From NCBI RefSeq assembly GCF_029633865.1, contig NC_079215.1, positions 49,607,343-49,671,342 of the forward strand: DNA of 64,000 bases, written 5' to 3'. This document shows, piece after piece, positions 1-64,000 of this stretch. The translations under genes and the position numbers were made by a program. The DNA is from Lampris incognitus (lineage: Eukaryota; Chordata; Actinopteri; Lampriformes; Lampridae). The stretch's first letter is position 1; each line of letters opens with the position of its first letter. The notes beneath the pieces were generated by a model. It saw only the letters and a program-made list of their open reading frames with translations. It did not search any database and was not told where the DNA came from.

Positions 1-6
1 AACACT

Positions 7-165
<159 letters not shown>

Positions 166-170
166 GCTGA

Positions 171-710
171 GCTGGCAAACATACAGAATATATGCATCCT
201 GGACCTAGCAGTTGGACATCTATGAACACAGTAGATCATATTGATATAGTCAAATACAAGGCCCGGAGGAATCTATGTTGTACTAGTTGCCTTTTGCTAA
301 AAGACACATCCAAGCTTGTACAGAGCACTGTTTTTCATCCAAGATCAGAGAGAAGTCGGTGTCCTTAATCTTGCAGGGAATCAAGATTCAGTATCGTCCA
401 TTCTGCGCATAAAGGGGAAACTCTGGTATTTCTATAACCTGAGTCATATTTTCCTGTCGTTAAGAGTCAAACTGAGCAACGGGTAGCAAATCTTTTAAAC
501 TGATTTGGAATTAAACAAGCCAGTGTCAACTGACTACTGCTCACCAAATGCATTTCCACAGGCGTGGAAATTTAGCTTGCCCGTTTGCCCGAGGCGAGCG
601 GTTTGGAGGACAGGCGAGTACGCAAAGGCGAGCATTAGCCCGCTTGGTGAGCAATAATCAATAAGTGCATAACAGATTATGGATGAACGCCTCATAAGGG
701 CGGCACAGTG
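171..710. other. Non-coding stretch without recognised feature
   Basis: No coding exon, RNA gene or clear repeat boundary can be supported here. The part around 558-655 has the look of decayed transposon terminal sequence, but no matching inverted partner was found. Confidence 0.4.
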
Positions 711-1012
711 AAAAGAGCGACACGGTATCCCAGTGGTTAGCACTGTTGCTTCACAGCAAGAAGGTCCTGGGTTCGAACCCCAGGCCATCCCAGGTCCTTT
801 CTGTGTGGAGTCTGCACGTTCTCCCTGTTTCTGCATGGGTGTGCTCCGGTTTCCTCCCACCACCAAAAAGACATACATTTTAGGGTTAACACTCCTTGTC
901 TGTGCCCCTGAGCAAGGCAATGGAAAGAAGAACTGGAGTTGGTCCCTGGGCGCTGCAGCTGCCCACTGCTCCTATACAATAGGATGGGGTAAATGCAGAT
1001 AACAAATTTATT
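711..1012 (+). mobile_element. tRNA-derived SINE (family B head, short tail type)
   Basis: The head resembles a tRNA gene: an A-box-like stretch (CCCAGTGGTTAGCACTG) is followed by a B-box-like GGTTCGAACCC near 770-780. A conserved SINE body follows (CTCCCTGTTTCTGCATGGGT, CGGTTTCCTCCCACCA). The tail around 895-1012 (CTGCAGCTGCCCACTGCTCC) differs from the tail of the other family B copies in the window at 23,562 and 53,824. No clear target duplication was seen. Confidence 0.75.
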
Positions 1013-1921
1013 GTTACTACAGTTTTGTTTTAACCTACAATGACAAAATAAAGGGGCTTTCCTTCTTTCTATTTTCCTCTTGCAGTGTTTTTCCATTTGA
1101 TACGATTTACATCAGAAACGGTGATAAGCACCCGTCCTGCATGTCCTCCACGCCCCCAGCCATGTCCCCCAGGACAGGAACAGCATGGGAAAGACGTTGC
1201 TTACTTTGATCACGTTGGAGGTTTGAACTGGTAATAACACATTCATGCAAAGTTTTTGCTTTTCAGCATGGGGGTTTTGGTATTCCTGTGTTTCATGCTA
1301 TACACAGTGGAAACCACTGATAGTGATCAAAAGGCTCCAGATGGAGTCATTTCTATACTCGTGTTGTTTGTGAAATTACGCAGTTATTGTGATCAAAAAG
1401 TCCACTTAAAGTGATAATTTTGGGTCTTTCATATGTCGGAAATGAAGAAATGCTTATATCAACATATACATTTTTAGATTTGTGGAAAATGACATGCAAG
1501 TCACTATTTTCTGAATTTTACATCAGAATTTATATGTAGATAGTCAAATTTATCCTGTTTAAACTTGAAAAGTGCATTAAATGTTGTGGGCTAGTGAAAC
1601 GTTTGTCTGGGCTAGTAAAAAATTCTGTTTCTCCAGCCCGGCAAGCGCTGTATAGGATGACATTGCAGTTTGGCGTGCAGCAGTTGTTTGATGCAGGTTT
1701 GCTCAGAACCGAATCAGTTTAAACGATTCTGTTGCTCCGTTTGACTCCTAATGGTAGGAAACAGGGCTTCGGTTTAAAAATACCGGCGTTTCCCTTTACG
1801 TCAAGATATAAAATTGCTCCTGTGGCCCCTACGTGCGGAGGAAAGCGCAGAACAAAGGACAGAGGGGGGAAGGAAGGATGAGTAGATGATGGGAGAGCAT
1901 ACCAGAAGATGCTGTGAGGAG
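1013..1921. other. Non-coding, AT-moderate, nothing recognised
   Basis: No exon with convincing splice sites and no complete repeat was seen. The segment near 1590-1650 again resembles decayed DNA-transposon end sequence, but this is not certain. Confidence 0.35.
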
Positions 1922-2680
1922 TTATGAAGGATCTCTCGCTAGCCTAAACAAACTTGAAAGCAAAAGTGCCATTTCTCTTCCACCAATGTCATTTTTCTGG
2001 CTATTCCCCTGACAAAGGCACTTACGGCTCGTTTTCATCTCCCCATTAGGAGGCCGTTTTGTGTGTGAGAGAGATGCAAATTTCTGTGATGAATGTGTTA
2101 TGCTGAAGTGTCTCTCCCTCTCCAACTGTCTGCTTTCTCTCGTCTCTTTCTTTGCACTTTTCTCCCCTCTCATCGGACCACTTTCTTTCGTTTGACTGTC
2201 TGCACATCCTCCATATTTCCCTCTCTCTAAATCCCTCTTGGCAGCCCACCTATTACAGAAGAGAAGGGGGAAAGGTCCCAGATGACATGTCCCAGTGGGA
2301 ATGTTAGCGCTTGTGAAAACCTTTGCTAGCGTCTCCTTTTCCAGTGTTGACCTCAAACGTGAAAATGCCTTTGCCCCCTCTCGTTCCCTCTCCCTTGTTG
2401 CCATGAAACATAAAAATCCTTGCAGATCGAGAATACAGGGTCTTTGGTGTTGCGGCGGCGTAGTAAAATCGTTTATAGTGGCTCGCGAGGACACTGGCTC
2501 CCCTTGCCCCAAACATTCGATAGCTAAAACGTGGCCACGAGAGGGCCCACGGGGATTCGTCTGGGGCCAACATGGTGCCCAGTCGCTTGTATAGCTGGGC
2601 TTCTGTAAACACCAAGGCCTATTAGTCACTGGGAAAAGCAAAATACCCCCCTCCTGTAAAGCACCCAAACAAAATACCAA
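1922..2680 (-). other. Unexplained 252-codon open frame
   Basis: A single minus-strand frame stays open for 252 codons from an ATG at 2680. This is longer than expected by chance in non-coding DNA of this size. The translation shows no domain I recognise, no signal peptide and no membrane segment; it is rich in Arg, Glu and Ser between residues 90 and 200. Other frames over the same bases are also fairly long, which suggests stop-poor composition rather than selection. I would not call it a gene without transcript support. Confidence 0.12.
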
Positions 2681-4529
<1,849 letters not shown>

Positions 4530-4539
4530 AGAAATAGCC

Positions 4540-4934
4540 CCCCCCCTCCCTTCTTCTCCCCCCCCATTTGAATTTGGCGAATTACCCCACTCTTCCGAGC
4601 CGTCCTGGTCGCTGCTCCACCCCCTCTACCTGCAGATTACCACGTGCCTCCTCCGATACATGTGGAGTCGCCAGCCGCTTCTTTTCACCTGACAGTGAGG
4701 GGTTTCACCAGGGGGCCGTAGCGCGTGGGAGGATGACGCTATCCCCCCCCCAGTTCCCCCTCCCGAACAGGCGCCCCGACCGACCAGAGCAGGCGCTAGT
4801 GCAGCGACCAGGACACATACCCACATCCGGCTTCCCCACCTGCAGACACGGCCCGACCAAGCCGGAGGTAACACGGGGAATCGAACCGGCGATCCCCGTG
4901 TTGGTAGGCAACGGAATAGACCGCCACGCCACGC
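4540..4934 (-). mobile_element. tRNA-derived SINE, family A, copy 1
   Basis: Inverted copy of a ~430 bp SINE that occurs six times in the window. Read on the minus strand it starts with a tRNA-like head carrying the B-box-like GGTTCGATTCCCC, then the shared body (TGTCCTGGTCGCTGCACTAG, GTGGTAATCTGCAGGTAGAG region) and a tail ending near 4550. It is flanked by a 10-bp target duplication with one mismatch, AGAAATAGCC at 4530-4539 and AGAAATAACC at 4935-4944. A short stretch just after the head is missing compared with the other copies. Confidence 0.9.
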
Positions 4935-5089
4935 AGAAATAACCCTCTTGCTTAGGTCGTCAGGATTTACATGTTACAAAATATTCCGACGTCGAACAGC
5001 TCCTCACACACTTGCAGTGCCGTTTTGGTCTCGAAGGACCGAAAAGGGGGACTAAATAAATAAGTAAATCGACCCACTAACTCAGCAGA

Positions 5090-5370
5090 CTACTCCCGCC
5101 CCGAGCGGCCGGAGTGACTTTTTTTGCGGCTTCGCTGGATGAGCGAAGCGTTGCGATATCTCGCGGTGCCTGAACGTTTCAGTCATCTGTTTTAACCGCG
5201 CTCTATATTCCCGCCCTTTGATGCTGGCGCAACAAGAGAGGCGCGCTGACGACAGCTGGCGGCGCGGCCGCTGCTGCAACCTCCTCCGCTGCGCTAATGA
5301 CGAGATTACGTCTGCAAGACCGCCAAACGCAGCCGCTGCGTGCGCACTAATCCCGGGTTTCGTCACCTAG
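5090..5370. promoter_or_regulatory. CpG-dense island without an assigned gene
   Basis: CpG dinucleotides are packed in this stretch (GGCGGCGCGGCCGCTG near 5257) in contrast to the AT-rich flanks. Such islands usually mark promoters. A minus-strand frame over it is open for 94 codons, but its Ala/Arg-rich product matches no family I know. No splice-linked coding exon is visible on either side. Confidence 0.4.
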
Positions 5371-5437
5371 TTTGGTCAAAAGAAGGAGCTATTCCGAGAT
5401 TCGAGAAGCTAATTTTGTTTTTAAGTTAGATGTGCAT

Positions 5438-5496
5438 TTCTTCTTCTTCTTCTTCTTCTTCTTCTTCGTCTTCTTCTTCTTCTTCTTCTTCTTCTT
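5438..5496. repeat. (TTC)n microsatellite
   Basis: About 19 TTC units with one interrupting CGT. Confidence 0.97.
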
Positions 5497-5837
5497 TTTG
5501 TCAAGGACGTGGCATATTTAAAGAAATGCACTTGATGGGGTGGAAGAGGTTAAAATAAGGGAAACCCTGTTTTAATTTCAAATCGCCTCCTGTCACGCTA
5601 ACCTCTTTATTCTCCGCTTGACTGGGCTGGTACGATGCCCATTTCGCCCGAGTCCTTATCCGGCTCATAGATCTATCTAACATTTTATGAAAGAAGGCAC
5701 AGAGAAAGAGAGGGAGAGATTCGGTGGGGGGGGGGGGGGGGGGCGTGGAAATGAAGGAGTGGGAGTAAAAGAGGAAAGGAGGGAAACAGAGGAAAGCAGT
5801 AAAAGGGTTTTCAGGCCCGTGCTTGTCTCCTGCTACT

Positions 5838-6133
5838 CAGTGGTGGATCTAGAGATTTTTTCCTGGGGTGGTAAAGGGGTGGCATGAGGTTCAAGGAGGG
5901 GGGGCAACGGACATTATTCTAAACGTATTACTATGCACAACTCGGATTTCATCGAATGTATTTTGTTCTCTACTGTTTGAGATGAGTTTGGTGCGGGTCT
6001 CATTGACCTTCACCATGCATGTACATAAAATATACTTTAAAAACATATTATCTCATTTATATATGGGGTGGCAACAGGGGTGGCAAGACTGTGTCCCAGA
6101 GGTGGCAGCTGCCACCCCGTAGATCCGCGCCTG
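5838..6133. mobile_element. Non-autonomous hAT-type MITE with perfect 8-bp target duplication
   Basis: The element starts CAGTGGTGGATCTA and ends with the near-inverse TAGATCCGCGCCTG, giving imperfect terminal inverted repeats of about 14 bp. It is flanked on both sides by the identical octamer CTGCTACT (5830-5837 and 6134-6141). An 8-bp duplication and CAG..CTG ends are characteristic of hAT transposons. There is no transposase, so it depended on a partner element. The interior carries repeated GGGGTGGCAA-like motifs at both ends. Confidence 0.9.
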
Positions 6134-6141
6134 CTGCTACT

Positions 6142-7960
6142 CTCCTCGCCCTCACCTTATCGGTGCCTTAGCTGCACGTTTTGCTAATTAGCCCTGAATG
6201 CAAAGTGGGGCTGACACTGGATGATCTGGCATTCATTTTCATTCTTACTGGTTTCTGCCTCTCCCACGTTCTCCTTGCTTCAAGAAAAGAGACGGAATTC
6301 TGTGGGCCGAGAAGAAAGAGAGCAACATGATCCTCGGCTGAGTGTTCCAGAGGATCAGCACGACTGCCGTGTGGTTGTAATGTCATAGTCCGACCATCTC
6401 CTCTGATTACCAGCACGTCTCCAGAGAGGTCCATGAGGGCACAGTAGTTGGTGAATGTGTGTGTGCACATGTGTAAGTGTTTATGTGCAGGCGCATGTGT
6501 GTCTGTGTGTATACATGCAGGATCTCCTCTATAACTGCAAGATCCAAACATCCCCAGAAAAGACGGGTAAACCCAAATAAATGGTCAGCTTTCACAACAT
6601 CTTCTCATTAAGACAATATTTTTAGGGTGCTGGAGTGTTTGAGATTAGAGTAAGCTAAAGGTTTGGATGAAGGTTAAGATAAGGTGGGCTCTACACTGGT
6701 GAAGATTTAAGTTTTAAATTTGAGAAGTGGGAGCGTGCCAACTAAAATTCACTTCAAATCAACTGGATGCGTGTGCTAGTGGGTACTTGTGCATGCATGT
6801 GCGTTTGTGTGTGTCATTCATTAACCCATCCACACAGTCACACACACACACGCACACACGCACATATCTTCAGACAACAGGCATCGTGTCTGTGATGTGT
6901 GTTGAGTCTGGCACGGGAGGAATGAACTGATTATCCCGGCATCCATCTTTCGGATTGACTGCGACATTTTTTTCTGGAGCAGAGCTGAGCTGGGGGGTGG
7001 GGGGGGTGGAGAATGTGGTGTGCCTTGTGGAGGACAAGTTGTATGATGTGTTACAGCCCCACGGAGCCAAGAGGGGTGTCAGTAACACACAGTTACCCCT
7101 ACAAAGCTCTCAGTCTGGATCTCATTAGGTCTGTAGTCTGCCAGCGCTGGACTGAACACATCCTGAAGCCACACTTACCCAACAAAGCCCCAGTGCTGAG
7201 ACACAGCCAGACTCTGGAGAAATAGACCACATCACCAAGAGGCTGCTCACTGACCCTAATCACCCTTACAGTAAAGTATGGAAACCGCTAGATGAGGACT
7301 GTGGATGGATTCAGATGTCTACCGACAAACTGCACATGTGGTGGAAAAGGCAGACAGATAGGAAAAAGATCTAGATAAAAAACAGTTGGACACAAACGCA
7401 CGTACAGCACGGAAGAACAAATTCACACATACTGTAAGAGCAGGTACACACACATGCACGCACACACACACACACAGAGTAAACCCTGGTTAACTTTGGT
7501 GTGTTATCTGCTCTCATCGGGGGTTAATTGGACCAATAGGGGGACCATTTCCTCTGAGAATGAAGCTTAATTGTGATGGGTCATTACTTGTGGACTCTTC
7601 TCTCCCGAGAAACCTCACTACCAATGTCAAAGGAAGACCAGATCCACAACACTCCTCTTCCACCATCCCCGCTTTCTCTCCAAGGCCATCTTTTTTCTCC
7701 ATTCTGTCCTTTTTCTCCATTCTGGCCCATTTAGGCTTCCATTCACACTAAGCCACGCTTTGGCTTTGGTGCTGAAAACAGATTTTTTTTTCAAAACAAA
7801 AAAAAACGTTTTCCAGACTGGATAAATTTGAAAATGCCAGTAGCGTAGATGGGGAATGATTGCCCTACGTTAATAGCGTTTCAATATGGACGGCAAACTT
7901 TTCCTAAACAATGTAAATGCTGGTGTGGATAGAAAACTCTTGACCTGTTTTTTTGACATG
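6142..7960. other. Non-coding stretch with short CA/GT tracts and a possible decayed coding trace
   Basis: Contains GT/CA tracts near 6460-6520 and 6837-6866. Between about 7000 and 7375 two plus-strand frames read like worn coding sequence (LIRSVVCQRWTEHILKPHL, then KPLDEDCGWIQMSTDKLHMW) but in different frames and with stops. I do not recognise the parent protein. It may be a fragment of an old pseudogene or transposon. Confidence 0.2.
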
Positions 7961-7975
7961 AAAATGCCATTTTCC

Positions 7976-8418
7976 GGGGCGTTCGGGTAATGTAGCGGTC
8001 TATTCCGTTGCCTACGAATACAGGGATCGCCGGTTCAAATCCCCATGTTACCTGCGGCATGGTCAGGCGTCCCTACAGACACAATTGGCCGTGTCTGCGG
8101 GTGGGAAGCCGGATGTGGGTATGTGTCCTGGTCGCTGTACTAGCGCCTTCTCTGGTCAGTTGGGGCGCCTGTTCAGGGGGGAGGGGGAACTGGGGGGAAT
8201 AGCGTGGTCCTCTCACACGCTACATCCCCCTGGTGAAACTCTTCACTGTCAGGTGAAAAGCGGCTGGCGACTCCACATGTATTAGAGGAGGCAAGTGGTA
8301 GTCTGCAGCCCTCCTCGGATCAGCAGAGGGAGTGGAGCAGCGACCAGGACGGCTCGGAAGAGTGGGGTAATTGGCCAGATACAACTGGAGAGAAAAAGAA
8401 GGGAAAAAAAAGAAAAAG
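7976..8418 (+). mobile_element. tRNA-derived SINE, family A, copy 2
   Basis: Full-length copy: tRNA-like head with A-box region (GGTAATGTAGCGGTCTATTC) and B-box-like GGTTCAAATCCCC, shared body and A-rich tail. It is flanked by a 15-bp target duplication with one mismatch, AAAATGCCATTTTCC at 7961-7975 and AAAATGCCATCTTCC at 8419-8433. The long duplication and A-rich end show LINE-driven retrotransposition. Confidence 0.93.
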
Positions 8419-8433
8419 AAAATGCCATCTTCC

Positions 8434-9150
8434 AGTTATCTGGATTAGCGTTGACATGGGCTAAGATAAGTTCTCAGCTCATCCCCTCGGCTGAGGCCTC
8501 CATGAATGACCATGTAAGCAGTTCAAGGATCCATATAAATCACCACTGAATGGCCCCCAAACCCCGGTAAGTAGGCTGGAAAACCCAAACAAACAATGTT
8601 ACAATGAGCATTCAGACCGCTCTTAGATCTCGTAGCGTTTCGCCGAACCCAATGAGTGATCGGATACTGGGAAGTAAACGTCATGCATCTGTGAGACTAT
8701 GGAAACCTTGGGGAGAAAAGCTTAAAGAGAGAGCGCCGAGTTAAGACGCAGAGAGTGGCCCTCTGCTTTAAACAGTATGTGTATGCGTTGTGAGTGAGAC
8801 AGAGAGATAGAGCGAGCAAGTGAAACAGAAGAGCGGGACAGAGAAACTTTAAATGCTACCAGTGAGGAATGTTGCCTTATCAGCCCAGGCCTGGCTGGTC
8901 TGATGTCAGGGACTTATCAGAGAAGCCAGATCAAAAACTGTGTGCTGAGAAAGACTGCAGGGGAGCAGGCAGTAACATACGAGACTCAACTGTTGAGGTG
9001 ATGAGAAACAAACTGAAGGGAAACACCACTTTAACAACGTTTTAAGGGTCAATATGCAATTTCTACTTCTTAGTAGTGATTCAAAAAGAAACAAAACAAG
9101 AACACAGTATCATCACAGTATCATCACGGTTGCAACTCTTTACAAAGTTT
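8434..9150. other. Non-coding, nothing recognised
   Basis: No exon or complete repeat can be supported. Confidence 0.35.
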
Positions 9151-9594
9151 GTTACCACTTTACAATAAGACTACGCTTATAAAGGATTAATGGTTTATAA
9201 TTGGGTTATTGATTAGCTTGTAAACACTATAAATCATTAATAAGCAATTGTAAACAAGCTATAACAGTTTTCATACGTCGATGCAGGATCACTATTTGGC
9301 ACGATCAAGTTACTGCTGCACTTTTTATCTATTCAACAAAAACAAATATCTGATGAAGATGACAGGTATAAATGCTGGCTGATGCAGAAGACAGAGTAAA
9401 CTAAGTAACCAATGAGATCTGTGGCTCAACAGTACAGATAAATGTGGGCTCACTATTTGGCAAGCAACAGATCACTGTTGCCTTTTTATCTAATGTGTTT
9501 TAACAGCTTATTAATCATTTATAAAGTGTTCAAACCTAATTAATAAACTAATTATAAACACTTCATAAGGGTAGTCTTATTGTAAAGGGGTACC
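9151..9594. mobile_element. TIR MITE, copy 1
   Basis: AT-rich 444-bp element. Its left end (GTTACCACTTTACAATAAGA) is the inverted complement of its right end, which in reverse reads GGGTACCCCTTTACAATAAG, giving terminal inverted repeats of about 30 bp. A second copy of the same family lies at 38,509-39,053. It has no transposase and its superfamily is not clear. Confidence 0.8.
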
Positions 9595-10455
9595 CAAAAT
9601 GGTGTATGCGCTGTTAAACATGAGGCGAATGGTGCTCTCAAACAGGGAAGTGTTTACCGTGTCAACACAAAGAATCCATATGAGCAATTTGTTCACTATT
9701 TGCTATTCATGACTTAGGAAATGAAAATTTTCAGTCAGCTCCAAGCTGTGACGTGATTCTTACATATTTTAAGGATGAACATCCATGGTAGTCCGTTTTG
9801 TGGTGGCTGTTAAGTACAATTATACTGTAGTTTTAGTTGTGTTGTACAGTTTTCTTTCGTAATTTAATAAGATATCTTAGGCAAATGTTTATATTCTCAA
9901 TTACCTTATTTGTTCCTCTCTCATTGTACTTTAGCATCACCCATTTGAAAGTGAAGGATTGGCCCGCCCTGGAACAAAGTTCTCACAACTTGACCTCCTG
10001 AACGCCATGCATATCATGTACTCGACTTCCCATGTGGAAACCACAAACTCACGAGTTACATTTGAGGACGACATAAATGTCAGTTTGTGAGTGAGTGAGG
10101 TGTCAGGTTCATGAGGTGCATCTAAAGAAAAGCCTACGGCATAACTAGATAATCATATATCCTGAAGGTTCAGGCGTAATCTCATTCTTGTTATGGTCCA
10201 AGACCTGAGCTGCAGATATTCCCCTATCTCTCTCCATCCTATAATTCGTATTAAACAAAGCAAACATGCCAACTAATGAATTGTAAAAATCAAATGAAGG
10301 TTTGAGACGTTCCAGACAAAGTTGTGAAATAAAAATTATGGATTGTGTCCATGAGAGGTATGGGACAGTTCACGGGCAGAACGGTGCCATCAGAGTTATG
10401 TGTTCTCAATTCTCCAGCCGGAGGTGGTCCTGAGTTCACAAAGTTTCCCCTAGAA
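9595..10455. other. Non-coding, nothing recognised
   Basis: No supported feature. Confidence 0.3.
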
Positions 10456-10647
10456 CAGGGGTGGGCAAACTTTTTGGCTCAAGGGCCACACTGGGTTTTA
10501 GAAATTGAAAGAAGGGCCACTAATACTAGTTGATGAGGGGGGGGAATTAACTAGCATAAATTACATGAATGTGAAATCTGTTTCCCAAAAAGTAATGAAA
10601 ATAAACTCACCCCCGAGTGCTTGATTTAATGGGAACAGTGTTGCTGG

Positions 10648-12550
10648 TCACCTTTTTTTTGCGAGCGCATCAAAGTCCGGTGTGAATTTTGTTGTGGCAA
10701 TTCGCAGGGCAGAGCTCAAGTGTTCATCAGTAAGCTGGGCTCTGTGACGTGCTTTGTTGATGTTCGTCACACTGAACGTTTGTTCACACACATAGGTAGA
10801 GCCAAATAACACCAGCTTCTTCTGTGCCATCTCTCGGATGTTTGGAAACTTGGTCTCGTTCAGTGAGGCATATAACTCATCCAGTTTGACAGAGTTGAAT
10901 TTCTCATTCAAGACAGAGTCACACTGGAGATCAATCAGCTCCAATTGCAGTTCCTGTGGTGCTGTCTCATAGTTGAGTGACAGGGGACATGACACCAGCT
11001 GCTGTGACTTCATAATCTTTTCAAAACCAGAGAATCGACGACGGAATTCTCCGTGCAGGTCGTTCAGTGATTTGTTGTATTTCTTTGCATGCTGAGCGCC
11101 TCTTCCAGCGTCGCTAGTGTCAGGAAATGAGCGAATGATTTGTTCATTACCTGCCTTGAGAACAAAGTTAACTTGGCTTTGAAGGCTTTCACGTTCAAGT
11201 ACAGTTCATGCAGCAATACATCCTTCCCTTGTAGCTTCACGTTCAGCTCGTTCATGTGTTCCAAAATGTCCACAGCGAATGCAAAATCGCAAAGCCAGCC
11301 TGCGTCGTTCAGCTCAGGAAACTCGTCGGCTTTCCCCATTGACTCCAGAAACGAGCCGATCTCCCATCTGAGCTGCCACACTCGCTGCCACACTTTCCCC
11401 AAACTTAGCCAACGGACACTGGAGTGGCAAAGTAAGCCATGGTGGTCAGCACCAGTTTCTTCAAGGAATTTAATGAATTGACGATGGCTAAGTCCCCTCG
11501 CCCGTGTGAAGTCCATAAGTGTTACAACTGGCTTCACTACGTGATCAAGCTGCAATAGTTTTGCACAGGGCTTCCTGGTGGATAATACTGTAGCGAATTC
11601 GGGGGGCAACCACAGGAACTGCCGCGGCCGGGACGCGAACCCGTATCGCAGGAGACATCACTAACCGCTAGACTAAAGGGTCAGACCCGCCAGCCAGCGG
11701 CCAGCGTGTCTTCTTATCCATGCACGTTACAATACAATGTAGGAAAATTACCTCCGACTCAGGTCCTCTTCTTTCACCTTGTCCTGGATTCTTTTCAGCA
11801 GTCCGACGTCTTTTCCTGTTAAATTTGGCGATCCATCTGTGCTGACATTTGCCAGTTTACACCAAGGTAGCTTCAGCCTCTCAGTGCAACCAGACAGCCT
11901 GTCGTATAAATCTGATCCTCTCGTTGTGCCTTTCATGGACTCCATGGATAAAAACTGCTCCGTGATTTCAAAATTGTCATTAATTCCTCTGACAAAAATT
12001 AAGAGGTGCGCAGTGTCCTTATGTCACTGCTTTCATCCAGTGCTAACGAATAAAACTTAAAGGACTCTGCTTTCTCGATTAACCCACAAGCCACGTCTTC
12101 GTCGGTCAGTTCTTTTCGGCGAGTCACTCTTAAGCGCAACAAGCTTATGTTTTCAAGTTTGCTTTTGCTCTCTGGACACAGAAGACTTGCTGTCTCCACC
12201 ATGCATTGCTTCAAATACTCTCCGTCAGAGAAAGGCTTGCTCTCTTTCGCTAATGTATATGCCAGTAGATAACTTGCCTTTGTGCTGGACTCCTGAATTG
12301 TAGACTGTCGGGTAAAAATACTTTGCCGAGACTGTAAATTGGCTACTAACCTCGAAGCTGTACTCGCCCTTTTCTTGGGATGACAGATTGCTAGGTAGTT
12401 AGCATGCTTGGTGGAAAAGTGGCGGCTGATATTGTATTCCTTGAATACCGCAACGTTTTCTTGACAAATCAGACATATGGCCTTTGATCGGACTTCAGTG
12501 GAAAAACATTTTTTGCCGCCCACTCTTTCTTAAAAACCCGGCACTCGCTG
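10648..12550 (-). pseudogene. hAT transposase remnant (GTF2IRD2/ZBED-like)
   Basis: Four minus-strand stretches in different frames make up one decayed transposase. The N-terminal piece (about 12,523 down to 12,003) has a BED-type zinc finger with CLIC and a HFSTKH motif, then ALDESSD, the start of the RNase H-like catalytic fold. The next (11,945-11,748) reads ANVSTDGSPNLTGKDVG. The third (about 11,588-11,064) contains LDHVVKPVV and SVRWLSLGKVWQRVW. The last (11,013-10,648) is the C-terminal hAT dimerisation segment, with EQTFSVTNINKARHRAQLTD. At least two frame changes plus the solo LTR insertion make it inactive. Relation to GTF2IRD2-type hAT proteins is from remembered family sequence. 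Confidence 0.85.
11589..11731 (-). mobile_element. Solo LTR with internal Pol III A and B boxes
   Basis: A 143-bp TG...CA segment interrupts the hAT transposase and is flanked by the 4-bp duplication ATAC (11,585-11,588 and 11,732-11,735), as expected for an LTR-retrotransposon solo LTR. On the minus strand it carries TAGTCTAGCGG (11,665-11,675), a perfect A-box, and GGTTCGCGTCC (11,631-11,641), 10 of 11 with the B-box consensus, at tRNA-like spacing. The same layout, start (TGTAA) and a shared AAGACACG motif occur in the LTRs of the element at 60,613-60,984, so it is a diverged relative. Confidence 0.8.
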
Positions 12551-12925
12551 GTCTGTTCATTTAGTGAAAGTAGGCGATTGCTACATGCGTGAAGGTCAAG
12601 GCAGGTCAGGTGAGGAGATGAGTGACCCTTGGCCTCTACATTAGAAAAGGCCGGTTGTATTTGCAGCGCGCCATCTAGTGGAACCAACCGTAACGTATTG
12701 CTGGGGTAAAAAAAAAAAGTCATTTAAATTAATTATAGTATTAATTTAAATGCCTGACGGGCCGGATTAAACAGCCCAACGGGCCGTATGTGGCCCGTGG
12801 GCCGTAGGTTGCCCACCCCTGCTCGACAGTCTTAACGCAGCTATTAGGGGCATTGAAAATATTAACACAAGAAGTAAAACTCGGAGCCGTCAGTACTGCC
12901 AACCAATAATAATCCATTCATCCCC

Positions 12926-12956
<31 letters not shown>
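12926..12956. repeat. (ATT)n microsatellite
   Basis: About ten ATT units directly before the dispersed repeat at 12,957. Confidence 0.95.
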
Positions 12957-12957
<1 letters not shown>

Positions 12958-13310
12958 TTTCAGCCAGTTGCACTTGATTCAACTCCTTTGGATAACCATG
13001 ACCTGGATGAATAAGAATATTCACAGACATTCTTTCGGCTTGTTCCCATCTCAGGGGTTGCCACAGCGGATTTGACAGTTTCCATCGGTACCCTGTTGAG
13101 GGCACAGCACCGATGGCGGTCGTTGTTAACCTGGGCCTTGTATGGTCTTGTCAATCCGCATAATGATTTGGCAAAAGTTTACGTCGGATGCCCATCCTAA
13201 CACAACCACTAACCCTATGGACGGGGCCACAGGTAAAAGCGCTGGATGCCATCCCAGTATTCATGGACTTGCGCCCATGCCTGTCGCCATAAACACATAC
13301 CTAGCTTAGA
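12957..13310 (+). repeat. Dispersed repeat family C, copy 1
   Basis: Shares long blocks with 24,061-24,345 (GCTTGTTCCCATCTCAGGGG, GGATGCCATCCCAGTATTCA), and its first 60 bases are found inverted at 59,190-59,255. The segment contains no coding frame. It is a common type of fish interspersed repeat, but I cannot assign its class. Confidence 0.75.
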
Positions 13311-15274
<1,964 letters not shown>

Positions 15275-15356
15275 CCCTAGCTTTATCCCCCAGCACGATC
15301 AGAATACCATCTAACACAGCGGTAGTCAGGTAACACAGAGAGATGTTGAGATGTTG

Positions 15357-15382
15357 AGGCAGGCAGGCAGGCAGGCAGGCAG
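15357..15382. repeat. (GGCA)n microsatellite
   Basis: Six tandem GGCA tetranucleotides. Confidence 0.95.
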
Positions 15383-15571
15383 GGTGAGGGAAGCCTTTGT
15401 CTGTGTTTGGATTTGTCTGTTTAAACAGTTAGACACGGTAGTGTTGTATGTCATGGAGCAGACGGATGAGAGCAGGATTTTCAAACTGTCAAAACACAGT
15501 CAGCTGGCAAGCTCACCTTAATGGCCGGTTGTCCATTAACATGTCACTGTCTTCTCTCTCACTACCACCAG

Positions 15572-15620
15572 TACTACTACTACTACTACTACTACTACTA
15601 ATAATAATAGTAATAATAAG
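15572..15620. repeat. (ACT)n then (AAT)n microsatellite
   Basis: A compound trinucleotide run: about ten ACT units followed by degenerate AAT units. Confidence 0.93.
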
Positions 15621-16976
<1,356 letters not shown>

Positions 16977-17431
16977 CATCCGGGTGGTGCGGCGGTCTAT
17001 TTCGTTGCCTACCAACACGGGGATCTCCGATTTGAATCCCTGTGTTACCTCGGCCTTGATTGTGCATCCCTACAGACACAATTGACCGTGTCTGCGGGTG
17101 GGAAGCCGGATGTGGGTATGTGTCCTGGCCGCTGCACTAGCGCCTCCTCTGGTCGATTGGGGCGCCTGTTCAGGGGGGAGGGGGAACTGGGGGGAATAGT
17201 GTGATCTTCCCACGCACTACGTCCCCCTGGTGAAACTCCTCACTGTCAGGTGAAAAGAAGCAGCTGGCGACTCCACATGTATCGGAGGAGGCATGTGGTA
17301 GTCTGCAGCCCTCCCCGGATCGGCAGAGGGGGTGGGGCAGCGACCGGGACGGCTCGGAAGAGTGGGGTAATTGGCCAAGTACAACTGGGGAGACAAAGCG
17401 GGGAACCGGAACACCCCCCCCCCCAAAAAAA
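16977..17431 (+). mobile_element. tRNA-derived SINE, family A, copy 3
   Basis: Near full-length copy with tRNA-like head (GCGGCGGTCTATTTCGTTGC), the family body and an A/C-rich tail. Short similar flanks, GAAGGTGA before and GAAAGTGA after, suggest a worn target duplication. Confidence 0.88.
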
Positions 17432-17689
17432 AGGAAAGTGAATTCAGACTCTGTAATGTAAAGAGGTCTCGGGGGGTCGGCGGTGAGGGGTACGGACTTG
17501 CTAACCTTAATGGGGTTTCCATAGAGTCATGCACGTCATCCGTAAACTAGTTCTTTGGTGATTATGCACTGGATGTGTTGGTGCATGTGTTAGTGGGCTA
17601 CTGTGTGCATGTGTTTGATCATCTGTAAGGAGAGAGAGGAAAAAGAGAGGTAGAGTGAGAAGGGGGGGCGGGGAGCGAGCAGGAGAAAG

Positions 17690-17861
17690 CCGGTGAAAGC
17701 TAAGACCAGCCCCTTCACAACAACATGTTTCAGCTAAAGTCCTGCCTCGCTCTCTGCCTCGTCAGTTGGCCTCCGGCTCAGTCTGTGCTCGTGCGTTGGA
17801 TACCCTTCACCGCAAAGCAGATGCCTCGCTGGATAAAGTCTAGGCCACAGCGATTGCAGAG
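17690..17861 (+). promoter_or_regulatory. s1pr5: Candidate non-coding first exon of s1pr5
   Basis: A moderately GC-rich stretch ends in a strong donor (GCAGAG followed by GTAAGG at 17,862). It lies about 1.7 kb before a good acceptor at 19,520, which opens the coding exon. The start of the exon is not visible. The role is inferred from splice signals and position only. Confidence 0.4.
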
Positions 17862-17942
17862 GTAAGGCAGTTTTTCACATGTTGTGTTGACTTTGCACTG
17901 TTAGTTTCTAACACTTCACCCTGATCTGGTTCTGTGCCTTGT

Positions 17943-17945
<3 letters not shown>

Positions 17946-18010
<65 letters not shown>
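17946..18010. repeat. (AT)n microsatellite
   Basis: About 32 AT units inside the proposed s1pr5 intron. Confidence 0.97.
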
Positions 18011-18011
<1 letters not shown>

Positions 18012-19520
18012 CATAGTGTGTTGTAAGTTGGGAAGGTGATTCATTTGCAATGAACGTTTGCTGTTTAAGGGATGTTCAGTGTTTGTGTTTTATCTTCTAT
18101 TTACAAAAAAAAAATGTATTAATTGGTTAAAAGTATATAAGTATTTTAACTCCAGTTTTTATATCCGGTAAGAGAAGAAAAGGTTTCATTATTTCTGAAG
18201 ACATCATGACACTATAAAATGAGCGCTGTACTGTATGGTTCAAGACGATGAAAAATATAAAGCATCCTTTCCATCTATCAGTGCCATTGTACTTTTAATA
18301 TAAAGATTTGCATTTACAGTTCCCAAAAAATAAAAACAGGACCTTAGCTTTTAACAGGGATTTCTCCAGTATCACACATATTTGAATACTCCATTATACA
18401 TTCGGCTGACTATCCATCCTTACGCGATGGTGCAGATCCAATCAGTGCTTCTGAGCATGCCGATCTCTGCAAACCTGCACGATTCCAGTTCATATACTGA
18501 ATACTTGGCAGCGGAGTAAATGAGATGAAGTCTCCAGACCATTCAATAAAAGCTAACATATGACTCCGGGAGCCAGAAATAAATTCTTCTCGTGCCAGAC
18601 TCTGGAGAACGCAACCGTAATCACTCTTAATGGCTTTGAACACAATATTGGCGATGAGAGCTATAGCCACAGCTATTCGGTTCCATGGCTTTGGCGTCTC
18701 TTACTGTAAATGTCATGGAGTACAGAGGCACTGTTTTGGTCTTTAAGACTGGAGGCTGACACATATCCATATGTGTGAGGAACTTAAACCAGGCTTTGTC
18801 TCCATTCAGGAGAGCAGGGTGTTGATGCCTGCCTCGTGGGTCAAATTTACAACCATGTTATGATGGGGGTTGTTTAACAACCCGAGTCTAATTGATGTAG
18901 AGCAAAATAAGCATGGTGAGAGTTAGATGGCTTGGTGAAAAATATATTCCCCTGTCCCACGGTGTATTCCCTTGCCATTGTATTCTGCAAAGACAAAGGC
19001 CAACAATACAAATCATGAGTGCTTGAAAGTTTTTTTTTAATTGAATTAAGCTTTTAAATCAGCAGCATGTATATTCTTAAATGACGTGACCCCCTACGGT
19101 CCATTTGTGAACCAACAATGCTTTTATTAGGGAAGGAGATAATCTTCAAAGTAGTTTTTTTTTTTAATATCATATCCTGACTCAGTTACAGCTTTTCGGT
19201 TTTGTGAGACAGCGGTGTGTCTCTTTTCGATATTGCTGTTACTTGCAGCCCTGGCTCGTTTTATTGTTTCCACTAATTGATGTTGGCCGGATGCCTAGAA
19301 TATCATTGTAAATAACCTAGCCACACAAACTTCTTTGAGATGCGCAAATTGCTCACCTTATCACTTCGCACTGCTCTTTATCATGTTATCAGTGTATTGT
19401 GTGTGAACTTTACATCTGCGTCTGCAAACTCAGAACACTAGTTTATAAAAGTCAATATGAGGGCAATTTCCTCAACGTTATCTGCAACTTATCACTCTTT
19501 TCTTTTTTTACTTTCTGTAG
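18011..19520. other. Proposed s1pr5 intron, no further feature
   Basis: Ends with the acceptor TTTTTTTACTTTCTGTAG. An open minus-strand frame at 18,410-18,670 (86 codons) has no recognisable product and lacks supporting splice context. Confidence 0.35.
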
Positions 19521-19727
19521 TGGCTGGACCTTCTGATCCTAGGAAGCAGAGCTCAAGACTACCCTCTTCTGGTGAAAAATAAACTTAATATCAATCCCTG
19601 TTCATCTCAGGAACTTAGAAGACAAACAATTTTGGCCATCGTCTTCATTATTTGAATGAATATAATACTTCAAAGCCTCGCAGATGAAAACACAACCAAA
19701 ATAATGACTTCATAGCCAAAGACCTGA

Positions 19728-20981
19728 ATGAAACACAACAAAACGCTAAGCATGGAGGCTTCTCATTCTGCCTACGTTGGCACCGAGCCCACCACAGCCA
19801 TACCCACCGCCTCCCCAACGTCTTCATCGCCCAGCTACCTGCAGTTCTTCTGGGAGTACCAGGACAATGCTGTCATCGTCGAGCATTACAACTTTACTGG
19901 CAAGCTGCAGGGCGACCGCTACCGCGAGGGGCTCAAACCCGAGGGCATTGCCTTCCTGGTGGTGTGTCTTCTCATTGTTCTGGAGAACGCGGTTGTTCTC
20001 CTCGCCATCTGGAGAAACAAGAAATTCCACCTGCCCATGTATTACTTATTGGGAAACCTGACTCTGTCAGATCTGCTCGCTGGGATCACATACATGGCCA
20101 ACATCATCATGTCAGGCCCCAACACTTTAAAACTGACACCTTTGCTATGGTTCATCAGAGAGGGAGGCGTCTTCATCACACTGGCCGCCTCTGTCATCAG
20201 CTTGCTGGCCATCGCCATCGAACGTCATGTTACCATGGTGACCATGAGGCCGTACCATGGAGCAAAGCGGGGACGGATGTTAGCACTGATTGGTGCAAGT
20301 TGGGCCCTGGCAGGGTTTTTGGGAGTCCTGCCAATTCTGGGATGGAACTGCATCCACAGACTGGACCAGTGTTCAACAGTCCTCCCACTATATGCTAAGA
20401 GTTACATCCTTTTCTGCGTTTCCGTGTTTAGCGCGGTACTGCTAGCCATAGTGGTCCTTTATGCTCGGGTTTTTCGCATTGTCCGTACCAATACACAACG
20501 TCAGAGACTGGGGCTGTCTGGTAGCTTGAGGAAGGGCTTGGCACGGAAGTCACAGAAGTATATAGCCTTGCTCAAGACAGTCACTATTGTCCTGGGTGTC
20601 TTCATTGCTTGTTGGCTGCCACTCTTCCTTCTCCTCCTCCTGGATTTCTTCTGCCCCAACCGCAGCTGCCGTCTACTATACAAGGCAGACTACTTCCTGG
20701 GTGTCGCCATGGTGAACTCGCTGCTCAACCCCATCATCTACACTCTCACCAGCAAGGACATGAGGAGGGCCATCCTCAGGCTGCTGTGTCGGCCATGTCT
20801 AATGACCAGTGATGGCCAGGTGAAGAAGATTGGGGTTCCCTTCCTGGAGTGCAGTTTCAGTAAGACAGAGGTAGCCTCCCAAAAGTTAGATGGGGGGCAG
20901 GAGACAACTATCTCATCTGGGAATGTCATCACCACCCCTTCCCCTATTAAGGCACTCTACCCCAAGCTCTTCAAATCCTGA
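19728..20981 (+). CDS. s1pr5: Sphingosine 1-phosphate receptor 5
   Basis: Class A GPCR for the lysosphospholipid S1P at the plasma membrane; in mammals S1PR5 couples to Gi and G12. The 417-residue frame is intronless, as in the family. Seven hydrophobic segments begin near residue 73. Visible motifs are the N-glycosylation site NFT (55-57), the ligand-binding pair R144-E145 (WFIREGG), ERH at 165-167 in place of DRY, CWLP (295-298), NPIIY (334-338) and a likely palmitoylation pair C354/C357. HYNFTGKLQG and RLDQCSTVLPLYAK match S1PR5 better than S1PR1-4. The first ATG has a weak context. The second (19,752, residue 9) has A at -3 and G at +4 and may be the real start, giving 409 residues. keap1b follows on the same strand, as in human. 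The Ser/Thr/Pro-rich N-terminus is longer than in mammals. Confidence 0.96.
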   Translation: MKHNKTLSMEASHSAYVGTEPTTAIPTASPTSSSPSYLQFFWEYQDNAVIVEHYNFTGKLQGDRYREGLKPEGIAFLVVCLLIVLENAVVLLAIWRNKKFHLPMYYLLGNLTLSDLLAGITYMANIIMSGPNTLKLTPLLWFIREGGVFITLAASVISLLAIAIERHVTMVTMRPYHGAKRGRMLALIGASWALAGFLGVLPILGWNCIHRLDQCSTVLPLYAKSYILFCVSVFSAVLLAIVVLYARVFRIVRTNTQRQRLGLSGSLRKGLARKSQKYIALLKTVTIVLGVFIACWLPLFLLLLLDFFCPNRSCRLLYKADYFLGVAMVNSLLNPIIYTLTSKDMRRAILRLLCRPCLMTSDGQVKKIGVPFLECSFSKTEVASQKLDGGQETTISSGNVITTPSPIKALYPKLFKS

Positions 20982-22496
20982 GGACTCCATGAGACACTCA
21001 GGTTGTGTGATGAATTCAACGAAGTGAATAAGCTCCTATGTGACGCAAAATTAAAAGATGCTCACCACATCTTCTGTCGAAAGGAAGCACTTCTAGCACC
21101 CTCAGATTTGGAGTATTACCTACAGAAAGATAGACGGTGTGTGAAATGTTATATCAGCATCCAGTATAGCTGCGGCTAACCACAGCGAAGGACTTTATTA
21201 CAGAAATAAATGTAAAACTCAAATGTGAACCGAACGTGCTTCTTACACGCAAGTGTAGAACCCCGCCATAATGGATTTGCACTAAGTAAAGCATTTAGCA
21301 TTGCAGCCTTGGACTGAACTTAACTGTGGTGGTTTAAGTTACTGTTAAAACACCAGACACTCGGATTTTTAAGTCCAAAGACTGACTCTGACTGTACCTA
21401 ATATAAATGCAACATTTCAACTCAAACTTGCTGAGTTGGTAAATAAATGTGCCTCCTTTTTTTTCCCTTTGCTTTTTTTTTTTGTCTGGGAGTGCCCACA
21501 ACGTGGACATCCAAACTATTGCTGTGGACATCTGGAATTTGCTGGCTCAAGGCCCATGATGTACCTGGCTGGTTACTATAATATGTGTTATGCCACTACA
21601 CGGTGAACCTGTGCATCCAAAGTCGGGAGAATTAGAAGGAGACAAAGAGGACGAGAAAGCCAGAGGTTACAGCTGCTCTCTATTTACACAAAACACAGGA
21701 ACTTATGTATGGTTAAAACAATACTGTGGCATGCTGTAGAACACGGGAGGGAGGGAAGTTGAAAATTAAAATCCCCAACTTTTTTGGAACAACAAATGGT
21801 TAACAGAGCTGATCCGATGCCAGGAGGAAAGCTGGCACAGTCAGTGAGTGTGTTAAATGTCATTTGGATCAAAACCACTGAGACATAAACAACAGAGATT
21901 GCCTCTTTTGTCATAACATGCTGATTTTCTTGTTACGAGTGATTGGTGCAAAAAAGAACCAGATGCAATGTTCAGGATTCCAGGTTAGGATTTCGCGAGG
22001 ACGAATTGGAATACCTCTTCCAGAGATTTATATTTTGACAGTCAAATAAAGTTACATGAATGATTAATCATCATCCAGCTGCACCAAAGACTTGTAAGAA
22101 CAAGAACCTGCCTTCTCTAATTAAAATATAAGCCTAAGCCAAGTCAGGGCAAATTCATCAGTACACTGCAATTATCCCTACACGTGTTTTGTCAGGTTAA
22201 GAAAAAAAAAACGAAGTTCCAGGATATGCCACTGAATATTGTTTTTCTACAAACGAAACAACACTTATTTCATATCTATCATTTCATTTCAAAGGTGTTT
22301 TTTCTTCTTCTTTGTACTGTTCCTCTGTGCCTAGGTTAGGGAATAATGTGGTGTGCTGTTTCGTTTTGTAAATCACATTTAACATTGTATGCATCTCTGA
22401 AAACTTTCATATCATCTGGTTGTAAATAACGTGTATTTTGTATAAAAAAACCCCAAACTTATCTAACTTCACCTTTGATTTCATCCTTGCAATAAA
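20982..22496 (+). other. s1pr5: Probable s1pr5 3' untranslated region
   Basis: AT-rich sequence without coding potential follows the stop. AATAAA hexamers occur near 21,206 and 22,041 and at 22,491-22,496; the last, followed by T-rich sequence, is the best candidate for the poly(A) signal. Confidence 0.45.
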
Positions 22497-23561
22497 ACCC
22501 TTTCTTTTGTTTTGAAAGAACTTTTCACTTTGTATGTTTGTGTGTAAAGGCACACTTGTGGATGCAAGGTTATACGTGTTGTCCTGTACGTGCGTGCACA
22601 AATTGGTGTTTCTGTGGGTATTTCCCTTTGTGTCGGGCAAACGTTTTCGGTGCGGGTTGAATGAACCGTTCTCGTAGAACCACAGGAAGTCAGCCCCTCA
22701 GCCTGACATCTGGTAATAGCATTGGCCTAGATACTGTAGTCGCTTTCTCTTAAAAGTTTTGCATGTCCCAGGGCTAATTTTGCACCAAGCAAAATGCTTT
22801 TCTTTGAAAGACTGACCCGTCCAACCCATCCTTCCTACACGTTCCATCAGCCAGGGAAGAGTGGCCGCCACAACTGCGACCTGCTGTGGATACCTGTCGT
22901 GTATGAAATACAGTAAGACCGCTGCAGACAGACCACATGTAACTTGCTTCAACTTCACTCCTGTAACTCTGTGGGCCTGCTGGAGAGAGCAGCCCAGCCC
23001 AGTAGGTGGTTCATTCGGCTGTAGGAGTCCGCTCAACTGCCTATGCTCTAGTTTTTTTTTTTGCTAGCCCGGTTTTGTCTCGTGGCTTAGAGGAAAATTG
23101 CCACTCTCCTTTTCTTAAGAAACGCTGCACATGTGTTTGTTTGAGTTGTATGCATATTGTGAACACTTCCGTGCACAGAGCTGTGCCTGCTTTTTGACAA
23201 CTGGCAAAAGGTCATGAAATCCTTCCTGTTTCCCAGCTTCCTTTGAAAGACTCAATCATTCGACAGAGGAGACAGGGGAATTGCTAGTGGGTTGAATTCA
23301 CCCTTTATGGTGATAAAAGTTTAGCCTCCCTGCTGTTGATCCTATTCATAGCCGATATACAAGGGCGGCCATGGCAGGATATGTATGCTCTTTAGTAAGA
23401 CTCATCTTCTTGCTACGCTGTTGCTTATTCCACATAGAAATGACTTTTACAGTATTTTGAAATCTTTGCAGCACTTATGCTGTCTGTGGGAGATGGATTT
23501 GGCATTTACTTCAACTGCATGCACAGATAACAAGATGTCATTGATTCAAAGCTAAAAAAAA
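22497..23561. other. Intergenic, nothing recognised
   Basis: No exon, RNA gene or repeat boundary can be supported. Confidence 0.3.
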
Positions 23562-23840
23562 TATCCATCCATCATCCAAACCGCTTGTCCCAATCGGGGT
23601 CACGGGATACTGGAGCCTATTCCAGCAGTCATTGGGCGGCAGGCAGGGACACACCCTGTACAGGCTGCCAGGCCATCACAGAGCCAACACATTCACACCT
23701 AGGCACAATTTAATATAGCCGATTCACCTGACCTACATGTCTTTGGACTGTGGGAGGAAACCGGAGCACCTGGAGGAAACCCACGCAGACACGGGAAACA
23801 TGCAAACTCCACACAGAGGAAGACCTGGGATGACCCCCAA
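23562..23840 (-). mobile_element. tRNA-derived SINE family B (ATGGATGG tail), partial copy
   Basis: Read on the minus strand it runs from the body (TTTCCTCCCACAGTCCAAAG) to the tail ending in GGATGGATAT, with the family's CCAGTATCCCGTGACCCCGA block. The tRNA-like head is largely missing or degraded at the 23,840 side. Confidence 0.8.
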
Positions 23841-24060
23841 GGTTGAACAACCCCAGAGTTCATTGTGCAAAAAGTAAAAAAAATCAGGATGGAACCAACA
23901 GTGATTTTAACTGCTTTGGAAACATGTAAAATGAGCCATTGGGTCAATGTCAGAGTTCAGTTTTAATTCAGTGTTGCTTACACTGATGCTTGTCTATTCA
24001 TTCAAGCAATACATCATTCGATACAATCCCAGTTTGCCAACTCTGTAACATTTACAGGAC

Positions 24061-24345
24061 ACTTCTTTTGGCTTGTTCCCTGTTTTTCAGGGATCGCCAC
24101 ATTTTATAGTTTCCATCTGTGAGAGCACAGTGCCAATGGCGGTCGTTGTTAACCTGGGCCTTGACTGATCCGGCACGGAGCCTTGACTGAGCCAGTATGG
24201 TGTTGTCAATCCGCATAAATTTGGCAAAATTTTACGTCGGATGCCCTTCCGGACAACTGCTAACCCTATGGACGGGGGCACAGGTAAAGTGCTGGATGCC
24301 ATCCCAGTATTCATGGACTTACACCCATGCCTGTCACCAGATTTA
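24061..24345 (+). repeat. Dispersed repeat family C, copy 2
   Basis: Shares GGCTTGTTCCC, GGCGGTCGTTGTTAACCTGG, CGTCGGATGCCC and GGATGCCATCCCAGTATTCA with 12,957-13,310. It carries an extra ~35 bp containing a doubled GCCTTGACTGA. Confidence 0.75.
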
Positions 24346-25480
24346 CAGGAAACTGATCTCGTAAAATTGATCTCAGACCAGTACATGGGTGCAGCTTCAA
24401 AGTGCACCTTCATGCTCAGGATAGAAACCTACATTGTTTAATACAAGCTGTCCAACAGCTGGATGATGAGGCGGAGAGAGACAGAGTGAAGCCTGTCTAC
24501 TAGGAATGTCCATCCAGTGCCCCAAAGCCTGATCAAACTGCACACACAGTAAGAAGGCAGAGAGATCTCTGCTCAGGAGGGAAATCTAGTATGTGAAGGT
24601 TGATTTAAGGCTCCCCGTAGCAGTCATAGCTTACTCGTGACACTTGAAAGCTTCACTGCTGGTTTGATTTAAGTAGAGAAAATGGAACTTCAATCTCAAA
24701 AGAAAAAGTTTAATTAGCTGTGAACTCTACCTTACAGGGTCTGTTTGAGTCGACGCAGCTTATATGCCAATACTTAAAACATACTTGGGAGTTGGCAGTG
24801 AATTTGTAAATGATCAAATTTGATTTGTCATCAAACTAAAAGTGATACCTTCTGGATTGGGGGATACAACCATGGATACAACTCATTGGGATATAATTTA
24901 TCTCAGTTGTCTTACAGTGCCACCCTGTGGCTTTAAGCTTGAGAGGACAGTCTACGGGCCTGTATTCTGTATTACGTATTTTCCCAGTGGGGGAGGGGGG
25001 GTTATTGGTGTGTCAGCACTCAGCACCTGCCCAGAGGCGGCAGACTCCAGCAGGCTGACGTACTGTGAGAGAGTAATCCCTCCAGATGAACAGAGAGTTT
25101 ACATTTGACTACCTAAGCATGCAAGGTGAGCTGCACCATGATTCTGGGGCTTTCGAGCGATGAGGGGAAATCCACATCATAAGCAGGACTGTTCTTAACA
25201 ACACAGGCTTTGAAAAGAATGTGACCCCCCCCCCCGTATCATTGTTTGGATGAACTCTAAAGACCTGTGCACCCCCCCCCCCCAGTAATATCCATTAGTT
25301 CTGGGTTTATTTCCCATGCATAACTTAGTCGGTTTAGTTCCACTTTTTATGAGCATCCTTCGTGAATTAATCTAACGCAAGTCTGATCCACTTAGGCCTT
25401 GTTAACATGTTCGCCACGTCGGTCAGGCTGATGCGAGTGACATTAATTCCACATTTTCAGGCGATTTTCCAAGAAGTGGC
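24346..25480. other. Intergenic, nothing recognised
   Basis: C homopolymers occur near 25,210 and 25,272. No gene is supported. Confidence 0.3.
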
Positions 25481-26060
25481 TTTTCTCTATCCTCGGTCTG
25501 AGATTCCCTTCACAGCAAAAGCCTCGTCCCTCCCGGCACCTTTCCGCCGTCCGGGCGTGTCAACGGCGGACGAGTCGTGCGCTCTTCGTGGCAGACTCTT
25601 ACTTTGAAAGCGTCAGCGGCTCGTGCAATGCTTAGTCATGGTGAGTACAGCCTTCCCCCGCTCCTATGTGGCAGACGGTGGCACACATACTGGCAAACCA
25701 CAATGGAAGAATTGAATTAGACTAGCTACGTGAGTTTCTTTTTTTTCCCTCCTTCTAAATAATATCAATACACAAAAAGTGATTTTTCCCCCCCGTGAAT
25801 TAAATGTTGGGACATTTTACAGCGAAGGTGTGTTTTGAAACTGAATTGCGACCCCGCGTTTGTTTTTTCGCGGATCGAGTATAAGCCATTACGCCGCCGT
25901 GTGAAAATGAGTGGGTTATCTTGACAAGTCGGCTCGCTTTCCCCAAACGCTTTTGACGGCTAGCTCAGCGCTAACTTCGTCGCGGGTCACGGAAATAACG
26001 ACTGCACGTTCGTCGGCCGTCACAAGATTTTGATCGGGCTGTCCGAAATAGTTGTATCGT
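25480..26060 (+). promoter_or_regulatory. keap1b: CpG-rich region, likely keap1b promoter and first non-coding exon
   Basis: CpG density rises sharply (CCGCCGTCCGGGCGTGTC, ACGGCGGACGAGTCGTGCGC). A strong donor GTGAGT lies at 25,641, so a non-coding exon could end at 25,640. The next coding exon downstream on this strand is keap1b. The candidate exon contains an upstream ATG at 25,628, which would matter for translation if it is included. Confidence 0.45.
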
Positions 26061-27418
26061 TCTCACCCCAATCGGCTTTGTAAACAAATCCACATTTTTC
26101 TTGAAGATACCCCCCCCCCTCCGATAGTCAGGTAGCGAGATAGCGCGGAAAAAAAAGCATACACCATCTTAGATTTATAGAAAGGATTGATCTTCACATG
26201 TTTTTGGTGCGAACCGTTTCCATATAGCGTATAATCCCCCCCCCCCCCGAGTCCGGCGCTGGATAGGTTAGAGAGTTCAGAATAAGTCAAGCGATACATA
26301 TGTAACAAAAATGCTCTTCGGTAAACGTTCGTGGAACGTCAATGTTGCCGTTTTGTGTGTGGCTTCTGTCGCTGCTTTCATGACGTCTCTTTGTCACTTC
26401 GCACGTATCTGCTATGTGGCCTGGGCTGCTGTTTATTAAAGCCACTTTAACCTATCATCTGTCATTGCATTGCATATACTGTGGGCCTGTGGAAGTTTAG
26501 CTGCAAGGGAGCCAACTCGACTAGTCATTTTCAGCGATGTGTCCGGTTCGTACGGTAGACTAGAGAGTTAAATGTGAAAGCATTTCCCCCGATACAGGAT
26601 GTCAATGTTACACCTCAAGGCTGCAACAAATGCCTATATTGCCGGAAATAATGGAGAATAATAAATTGCAAAACAACTGAGACGTTTTCATGTTGGATGG
26701 GAGCGCCCGGAATCAGTGTTGGGCAACATTTCCTCCCGTACAACTATTTACCATGAAAACTTGGAGGGAAAAGCACGCCGATGAACAGAAAGGAGGGGGG
26801 GAGCCCCGTGATCCTATGGAGGGAGGCTTTATATGCTATACGGTTTTGGGGGCTGACTGCAGTTGTGAAAAGTTCTGTCACAGACATTGTTTGTTAAGCG
26901 GTTGATATCCTTGGGAAAGTCCCAGACATCAGTAATCTTTGGTTTCAGTTTATTTTAACGAGTTTAAGTGTAGGACATAATGACCTACTTAGCCGCCTGC
27001 TGTCATATGGGAACTGACGAGGCTGTATAGCCTGGCAGAAGCACTGTTTTCCCTTAACACGGCTTCAGATAATGTGCACAACTTATTGGCCTGTGTTATA
27101 TAAGTGGGCATCTGCAGCAGCGTGGTTGCTGAGTAATTCTGACTGTCCCGCTCTGTGAGCACCAGATAGATGGCCAGAGAAGTGTCTGTTCTGCTTTTGT
27201 CTTTTTTTTTTTATCGCAGATTTACACTCTTGAAAGAAGTGACCATTGACCATTCTATTTCCTCCAACACGTGTTAGAGGAAATAAAATGATTTCTTCTT
27301 TTGGTATTCCAACAGGTTGTGTTGTAATGTTGCGCAAATGTTCTTTTCCAAGGACCCGAATTCAGATTTTCCTAGCTTGCCTGATCTTCCGTTGCAATGT
27401 CCTAAAACATTACCAAAA

Positions 27419-27449
<31 letters not shown>

Positions 27450-27479
27450 CACGCGCACACACACACACACACACACACA
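27419..27479. repeat. GT/CA compound tract with inverted symmetry
   Basis: A GT run turns through GCACGCGCAC into a CA run. About 44 bases alternate purine and pyrimidine without a break and are nearly self-complementary. Confidence 0.9.
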
Positions 27480-28447
27480 AGTCTGTGTAAACAAGTTGTC
27501 ATAATATGCTTTGTTAGATCTCACATATACGCGTTCCCAACTCGCTCTACTACCCACCCCAGCTGGACTGGTCACAGGACAGGCTGAAAAACACTGTCAT
27601 ACTGGCCAGCTGTACTGAGGCCTAATTTAAGTCACTCTGTTTTTCTCTTGGAGTGGGCATCACCCCCACCACCCCTGCTATCTGTTACACTCTGCATTTA
27701 TGTCGTGTCTGTGTCTGTGGAGATTCTCAAGAAGTCATTTGAAGCCTTTCTGCAAAGAGATCCTACAGTCATGGGATCCCCTATACACTGGTGTAAATTT
27801 AAAAGGCATTCGATTGGGAAACCTACCTGTTTCTTGATCTTTTTAACCATGTAGAGGGTTGCGGGGCCCAGAGGGGAGCCTTGCTTTCTTTCTATATTCA
27901 TTTCATCTTCACCAAACAAACATCATAGATTTATTTGAGATTTTGTTTGTACCAAGATTTGACTGTGGTTTGTTGATCTCCCATTTTTGGTATTGGAATC
28001 TTAATCGTCAGAGACATATAATTTTGATTTAAAGAGAGATGAATCATGATACAATGAAAGCATGTTCATCATGATTGGGAATAAACTTTGAACCTGGTTT
28101 ACTGTAGTGTATGGAAGAACAAACCATTGGTGGGGACAACTTTATGGTCTAGAATGCAGTGACTGTGGACAAAAAGCCGCTACAGACAATTTTTAGCTAA
28201 ATCACTGTTCTGTGTAGAATGATTTAAATATAATATATATAATATAGCTACCAACAGCAGAAGCCTGTATAAAAACTATATAGCTCATTATGTGCTACTT
28301 TAAACTTGGATTGTGTAAGAAAACAGCAGTTCTTTAAAATTCGATATACCCAATGATAGCTGTGTATGAGATTGAAAGTGGACCTCATTTAAAATCATAA
28401 ACTACTTTTTCTAAGTCTCTTTCTCTTTGTTTCTTCTCTATTTCCAG
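27480..28447. other. Probable keap1b 5' intron, nothing recognised
   Basis: AT-rich, with no coding exon or repeat that I can support. Confidence 0.3.
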
Positions 28448-28630
28448 TTGTCAGCTGAGCCAACAGGTTCCCAGTACACACAGCGGTGCAAACAAATTCC
28501 TGAGCGGTACGACCTCGAGGAAGGCCTCTCCGGAGGAAGCCACTGAACACCCTGTCATCCCCCAGGGCTCCAAGTTACATTCGTGACACTTTTGGCATCC
28601 AGCCCTCTTTTTCTTTTTTCCCTGACAGAG
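28448..28630 (+). promoter_or_regulatory. keap1b: Candidate second non-coding exon of keap1b
   Basis: A strong pyrimidine tract and acceptor (TTTCTTCTCTATTTCCAG) end at 28,447. A possible donor (CAGAG then GTGACA) lies at about 28,630. No coding frame runs through it. This is inferred from splice signals alone. Confidence 0.25.
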
Positions 28631-29344
28631 GTGACAACGCCTCCCTCTGCCCTGTTTGCTGTGTACATCTCTGCAGCCCCCAGCCAAAGTATCTCCCTCA
28701 GAGGGGAGCTTAAATGATGTCCTACATTAAAATGTCATTGTAAATCCGCCCAGCCTCCCCCCCCTCTCATCCCTGCTATGAGAAATTGCTATGAAAGTCT
28801 ACCTGTTGGGTTTTGTTCACAGGTTTAAACTTTCAAAGACTTCAACTATTTTATGATTTTTTTCCCCATTTTTTTTTTTTTTTAGAATGTTGTGTTGCTT
28901 GACACGGGCTGAACAGAAATTTGAGGAGCAAGGTGTGAACCTCAAAAAAGATGGTCCATTAGACTAGCAATGGGTGTTACAATAGATTTATGTTTGGTTA
29001 GATTGTGCTAGGCTATGTTTTCGTAAGTCAGTGTTTACATCCTCCTCGGAAATAAAGCTGTTGCAATGGCCAACATATACAGATTAACTGAAACAATGGG
29101 CAAATGATTTCTTTGATTGCTGTAGTACTAGTAAAACGCTCTCTCAGTCTCACCCTTACATGGTCAAGTAAATGAATAAAAGGACAAAGGTATTGCTCAC
29201 AAATACCAGAGAAATCCAGATCTTCCAGTATCAATGATACACGTCATTATAGTTAATTCACACCATGCCACAGTACAAACAGCCATGACTAGCCTTTGGC
29301 ATAGAAATGTGTTGTAGCTGCTTAATGATCACTGTGACTGGACT

Positions 29345-29500
29345 CAAGTTAAGTCAAGTCGATTTTATTTGTATAGCCCAATATCACAAATTGGCCTCAA
29401 GGGGCTTTACAGCAACACAACATCCTGTCCTTAGATCCTCATATCGGATAAGGAACAACTCCCTAAAAAAACCCAACTCAACTCAAGGACTCAAGGACTA
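29345..29500. repeat. Dispersed repeat family D, copy 1
   Basis: GTCAAGTCGATTTTATTTG and TATAGCCCAATATCACAAAT match 58,958-59,020. This is a common fish interspersed repeat whose class I cannot name. It lies about 260 bp before the keap1b start codon. Confidence 0.7.
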
Positions 29501-29757
29501 AACAGAGTCGGAGAATCCTCTTTGCGACAGAGATTATTCTTTAACTTTGACAAAGAAGCAAAAACCAGACACCGGATAAGCCCTGAACCTGCAGTTGAAC
29601 CCTTGGTTCCAACTAAGGTCCTCTATTTCAAAAGTATCCCTTATTTCACCAGTAGCCCCCACACCAACCCGCAGTGGGAGCAAGCATGCCCCTTCACACT
29701 GCCCGTTGCTCTTGAGTAGGGGGACGAGGAGGAGGGGGAGGAGGAGACAGCAGGGAA

Positions 29758-30063
29758 ATGACAGAGTGTATGACAGAATGTAAGGCGCTGGTGACGCCAT
29801 CCACGCGCAATGGCCACCGTGTTTTCAGCTACACGCTTGAGAGCCACACGGCTGCCGCCTTCGCCATCATGAATGAGCTGCGTCTGGAGCGGCAGTTGTG
29901 CGATGTGACACTGCGTGTGCGGTACAATGACCTGGAGGCTGTCGACTTTGTGGCCCACAAGGTGGTGCTGGCCTCATCGTCCCCAGTTTTCAGGGCAATG
30001 TTCACCAATGGTCTGAAGGAGTGCGGTATGGAGGTCGTGCCCATTGAAGGGATCCACCCCAGG
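29758..30063 (+). CDS. keap1b: keap1b coding exon 1 (N-terminus and first part of BTB)
   Basis: 102 codons ending phase 0 at ...GIHPR before GTGAGT. The protein starts MTECMTECK: a 12-bp unit (ATGACAGARTGT) is tandemly doubled, giving two in-frame ATGs at 29,758 and 29,770. Remembered zebrafish Keap1b starts with a single MTECK, so either Met could be used. FNIMNELRL-type BTB start and [16 protein letters not shown] are intact. Confidence 0.93.
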
Positions 30064-33000
30064 GTGAGTCAGATATATTTTATTAGCTGGGAAATTTCTG
30101 CTATAGACCAAAAATGTCACTTGGAATACTTGTACTAACACCTGTAGTGTCTTAGGGGCATTGAGTGACAGGGAAGACTTCCCATCCCTTTCAGTTTTTT
30201 TTTTAAGGATCTCAGGAACATTCACAGATGTTAAGAGGTAGCTTAATCTAGCTATTCCTGTTAACAATATTCCTATTGTTTACTGTGGCATTATTTGCAT
30301 AACATTGCAGTTGAAATGCTTTTCAAACTAATGTTCCACATAAAATCTGGATCGGATCATGTGATTGGTCTGCTGATTGGTAAAGAAAGCAGAAAAACTA
30401 TTCAAGGATAAGATTAAAAAAAGTTTGAATGTCATAATTTTAGTTAATGTGACCTCACTAATTAGGTGTTTCTGAATGGTAGTGTTCACTTTCTAAGCAA
30501 GTTAATGTTTTGCCAGACAGAAACGCAGTTATCATTTTACGTGAACTTTAGAGATGGAGTCTGTGTCAGAGAGACACCCAGACATTGTCAGAACATGACA
30601 GATTGTGTGATTACAACACATCCACTGATAAGATGGTTGGTGTCACAGCTGAGGTGCATATTGCTCTCTTCATTTGTGAACCAGCTTGTTATGATGTCTG
30701 GCTAATCGAATAGCTGAAGCAAGCAGACTCAGTTTAACCACTTGTGTTGCTATTGTTCCCATTGTATTCTTATGCATTTACTCTCCCTTAATGGCTCAGC
30801 ATACACTCATGCTTCTCTGACCCATATCTTTCTCTTCCTCCATTTCTGTGCCATTTCTTCATTTTCTCCTCTTTGCTTCTCTGTCTTGATTGTTTCACTC
30901 GACCCCTCCACATTCCCCTTCCATATCCTGTCCCTCTGCTCCACTATCTGATCACTGACAATTCCATACCCCCCCCCCCCATGTTTCTTCATCAATCCCT
31001 TTTATACACTCACTATGCAACTATCTCCCACTCCCTTGCCCTGCGTACCCTCTCAGGTTATGGACAGACTGATAGAGTTTGCCTACACAGCCAGCATCTC
31101 TGTGGGGGAGAAGTGTGTGATCCATGTGATGAACGGTGCGGTCATGTACCAGATTGACAGTGTGGTCAAGGCCTGCTGTGACTTCCTGGTCCAGCAGCTG
31201 GACCCCAGCAACGCCATCGGCATCGCCAACTTTGCTGAACAGATAGGCTGCACTGAGCTCCACCAGAGGGCCCGGGAATACATTTACATGAATTTCAGCC
31301 AGGTATTGTGAGATGCAATATTGAAAAATCCAATACAGAATCAGGGATCAGTTACCGTATATGTGGTGTTTATTAAAGTGGTATCGAAGGCAATAGTTAC
31401 TTAAAGCGGCAGTAGACAACTTTTTTTGCTTTAACTTGTTATTATGACGTACATGTTAATTGCACAGTGTAATGGCTATAGAATAATGACACCATTGGCA
31501 TTTAGATTGGTTCCCTATAATCCTCGCTTTCACTCTGCAAGTCTCTGCCACTGGGTACCATCTCGCAGGAAAATGAAGGCTCAATTTACAGCACAAAGGA
31601 AGTGTGTCAACCATTGCACAACCAAAATATGATTACCATCTCGCGGAAAAATGGAGGCTCGATTTATGGCACAAAGGAAGTGCGTCAATCACTGCGCAAC
31701 CAAATAGGAAGAGGATAGCAATTTTGTTTTCCCCAGTAGTGGAAATGGCGTACCATGGAACAACCGAAGTGACAGTGGAAACTACCTGGCAAGAGAAAAT
31801 AACCCTGTTGATGGAGGAGGCAAAGAAGGTGAAGAGGGGGAGCGATAGAAATAGAGGTACAACAAGAGCCTGTCCATAGCTCCATAGCTCGAGCCTGTCC
31901 ATAGCTCGCTCGATGGAGCAAGCTATGGTGTTGTATCGAATTCTGTTTCCCCATCGAGATCGGTTTCCCCCAAGCCAGACTAAAGCATTCGCATGGAAAC
32001 AGATTTGCTATTGGTTACGATTAGGTTAAGGTAAGCATTATGTTAAGCTTAGGGTTAGGTTGAGGTTAGGTTAAAGTTAATCAAGTGTCTGGATGTTGTG
32101 TCGAACTCTGGCTAGGGGGAAACAGAGTTTGAGACAACACCCAGGTACAGGGATGATCCAGAAATGGCCGGTGTGGGTGCAGGTCTTTGTTCCAACCAAG
32201 CAGTTACACACCTGATTCTATTAGTCAACCAATAGTCTTTGCTAAGTACCTTGATTTGTTGACTCAGGTGTGTAGCTGCTTGGTTGGAAAAAAGACCTGC
32301 ACTCACACCGACCCTTTCTGGATCATGTTGCCCATCCCTGACCCAGGACTTGAGAGGGTTCCAAACAGACATTCAGTTGGCATTCTTTCTACTGGATCAG
32401 TAAGTAACACAACTTGTGTACTTATTAATACTACCAGATGTTTTACTCCGCCTTTATCATAGCACTGAGATCAGGGTTTTTAGTTCAATTTGGGATTCTT
32501 ACAGTTGTTTCTTGCTTTGGACAGTACCCAGGCTGCTAATATAATAAGTGGAAAGGCGATCTGGTTGTCTTTGCGACAGTGGCGCAAACAATAAAAAACA
32601 CCTGGAAACACGGGGGGGGGGGTTGAAAAGTTGTCTACAGCCGCTTTAAAGCAGTGTTAACCTTGTAATGCTGTTGCACGTGGAATTAAGAGTTTCCTAT
32701 TGTAGCCGGCTAATTGTTTCTCGACAGATGAGATAAATGAGATATTTCATTAAGTTTTGATGATGCCTTTGTTTTGCTTTCCCCTGCTTTCATATTCAGT
32801 AGTTAAACAACTGTCAGCATTTTTTTCCGAGCTGTAAATAGACAGAAAAAAATGAACTGATTTCACTTAACCTCAGGACATCTAGATCCTCATTTACAAC
32901 TGTACATTTTAAACATGTACTGTTCATCCAGTCTACATATCATATGCATTTACACAACTTATGTTTATGTTTCATTGCGTTGGCAATCATGCATTATAAA

Positions 33001-36000
33001 GATTCAAATCTTCTGCATGATGCCAGCTCATAAATGGATTAAGCATTTGACTTGTTTTAGTTAATGTTGCTCTCAGTTGTTCAGGTCAAGGGGTGTTGTG
33101 GTACAGACAAACAGTTTTCAATTGTTCTATTGCGGTCTCTGTAGGCCAGCCTTTGTACTTCAAACCTGAGAGTTGGTGCCCTGCATCTTCCAAGTGTGTG
33201 TGCTACATGAGTCATAGCATGTAAGGATGTATCAGTGGCCCAATTTACCTTGGGGACTTTGTTCTAGACATGTACCAAATGTCTTTCTTAAATTCCCAAG
33301 GTAACTTTGTTCTTTCCACTTGTTTATTTACACACCTAAATAAGTACTGCTCAAGGGCCCAGCACGTCTGTTAAAAATGTCATTAAATATTTTCATCTAC
33401 TCCTTTGTCCTCCTGTTTACAGGTAGCAACCCAGGAGGAGTTTTTCAATCTGTCCCACTGCCAGCTAGTTACCCTCATCAGCCGTGATGAGCTCAATGTG
33501 CGCTGCGAGTCTGAGGTCTTCCAGGCATGCGTGGCGTGGGTGCGCTATGACCGAGAGAACCGGCGACCTTACGTCCAGGCTTTACTCCAGGCTGTCCGCT
33601 GCCATTCCCTTACACCTAACTTCCTGCAGGCTCAGCTACAGTCTCTAGACTGGGATCCCCAGTGTAAAGACTACCTGGCCCAGATCTTCCAGGACCTCAC
33701 CCTCCACAAGCCCACCAAAGTCAACTCCTGTCGTACCCCCAAGGTGCCGCAGCTCATTTACACAGCAGGGGGTTACTTCCGTCAGTCTCTCAGCTACCTG
33801 GAGGCGTACAACCCCTGTACGGGAGCCTGGCTAAGGCTAGCCGACCTCCAGGTACCCCGGAGTGGTCTGGCAGCCTGTGTGATCAGCGGGCTTTTCTATG
33901 CTGTCGGTGGAAGAAACAACGCACCTGATGGAAACATGGACTCGAATACATTGGACTGCTACAACCCCATGAACAACTGCTGGCTGCCCTGCGCGCCAAT
34001 GAGTGTGCCCAGGAACCGCATTGGAGTCGGCGTTATCGATGGGATGATCTATGCAGTGGGCGGGTCACATGGTTGTATTCATCACAATAGTGTGGAAATG
34101 TAAGTGGATGGGTGATTCGATTGGCAGTGATCACAGCTATTTTAAATGGATTTGCATTTGGTTTTGTGTCATGTGGCTATTCTCAAAGATGGGATGAGTT
34201 TTAAATATTTTGATTATTATGATTTTTAATTTTTCTGGGTTTCGGCTTAGTAGCACGATCAGGATCTGACTGAAAGCAGTGGAAGTCTTAATTAAGACAA
34301 TCTTATTGTATTCGTTCATGTTAAAGGGATTTTCGTCACATTCTCAGGAAATAAGTCGATTATATTTGGAAAATGGTGTTCATACAGCTGCTATTGTATA
34401 CTTTTAAAGAATAAGAAACTGTCTTTTTAAAAATCGCTTTCCAGGTAGCTGTAATGGAAAAGTGTATATTTTTAGTGAAGCATTTTTTTTGCACTTTAGA
34501 ACACCGCAACTTTTTCGAACATAAATTGGTACTTCTTCATTCAAGTCAAATGTTATTGCCTGCCAATACATCTCACCAACAAATGTCTCATGTATTAATC
34601 CTGCTCCACAGGCATGATTCAAAATTCCCAGACAGGCCCAGTAACAAATTATGAATTCGAAAATGGATGCATGCCTTACGTATCAAGTATATATCCAAGT
34701 ATCATATTTATGAGTCACTGCTGATAATTCACCTGTGTGAGTGTCTCGGTCCTGTTCCTCAACTGTGCTGTAGACATGAAGCAGTGACGAATGACAAATA
34801 TTAACAGGGCAAACAAAAGACTGTTGAAAGGCCAAATGCCTAAACTGGTGGAATGTCCACCTCAAATTTCACAATAAAAATTGAATGTGTTAGTTCAGCT
34901 GAGCGCGGGTAGCGAAACTGGATGACAACTGATTTGTGTTCATGTCCTGCTCCTTAGGTATGACCCGGAGAGGGATCAGTGGCAGCTTGTAGCCCCCATG
35001 TTGACGCGGCGAATCGGTGTGGGGGTGGCTGTCATCAACCGGCTGCTGTACGCAGTTGGGGGTTTCGACGGGACCCACCGGCTCAGCTCGTCCGAGTGCT
35101 ACAACCCAGACAAGGATGAGTGGAAAACCATGGCAGCCATGAACACCGTTCGTTCTGGAGCTGGTGAGAAAGAAATGGAACAATGTGGTCACATCAAAAG
35201 TTTCCATCTACAGAGAGTCAGCTTTTGTGGAATTAAAAAAAAAAAATCTTTCAGAATGACAATAATACAATGGGCTTGGAACAGAATTTGTGAATTATGA
35301 AAATGAGAGGGCTCATAAATGGCTTCTTTATGTTCTTTGTTCAAAATAAAGTGGCTGTGGCAAGTGAAGGAGTTCAAGTATCTCGGAGTCTTGTTCACGA
35401 GTGAGGGTAGGATGGAGCGGGAGATGGACAGGCGGATTGGTGCAGCATCAGCAGTAATGCGGATGTTGTGACTGTTGTGGTGAAGAGGGAGCTGAGCCGG
35501 AAGGCAAAGCTCTCAATTTACCAGTCGATCTTCGTTCCAACCCTCACCTATGGTCATGAGCTTTGGGTAGTGACCGAAAGGGTGAGATCGCGGCTGCAAG
35601 CGGTTGAAATGAGTTTCCTCCGTAGGGTGTCTGGGCTCAGCCTTAGAGATAGGGTGAAGAGCTCGGACATCCGGAGAGAGCTCGGAGTAGAGCCGCTGCT
35701 CCTTCGCATCGAAAGGAGCCAGTTGGGGTGGTTCGGGCATCTGATTAGGATGCCCCCTGGGGGCCTTCCTCTGGAGGTTTACCAGGCACAGCCAGCTGGG
35801 AGGAGACCCCGGGGTAGACCCAGAACTTGCTGGATGGACTTCCATGTCCAGTCTGGCCTGGAAACGCCTTGGGATCACCCAGGAGGAGTTGGAGGGCATT
35901 GCTGGGGAGAGGGACGTCTGGGGAAGCAGCTGATGATGGGATGAGGTGTGGAAGGATTTTTATCCATTCCTTGACTCTTATTGGTGTAGGAGAGTTGGGC

Positions 36001-39000
36001 TGTTTTCTTTAACATTCAGGAGAATGAGCAAAGGGGCTTTATTGGTCACATATGTGACATAATATCAGATGACGTATATCAGTTTCACTTTATCGTTTCA
36101 TTTGTCCCTTTATCACAGTAAAAACACTTGATTTACTAAATGACTTAATCTAAATTAAGTGCTTGTAAGTATAGGCTTTTAATGCTGTGGTTCCCAAAAA
36201 TTTTCAGTCCCCCTCCCCCATCTCATTGGAAAAGGTTTCATTTTTTTATTATCTCAATGAGAAAATCCAAGTCATTCCAAAATTATGCGAACAACTTGAA
36301 ATAGTGTTGTTGGATAGCTGGATTTGAGCATAGTTTACACCATATCTGGGGAAACAGGAGGTATTGGCTCCTCCGCTTAAATGTGTGGGTTCTACATTTA
36401 ATGGAAGGTGAAGTGATATGAAGCCATTTGGGGTTTGTTTGTCTCCAGTGGTTGAAGTGGGCCAGTACTCAACAGTGTGCCGTGAGGGCACCTCTACATT
36501 TTGCTCTTGCGGGAACCTGAACTTTTTCTTGACTGCTTTCACTTTTCACAGGCTTCAGATACGCACTGTGGTAATTCCCCATTCAGCTTCTCTCGTTGAC
36601 ACACTCTCCCCCTCAAGAGTAATTGTGTTCTGTTGTAGTCCAAGCTTTGGCTTTTACATTTGATGGTTTCCATCTGGGAACTTGCATTGTTTGTTTTTTG
36701 GTTCCCATCGTAACGTTATTCCATTACATTTTTGTTCCACTCCAATTGTTTATACTTATTGTCATCCCTCATCCTCCGCTGCAATACCCCCGACACAATT
36801 TGGGAATGATTAATATAATGAATCTAATATAATGTTGTTTATTAGGCCCACTGTGAAAGGTAACTATACTTTGTTGAAACTGGTTGTAGTCTGTTTAGCT
36901 GTTTACGACTTCTGACAAGTTTGACCGGCCCTTTGTGGTTCTTCCTAACAGAACGAGTTCCTGTATTATAAATGTGCTTCGGTTAAGTTTTTTTTTTCTT
37001 TTTTCCATTACTCACTCGCTGTAATGGTCATCACTGAAGTGCAGCAGTCCTCTAATAGCATCTCTGTTGTCAGTGCATGTCAGGGCATTTATTTTTATAG
37101 ATAAACTGTAGTTCCACAAAGCATTCATTGTGTAAGCTCCCCACTCCATTCATCTCTTCAAGAACATCCTTTTAAATAATGGGCCAGTGTGACTAACTTA
37201 AAAAAAAAGCTTTTAAGATACATCAATAGAAGTTGTATACATCCTGTGTTTTACCATGTATCGGTATTTACTAAGATTTTGTTCTCTAAATACTGCTAAA
37301 TAGCCTTTAGGTAAAGTCACATTTGACCACGCCTACCTCTCTTGCAGGTGTTTGTGCTCTGGGGAACCGAATCTTTGTGATGGGCGGCTATGATGGCACC
37401 AACCAGCTGAACACAGTGGAGCGCTACGACGTGGAGACGGACACCTGGAGCTTTGCTGCCTCCATGAGGCATCGGCGTAGTGCTCTGGGAGTCACCACAC
37501 ACCACGGCCGTATCTACGTTCTGGGTAGGTGGCTGAGAAATGAGTCGGAGAATGAAATGAGATTTACAATTATGAATCCACTAAAGCCTTAACACTGGCA
37601 AAGTGTACCCACCCACTCCCCCAGTTTTCATGTGACTTACGCCAGTTTCCTGTTTAAAAAAACAAACAAAACAAAAAGAGCCACCATATGTTTTAACCTG
37701 TACCAGTCTTTGCAGTTCCTTTAAAGAGATACTTTCATGCTGTTTCTGAGCACATTTTTAACACGGGTGGTTTGAATTACAGCCGAAAGGTAGGTGTGGT
37801 TTTATGATTTCATAGCTATTGGCTACTGAAATTAAGGGTGGTTGTGCTGGTGTGGCTGGGTGGACTAAACACTGGGGCTAAACCACTTGTGCTTGCCGTA
37901 GAAAAATGAGAAATTCACTGGTGACAGCCCCCTTCCTGCTCTGTCGTCACTTTACCAAAAAAAAAAAAGAAAAGGCGAGCGACGAGACCACCGACAGCAG
38001 CTTTGAGGTTGAGGATGTGGAAGTGGAAGACGATTCCTCTTTCACAGTGGAAGTTGACTACTCGCCTCACGAATATGTTACTCAGCCAATACAGCTGTAT
38101 TCCTTCGAACCAATAGGGTGCATCTCCGCTTTTATGGCGTCCTGCTATGGACACGCCCTCTATGCTAATGGTAATTCATGATGCGGCAAGTTACCACATT
38201 TTCACCAACCGGAAAGCGGTTACTTGATTGCCGATATCTTTCACCTGGCAATAAATGTGATTTTAGGGCTACCATTTGTCTCATCGATCACATCCACACT
38301 CCTTACATCGATTAACAACAGGAAAAGTCAGATTTTGATGCAAGTATCTCTTTAAGAAAATGGGTAACAATGATTGTGAAGTTAAACAGCCCTGTAATTT
38401 AATCTGCATTTGTTTATATTCAGTAGTCCACAACTGTAAAAGTGCAGTGTAATAAAAGATCCATATAACAGAGCCATGACACAGTTGCAGCTGTGTAATA
38501 TAGACAAATGTTGGTACCAAGACTACCCTTATAAAGGATTTATAAATCGTTTAGTATTAGGTTATTAATTCAGTTGTAAACACTTTATAAATCATAAATA
38601 ACCAAGTTATAACAGTTTTCATACATCAATACTGTCTTACTATTTTGCAAGATCAAGTTGCTGCTGCACTTTTTATCTCTATCCTGTTAAATCTCAGCTC
38701 TTACTGGTTGTTGGCTAAATAACCAATGAGATCTGAGGCTCAACAATACTGGTAAATGTGGGCTTATTATTTGGTAAGCAACAGGTCACTGTTTCCCTTT
38801 TTATCTAATGCGTTATAACAGCTTATTAATGATTTATAAAGTGTTCACAGCCTAATTAATAAACTAATTATAAGCCATACATAAACCCTTTATAGTCCTG
38901 TGATGGCCTGGCGGCATGTCCAGGGTGTCTCCCTGCCTGCTGCCCAGTGACTGCTGGGAAAGGCGCCAGCATCCGTGCGACCCTGACAGCAGGATAAGCA

Positions 39001-39473
39001 GTTTGAATAATGGATGGATGGATGGAAGGGTAGTCTTAATGTAAAGTGGTACCCAGATGTTTTCATGACTCGACTAACGTTGTCTGATCCATGTCTAAGT
39101 GTCCTTACAAAATACTGTTAACCAAGGCTTACTTTTACTCATTATTTGTTTGTTTGTTTTTTCAAAGTAATCACTTTATTGATATGATGAAATATCTTTC
39201 TTTACAGGAGGTTATGATGGCAATACCTTTCTTGACAGTGTGGAGTGTTACGACCCTGAAACAGACACCTGGTCCGAGGTGACTCGAATGACGTCAGGCC
39301 GGAGTGGCGTGGGTGTGGCGGTCACCATGGAGCCGTGCCAGAAGGAGCTGTCCCAGTGTCAGAAGTCGGAGAGGGAAAGCAGTGCTGTGTTACCGACACA
39401 TCACTCAGGTCCCTCTGGTTTTGACTCACGCCACGTCCAGCAACACAGCGGGTCCTACAGTAAGGACACCTGA
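29758..39473 (+). CDS. keap1b: Kelch-like ECH-associated protein 1 (Keap1b type), six coding exons
   Basis: Cytosolic redox sensor and substrate adaptor that brings Nrf2 to the CUL3 ubiquitin ligase; oxidised cysteines release Nrf2. The coding join is 29758-30063, 31057-31302, 33423-34099, 34958-35163, 37348-37524 and 39208-39473. All junctions are GT-AG and in frame, giving 625 residues (human has 624). Order: BTB (about 18-130), BACK/intervening region (about 135-275), then six kelch repeats (about 285-590). The sensor cysteines equal to human C151 (C122, GEKC) and C273 (C244, AVRC) are present. Human C288 is Leu259 and C257 is Arg228. Zebrafish Keap1b is likewise known to lack C288, which supports the b paralogue. 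Nrf2-contact residues equal to human R380, N382, R415 and R483 are kept. The C-terminal tail runs ~35 residues past MEPC and is unlike other Keap1 proteins. Confidence 0.96.
31057..31302 (+). CDS. keap1b: keap1b coding exon 2 (rest of BTB, start of BACK)
   Basis: 82 codons, phase 0 at both ends (TCTCAG before GTTATGG; CAG then GTATTG). Contains [20 protein letters not shown] with the cysteine equal to human C151, and ends YIYMNFSQ. Confidence 0.96.
31401..32649. mobile_element. TTAA-flanked TIR transposon in keap1b intron 2
   Basis: Left end AAAGCGGCAGTAGACAACTT and right end, in reverse, AAAGCGGCTGTAGACAACTT form 24-25 bp inverted repeats with one mismatch, bordered by TTAA at both ends. 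There is no transposase. The interior holds a ~76-bp tandem duplication (31,557-31,632 and 31,633-31,708; both start TACCATCTCGC) and a nested foldback element at 32,148-32,340. TTAA borders suggest piggyBac-like cutting, but the TIR sequence is not typical of that group. Confidence 0.75.
32148..32340. mobile_element. Foldback hAT-like MITE nested in the TIR element
   Basis: The two arms are inverted copies of each other over about 75 bp (left GTGCAGGTCTTTGTTCCAAC, right GTTGGAAAAAAGACCTGCAC). Ends are CAGGGATG and CATCCCTG. Flanks ACCCAGGT (with one extra base before the element) and ACCCAGGA look like a 7-8 bp target duplication, as in hAT elements. Confidence 0.8.
33423..34099 (+). CDS. 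keap1b: keap1b coding exon 3 (BACK, kelch repeats 1-3)
   Basis: Starts phase 0 with [13 protein letters not shown] and ends two bases into a codon. Contains the C273-equivalent (AVRCHSLTP) and kelch repeats with [19 protein letters not shown] and PRNRIGVGV. The last two bases AT join G of exon 4 to give Met410, where human, mouse and zebrafish have Arg (human R442). The donor is AT followed by GTAAGT. Confidence 0.95.
34958..35163 (+). CDS. keap1b: keap1b coding exon 4 (kelch repeats)
   Basis: Starts after CTCCTTAG and reads [20 protein letters not shown] through [11 protein letters not shown] to MNTVRSGAG, with the Arg equal to human R483. Ends one base into a Gly codon before GTGAGA. Confidence 0.95.
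35353..35946 (+). mobile_element. 5'-truncated LINE fragment in keap1b intron 4
   Basis: Plus-strand frames read [15 protein letters not shown], then [40 protein letters not shown], and [13 protein letters not shown]...[11 protein letters not shown]. This is the C-terminal end of a non-LTR reverse transcriptase common in fish genomes. The clade is uncertain. At least one frame change is present near 35,465. Confidence 0.8.
37348..37524 (+). CDS. keap1b: keap1b coding exon 5 (kelch repeats 4-5)
   Basis: Starts after CTCTTGCAG, reads [39 protein letters not shown], and ends one base into a Gly codon before GTAGGT. Confidence 0.95.
37720..38355. mobile_element. TTAA-bordered TIR element with relic ORF in keap1b intron 5
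   Basis: Ends TTTAAAGAGATACTT and AAGTATCTCTTTAA are inverted over 14-15 bp, with TTAA at each border. A plus-strand frame (37,906-38,181, 91 codons) reads acidic and Ser-rich, then [19 protein letters not shown]. The xxPYxFEP-like core resembles the P2X7-C-terminal-like proteins that ride in some Harbinger/ISL2EU elements. That assignment is tentative. Confidence 0.65.
38509..39053. mobile_element. TIR MITE, copy 2, with nested SINE fragment
   Basis: Matches 9151-9594 along its length: GACTACCCTTATAAAGGATT at the left, CACTTTATAAATC, CTGCTGCACTTTTTATCT and GTCTTAATGTAAAGTGG at the right. Near the right end it is interrupted by a SINE tail at 38,899-39,035. It lies in keap1b intron 5. Confidence 0.82.
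38899..39035 (+). mobile_element. SINE family B tail fragment nested in the MITE
   Basis: Reads CTGTGATGGCCTGGCGGCAT, TCCAGGGTGTCTCCCTGCC and ends in GGATGGATGGATGG, the tail also seen inverted at 23,562 and 53,824. Only the 3' part is present, consistent with 5' truncation. Confidence 0.8.
39208..39473 (+). CDS. keap1b: keap1b coding exon 6 (last kelch repeat and C-terminal tail)
   Basis: Starts after CTTTACAG, completes [20 protein letters not shown], then [16 protein letters not shown]. After MEPC the frame continues for about 36 residues rich in Ser, Gln and His (…[17 protein letters not shown]…) to TGA at 39,471. Zebrafish and human tails are much shorter after MEPC. Confidence 0.94.
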
Positions 39474-40940
39474 GCACCAACTGCCACCATCTCAGTTTCT
39501 GCTTGGGGCTCTCCCTTCAGTCTTCCAGTAAATAAAGATTGCTCATGTTGATTAACTAGAAACAGACATGCTGAAGCACCCCTCACATGGGGCAGCCTTT
39601 CTTCCTCCTCCAACTGAGTAGGATGTTAAAAAGAGAATTTATTTGCGGTCAGTGAAATGAGATCTTTTTAATCTGATGTCTGTGACTGGACCAAAGTCTC
39701 CAAGATTCAAAGAATGGCTGCCTACAAAGAGGGGTTGCTTATTGGCCCAGGGATACTCGAAGAGGAGCAATAGGCTCTTTTTTTCTACTCTTTAAGACCA
39801 GCCTTTTTGGCAAAGAAAGACTTGTAAGGGGGAGGGGTGGTATTTCAAATAGATCCTATTTCAAATAGATCCTATTTGAAATAGAGGCAATTGTAGCATT
39901 GTCAGTATATAAGATATCAAAAGAGCGAAGTGCCATTTCCGCGCCTATAGGTATGATTGTCGTCACTATCTTTCCACGAGGTGCCAGACCTCAGGCTCAA
40001 AGCGGTGGCACTGTTATTTTGTGTCTCTCAATTATTTGACCCAGACAGGGAAGCCAAAGTTGAAAATCCAAAACTAATCTCAGAAAACTGGGAGCTGATT
40101 GTTTAAAACATGATAAAAAAAAACAACCCTCACACTCATTGCTACTTGTAGCTTAACTACACCTAAACGCATCGCAAAGATTCAAGCAAATAGGTGAGTG
40201 TCGCCTCTCGTAACTTGGAGAGGCGACTGTTAATGTGGGTCAGTTATTTGAATTATATGAAGTGCCAAGAGAGTGAAGGAACTTTTTTTTTGGTCGTTAT
40301 TATTAGAAATGAATACTGTAGCATTTTGAAACTTGGATTCAATGTGTTTTTCTAAAAAAAAGGAGAATAGATCAAGTATGAAAATAATTAAACATCTCCC
40401 CTGTAGTTGACAATTTAGTTTTCTCGTTCACCAGACCTCAGAAAAAAGTGACCATGTTTGTGCATCCACATTCGAATATTGTGATGGAAGAAAATTTATC
40501 TGCTTAAAGAAATGCATTTGTACAGCAATTTAAGCTACAAAGATTTTTTAAGTAATTTTTTTTTTTGTATATTGATATTATGAGAAGTCTTGTAATGAAA
40601 TTAAGAGCTGTTTTTTTTTTATTTATTGGTTTTGGTCTGTTTTTTTTTTTTCACCTAAACTGACAACTTTGTATTGAATTGGACTGGTGTTGTGTTTCTG
40701 ACTAACTAGCATGCGTCTTAACTAAAATGAATGCCCGTGAATGCTAAATTTGAACATTTAAGTTTGCTTCAGTTTGAAAGGGACGTTCTTCCTGTCAGTC
40801 AGTAGTTGGAATGAATAATAGTATATTTAAGGTCTGCTTTGTAAATTTTTTCAGCAAACAGTACCCTGTACAAAATGCGTTGTAAAGTAAAAGTATATGT
40901 TTATTGTACCATGGTGTTCATGTGTTTTGTTTCCCTTTTT
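39474..40940 (+). other. keap1b: Probable keap1b 3' untranslated region
   Basis: No coding potential; AT-rich with poly-T tracts. An AATAAA lies only 58 bases past the stop (39,531-39,536). A second likely end is near 40,887-40,930, where AGTAAA is followed by T/G-rich sequence. A 13-bp perfect hairpin lies at 39,856-39,884. Confidence 0.45.
39856..39884 (+). other. Perfect 13-bp inverted repeat with 3-nt loop
   Basis: CTATTTCAAATAG, loop ATC, CTATTTGAAATAG. An additional partial copy (TATTTCAAATAG) precedes it at 39,841, so the arm sequence is present three times. Confidence 0.9.
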
Positions 40941-41449
40941 ATTTATAAAGGGTGGCATCACGCATTTTATGCTCATTTTTAAAACACACTAACAAACTTT
41001 TCCTCCATGCAACTTTAGATTTTTTTCAACAACGAATCAAAGTCTTATTGTGTGATTTTTGCAAATATAGTTGGACTTACTGGTCGTGAGCACCAATGAC
41101 CACTAGATGGCGCCAAAGACGACTTTCAAATTAACAAAGGACTAATCGTCATCAATAACGCAAATTTCATTGTAAGACACTGATTTACACAACTTTGGCG
41201 TTTCTGTCCATTCAAAACGTGCCCTTCTAAAAGCCCGGCCCATACGCCTTCGACCTCGGCATAATTCACATTGATACAATGGACCGGCCTCATCTCGTTC
41301 CCTCGATGAATCTGGCAGGTGTGTGTGATTGAGCCTGTTGTGAGCCGACCCGTTAAAAAAAAAAACCCCAGCATAGCTACGGAGGTCGCTTTTATTCATT
41401 TATTTGTTTTGTTTTTTTCGTTTTTTTTTTTTTTTTAATTTAAGAGTTG

Positions 41450-41824
41450 GTGGTCAACATCTTCTGGCCGGGGCCGAGAGGCGCCAAGAACGTTCAAGAG
41501 AGCAACGTAAAAACAGCCGCTCTCGCTTTAAATGGCTCCGGGCCTCACCTGCGTGTTAACTCCGGGACTCGCCGGTGCTGGTTGGACGACGATGAGCCGG
41601 TGGGCAGACGGAGAACACGAGATAAAAAAAAAAAAGAAAACCGTGTCAAACTCCACTGACTCCCGGTTCAACGTGTCCGATCAGTGGCCACTACTAGTCA
41701 GTGGAGAGCGTCCCCACCTCCCCTCGGTACTGCAGGGCGAAGCTGTGCAGAGGGAGCGGAGACACCTACAGAGGAGCGTCCCGGAGCAGCTCCCCGCAGG
41801 ACACCTGTGGAAAGTCGGGCGGAG
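41450..41824 (+). promoter_or_regulatory. lrrc8e: CpG-rich promoter area and non-coding first exon of lrrc8e
   Basis: CpG-rich sequence (GGCCGGGGCCGAGAGGCGCC) ends in a good donor, GGAG followed by GTAAGA at 41,825. The next acceptor (CCGGGACAG at 42,598-42,606) sits 9 bases before the lrrc8e ATG. The exon start is not visible. Confidence 0.5.
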
Positions 41825-42615
41825 GTAAGATAAACACAACTTCTGAAAAAGACGCCTGTGTGTATTTGTGTGTAGGTTGTGTGTGTGTGTGTGAGAGATT
41901 TTGTTTTTTTTTGTTACTCCAGCTTTTACGTGGTCACTGAATAAAGCTAGTACCATCCTGCCAGGAGGAAAGTCGCAGATGGTTCGCTCCTGTAAGGGCT
42001 CTGGTGTCGCTGTTATAACGTAGATTTGAAGTATCTGGTTTTTGTCTCCCTCAGGCACTTTCGGATATTTAAATGAGACACATAAATGCTCACAAAGTAG
42101 CTATTCGTGGATAAATGTCTCTGACTGAGCAGTCGTAGTCGGTGTCTTTTTTAGAGCAACGTGTTTTCTTTTTCCTTTGTTATCACAGCTGTCATTGTCA
42201 AAGAAAAAGAAATGACCGAGAATATGCTATTGTGGTGGTCTTTCCTTTTTATTAGATTATATTATATTAGTAATACTGGTTAAATATTGCCAAAGCTACT
42301 CTCAGGAACAGCCTTCTCTGTTTTTTTTGTTTTTTTGTTCTCAGACACTGTTGTCAAACTAGTTTATCCACTTCCCGGGCCTGTATAGTGCAAGGCAGAC
42401 CATTCATTCTACTGAGGAAGTCCCACAAACAATGCCAGCCTTCAGTTGGTTACAGTGAAATCAGATCTTTATTAGCAAAGTATTGCAACTATTTCCCCAG
42501 AAAACTAATTGACCTTTTTGACAAGGTGTAAACACAGCACTCACAGTTTGGAAAGCCTTGCTCCTCCTCAAAGTCCCTCTCTCCTTTTTCTCTGTGTCCG
42601 GGACAGTCAGCCAGG

Positions 42616-42756
42616 ATGATCCCAGTGGGCGAATTCCGGAACTTTGCCTCGGAACCAAATCCGAAGTTTCGGGTTCTAAAGCCATGGTGGGATGTTTTCT
42701 CAGAGTACCTGTGCATCGCTATGCTCATGATCGGGGTCTTTGGGTGCACTCTACAG
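42616..42756 (+). CDS. lrrc8e: lrrc8e coding exon 1
   Basis: 47 codons: short N-terminus and TM1, ending FGCTLQ before GTGAGG. Continuing past the donor the frame soon loses family similarity, which confirms the junction. Confidence 0.94.
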
Positions 42757-45700
42757 GTGAGGGGGAGGAGGGGGGCTCCACAAACCAGCCACTTTACTAT
42801 CTATGATCGTGACCTTTTAATTCTTCAGATTGTAGGTTATATGGGAAGAAATGTCCAGTTACATTTATCATTCCTGACCTCCTTGAGTGGGGTGCTGCAT
42901 TTTGCATCTCTGTGCTTGCATAAAAACTATTGTGGCTTGCCAGGAGAACAACAATAATTGGATCATGAAGGCCTTTGAGATACGGTCATGCAAATACAGT
43001 GCTGCATACCCAACTGTTTTTATAAGATAAGATTATAATGTCTGACCTTGAGGTTAAGCAAAAACAGAGGCAGTGTAACCGAGGTTTCATTATCTGTCAT
43101 CTTTCTGTGAATTCTGTTGGCTAACATTCTACTTAACAAGTGTCTCACCACTCAGTTTGCAGGAATGTGTCTTAAACTAGGGAACTGAATATATCTGTGA
43201 ACATGTGACGTTGATACATTGGAACTTTCATAACACCCCCCCCACTATTATTTTGTTAGAGAATGAGTAAAGCATATATACAGCATGCATATATGCTAAA
43301 GTTGCATATATTAATGTACTCTTCTTCATTCAACCAATAAGCAACATGTTCTTTTCAAACGACTCGGCCATTATCATGACAAATGTTTTACTGATGTGTT
43401 TCAAACCTTGCACACATGCTTTCATTTCATATGAATGTTAAGTAATATATTATTCATATATTTCTCATAACGTTTTTACTTGGTATACTTCGGATTTTAC
43501 AGTACTAGCGGTGTTGTGTTTAATGTCCCTTTTCCCCCCATTTCAATTTTAGACATCTTTCCCAGGCTATATACTATTATCAACTGCTGCAATGAGTCAG
43601 TTTCACCATAAGATCACTAAACTTTCATCTAATTTTATCTATACATACTACAAAGAAAATGAACAGTTTATATTCCATTGGTAAAACTCCGATAGTTGAA
43701 CGAGAGCTGCTGAGTGGTTCGAAAGCAGGAGAAAAACCAAGGCACATTTGTGATTAAACCATTTAACCTAATTAACTACTAACTAAACCTACCCACAGGC
43801 CAGTATGTGCCAACTGATGATATGCTTTGTTAATATAAAATAAAAGGAGACCATTCCCTAATTCCCTTGGCAAACCATGCTAAAATGTATAATCCATTAA
43901 CTGCAATAGGGAAGACTCTTAAGTCCAAGTTCAACTTTATTGCCATGTGTATTAGAATACAAGGAAATTCTTGTGCTCTGGCTCTCTCTACCTTAAAACA
44001 AAGGACACAAGGACACACCATCCCCAAAAAACAACAACAACACTACAGACCTACAAAGACTATGTACACATGAATTCATACATTATATGCACAAAATACA
44101 GTACACAACAACACAACAACGTAATATGGGTGTGTTAGCTGTTCAGCAACCTGACTGCCTGTGGAAACAAACTATTACTGAGACGGGTGGTGTGTGATTT
44201 GATGCTCCGGTAATGTTTTTTAGATGGAAGGAGCGAGAACAGAACCTGAGCAGTTGGCTGGTGTCCTTAATGATGTTTTGGGCTTTCCTTTTGCAGCAAG
44301 TGGTGTAAATATTATGAAGTTGTGGTAGTTCCATGCCAACGATTTTTGCTGCTGTCTTCACAGTCCTTTGCAGCGGTCTGCAGTCCTGAGCAGTCAGGTT
44401 GCCAAACCACACTATGCTGCAGCCTGTCAAGACAATGATACTGCGATAAAAGTTCACAAGAATTTTGGTACTTACACCAAAATTCTTGAGACACCGCAGA
44501 AAATACAGTCTCTGCTGTGCCTTGCTTTGGTTGCAATTAATGTTGAGAGACCATGCAAGGCTGTCTGTGATGTGTAAACCAAGAAATCCAAAACTGTCCA
44601 TAATTTCGACAGATTACCCATTGATGGAAATAGGAATGCAATTCCCCAACAATGATTTCGTTGGTCTTATTGATATTAAGAGAGGTTGTTATCATGGCAC
44701 CATATGATTAAATATTCCACTTCCCTCCTATAGGCCCTATCATCGCTGTCACTTATTAGTCCAACCACTGTGGCGTCATCTGCAAATTTAATGATGCTGA
44801 TATTGTCATATTTGGCAACACAGTCGTGTATAAACAGACTGTACAATAGGGGACTGAGACAGCAGCCATGAGGTGCACCGGTCCTAAGAACTAACGTGGT
44901 TGAGTATGTTTTACCTATTCTCACAGTCTGGAGCCTGCCTGTCAGGAAATCAAATAGCCAATTACAGATGGAGTTGCCCAGACCAAGACCTAATCATAAT
45001 AATGCATTTTATTTATATAGCGCTTTTCATGCTACTCAAAGACGCTTTATATAAATTAGAATAAACTAAAAGCAACACACCAAAAACATAAATCACAGAT
45101 GAAAGAAAGTCTGAAGAGGTGAGTCCTGATTAATGACTTGAATGTGGGCAGATCGGAGCAGTGTCTGATGTGCTTGGGGAAGGAGTTGCAAGAGGAGGGG
45201 CAGCGGGTCGAGTGCTCGGTCCTTAGTCTGCCCTGCCTCAGATTAGGGGTGGATAAGAGGGCGGGGGTGCAGGAGAAGGCAATGGAGAAGAGGTGTGTCT
45301 TGAGACGGGGTTGGAAGAGTGGGAGGGATTCTGAGTCTCTAATGATTTGGGGGAGTGAGTTCCAGAGCCTGGGAGCTGCCCTGGAGAAGGCTCGGTCACC
45401 AAAGCTGCAGAGGTTGGACCTGGGGGTGGAGAGAAGGGAGACTGAGGTGGATCTGAGGAACTGAGAGGGTTGGTGGGAGGAGAGGAGGTCGGTGAGGTAT
45501 GGGGGGAGCCAGTTAGTGAAGGGCTTTATAAGTGAGAACCAGGATTTTGTAACTGATCCGGTGGGAAATGGGTAGCCAGTGGAGGTCTTTTAGGACTGGG
45601 GTGATGTGGTGCCAGGACCTCTGAGTTTCAACACCAGTTTGGATGGTACAATTGTATTCAAAGCAGAGTTGTAATCAAATAAACAACATTATGACATAAG

Positions 45701-48700
45701 TATTTTTCTTTTCAAGGTGTACTAAGGCAGTATGCAGAGCAAGCGAGATAGCGTCATCTACAGATCTATTGGAACAGTAGGCAAACTGTAATGGGTCAAA
45801 GGTAACAGTAATGTTGCATTTTATATATATTCCAGGCACTTCATAATAACAGAGGTCAAAGCAACAGGTCAGTAATTATTAAAGCAAGAGACAGGTATTT
45901 TCTTAGGTACTGGCATGATGGTGTTTTCTTAAAACACAGTGTAACCACACAGTGACAGGGACCGGTTAAACATTTCAATAAAAACCTGAGATAGCTGAGT
46001 GTAACATACCTTTAGGACACAGGAAGGGTTACCGTCTGCGCAGGCAGCTTTACGAGCCTCAACCCTTGGAAAAGTTTTACTAACATCAACCTCTATCACC
46101 TGCAGATCGACTTCATCAGGTGGGCACTGGGCTGCTGTCACTGGGTCCAAGTTGTGAGCTTCACAGCGGGCATTGAGGTTGTTAAGCTCATCCAGGAGAT
46201 AGGCAGAAGTGTTGATAGCCACGCTGGGTTTAGATTTATAGTCCGTAAACGCCTGCAGCCCTCTCCACATGTGCCGCAAGTCACAGCCACTTTAGTCCCA
46301 GTTTGTTTCTATATTGTCTTTTACCGGCTTTGATGGCTCTCCTTAATTCATACCTGGATTTGTTTGCAACATTCCTTTTCCCCCGATTTAAAAGCAGTGG
46401 TACGCTCCCTCAACCTTAGGCGAATGTTGCTGATAATCCAGGGCTTCTGGTTGGGATAAGAGTGAATAGGCCGTACTGGGATACAGTAAATACAGAAAAT
46501 CCTCACTGTCAGGTGAAAAGAAGCAGCTGGTGAATCCACATGTATCAGAGGAGGCATGCGGTAGTCTGCAGCCCTCCCCGGATCAGCAGAGGGGGTGGAG
46601 CAGCGACCAGGACAGCTCGGAAAATAGGGTAATTTGCTGAGTACAATTGGGGAGTAAAAGGGGCGAAAATCCAAAAAAGGAAATGGCCTCTGGGTGCAAG
46701 TTCTTCTGCCTGCTAATGGCTCCATAGAGTTCCTCCAGCGCCGCTGTGGCTTTAGCTTGCGACAGTATGTAGACAGCAGTTAACATGCAGGGGAATTCCC
46801 TTGGGAGGTATAATGGTCTGCACCTTATTGTTAGTTGTTCCAGCACAGGTGAACAGGACTGAGAGACTATTTCCACCATGAGAGCACAATGAATTGTTAA
46901 TAAAGAAGCAAATACAACCTCCCTTTACCTTGCCAGTAATCGTCATGGAATGGTTCATGCGGTGCACAGAACAACCCTCCAGTTGTACAGCCCTTTCAGG
47001 TGTGTTAGGGCCCAGCCAAGTCTCCGTAAAGCAGAACACAACAGTTCTTCATGTCCCTTTGAGAGCTTATTCAGCAATGAAGTTCGCCCAGCATGTCCAC
47101 TATGCTGGGAATCGGGGGCTGGGTAGGACGCCGTTGTAGCCTCACCAAGGCGCCACCTCATTTACCTCAACTACGGCAGTGCTGTCTGCAGCCATTACTC
47201 CATGGTAATACCTATTTGGTTTAGGTAATCTCTCTCGGGTAGTCCTGTGGCTTCCAGCTGTTGGGAATGTCTAATCTTATGTCCAGTAAAATCTGGTGAT
47301 CGTAGGTAATTGTGTAAGACGTGTTTTATGCAACAAAGGTGACATATAACATGAAAACAAACTAGAAACAAAAAAAGAAGGTGAGAGCAGCTCGTATCGA
47401 GTCGCAATAGTACGGCGCCATCAACAATATCTTTTTTGGACTTTGTTTTTTTTCTAATTGAAAAGCAGTATCATAATAATAATGATAACAATTGTTATCA
47501 TGTAATTATTAGTATAATATGATTATTATATATATGTAGTAGTAATAATAATAATAATGATATTATGACATGAAAGTAACAAGGCACTAAAGTATTATAA
47601 AGTTCACTGCTATTAAAGAACACACTGACATAAACTTACATCTCAGTGTTGCTTTTATTGGCAGCTGTTGTCGACCATAGCCACACCTCACAGATCGACA
47701 TTATTATTTGTCCCACACACAGGTTGTCTATTCCTGCACATAATCCCGTACCACTAACATTTGACCTGGCAACAGTGCACCCCCCCCCCCCGGAACTGCA
47801 AAACATCACCCCCAACTGTGCACAACTAATACTGATACACCATGGTGAACTTGCGCACGCTACACTACGCCCCTTTATTAAAGTCCTCGAGCCAGAGGAC
47901 AAAGTTTCTGTACCTCAGCGGAGTTCTACATTGCCTCCTTAGTTGACTCTTAGGCGTTGTGTCCCTTGGTCGGTCCTCCCCTGGCTCTGGTTGGAGTTGC
48001 CCCGCCCCCCAAGGAGGTGAGCTGAGCACTGGGGAAGCAGACTGGGTCCCACTTATTGTGTCGTCAGGGCTGGCTGCTGCAACCCCCCCCCCTCTACAGA
48101 CATCACGGCAGGAAACATGGGTGTGCCCCCCCCCAGTCACCTGAGGTGTTCAGAGCCCCTGTATGATGCCAGCTGGTCATGGTACAGCACCACTTTGCGG
48201 CCCCGCAGAGGCAGCTGTACCCGATAGACAGCCTCTCCTAGCTGCTCCAAGACTTAGCAGGGCCCCACCCAGTGGCTGTCCAGTTTAAGACACCTGCCCT
48301 TCTTCCGGGTCAGGGTGTAGACCCAAACTAGCTCCCTAGCTGCAATGTGTTGCCCCCTGGCACAGAGGTCATAATTCCTTTTCTGCTGCACCCCTGCACT
48401 CTGCATTTACTTCCAGGCATATGCATGTGCAGTGTCCAAGCCATCCTGAAGCTGCCTGGTGTAGTTCGGGCCTGCAGGGGCAGATGGTACATCTGGGGTT
48501 CATCCGAAGGCCAGCACCACAGGGTTCCTTATTTCCCTACTCAACATGAAGAGAGCCGGTGTGCATGAAGTTGAGTCCTGGACTGTAGAGCAGCATACCA
48601 TGAGGACAAGGGGTAAGTGCATATCCCAGTCAAGCTGATGGGTGGATGTTAGAATGGATAACTGTTCAGCTAGGGTGTGGTTGAACCACTCCACTAACCC

Positions 48701-51700
48701 ATCACTCTGGGGGTGGAGGGGTCTTGTGCGAGTCTTAGTGATTCCCAGCCGCTCATGCATGGTGGAGAAAACCCTGGACTCAAAATTTCTCCGCTGGTCA
48801 CTATGGATGGACTCCGGGACCTCAAGCCTGCTAAACAACCCCTCAATCAAGGTATTAATGACCCCCTGGTCTGTCAGTGCATAGGCTTCTGGCCATTTAG
48901 TGAAGTAGTCCACAACAGTGAGTATGAAGCGGTTCCTTTGAGTTGTGCGTGGGAATGGCCTCACAATGTCAGTACCTACCTGCTACATGGGCTCCCCTAC
49001 CAGAAATTGCTGTAGTTCAGCCCTTGACTGGCCCTGTGGCCCTTTGCAAGCTGTGCAGAGGTTGCGGCGCCTGCAAAAGTCCTCAACGTCCCCCCTCAGT
49101 CATCCCAAGTAGAAGGCTTGACGCAGTTGGTGGAGCGTCTTCATCACCCTAAAGTGACCCGAGCCTGCAGAGCCATGCATGGTTTTGAGAACCGCCTCCT
49201 GCATCCCCCTGGGCATACCACTTGCCACCTCTTCTCCCCAGTTGCTGGCTCCACCCAGGCTCACTGGAGGATCACATCTAGCAGCCGCAGAGTCTTGAAC
49301 TTGTCCCGCAGCCCTTTGGTCCATGGAGAGAGAGCTGCCACCTCCTCCCATGGCAGTCGCTGCTGTGCACCCACCCACAGCATCACAGGCTGCAGGTCCT
49401 GGTCCTGTCGTTGCTCTGTGGACCAGTCCGTAACAACCACCACCTGCAGCTTTCTATCACCAGCACTGCCATCCTGCACACTTCTCTGTCCCACTCGTCC
49501 ACCCCCAGGACCAGCTCATGTTCCCTGGCTTACTGCAGTCACAATACCGGCAGCCCTCTGAGCTGCATGGCTGACAAAACGGCATGTCTGTGTTGCCATA
49601 CCATTCTCCTGTATGTTGGGTTACGATGAACTCGTAGCACTGCAACTCCCCCAACCAATGAGCCAACTGCCCCTCTGGCTCCTTGAATGTCATCAGCCAC
49701 TACAAAGAGGCTTGATCATTGTGTATGGTGAAAGGCCGGCCACATAGGTACTACTTAGTGTCAGATGGCAAAGACTACTGCCAGCAGCTCCCTGTGAATG
49801 ACACAATACCATCGTTCAGCTTTGCTCAAAGCTTTGCTGTAATAGGCCACAACTTTCTCTGTGTCTGGCCACACCTATGACAGGACCGCGCTTACCCCCT
49901 CCCCACTCACATCCATATCTAGGACAAAGGGTAAATGGGGGTCAGGGGGCTCCAGGATGGGTGCGCTTGTCAGGGCCTGCTGCAGTGTGCGAAAAGCCAT
50001 TTCTCAGTCCTGACCATAGGAATTGCTGGTCTTTCTGCAGTAACTTGTACAAGAGGGATGCGATGCACAAAACCCCCCGCATAAACTTCCTGTAGTAGGA
50101 GGCCAACTCAAGAAAACTCCATCTCAGAGCAGTAAAGATAGCCTATGCTAACGAGGCAACTGTCCAGTCAACAGCTAGTGTCGGTCCTCCTTTCACAGAA
50201 TGTCCATATAGTTCAATATTAAGTTTACTTCTGTCACTGTTGAAGCATTCACCGGTATTAAGGAACACACTGACGTAAACTTAGAATTCAGCGTTGCTTT
50301 TATTTGCAGCTGTTGTCGGCCACAGCCATGCCTTAAAGATCGCCATTATTATTTTTCCCACACACACAGGTCATCTCTTCTTGCACATAGTTCCGTCCCA
50401 CTAACAATTGACCCGGTAACAGTGCACCACCCCCCAGAACTGCAAAACATCACCCCCAGCTGTGCACAACTAATTCTCATACTCAATGGTGAACTTATAC
50501 ACGCTACAGTATTTATTGGTGAAAAGCTCTTTTCTTTTACTTGAGTATCTACATATATAACTCTTGACTTGTGTCAAAATTTAGCTACAGTAGCAGGAAT
50601 TATCTTCTTGTGTTAGTATGCAAATCAAAACACATTATCATTTATTCATTTTACTATGCACTTATTCTTTCCCTCTTTGTTTTAATTTACAAGTATACCT
50701 ACCTTTCTTCATTCATTCATCACTTTATTCATTCCATAGCTAACACAGGACAAGATTTCCTGTCTCCCAAGCCACTTCACCAGCCCAACCCCAGAAGCCA
50801 TTGACTGCAGCCACATCCGGGACTACGGGGAGAACGAGACATGGGAGCACTCCCTTATAAAGCCTGTGAGCCCCATCATACGGGAGGTGTTTGGTCGTAA
50901 GAACAACCTTGACATCCATCAGTATGTGTTTGTCAACCACTACTGCTATGAGAGGGCTGTTCATTGGTATGGAAAGTACTTTCCGTATCTGGTTGTCATA
51001 CATACTATGATCTTCATGGTAGCCAGCAGCTTTTGGTTCAAATTCCCTGGAACCTCTTCTAAAATAGAGCTCTTTGTCACCATCCTTGGGAAGTGTTTTG
51101 ATTCACCCTGGACCACTCGGGCCCTGAGTGAGGTTTCTGAGGAAAGAGGTGAGGAGAAATTAGTTATTATGAGGAAGAGCACCATGACAAAATCTACCCC
51201 GGATGCACCAGAAGTGGAGGAGGAGACTATGGGACTTCTGCGATCCTCCTCTGTCAAGTCTAATCCAGATAAGAAGAATCCAGAGCCTCAACCAGCTGCC
51301 TCAGTCCTGGATAAAAAGGAAGGAGAGCAGGCCAAAGCTCTGTTTGAGAAGGTGAAGAAGTTCAGAACTCATGTGGAGGAGGCAGACATCTTGTATGTTA
51401 TGTATGTGTTACAGACCTCCCTCAAAGTCTTCAAGTTCCTGTTAATCACTATATACAGTGCTGCACTGGTTCCCAACATTCAGATTGTTGTACGTTGTCT
51501 TGTTCCTCCTGAACTGACTGGTTTTGATATCTATTGCTGTAATCACAACAAGGCCCATCTTTTCTCCAAATTAGCCTACTGCTACATCTGTTTTGTGGGA
51601 GTGTATGGACTTTTATGCATCTACACCCTTTATTGGTTGTTCCATCGACCTCTTAAGGAGTACTCCTTTGAACATGTAAGACTGGAGACAGGTATCAACG

Positions 51701-53055
51701 ACATTCCAGATGTGAAGAATGACTTTGCATTTCTCCTCCACCTCAGTGACCAATATGATGCTCTTTACTCTAAACGCTTTGCCTTCTTCCTCTCTGAGGT
51801 CAGCGAGAGCCGTCTCCGCCAGGTCAACCTCAACCATGAATGGACTGCCAAAAAGCTGCGCACCAGACTCGCAAAGAATGCCAGTGACCGTCTAGAGCTC
51901 CACTTGTTTATGTTACCTGGGCTCCCAGACACAGTTTTCGAGATTCCAGAGGTGGAGTCACTCAAACTGGAACTCCTCACAAATGTCACCATCTCGGGGA
52001 ATGTGGCACAGCTTGGTTCACTCCAGGAACTTGTACTGATCCACTGTCCTGCCAAGCTCCAGCTAGCTGCCCTGATCCAACTCAGGGAGCATCTCAAGGT
52101 CCTGCGTTTGGTGTTTGAGAGTTTAGAACAGGTACCTCTGTGGATGTACAACCTGCACAACCTGGAAGAGTTACATCTAAGTGGCCCTTTGAACAATGAT
52201 GTCTCCCGGAGCACAACTCTGGATTCCCTCAGAGAGCTGAAAGTTTTGAGCATCCTTACCCTCCGCAGCAACCTCACTAAGATACCACCAAGTATAGGGG
52301 ATGTCGCTGTGCAGCTCCAGCGGTTGTGCATATATAATGAAGGTTGTAAGCTCCAAGCCTTTAGCATCCTCAAGAAACTAACCAACCTGGTCTCCCTGGA
52401 GCTGGTGGGGTGTGAGCTGGAGCGTATCCCTAGCGCTGTCTTCAGCTTGTCTAACCTTCAGGAACTAGACCTCAAGGAGAATAAGCTGAACACTGTGGAG
52501 GAGATTCTAAGCTTACAGCATTGTCAGCGGCTGGTGACGCTTCGCCTTTGGCACAACAACATCACCTACATCCCCGAGCACATCAGCAAGCTGCGCTCCC
52601 TGGAAACTCTGGATATCAGCTGGAACAAAATCAGAAATCTCCCCTCAAGGATGTTCTATTGCACCAAACTAAGACACCTGGATGTCTCCCATAACCAGCT
52701 TACCTCCCTCCCTACTGAGGTGGGCATCCTGCAGAGTCTCCAGTTCTTCTCTGCTGCCTTCAACTCTTTGGAGACACTGCCAGAAGAGCTCTTCTCCTGC
52801 AAAAGGTTAAAGATCTTGGCCCTTGGAAACAACCGTCTGACCTCCCTGAGTCCCAGGGTGGCCAACCTGGCTCAGCTAGTCCGACTAGAGCTCAAAGGGA
52901 ACCGTCTAGAATCTCTACCTCTTGAAATAGGACACTGTCCCTTACTTAACCTCATGGGGGTGATTGTAGAGGATAGCCTGGTGAATCAGCTGACGTCAGA
53001 TGTAAGAAACAGAATGTCTGATTTAGATGAGTCAGAAGTTATCAATGAATTGTAA
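42616..53055 (+). CDS. lrrc8e: Volume-regulated anion channel subunit LRRC8E, two coding exons
   Basis: LRRC8 proteins form hexameric plasma-membrane channels (with LRRC8A obligatory) that release chloride and organic osmolytes on swelling. Join 42616-42756 and 50740-53055 gives 818 residues (human LRRC8E has 796). Exon 1 codes [10 protein letters not shown] and TM1 ([20 protein letters not shown]). Exon 2 has extracellular loop 1 with NETW, TM2 ([20 protein letters not shown]), the intracellular linker ([20 protein letters not shown]), TM3, TM4 ([19 protein letters not shown]) and about 15 leucine-rich repeats. [22 protein letters not shown] and [15 protein letters not shown] fit LRRC8E better than A, B, C or D. 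Phase-0 splicing after GCTLQ is a family-conserved site. The ~8 kb intron is filled by mobile elements. Confidence 0.95.
44992..45613. repeat. Unclassified interspersed repeat inserted in the L2
   Basis: Begins near ATGCATTTTATTTATATAGC and GCTTTTCATGCTACTCAAAG. It splits the L2 reverse transcriptase reading, and similar 7-mers border it: AAGACCT (44,985-44,991) and AGGACCT (45,614-45,620). The interior is GAG/GTG-rich, of a type common in fish genomes. I cannot assign a class. Confidence 0.75.
46503..46664 (+). mobile_element. SINE family A, copy 4, 5'-truncated, nested in the L2
   Basis: Only the 3' half of the SINE is present, starting TCACTGTCAGGTGAAAAGAA. It is flanked by a perfect 8-bp duplication GAAAATCC (46,495-46,502 and 46,665-46,672). 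Truncation at the 5' end with an intact 3' end is the signature of target-primed reverse transcription. Confidence 0.9.
47460..47596. repeat. AT-rich low-complexity stretch (AATn)
   Basis: Interrupted AAT/ATT and AT units precede the Gypsy fossil. Confidence 0.8.
47597..47864 (-). repeat. Gypsy fossil, 3' LTR
   Basis: Left-hand LTR on the plus strand; ends GCACGCTACA. The left edge is placed by alignment with the other LTR and the GTATT duplication, so it may be off by a few bases. Confidence 0.8.
50243..50508 (-). repeat. Gypsy fossil, 5' LTR
   Basis: Right-hand LTR on the plus strand; ends ACACGCTACA followed by GTATT. It lies 231 bp before lrrc8e exon 2. Confidence 0.82.
50740..53055 (+). 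CDS. lrrc8e: lrrc8e coding exon 2 (loop 1 to C-terminus)
   Basis: Starts after CATTCCATAG with [11 protein letters not shown], matching the family's VTQDKI..LP. It is open for 771 codons to TAA at 53,053. The leucine-rich region contains regular LxxLxLxxNxL units such as [16 protein letters not shown] and [19 protein letters not shown]. There is no frame break. Confidence 0.96.
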
Positions 53056-53812
53056 AGGTTTTTTTTTTTGTAGGGTTGTCTTCAGTGTTGCATTGATGAC
53101 AGAATATGTCGAGTATCAAATTATACCAAAAGGTGGATATTTTTTTAATGTGGTATAAAACAAAAGGGAAACCATAACCTAAGTATGGCAGGATAAATTG
53201 TGAATTAACTCTGAAGAATTTTGATCTAAACTTTTCAATGAAGAGCTTCTTTTTTACACTCATGGACAACGTAGTATCATGTAACTCAAGGTCAAATATA
53301 ATAGATGAATGACCAACTTTTTTTTTTTAGGAGAAAACATTTTAAACTTCGATACAAATGTGCTTTTATAAATGTTTTTTAATATAAATGATGTCCTACA
53401 AATACTGTCTTACGTCCTTTTTAATCGAACTGGATTGTTATGCTAGTAATTTTTCTGGCAGAGGCAAGGGCTTAAGGGGGTTTGGGGAGGGGGGGTCATA
53501 CTGGTACATTGATACATCATGGTAAATGCTAAATGAAGCAAGTCTTTTACACTTAACACACACGACACTGCATTCCAAACTTACCTTTCATACGTCACAG
53601 GCCAAAATGTTAATTCATGCTGCTATTAGTTTCAGTGTAAGTTTTGTGGATTTTTGTATGACTTGAAAGGAGAAGGTTACTATCCTGTAACCTGTTCAAC
53701 AAGTTTATGTGGCATGAGTGTGACTGTTTGCTCAAAGGCTTGTATTGTTACCTTTCAGAGATGTGACAAGTGAAAGGAGGTAAAGCTGTACGATAGCGGT
53801 GACCGAAGCATT
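53056..53812 (+). other. lrrc8e: Probable lrrc8e 3' untranslated region and flank
   Basis: AT-rich, non-coding, with G and T homopolymers. No clear AATAAA is seen before the SINE. One at 54,273-54,278, beyond the SINE, could serve if the SINE lies inside the untranslated region. Confidence 0.35.
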
Positions 53813-53823
53813 CATCTTATACA

Positions 53824-53939
53824 CCATCCATCCATCCATTATCCGAACCACTTATCCTGCTCTTAGGGTTGCTGGAGCCTATCCCAGCCGTCACTGGGCG
53901 GCAGGTGGGGAGACACCCTGGATAGGCCGCTAGGCCATA

Positions 53940-54018
<79 letters not shown>

Positions 54019-54245
54019 CACACAGGCAATTTAGCATGGCTGATTCACCTGACCTACATGTCTTTGGACTGTGGGAGGAAACCGGAGCACCCGGAGGAAA
54101 CCCACGCAGACACAGGGAGAACATGCAAACTCCACACAGAGGACGACCCGGGACGACGACCCCCCCAAGGTTGGATTACCCCGGGGCTCGAACCCAGAAC
54201 CCTCTTGCTGTGAGGCGACCGCACTAACCACTGTGCAACCGTGCC
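53824..54245 (-). mobile_element. Full-length tRNA-derived SINE family B with expanded (CA)n
   Basis: On the minus strand it starts with a tRNA-like head (CAGTGGTTAGTGCGGTCGCC, B-box-like GGTTCGAGCCCC), then TTTCCTCCCACAGTCCAAAG, a (CA)n/(GT)n block, and a tail ending GGATGGATGG. An exact 11-bp duplication CATCTTATACA flanks it (53,813-53,823 and 54,246-54,256), fixing both boundaries. Confidence 0.95.
53947..54024. repeat. (CA)n microsatellite inside the SINE
   Basis: About 39 CA units with one CG, located where other family B copies have only a short CACACA stretch. Confidence 0.95.
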
Positions 54246-54317
54246 CATCTTATACATATTAATTTGAATTAAAATAAAGTTGGAATTTAACAAGCAAATA
54301 TAAAATTCAGAGCATAT

Positions 54318-54749
54318 GAGCGTCCGGGTGGCATGGCGGTCTATTCCGTTGCCTACCAACACGGGGATCGCTGGTTCGAATCCCCATGTTATCTCCGCTC
54401 CGGCTTGGTTGGGCGTCCATACAGACACAATTGCCTGTGTCTGCGGGTGGGAAGCTGGATGTGGGTGTGTCCTGAACACTGCACTAGCGCCTCCTCTGGT
54501 CGGTCGAGGTGCCTGTTCGGGGGGGGGGGGGGATAGCGTAATCCTCCAACGCGCTACGTCTCCGTGGTGAAACTCCTCACTGTCAGGTGGAAAGAAGCAG
54601 CTGGCAACTCCACATGTATCGGAGGAGGCATGTGGTAGTCTGCAGCCCTCCCCGGCTCAGCAGAGGGGGTGGAGCAGGGACCAGGATGGCTCGGAAGAGT
54701 GGGGGTAATTGGCCAAGTACAATCGGGTTTAAAAAAAAAAAAGAAAAAA
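54318..54749 (+). mobile_element. tRNA-derived SINE, family A, copy 5
   Basis: Full-length copy: head GGTGGCATGGCGGTCTATTC with B-box GGTTCGAATCC, family body and an A-rich tail (54,731-54,749). Flanked by an 11-bp duplication with one mismatch, TCAGAGCATAT (54,307-54,317) and TCAGAGTATAT (54,750-54,760). Confidence 0.95.
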
Positions 54750-54760
54750 TCAGAGTATAT

Positions 54761-55442
54761 AACAGACTGAGAAATACAGCTGGATGTACTTTATTATTCC
54801 CCGAAGGGTAAACTGGGTTGGTGACCTATGCACAGAATCAGAAATCTCAAGGGACATAAACAACACAATACATACAAGAAGGCATCATCAATCATCATTG
54901 CTTAAGAATCAACAAACTAATAAAAAGGACTGCGATATCGATGTCAATACAATTAAAAGTAATAGATATAATACAACTCACAGCCAATAGGTGCCATAAG
55001 AAACAGGCCCAGGTAGGTTTCGGTTAAGCCATGGTCACCAAAGTTCAGATATCTCCTTCAAAGAGGCCAATATTAAAACCTTTTTTCTTTGAAAAAAAGA
55101 TTTTTTTTTTGGCAAGTATTAATGACAAGGAGTTTACTGTTGCTGCTATTGGGTGATGTATTGTTCGGCAATACCACAATTGATCATACTTCAAAGCTCG
55201 CAATGGAAAGCTTACTCAGAACTTTTTTATTTTGTTTCGCAATTTGTTTTTTATGGACTCATCAGCTTAACCCACTATTTCCAGTGAACTAACGGAAAGG
55301 CAGGAACTGATGTCCACAGAATATGATCAAAGGATCTGATTGTAGTCGGAAAAGTAACTAAAAATTGATCGTTAGGTGTGGAGCTCCTTTCTTGTGAATG
55401 GAAATCTTCACGCATTCATTAAATCACATCTTACAATGTTAC
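54761..55442. other. Non-coding, nothing recognised
   Basis: No supported feature. Confidence 0.3.
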
Positions 55443-55830
55443 AATTTTATTTAGCAGATGCTTTTATCCAAAGTGACGTACATCTGAGAGTTTATACAAC
55501 ACAAGCAAGGATCTAGTCAGGAGACACCAACGCAAGGAAGGGCCCAAAAAACAAATAAAAAACTAGGTTCAAATCCAACAGGTAGGACATAGGTGCACAG
55601 GCAATGCATAGAGTGCATAGAAGCCATTTAAATTTTTAAAAAAAAAAACCCATCAGGTGTGGAGGTGATGGGACAAAGAGCTGGGTCTCTAGCTTCTTAA
55701 CCATAGAGAAGGACTCAGCGGATTGAATGGCGTTTGGTAACTTGTTCCACCACCGGGGAACTGCAGAAGAGAAGCGTCTGGCTAGTGACACAATCTTCAT
55801 ACAACTGTGGGAATTACACACAGTGTTTGA
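55443..55830. repeat. Dispersed fish repeat (AGATGCTTTTATCCAAAGTG type)
   Basis: Contains TTTAGCAGATGCTTTTATCC and ACTTGTTCCACCACCGGGGA, sequence blocks I know as interspersed in many fish genomes. The class is not assigned. Confidence 0.6.
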
Positions 55831-57483
55831 TTAAAAAATATGTACTATATATATATATCAAAATGATTTTAACTACTACAGAGCTAATTCTGTTGCCAGC
55901 TTAAGTATTCTGCTTAGTACCTTCTTGCCCTCTACAAGTCAATCTCTGTCTCCCATGTCTCTTCCTCTCATTCACACACACAAACATCTTCTCTCTATCT
56001 CGCTCGTTCTCTCACGCATGCACATGCACATGCACACTTTCTTTCGCTTTTCATGTCATCTCCCTTTTTTCCAACCTGTTTCTTTCTCTTTCCCATACCA
56101 GCAAGCACACAAGCACAACTGTATTCTGCAGCCCGTATTACTTGTATTTCAGCTGAAACAGCCCAGTCATGTCCGGGCATGCATCTCCATAACAGAGGAT
56201 CATATCTGCCAAACCAGGGACATACCCCAGTAACACCCAAACACTCACCAGCCTTCCCATGCTGCCTCATACCTTTAAGGCAAAATGGTAACCTTATCCT
56301 TTCTCTCCTGCTGGAACATAATATGCCACTTGAAAATTGTTTGAAAGAGAGAGCGAGAAAGAGGGAGCGAGAGAATTTAATCCTGGTGGTAACTGCCAAG
56401 GCTGCACAACAGAAATTGCATGCAAAACTTTATTGAGCTCTGGTAATAATTTCCCTTCCTCTCACTGATGCCGCTTTCACACATCTCACCAATATGGCAC
56501 AAGCAGATTATGTCCGTGTAGGGGATGCTAAACAATAGCATGATTAGGATGTGTTTCGTGACGGTTTCAAAATGAGAATGAGCCAGGGCGGAGCCGCCGT
56601 TCAGTTTATATGACCCCGAGTGGATGACCTCCAGTCAAGCTCTGTCATTCCAGAGGAGATTAATTCAGTTTGCGGCGGTATGCCGTCTTAAATCTGTGAT
56701 GCTGCAGTTGCTGCCAAATACTATGCATCCATGTCATCTTTGTGGAGAGTACCAAGGCCTCTGGTTATGCTCATGCAATATTTACACTTGCCTGACTTAG
56801 TAGGAAATTTAGAGTCAGAAACTCCCCCCACATGCCACTTCCTTTGATTCCAATGTCTAAAAGGTTGAAAAAGAGCTTTATAGAGCTTCCATTATGTCAA
56901 AAACTCGTAAATCAATGCAAATCGGGCTCTTCCCCCTGTGGGACTTCTCTAAACTTCTAATCATGCGTGGCGAGGGAGGCGGAGACTAACACCAGTGGTA
57001 TGAGCTGTGATGGGTGTGTTGCACAGTCCATCGCCCTGTCATATTCTCTGAAACAGGAACAAAAACTGTCCAAAGGACCGGAGTCATGCCTGAGTATCTC
57101 TCAGTGAGCGAGTATTCCCATTACACATTGCTTCAGCTCTGCACACGTAGTATTGTGTGTGTGAATGCAAATTAATAAGGAAGAATTCCCACACTTGAGT
57201 CACTTGGTTTCTTTTCTCGTCAGCTTTCCCTTTTCCTAAGAATGCTTTAGCAAAATACACTCTAGTGGATGTGTTGACTCTTTATCTGGTTTATTTCATG
57301 GGGAAGATGGATTGCAACAGTGTTTACCCGGGGAACATTTTCAGACCTGGCCAAGCCTCAGTTGTAGGCCCGTGCCTGCTGCTATTCTTTCACTGAAATG
57401 CTTGCACTTTTTTTTCTCACTATTTTACTCAAAGTGTTTGTGCTGAACAATCCACCTAAATGCATAAATGACTCAAAACTAAA
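55831..57483. other. Non-coding, nothing recognised
   Basis: No exon with convincing splice sites and no complete repeat was seen. Confidence 0.3.
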
Positions 57484-57485
57484 TA

Positions 57486-58955
57486 CACTGCTCAAAAAAA
57501 TAAAGGGAACACCTAAAAACACAATATAGACCTCGATGAATGAAATATTTCAGCTGAAAATCTTTATTTATTAGACAGAGGAATGTGTTTAGAGCAAAAT
57601 AACCTAAGAATGATCAATGGAAATCAAAATCATTAGCCCATTAAGGTCTGGATTCAGAATCATACTCAAAATCAAAGTGGAAAATGAGAACATAGGCTGA
57701 TCCAACTTCTGTGGAAATTCTTCAAGACGATTCAAAATTAGGCTCAGTAGTGTGTGTGGCCTCCACGTGCCTGTATGCACTCCCTACAACGTCTGGGCAT
57801 GCTCCTGATGAGACGACGGATGGTCTCCTGAGGGATCTCCTCCCAGACCTGGATCAGGGCATCGGTCAACTCCTGGACAGTCTGTGGTGCGACATCGCGT
57901 TGGCGGATGGTACGAGACATGATGTCCCAGAGCTGCTTGATTGGATTCAGGTCTGGGGAACGTGCAGGCCAGTCCATAGCATCAATGCCCTCGACATACA
58001 GGAACTGCTGACACACTCTGGCCACATGAGGACGAGCATTGTCATGCATGAGCAGGAACCCAGGGCCCACTGCACCAGCATATGGTCTGACAATGGGTCT
58101 GAGGATCTCATCCCGGTACCTAATGGCAGTCATGGTACCTCTGGCTAGCACGTAGAGGTCTGTGCGGCCCTCCAAGGATATGCCTCCCCAGACCATCACT
58201 GACCCACCGCCAAACCGGTCATGCTGGAGGATGTTGCAGGCAGCAGAGCGTTCTCCACAGTCTCCAGACTCTCTCATGTCTGTCACATGTGTTCAGTGTG
58301 AACCTGCTCTCATCTGTGAAGAGCACAGGGCGCCAATGGCGAATCTACCAACCAAGATGTTCTCTGGCAAAGGTCAATCGGGCTGCACGGTGTTGGGCTG
58401 TGAGCACAGGCCCCAATTGTGGACGTCGGGCCCTCATACCATCCTCATGCATTCTGTTTCTCACTGTTTGAGCAGAAACCTGCACATTAGTGGCCTGTTG
58501 AAGGTCGTTTTGTAGGGCTCCGGCAGTGCTCCTCCTGTTCCTCCTTACACAAAGGACCAGATAGCGGTCCTGCTGCGGGGTTGTTGTCCTCCTGCGGCCC
58601 CCTCCACGTCTTCTGGTGTACTGGCCTGTCTCCTGGTACCTCCTCCATGCTCTGGACACTGTGCTGGGAGACACATCAAATCTTCTTGCCACAGCACGCA
58701 TTGATGTGCCATCCTGGATGAGCTGCACTACCTGAGCAACTTCTGTAGGTTGCAGATACCGCCTCATGCCACCTCTAGTGGTGAGGGCACTAGCAAAATG
58801 AAAAACTAACCAAAGATCGGCCAGAAAAGATGAGGACAGGCAAATGGTCTGTGGCCACCACCTGCAAATCCATTCCTTTTATAGGGGTTGTCTTGCAAAT
58901 TGTCTAATTTCCACCTGGTGTTGCTTATGTGTTCCCTTTATTTTTTTGAGCAGTG
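57486..58955 (-). mobile_element. Tc1-like DNA transposon
   Basis: 1,470 bp bounded by CACTGCTCAAAAAAATAAAG and its inverse (TTATTTTTTTGAGCAGTG). TA dinucleotides flank it at 57,484-57,485 and 58,956-58,957, the target duplication of Tc1/mariner elements. The transposase is on the minus strand and is broken. Confidence 0.97.
57744..58767 (-). pseudogene. Tc1-like transposase, inactive
   Basis: The N-terminal frame (58,767-58,345) has the paired helix-turn-helix DNA-binding region ([20 protein letters not shown], then [11 protein letters not shown]) and stops at a TAG where family members read through. The catalytic part follows with LFTDESRF, then a frame change. The last frame (58,286-57,744) has GGSVMVWGGISL, MHDNARPH with the second Asp, and SPDLNPIKQLWDIM. 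The third catalytic residue of the DD34E triad, normally Glu in NPIEH, is Lys here. It is therefore dead for at least three independent reasons. Confidence 0.93.
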
Positions 58956-58957
58956 TA

Positions 58958-59070
58958 GTCAAGTCAAATCAAGTCAAGTCAATTTTATTTGCATAGTCCA
59001 GTATCACAAATTACAAATTTGCCCCTGGGAGCTAAAATATTAAAACAAGGCCACTGGCAAGAGGGAAGTT
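58958..59070. repeat. Dispersed repeat family D, copy 2
   Basis: GTCAAGTCAATTTTATTTGC and ATAGTCCAGTATCACAAAT match 29,345-29,400. It begins directly after the Tc1 element. Confidence 0.7.
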
Positions 59071-59182
59071 GGGCTCAAATACCTTGTTGGGCATGGAAAA
59101 ACTGGTTAGGGAGAGTGAATGAACAAGTAATTTCCTCCTCCGAAAGCTACTGCTGAGGTATCGCTGAACAATGCACCTCAAC

Positions 59183-59260
59183 GTGTCTGTGAATGTCATC
59201 ATTCATCCAGGTCATAGTTATCCAAAGGAACTGAATCAAGTGCAACTGGACTTGGTTATA
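59183..59260 (-). repeat. Dispersed repeat family C, inverted fragment
   Basis: The reverse complement matches 12,962-13,030 (TTGATTCAACTCCTTTGGAT type block, then CTGGATGAAT and TTCACAGACA). Confidence 0.7.
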
Positions 59261-59667
59261 ATGCACCTCAACCCTAATTGCTCTGTCAGAGGTGTCTATC
59301 CAGTAACCGTCAAAGAGCGCTGTCACACTGGGCGGCTCCTAGGTGAGGGTGGTGAGACTATATTAAGGCCAAACAATGGAAACTTAAACTGTCTATATCA
59401 AAAAAGGTTAAATCAGTTCATCTGGATTCAACTTTCTTTGATTTTCTTACCTGGATTATTGAGCATGCATAAAGACAAATGGTCTATAAGTGCACTTTAC
59501 TGGAGGCACCATGTGTCTGAATTAAAAAAACAAAACAAACAAAAACTACAGCAAGAATTTGGGATTCTTGCTCTCTGTTAAGTTGAATGGAGCCACAGGA
59601 AACACGTCTTTCTCACACTTAGTACTGATACCTTGCCAAATCTGGACTGACCGGGATTTCACTACTA
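59261..59667. other. Non-coding, nothing recognised
   Basis: No supported feature. Confidence 0.3.
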
Positions 59668-60200
59668 CCTAAAACGACCACGGGCGGTCAAAATGACCAC
59701 CGGTTTTTAAACTCTATAGTCTGTCAAGCTAAATACACAATTGCGATATTAATGCATTACATGCGTTAGTATGTCTGTTATGAAACTAACTGACACAAAA
59801 ATGACAATTTTAACAACTATAATACTATTTTAAAACAATTTAAACCCCAGAGACATGGTCGAACCTGAATAGCAAAATTGAAAAAGTAAAAATATTACCT
59901 GAAAAACTTAAACAGAAAACACACATTGCTAATCTAACAGACGTAACAAGGCCTGTAAAACGTGAAATGTAAAAAAACGAACTGAAAATAAATATCAAAA
60001 CCGTCCCAAGCAACGACCAGAACACAAAAACTACAAGAACGACCGCGGCCCGCGGTTTTTAAACTCTATATTCCGTCAAGATAAATACCCAGTTGAGATA
60101 CTAATGCATTGCATATGCTAGTGTGTATGTTATGAAACTAACTGACACCAAAATTAACATTTTAACTACTTTTAATACTATTTTTCAAACAATTCAAAAT
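59668..60200. repeat. Direct duplication of a ~165-bp unit
   Basis: Two copies, about 59,675-59,845 and 60,040-60,195, share GGTTTTTAAACTCTATA, TATGAAACTAACTGACAC and AATACTATTTT blocks, each preceded by a CGACC/CGCGG-rich stretch. About 190 bp of AT-rich sequence separates them. The class is not known. Confidence 0.75.
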
Positions 60201-60304
60201 GGCCGCCGTCCAACGCCTGTAAACACTGCAGCGCGTCGGCGGTTGCCATGGTGCGTCTGTAACGGCGTCTGTAACCGAGACATGCTGGCAACAATCAAAA
60301 ATAA

Positions 60305-60600
60305 AGGGCGCCCGGGTAGCGTAGCGGTCTATTCCGTTGCCTACCGACGCGGGGTCGCCAGGTCGAATCCACGTGTTACCTCCGGCTTGGTCGGGCGTCC
60401 CTACAGACACAATTGGCCGTATCTGCGGGTGGGAAGTCGGATGTGGGTATGTGTCCTGGTCGCTGCACTGGCGCCTCCTCTGGTCGGTCGGGGCGCCCCC
60501 AGATCGGCGGAGAGGAGGTGGAGCAGCGAACGGGACGGCTCAAGAGGAGCTGGGTAATTGGCCGGATACAAATTGGGGAGAAAATTGGAAAAAAGGGGGA
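60305..60600 (+). mobile_element. tRNA-derived SINE, family A, copy 6, internally deleted
   Basis: Head GGGTAGCGTAGCGGTCTATT, family body up to GGTCGGGGCGCC, then a direct jump to the 3' part (CAGATCGGCGGAGAGG), so about 130 bp of the family's middle is absent. The tail is A/G-rich. Confidence 0.88.
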
Positions 60601-60612
60601 AAAAATAATAAC

Positions 60613-60747
60613 TGTAAACTACTAATAAGACACGGTAGACCCTAGCTAACGGGTTTGACCCTTTAGCCGAGCGGTTAGCGATGTCGCCTTGTGGTGCAGT
60701 ACACCTCGTCTCGAATCCCGCACCGGGCAATAAAATAACCGGTTACA
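60613..60747 (+). repeat. First LTR of the miniature element
   Basis: TG...CA ends, A-box at 60,664-60,674, B-box-like sequence at 60,708-60,718, and an AATAAA close to its end. Confidence 0.82.
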
Positions 60748-60748
60748 T

Positions 60749-60766
60749 TGGTGGCAGCGGTGGGAT
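60749..60766 (+). other. Primer-binding site matching tRNA-Leu
   Basis: 18 nt beginning TGG directly after the first LTR; it is complementary to the ATCCCACCGCTGCCACCA 3' end of tRNA-Leu as I remember it. Confidence 0.75.
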
Positions 60767-60849
60767 CCGGAAGTGCGCAGATCCTCAGAAGTCTCCTCGG
60801 AGCGCGGAATGACAAAGCGCAAGGGCGCGCTTCCGGGGAGGGTGACGAC

Positions 60850-60984
60850 TGTAAACTACTAATAAGACACGTTAGCCTCTAGCTAACCGATTTGACGCTT
60901 TAGCCGAGCGGTTAGCGACGTCGCCTTGTGGTGCAGTACACCCCGCTTCGAATCCCGCACCGGCCAAGGTAATAATCGGTTACA
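60850..60984 (+). repeat. Second LTR of the miniature element
   Basis: Same start and end as the first, with A-box at 60,901-60,911 and B-box-like GCTTCGAATCC at 60,945-60,955 (10 of 11 with consensus). Confidence 0.82.
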
Positions 60985-61189
60985 TAAAAAAAAATAATAA
61001 TTAAAAATAAAATTTAGATTATTACTCTGCACTGGAAAACGCTAGTTTTGGTTTTTCTAGGACAGAGCAATGAAATTACGAGACAGTCATGTTGATCGTC
61101 CATGTTCGTTTTAGGTAGATCTGATCGTAACTTCCTTTTGTGTGCGCTTGATCTAAAACTAATCTTAATGCTAACACGTGCCATTTTAG

Positions 61190-61440
61190 GAGAGTTCGGG
61201 GAGCGGCGGGTCTATTTCTTTTAGTGTGACGGCGTATAAAACCCACTGAATAGTAGATTGGGAGATCAGTAGTTGAAACGTGAGTAGTGCTCGCTCACAT
61301 CTCTGTCCGGGTTAAACGTTGCAAGTGGCACACAAGCGAACAAAATGCCCATTGTGCCGCTGCAGAAACCTGAGCAGGAAGGTGACCAAACTCTACCTCT
61401 CTTTGTCAAAAGCTTTAGCCAAACAGCACCCTCGTTCATC
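61190..61440 (+). promoter_or_regulatory. Orphan promoter-like segment with TATA-like box
   Basis: A GC-rich stretch (GGGGAGCGGCGGGTC) is followed by CGTATAAAACCC at about 61,230. About 110 bp later there is an ATG in good context (AACAAAATGCCC at 61,345) that opens a ~30-codon frame before a GT run. No downstream exon linked to it was found and the peptide (MPIVPLQKPEQEGDQ) is not recognised. Confidence 0.2.
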
Positions 61441-61499
61441 GCTGTGTGTGTGTGTGTGTGTGTGTTTAAATCCAGCTATCTATCTGACCTTAACACGTG

Positions 61500-62623
61500 T
61501 TTTCTCGGTGCAATGCATTCTTTGGAGGAGTCATTATAAACGCCCTTGGTGAATCACCTTGTGGGGGTGGGGGGGGGTGTCCGGGAATTTGTGGACCCAA
61601 GGACACTCAAAACTCCGGCTTGCGACTGTATCCTAAAGTATAATGCACGTAGTAGCAAGGTCTTCTTTAAATAGAGCTATTGGAATTTCCTTGTTGATTA
61701 AATTGAAGCGAGACGAAAACCTCCGGCAGGCTGAAATTGTTTTACAAGGCTGTCATGGCTCAATGTAAACACACCGAGCCGTTTCGTACTGAGCGGGGAC
61801 CTCTTGTGGTTGCAAAATCACAAAACAAATTCATTTCATATCTTCACTGGCTGAACGTGTGAATAAATAAGATTTAGACACTCTCTTTATAGGGGGGGGG
61901 GGTTGCTACATGCTACTGCTACATACGGGTAATTTTTTTATTGTAGCCATCGATAATAAATTATCGAACCAAAGAAATCTAGTTGAACACTTTATTTTGT
62001 ACTCTTGACCACCAAAGGAAAAACGAATACTAATATTTCTGTCTTTAAAGTATTTGTATAAATAACATTTCAATTCATATTATACGTAACTATTTACAAA
62101 GTCATGAATATTTATAGTACCATTTCAAATAATAAATAGAGGAGTACAATTAATAATCCACGTACCCCTAATTAAGAGAAACACAAGACTATGCAAAAAT
62201 CAATACGGGTGCACCATGCAAAGTTTGATAAAAAAAAAACATTTAAAAACCACGAATATCAATAGTTAAAATCCTTACACAATGAAAAAACAACAATGTA
62301 ATAGTTACATAACACTGAGGACGAGGGAAATCTACCTACAAGTGTGCACTTCAAATTCAGAGGGAAAAAAAGTACATATAAGGTGCCTAAATTGCACTGT
62401 GCAAAAGAGGTGCATGCATATCGACCTATCCACTGAAATTAAGCTGCCAAGACAGTATGTTCACTGCAAAACATCAACCATGAACGACTATTAACGGGGG
62501 GGGGGGGCAGAAAGAAGATAAAAACCTTTTTTCACAGCAATGAATTCAAGTCACTAGGTAGTTAAAGATGAGTGTCATACAGGTTGCCCGGAGGAGGTAA
62601 ACCCCACAACCTAGAGCTCTGGC
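61500..62623 (-). other. cdkn2d: Probable cdkn2d 3' untranslated region and flank
   Basis: AT-rich, non-coding sequence. On the minus strand AATAAA occurs at 61,996-61,991, a plausible poly(A) signal about 630 bases past the stop. A second gene could not be found here. Confidence 0.4.
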
Positions 62624-62977
62624 TTAACTGTGAAGATGAGCGAACACCAAGTCTATCATGTCCGGCACACACGAGGCTCGGGCGACGTCGACCGCCGTGT
62701 GGCCGCTGGTGTTGGCGTGCTTGAGGTTGGACCTGGGCGCCAGGAACTCCACCAAGTCCCGGTGGCCTTCCCGGATGGCAATGTGGATAGGCAGGGTGCC
62801 GTTCTGGTCCGGGATGTTCACGGATGCGCCGTACTCCACCAGAACCTGCAGGGTGTCCAGGAATCCGGCTCGAGCTGCGTCATGCACTGGTGCTATACCC
62901 TGTCTATCCTGGACGTTTGGGTCCGCTCCATGTTCCAGTAGTAAACTGGCTATCTTGGAGTTCCCCATCATCATCAC
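62624..62977 (-). CDS. cdkn2d: cdkn2d exon 2
   Basis: Begins GTGATGATGATGGGG (VMMMG) after an ACTTTATAG acceptor and ends AHLHS then TGA. It covers most of ankyrin repeat 2 through repeat 5. Confidence 0.95.
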
Positions 62978-63489
62978 CTATAAAGTGTGTGTGTGGGGGA
63001 GGGGAGGGGGGAGGGGGAGAGGTGAAAATACAATTCTGAATGCAGTAACGATAGGTACATCGATGTAGGATTTAGATTATTTTTTTTATTTTTTTTAACA
63101 CAGAGGATAAAGACAATGACGTGAACATGTCTGCCCGGCGTTATAACCTATTAACAAAGGGCGAATTATCAACAGAAAGCTGGTTGTTAGTCACTGTTGA
63201 TTATCCCATACAGGAGATGGAATGGATCGATGACTTGGCAACCACCTCCGTGGACGACGACGCTCGTGTTTCTACTCAAAGGACATTTTGATTGAAGCCC
63301 GTATTACGATAGCTTGTTTATTTATGATAATGTGGATCAGACCATCACCTGCAAGGCAGTCCTGCCGAATTCGTTTAGTGTATCAGGATGCACTCTGCAT
63401 TCCTCCAGAATCCTCTGCACCTCGCTCATTTTCCCTTTGGCAGCAGCCGAACTCAAAGCTTTGCCCGCATCGATTTGACTGAGGACCAT
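62624..63489 (-). CDS. cdkn2d: Cyclin-dependent kinase 4/6 inhibitor p19-INK4d, two exons
   Basis: INK4 proteins are small ankyrin-repeat proteins that bind CDK4 and CDK6, block cyclin D binding and hold cells in G1. Join on the minus strand: 63489-63349 (47 codons) and 62977-62624, giving 164 residues (human CDKN2D has 166). The intron is GT-AG and phase 0, after ...EFGRTALQ, the same place as in INK4 genes. Ankyrin units read [74 protein letters not shown] and [21 protein letters not shown] and VNIPD..GTLPIH favour CDKN2D over CDKN2C. It is convergent with lrrc8e, unlike the human arrangement. Confidence 0.95.
63349..63489 (-). CDS. cdkn2d: cdkn2d exon 1
   Basis: ATG at 63,489 reads [20 protein letters not shown]; ends CTTGCAG before GTGATG. 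Length and phase match the first INK4 coding exon. Confidence 0.93.
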
Positions 63490-64000
63490 TGTAGATGGCT
63501 GCGGGTTTAGTGAGAAAACGTATCGTTAATAGCAGTGTTTCTCTACAACGGTTAACAAGCCAACGTGATCGTGTATTGCTATACGGCAAAAAAAAAACCC
63601 AAAACAAAACAAGTTTAACCATATGAGGGAATGTGTGTTTAAAACATCAAATAGCGCCAACGATTAATATTCTCAGCTGGTCGCCGTCGCCGATTAGGTT
63701 AGCTGACACCATGCCAGCAGCCGCCGCTGGCTAGCTTTCATGTCGAGGGTTTTTACCAGGACTTTTAAAAGGGCGAACGGTCCCCGTCTGGCTAAACGAA
63801 TCGTTCGTCTGGGAGGGACGCGTCAACATTGAAAATTAGCTGCCCGGCTAACTGATGCTAACGTTAAAAGGCGAACAACCATAGGGTGATCGTAAGGCTT
63901 CATCACATACCTTTATTTTCGATCCGGGATATCCCCCCCTTTTTTCTCTTTCAACGTTTACAGCCCGAGTAGAATTCAAATAATAACAAGATGATAAATC
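63490..64000 (-). promoter_or_regulatory. cdkn2d: CpG-rich 5' flank, likely cdkn2d promoter
   Basis: CpG frequency rises between about 63,660 and 63,880 (GGTCGCCGTCGCCGATT, GGGACGCGTCAACATTG), directly upstream of the cdkn2d ATG on the minus strand. No second gene start is visible on the plus strand. Confidence 0.45.

Follow-up and report, generated by a model that had tools for sequence, protein, structure and literature searches.

The locus and its features

The window, meaning the whole stretch of 64,000 nucleotides that was analysed, is C6:49607343-49671342 of the 1.48-Gb Lampris incognitus genome. It holds several open frames with recognizable protein matches, a solo LTR of a second, related family and a 372-bp element composed of a 135-bp LTR, an interior of 102 nt and another 135-bp LTR (Table 1). 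A reading of the sequence alone had described this 372-bp unit as two gapless 135-bp TG...CA repeats, and its coordinates proved exact. The two LTRs are identical at 120 of 135 positions. A tRNA-Leu-type primer-binding site (PBS) one base past the first repeat, a purine-rich stretch ahead of the second and, in each repeat, a perfect A-box with a B-box of 9 to 10 out of 11 had been described as well, and all of these were recovered. The base between LTR1 and the PBS is a single T, and the bases TGACGAC lie between the purine run and LTR2. The target duplication of this copy is imperfect. A SINE-like repeat, tRNA-derived as judged by eye, directly abuts the element with its A-rich end.

The element is a Helenus-type TRIM, an LTR retrotransposon that encodes no protein and whose LTRs contain Pol III boxes of the tRNA type. 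The kind was described and named by Kojima (Kojima, 2024; PMC10886601). The solo LTR of the second, Helenus-like family has box A TAGTCTAGCGG and box B GGTTCGCGTCC, and frames next to it match a zinc finger and, weakly, a hAT-dimerisation domain.

Table 1. Features of the window, in window coordinates.
Feature	Position	Strand	Remarks
Target duplication of solo LTR	11585..11588	.	GTAT
Solo LTR, second related family	11589..11731	-	143 bp, TG...CA, 23 bases between boxes
Target duplication of solo LTR	11732..11735	.	GTAT
Frame matching rhodopsin-type receptor	19728..20981	+	
Frame matching BTB/Kelch protein	33387..34103	+	
Frame matching LRRC8	50740..53055	+	pannexin-like plus LRR
SINE-like repeat	~60308..60610		
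5' target duplication	60609..60612	.	TAAC, 3/4 match
5' LTR	60613..60747	+	135 bp, TG...CA
Box A, 5' LTR	60664..60674	+	11/11 to TRGYNNARNNG
Box B, 5' LTR	60708..60718	+	9/11 to GGTTCGANTCC, 33 bases after box A
Internal region	60748..60849	+	102 bp, coding region none seen
PBS	60749..60766	+	18/18 complementary to tRNA-Leu-AAG 3' end + CCA
Purine run, candidate polypurine tract core	60835..60842	+	GGGGAGGG, 7 bases before 3' LTR
3' LTR	60850..60984	+	135 bp
Box A, 3' LTR	60901..60911	+	11/11
Box B, 3' LTR	60945..60955	+	10/11
3' target duplication	60985..60988	.	TAAA, 3/4 match

Copies in the genome

A genome search with the window element returned 2,794 candidates, the best 40 of which were scored and gave 42 matches. 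Of these, 40 are full or nearly full at 92% or above and two are partial at 91%. A 20-mer of the PBS, with at most 2 mismatches allowed over the whole genome, was found at 3,797 places, compared with 2 for the reversed pattern. Copies were measured in two samples. The first consisted of 40 loci selected by likeness to the window copy, 38 of which were measured, with L036 (tandem) and L039 (broken 3' LTR) set aside; for L002 the measured copy is the second one at that locus (709-1085) and not the search match itself. Because this sample had been picked for likeness to the window copy, a second was taken from the first 42 of the 3,797 PBS places, all of them exact and all on C1, which yielded 40 loci. 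Intact two-LTR copies occupy 25 of these loci. The other 15 comprise copies with truncations or internal deletions, diverged copies, and two tandem, two inverted and two hybrid loci.

The copies have the structure expected of LTR-type multiplication, as had been proposed for the element. Perfect 4-bp duplications flank 27 of the 38 copies in the first sample (one mismatch in 8, more in 3) and 16 of the 25 in the second (one mismatch in 5, more in 4). Duplications of 3, 5 or 6 bp were found in none of the 38 and none of the 25. The outcome named beforehand as fatal to the proposal, namely that every copy would be a SINE unit with an A-rich tail and long duplications, did not appear. Insertion sites, judged from the flanks of L001-L040, lean towards NTAG/NTAA with A/T-rich bases on both sides. 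Within the element, the 18-mer of the PBS is identical in 35 of 38 copies and the final 25 interior bases are identical in 27 of 38. Exact 20- and 25-mers of the element have no match in IMG/VR or in prokaryote contigs, as expected for an animal repeat.

LTR-LTR divergence (K2P) ranges from 0.015 to 0.121 in both samples, with medians of 0.038 in the first and 0.054 in the second. The window element is an old copy, standing at the top of this range (0.121, the highest of 38). An exchange of LTRs between Helenus copies, suspected from this value, was unsupported. At the 15 sites where the two window LTRs differ, the majority base is in the 5' LTR at 10, in the 3' LTR at 4 and in neither at 1.

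Promoter boxes and transcription

The LTRs were scored against the standard consensus words for box A and box B. The boxes are 33 bases apart in both window LTRs. Their joint score at tRNA-like spacing was reached by 2 of 2000 dinucleotide shuffles of LTR1 and by 0 of 2000 of LTR2, and on this count a chance origin of the boxes was rejected. ARAGORN, in its bacterial code setting, predicted no tRNA gene in the whole window, and Rfam gave no tRNA match over 60200-61200 at E up to 10; the tRNA resemblance is thus confined to the boxes and their spacing. Among the 76 LTRs of the 38 copies, box A scores 11/11 in 74 and is exactly TAGCCGAGCGG, the form in both window LTRs, in 65. This family also has the TRGCY...YGG feature of box A that is typical of most Helenus families. 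Box B is less regular. Its best score is 9/11 in 65 LTRs, 8/11 in 9 and 10/11 in 2, and it reads GTATCGAATCC in 57 of the 76, two positions off GGTTC. The window copy itself has GTCTC and GCTTC at that position; in this the family departs from Helenus as described. The published statement that GGTTC is conserved in box B stands in a sentence on most Helenus LTRs (Kojima, 2024; PMC10886601), and we take GGTTC as typical of Helenus and not as a criterion for exclusion.

Two further observations bear on how the element is transcribed. A TTTT run occurs in none of the 38 copies, with 14.4 copies expected from shuffles, and in 1 of the 25 copies of the second sample; as the copies share descent and do not count independently, this deficit is only suggestive. 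AATAAA occurs in 5 of the 76 Helenus LTRs, and it is carried by the LTR of a second element, LTR-B, treated below. On sequence evidence, the boxes in the LTRs suggest transcription of the element by Pol III. The polymerase would start in the 5' LTR, ahead of box A, and continue through the PBS, the interior and the 3' LTR. Since no TTTT would halt it, both ends of the RNA would carry the segment between the start site and the end of the LTR, and this repeat would be usable for the first strand transfer. Transcription would pass the 3' LTR and go on to the first TTTT in the flank; the extra RNA would do no harm, as copying takes in the LTR part alone.

It is also conceivable that the element is a TRIM transcribed by Pol II, its boxes being a functionless relic of a SINE or tRNA insertion. 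The weak box B of the 57 LTRs and the empty Rfam and ARAGORN searches fit such an origin. The rarity of AATAAA in Helenus LTRs, when LTR-B has it, and the absence of TTTT from the 38 copies do not, and they make Pol II transcription doubtful. The boxes also appear to be kept in 23 diverged matches of 72-83% identity (box A 9-11/11, box B 8-10/11, 32 bases between the boxes in 15 of the 23 and GGTTCGC in many), which is weak evidence because these matches were selected for covering box A and the best pair of boxes was picked from each without a shuffle control.

The tRNA-Leu primer and its fossils

A 22-mer had 7 exact matches in the genome, and ARAGORN found a single full tRNA gene among them, L047. 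This is a tRNA-Leu-AAG gene whose 3' end, with CCA added, is complementary to the PBS base for base. The 18-nt site therefore aligns at 18/18 with a tRNA-Leu of its own genome, and the contrary result, a site that matches no tRNA 3' end, did not occur.

Sequence of tRNA-Leu through its CCA is joined to an LTR end at 6 places in the genome (at most 3 mismatches; control 0). Three of these fusions were read. L046 involves a Helenus LTR, L042 a diverged Helenus LTR and L044 an LTR-B, so both families carry tRNA-Leu fusions. In L046 the order is Helenus LTR, interior bases 1-55, 43 bases of tRNA-Leu with CCA and an inverted Helenus LTR, between flanks GTTG/GTTT. L051, L057, L135 and L148 likewise contain Helenus or LTR-B sequence as inverted dimers or with inverted tails. 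L051 is an inverted dimer with a perfect 4-bp duplication, CTAG/CTAG; the flanks of the inverted L057 do not match. At L041, bases 1-30 of tRNA-Leu (50-79) and bases 38-82 (1478-1522) lie on the same strand 1.4 kb apart with a partial Helenus LTR between them, possibly a tRNA-Leu gene split by insertions.

A Gypsy family as probable helper

LTR-B was first seen in the two hybrids of the second sample, L074 and L086, where it replaces the 5' Helenus LTR. It is about 255 bp long, starts TGTAACC and ends CGGTTACA. A genome search with it gave 583 candidates, the best 40 of which were scored, and 30 loci were read. Twelve of these have LTR-B followed by Helenus interior (one, L088, is L086 itself), 6 have LTR-B followed by T and the PBS (one with a mismatch) and then an interior of another kind; the remaining 12 are 3' or solo LTRs. 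Solo LTR-Bs are flanked by 4-bp duplications in 4 of 4 cases checked.

Pairs of LTR-B on C2 and C10 delimit elements with total lengths of about 5.5 and 6.2 kb. The C2 element encodes protease, RT, RNase H and integrase in Gypsy order; the C10 element encodes RT, RNase H and integrase, with RT before integrase as in Gypsy. This Gypsy family and Helenus have the primer site, the LTR ends and the 4-bp duplications in common. On the 5' side the two agree over 27 bases, 8 at the end of the LTR and 19 at the start of the interior. The Helenus machinery is probably supplied by this LTR-B Gypsy family of about 6 kb. Past the PBS, the Helenus interior gave no significant match to four Gypsy pieces, which leaves the packaging of Helenus RNA unexplained.

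Two other contacts between the families were noted. The last 27 bases of LTR-B (L086) resemble, in antisense, bases 52-77 of the Helenus LTR, the region of box A, with 85% identity across 27 bases (E 0.001) and a score that none of 1000 single-base shuffles reached; they are perhaps an old inverted piece. At L090 only a few bases separate the end of a complete Helenus copy from an LTR of LTR-B Gypsy that follows it.

Hybrids and composites

Junctions between the two families were counted over the whole genome at no more than 2 mismatches, and the reversed controls gave 0 each. The end of LTR-B is joined to Helenus interior at 199 places and to its own Gypsy interior (a single subtype out of two or more) at 69, while the end of the Helenus LTR is joined to Gypsy interior at 10. 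On the 3' side, the end of the Helenus interior joined to the start of LTR-B and the end of the Gypsy interior joined to the start of the Helenus LTR were each found 0 times genome-wide; these 3' patterns have no genome-wide positive control, and the native 3' junctions from which they derive are present in the copies read.

Twenty of the 199 loci were fetched, and all have at least part of LTR-B, Helenus interior and at least part of the Helenus LTR, in that order. Two are tandem run-ons and nine are truncated, interrupted or inverted; these were left out of the duplication test. A perfect 4-bp duplication was found around the whole unit in 16 of the 21 hybrids tested, 9 of 12 in one set and 7 of 9 in the other. 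Shift controls in the set of 12 gave 1 at 3 bp and 0 at 5 and 6, and the set of 9 gave 0. In the 5 hybrids of the 21 that have no perfect duplication is L096, which continues into further Helenus interior.

Larger composites were also found. At least 6 of the 10 junctions from Helenus LTR to Gypsy interior lie 188-239 bases behind a junction from LTR-B to Helenus. The composites fetched (6 of 6) have LTR-B, Helenus interior, Helenus LTR and Gypsy interior, LTR-B being represented by 57 bases in L127. The outer flanks of a composite on C3 are ATAT/ATAT; its 3' LTR, about 6 kb away, probably belongs to the same insertion.

The hybrids could have descended from a single amplified lineage. This was rejected on the similarity of their LTR-Bs to other LTR-Bs and on the scatter of their Helenus parts. 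The LTR-Bs of hybrids have a mutual identity of 0.9878 (55 pairs) against 0.9875 to those of non-hybrids (209 pairs), in a comparison set of 30 loci from a similarity search that understates diversity and counts the hybrid L113 as a non-hybrid. In trees of both parents, the hybrids are dispersed.

Proposed strand transfer at the primer-binding site

The junctions are best explained, we infer, by plus-strand transfer between co-packaged templates at the common primer site. The plus strand of LTR-B Gypsy would end in a PBS copied from the tRNA. In the same particle it could pair with a Helenus minus strand at the latter's PBS end and be extended, and the product would consist of LTR-B, Helenus interior and Helenus LTR, with the PBS again at its end. 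If this product then moved on to a Gypsy minus strand, the composites would result; a move to another Helenus minus strand would yield tandem arrays. Such transfer predicts exchange on the 5' side and none on the 3' side, and the junction counts agree.

Taken together, a Helenus TRIM with Pol III read-through, an LTR-B Gypsy helper and strand transfer at the PBS that makes hybrids, composites and probably tandem arrays is the reading preferred here, with a probability of roughly 0.85. A more general proposition is likely too, although it is held with less confidence: that in particles shared by a Gypsy helper and a Pol III-type TRIM, plus-strand strong-stop DNA passes regularly from one molecule to another at the common tRNA primer site, making hybrids, composites and TRIM tandem arrays before integration, so that a TRIM copy may have a 5' LTR that does not stem from its own RNA.

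Reverse transcription could also have made the hybrids in another way, if minus-strand synthesis, on reaching the PBS, had jumped to a read-through RNA of LTR-B. LTR elements are known to switch templates (PMC1950507; PMC5668417). The hybrids, however, start at the start of LTR-B with a target duplication, and a read-through template would tend to bring flanking DNA with it, which makes this route unlikely. That the hybrids formed only once the copies had integrated, through recombination or gene conversion among them, is decidedly unlikely. The 27 common bases across the LTR end and the PBS are where an exchange by homology would fall, and tandem arrays are commonly ascribed to recombination (PMC11899658). 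Yet the perfect duplications around 16 of 21 whole hybrids are what is expected if the hybrid predates its integration, the hybrids sit at dispersed places in the tree of each parent, and 199 junctions are many for 27 bases of homology.

Transfer of the plus strand between molecules touches on several published accounts. Second-strand transfer has been described as generally intramolecular, in a paper that argues for exceptions (PMC5651808). A model of complex insertions was built on template switching in the R region, and the term PBS does not occur there (PMC1950507). The origin of TRIM tandems is left open in one study (PMC11899658) and given two possible routes in another (PMC7215508). An earlier account of helper/TRIM hybrids at the PBS was not found by title in the open-access literature, which is weak evidence that there is none.

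What the junctions record

How the dependence of TRIMs on a helper is maintained is not known according to Kojima, and the animal Gypsy link of Helenus rests there on likeness of the PBS region (PMC10886601). The Lampris incognitus genome offers a more direct record of helper use, in about 200 junctions between helper and parasite, and most of the intact hybrids tested carry an integrase-type duplication around the whole hybrid. This record bears on whether second-strand transfer nearly always stays within one molecule (PMC5651808) and on whether TRIM tandem arrays arise in reverse transcription or by later recombination (PMC7215508; PMC11899658). Strand transfer at the PBS may explain these arrays. 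If transfer between molecules is common, divergence between LTRs may misdate some copies.

Comparison with known systems

SINEs derived from tRNAs have box A and box B at tRNA spacing, are copied by LINEs and are without LTRs, a PBS or 4-bp integrase duplications. The window family is like them in its boxes and differs in the other three features, and its copies show neither an A-rich or simple tail nor longer, variable duplications. An ordinary SINE of this type that forms a chance tandem pair with a spacer is hardly credible and was rejected: the boxes would suit it, as would the A-rich end of a SINE-like repeat just ahead of the element, but the copies are LTR-interior-LTR units with TG...CA ends, 4-bp duplications and an 18/18 PBS.

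Among TRIMs with a Pol III-type promoter, Cassandra of plants also has this promoter in its LTR and forms tandem arrays. Its promoter is of the 5S type and not the tRNA type, and according to Kojima no helper is indicated for it (PMC10886601). Rfam gave no 5S match over 60200-61200 at E up to 10, so the Cassandra feature is lacking here. Ajax, a nemertean TRIM with partial 5S sequence, is likewise of the 5S type and differs further in its 5-bp duplications (PMC10886601).

The closest likeness is to Helenus, a name that a literature search found, like TRIMp3 in this sense, only in PMC10886601. The sequence-only reading knew of no well-described vertebrate counterpart with tRNA-type boxes. Such a counterpart exists, since Helenus as described includes fish families, listed from coelacanth, sturgeon, paddlefish, cyprinids, a loach, a catfish and milkfish; the kind is known, and the claim of novelty fails. 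Zebrafish LTR-11_DR, likened to the window family by description and not by sequence identity, agrees with it in size, in tRNA-type boxes in short LTRs and in thousands of copies. Helenus elements are non-coding TRIMs of less than 1000 bp that have two LTRs; the window element has 372 bp (135-102-135), and no coding region was seen in it. Helenus interiors have a polypurine tract at their 3' end, where this element has the purine run GGGGAGGG, set 7 bases away from the LTR. Their PBS is complementary to a tRNA 3' end, tRNA-His, -Leu or -Lys in vertebrates, and their animal duplications are of 4 bp, as in the family described here; tandem arrays and a suspected Gypsy helper are further points in common (PMC10886601). 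For tRNA-derived LTRs, that paper used Censor against tRNAs and SINE2, and in the window family the boxes stand at exact tRNA spacing, beyond chance, with no Rfam or ARAGORN tRNA match. The family differs from Helenus as described in its box B, which departs from GGTTC. The proposed mobilisation by Gypsy is supported here by genomic evidence from the PBS, LTR ends, duplication length and hybrids, and the helper family is named from hybrids and composites and not from PBS likeness alone.
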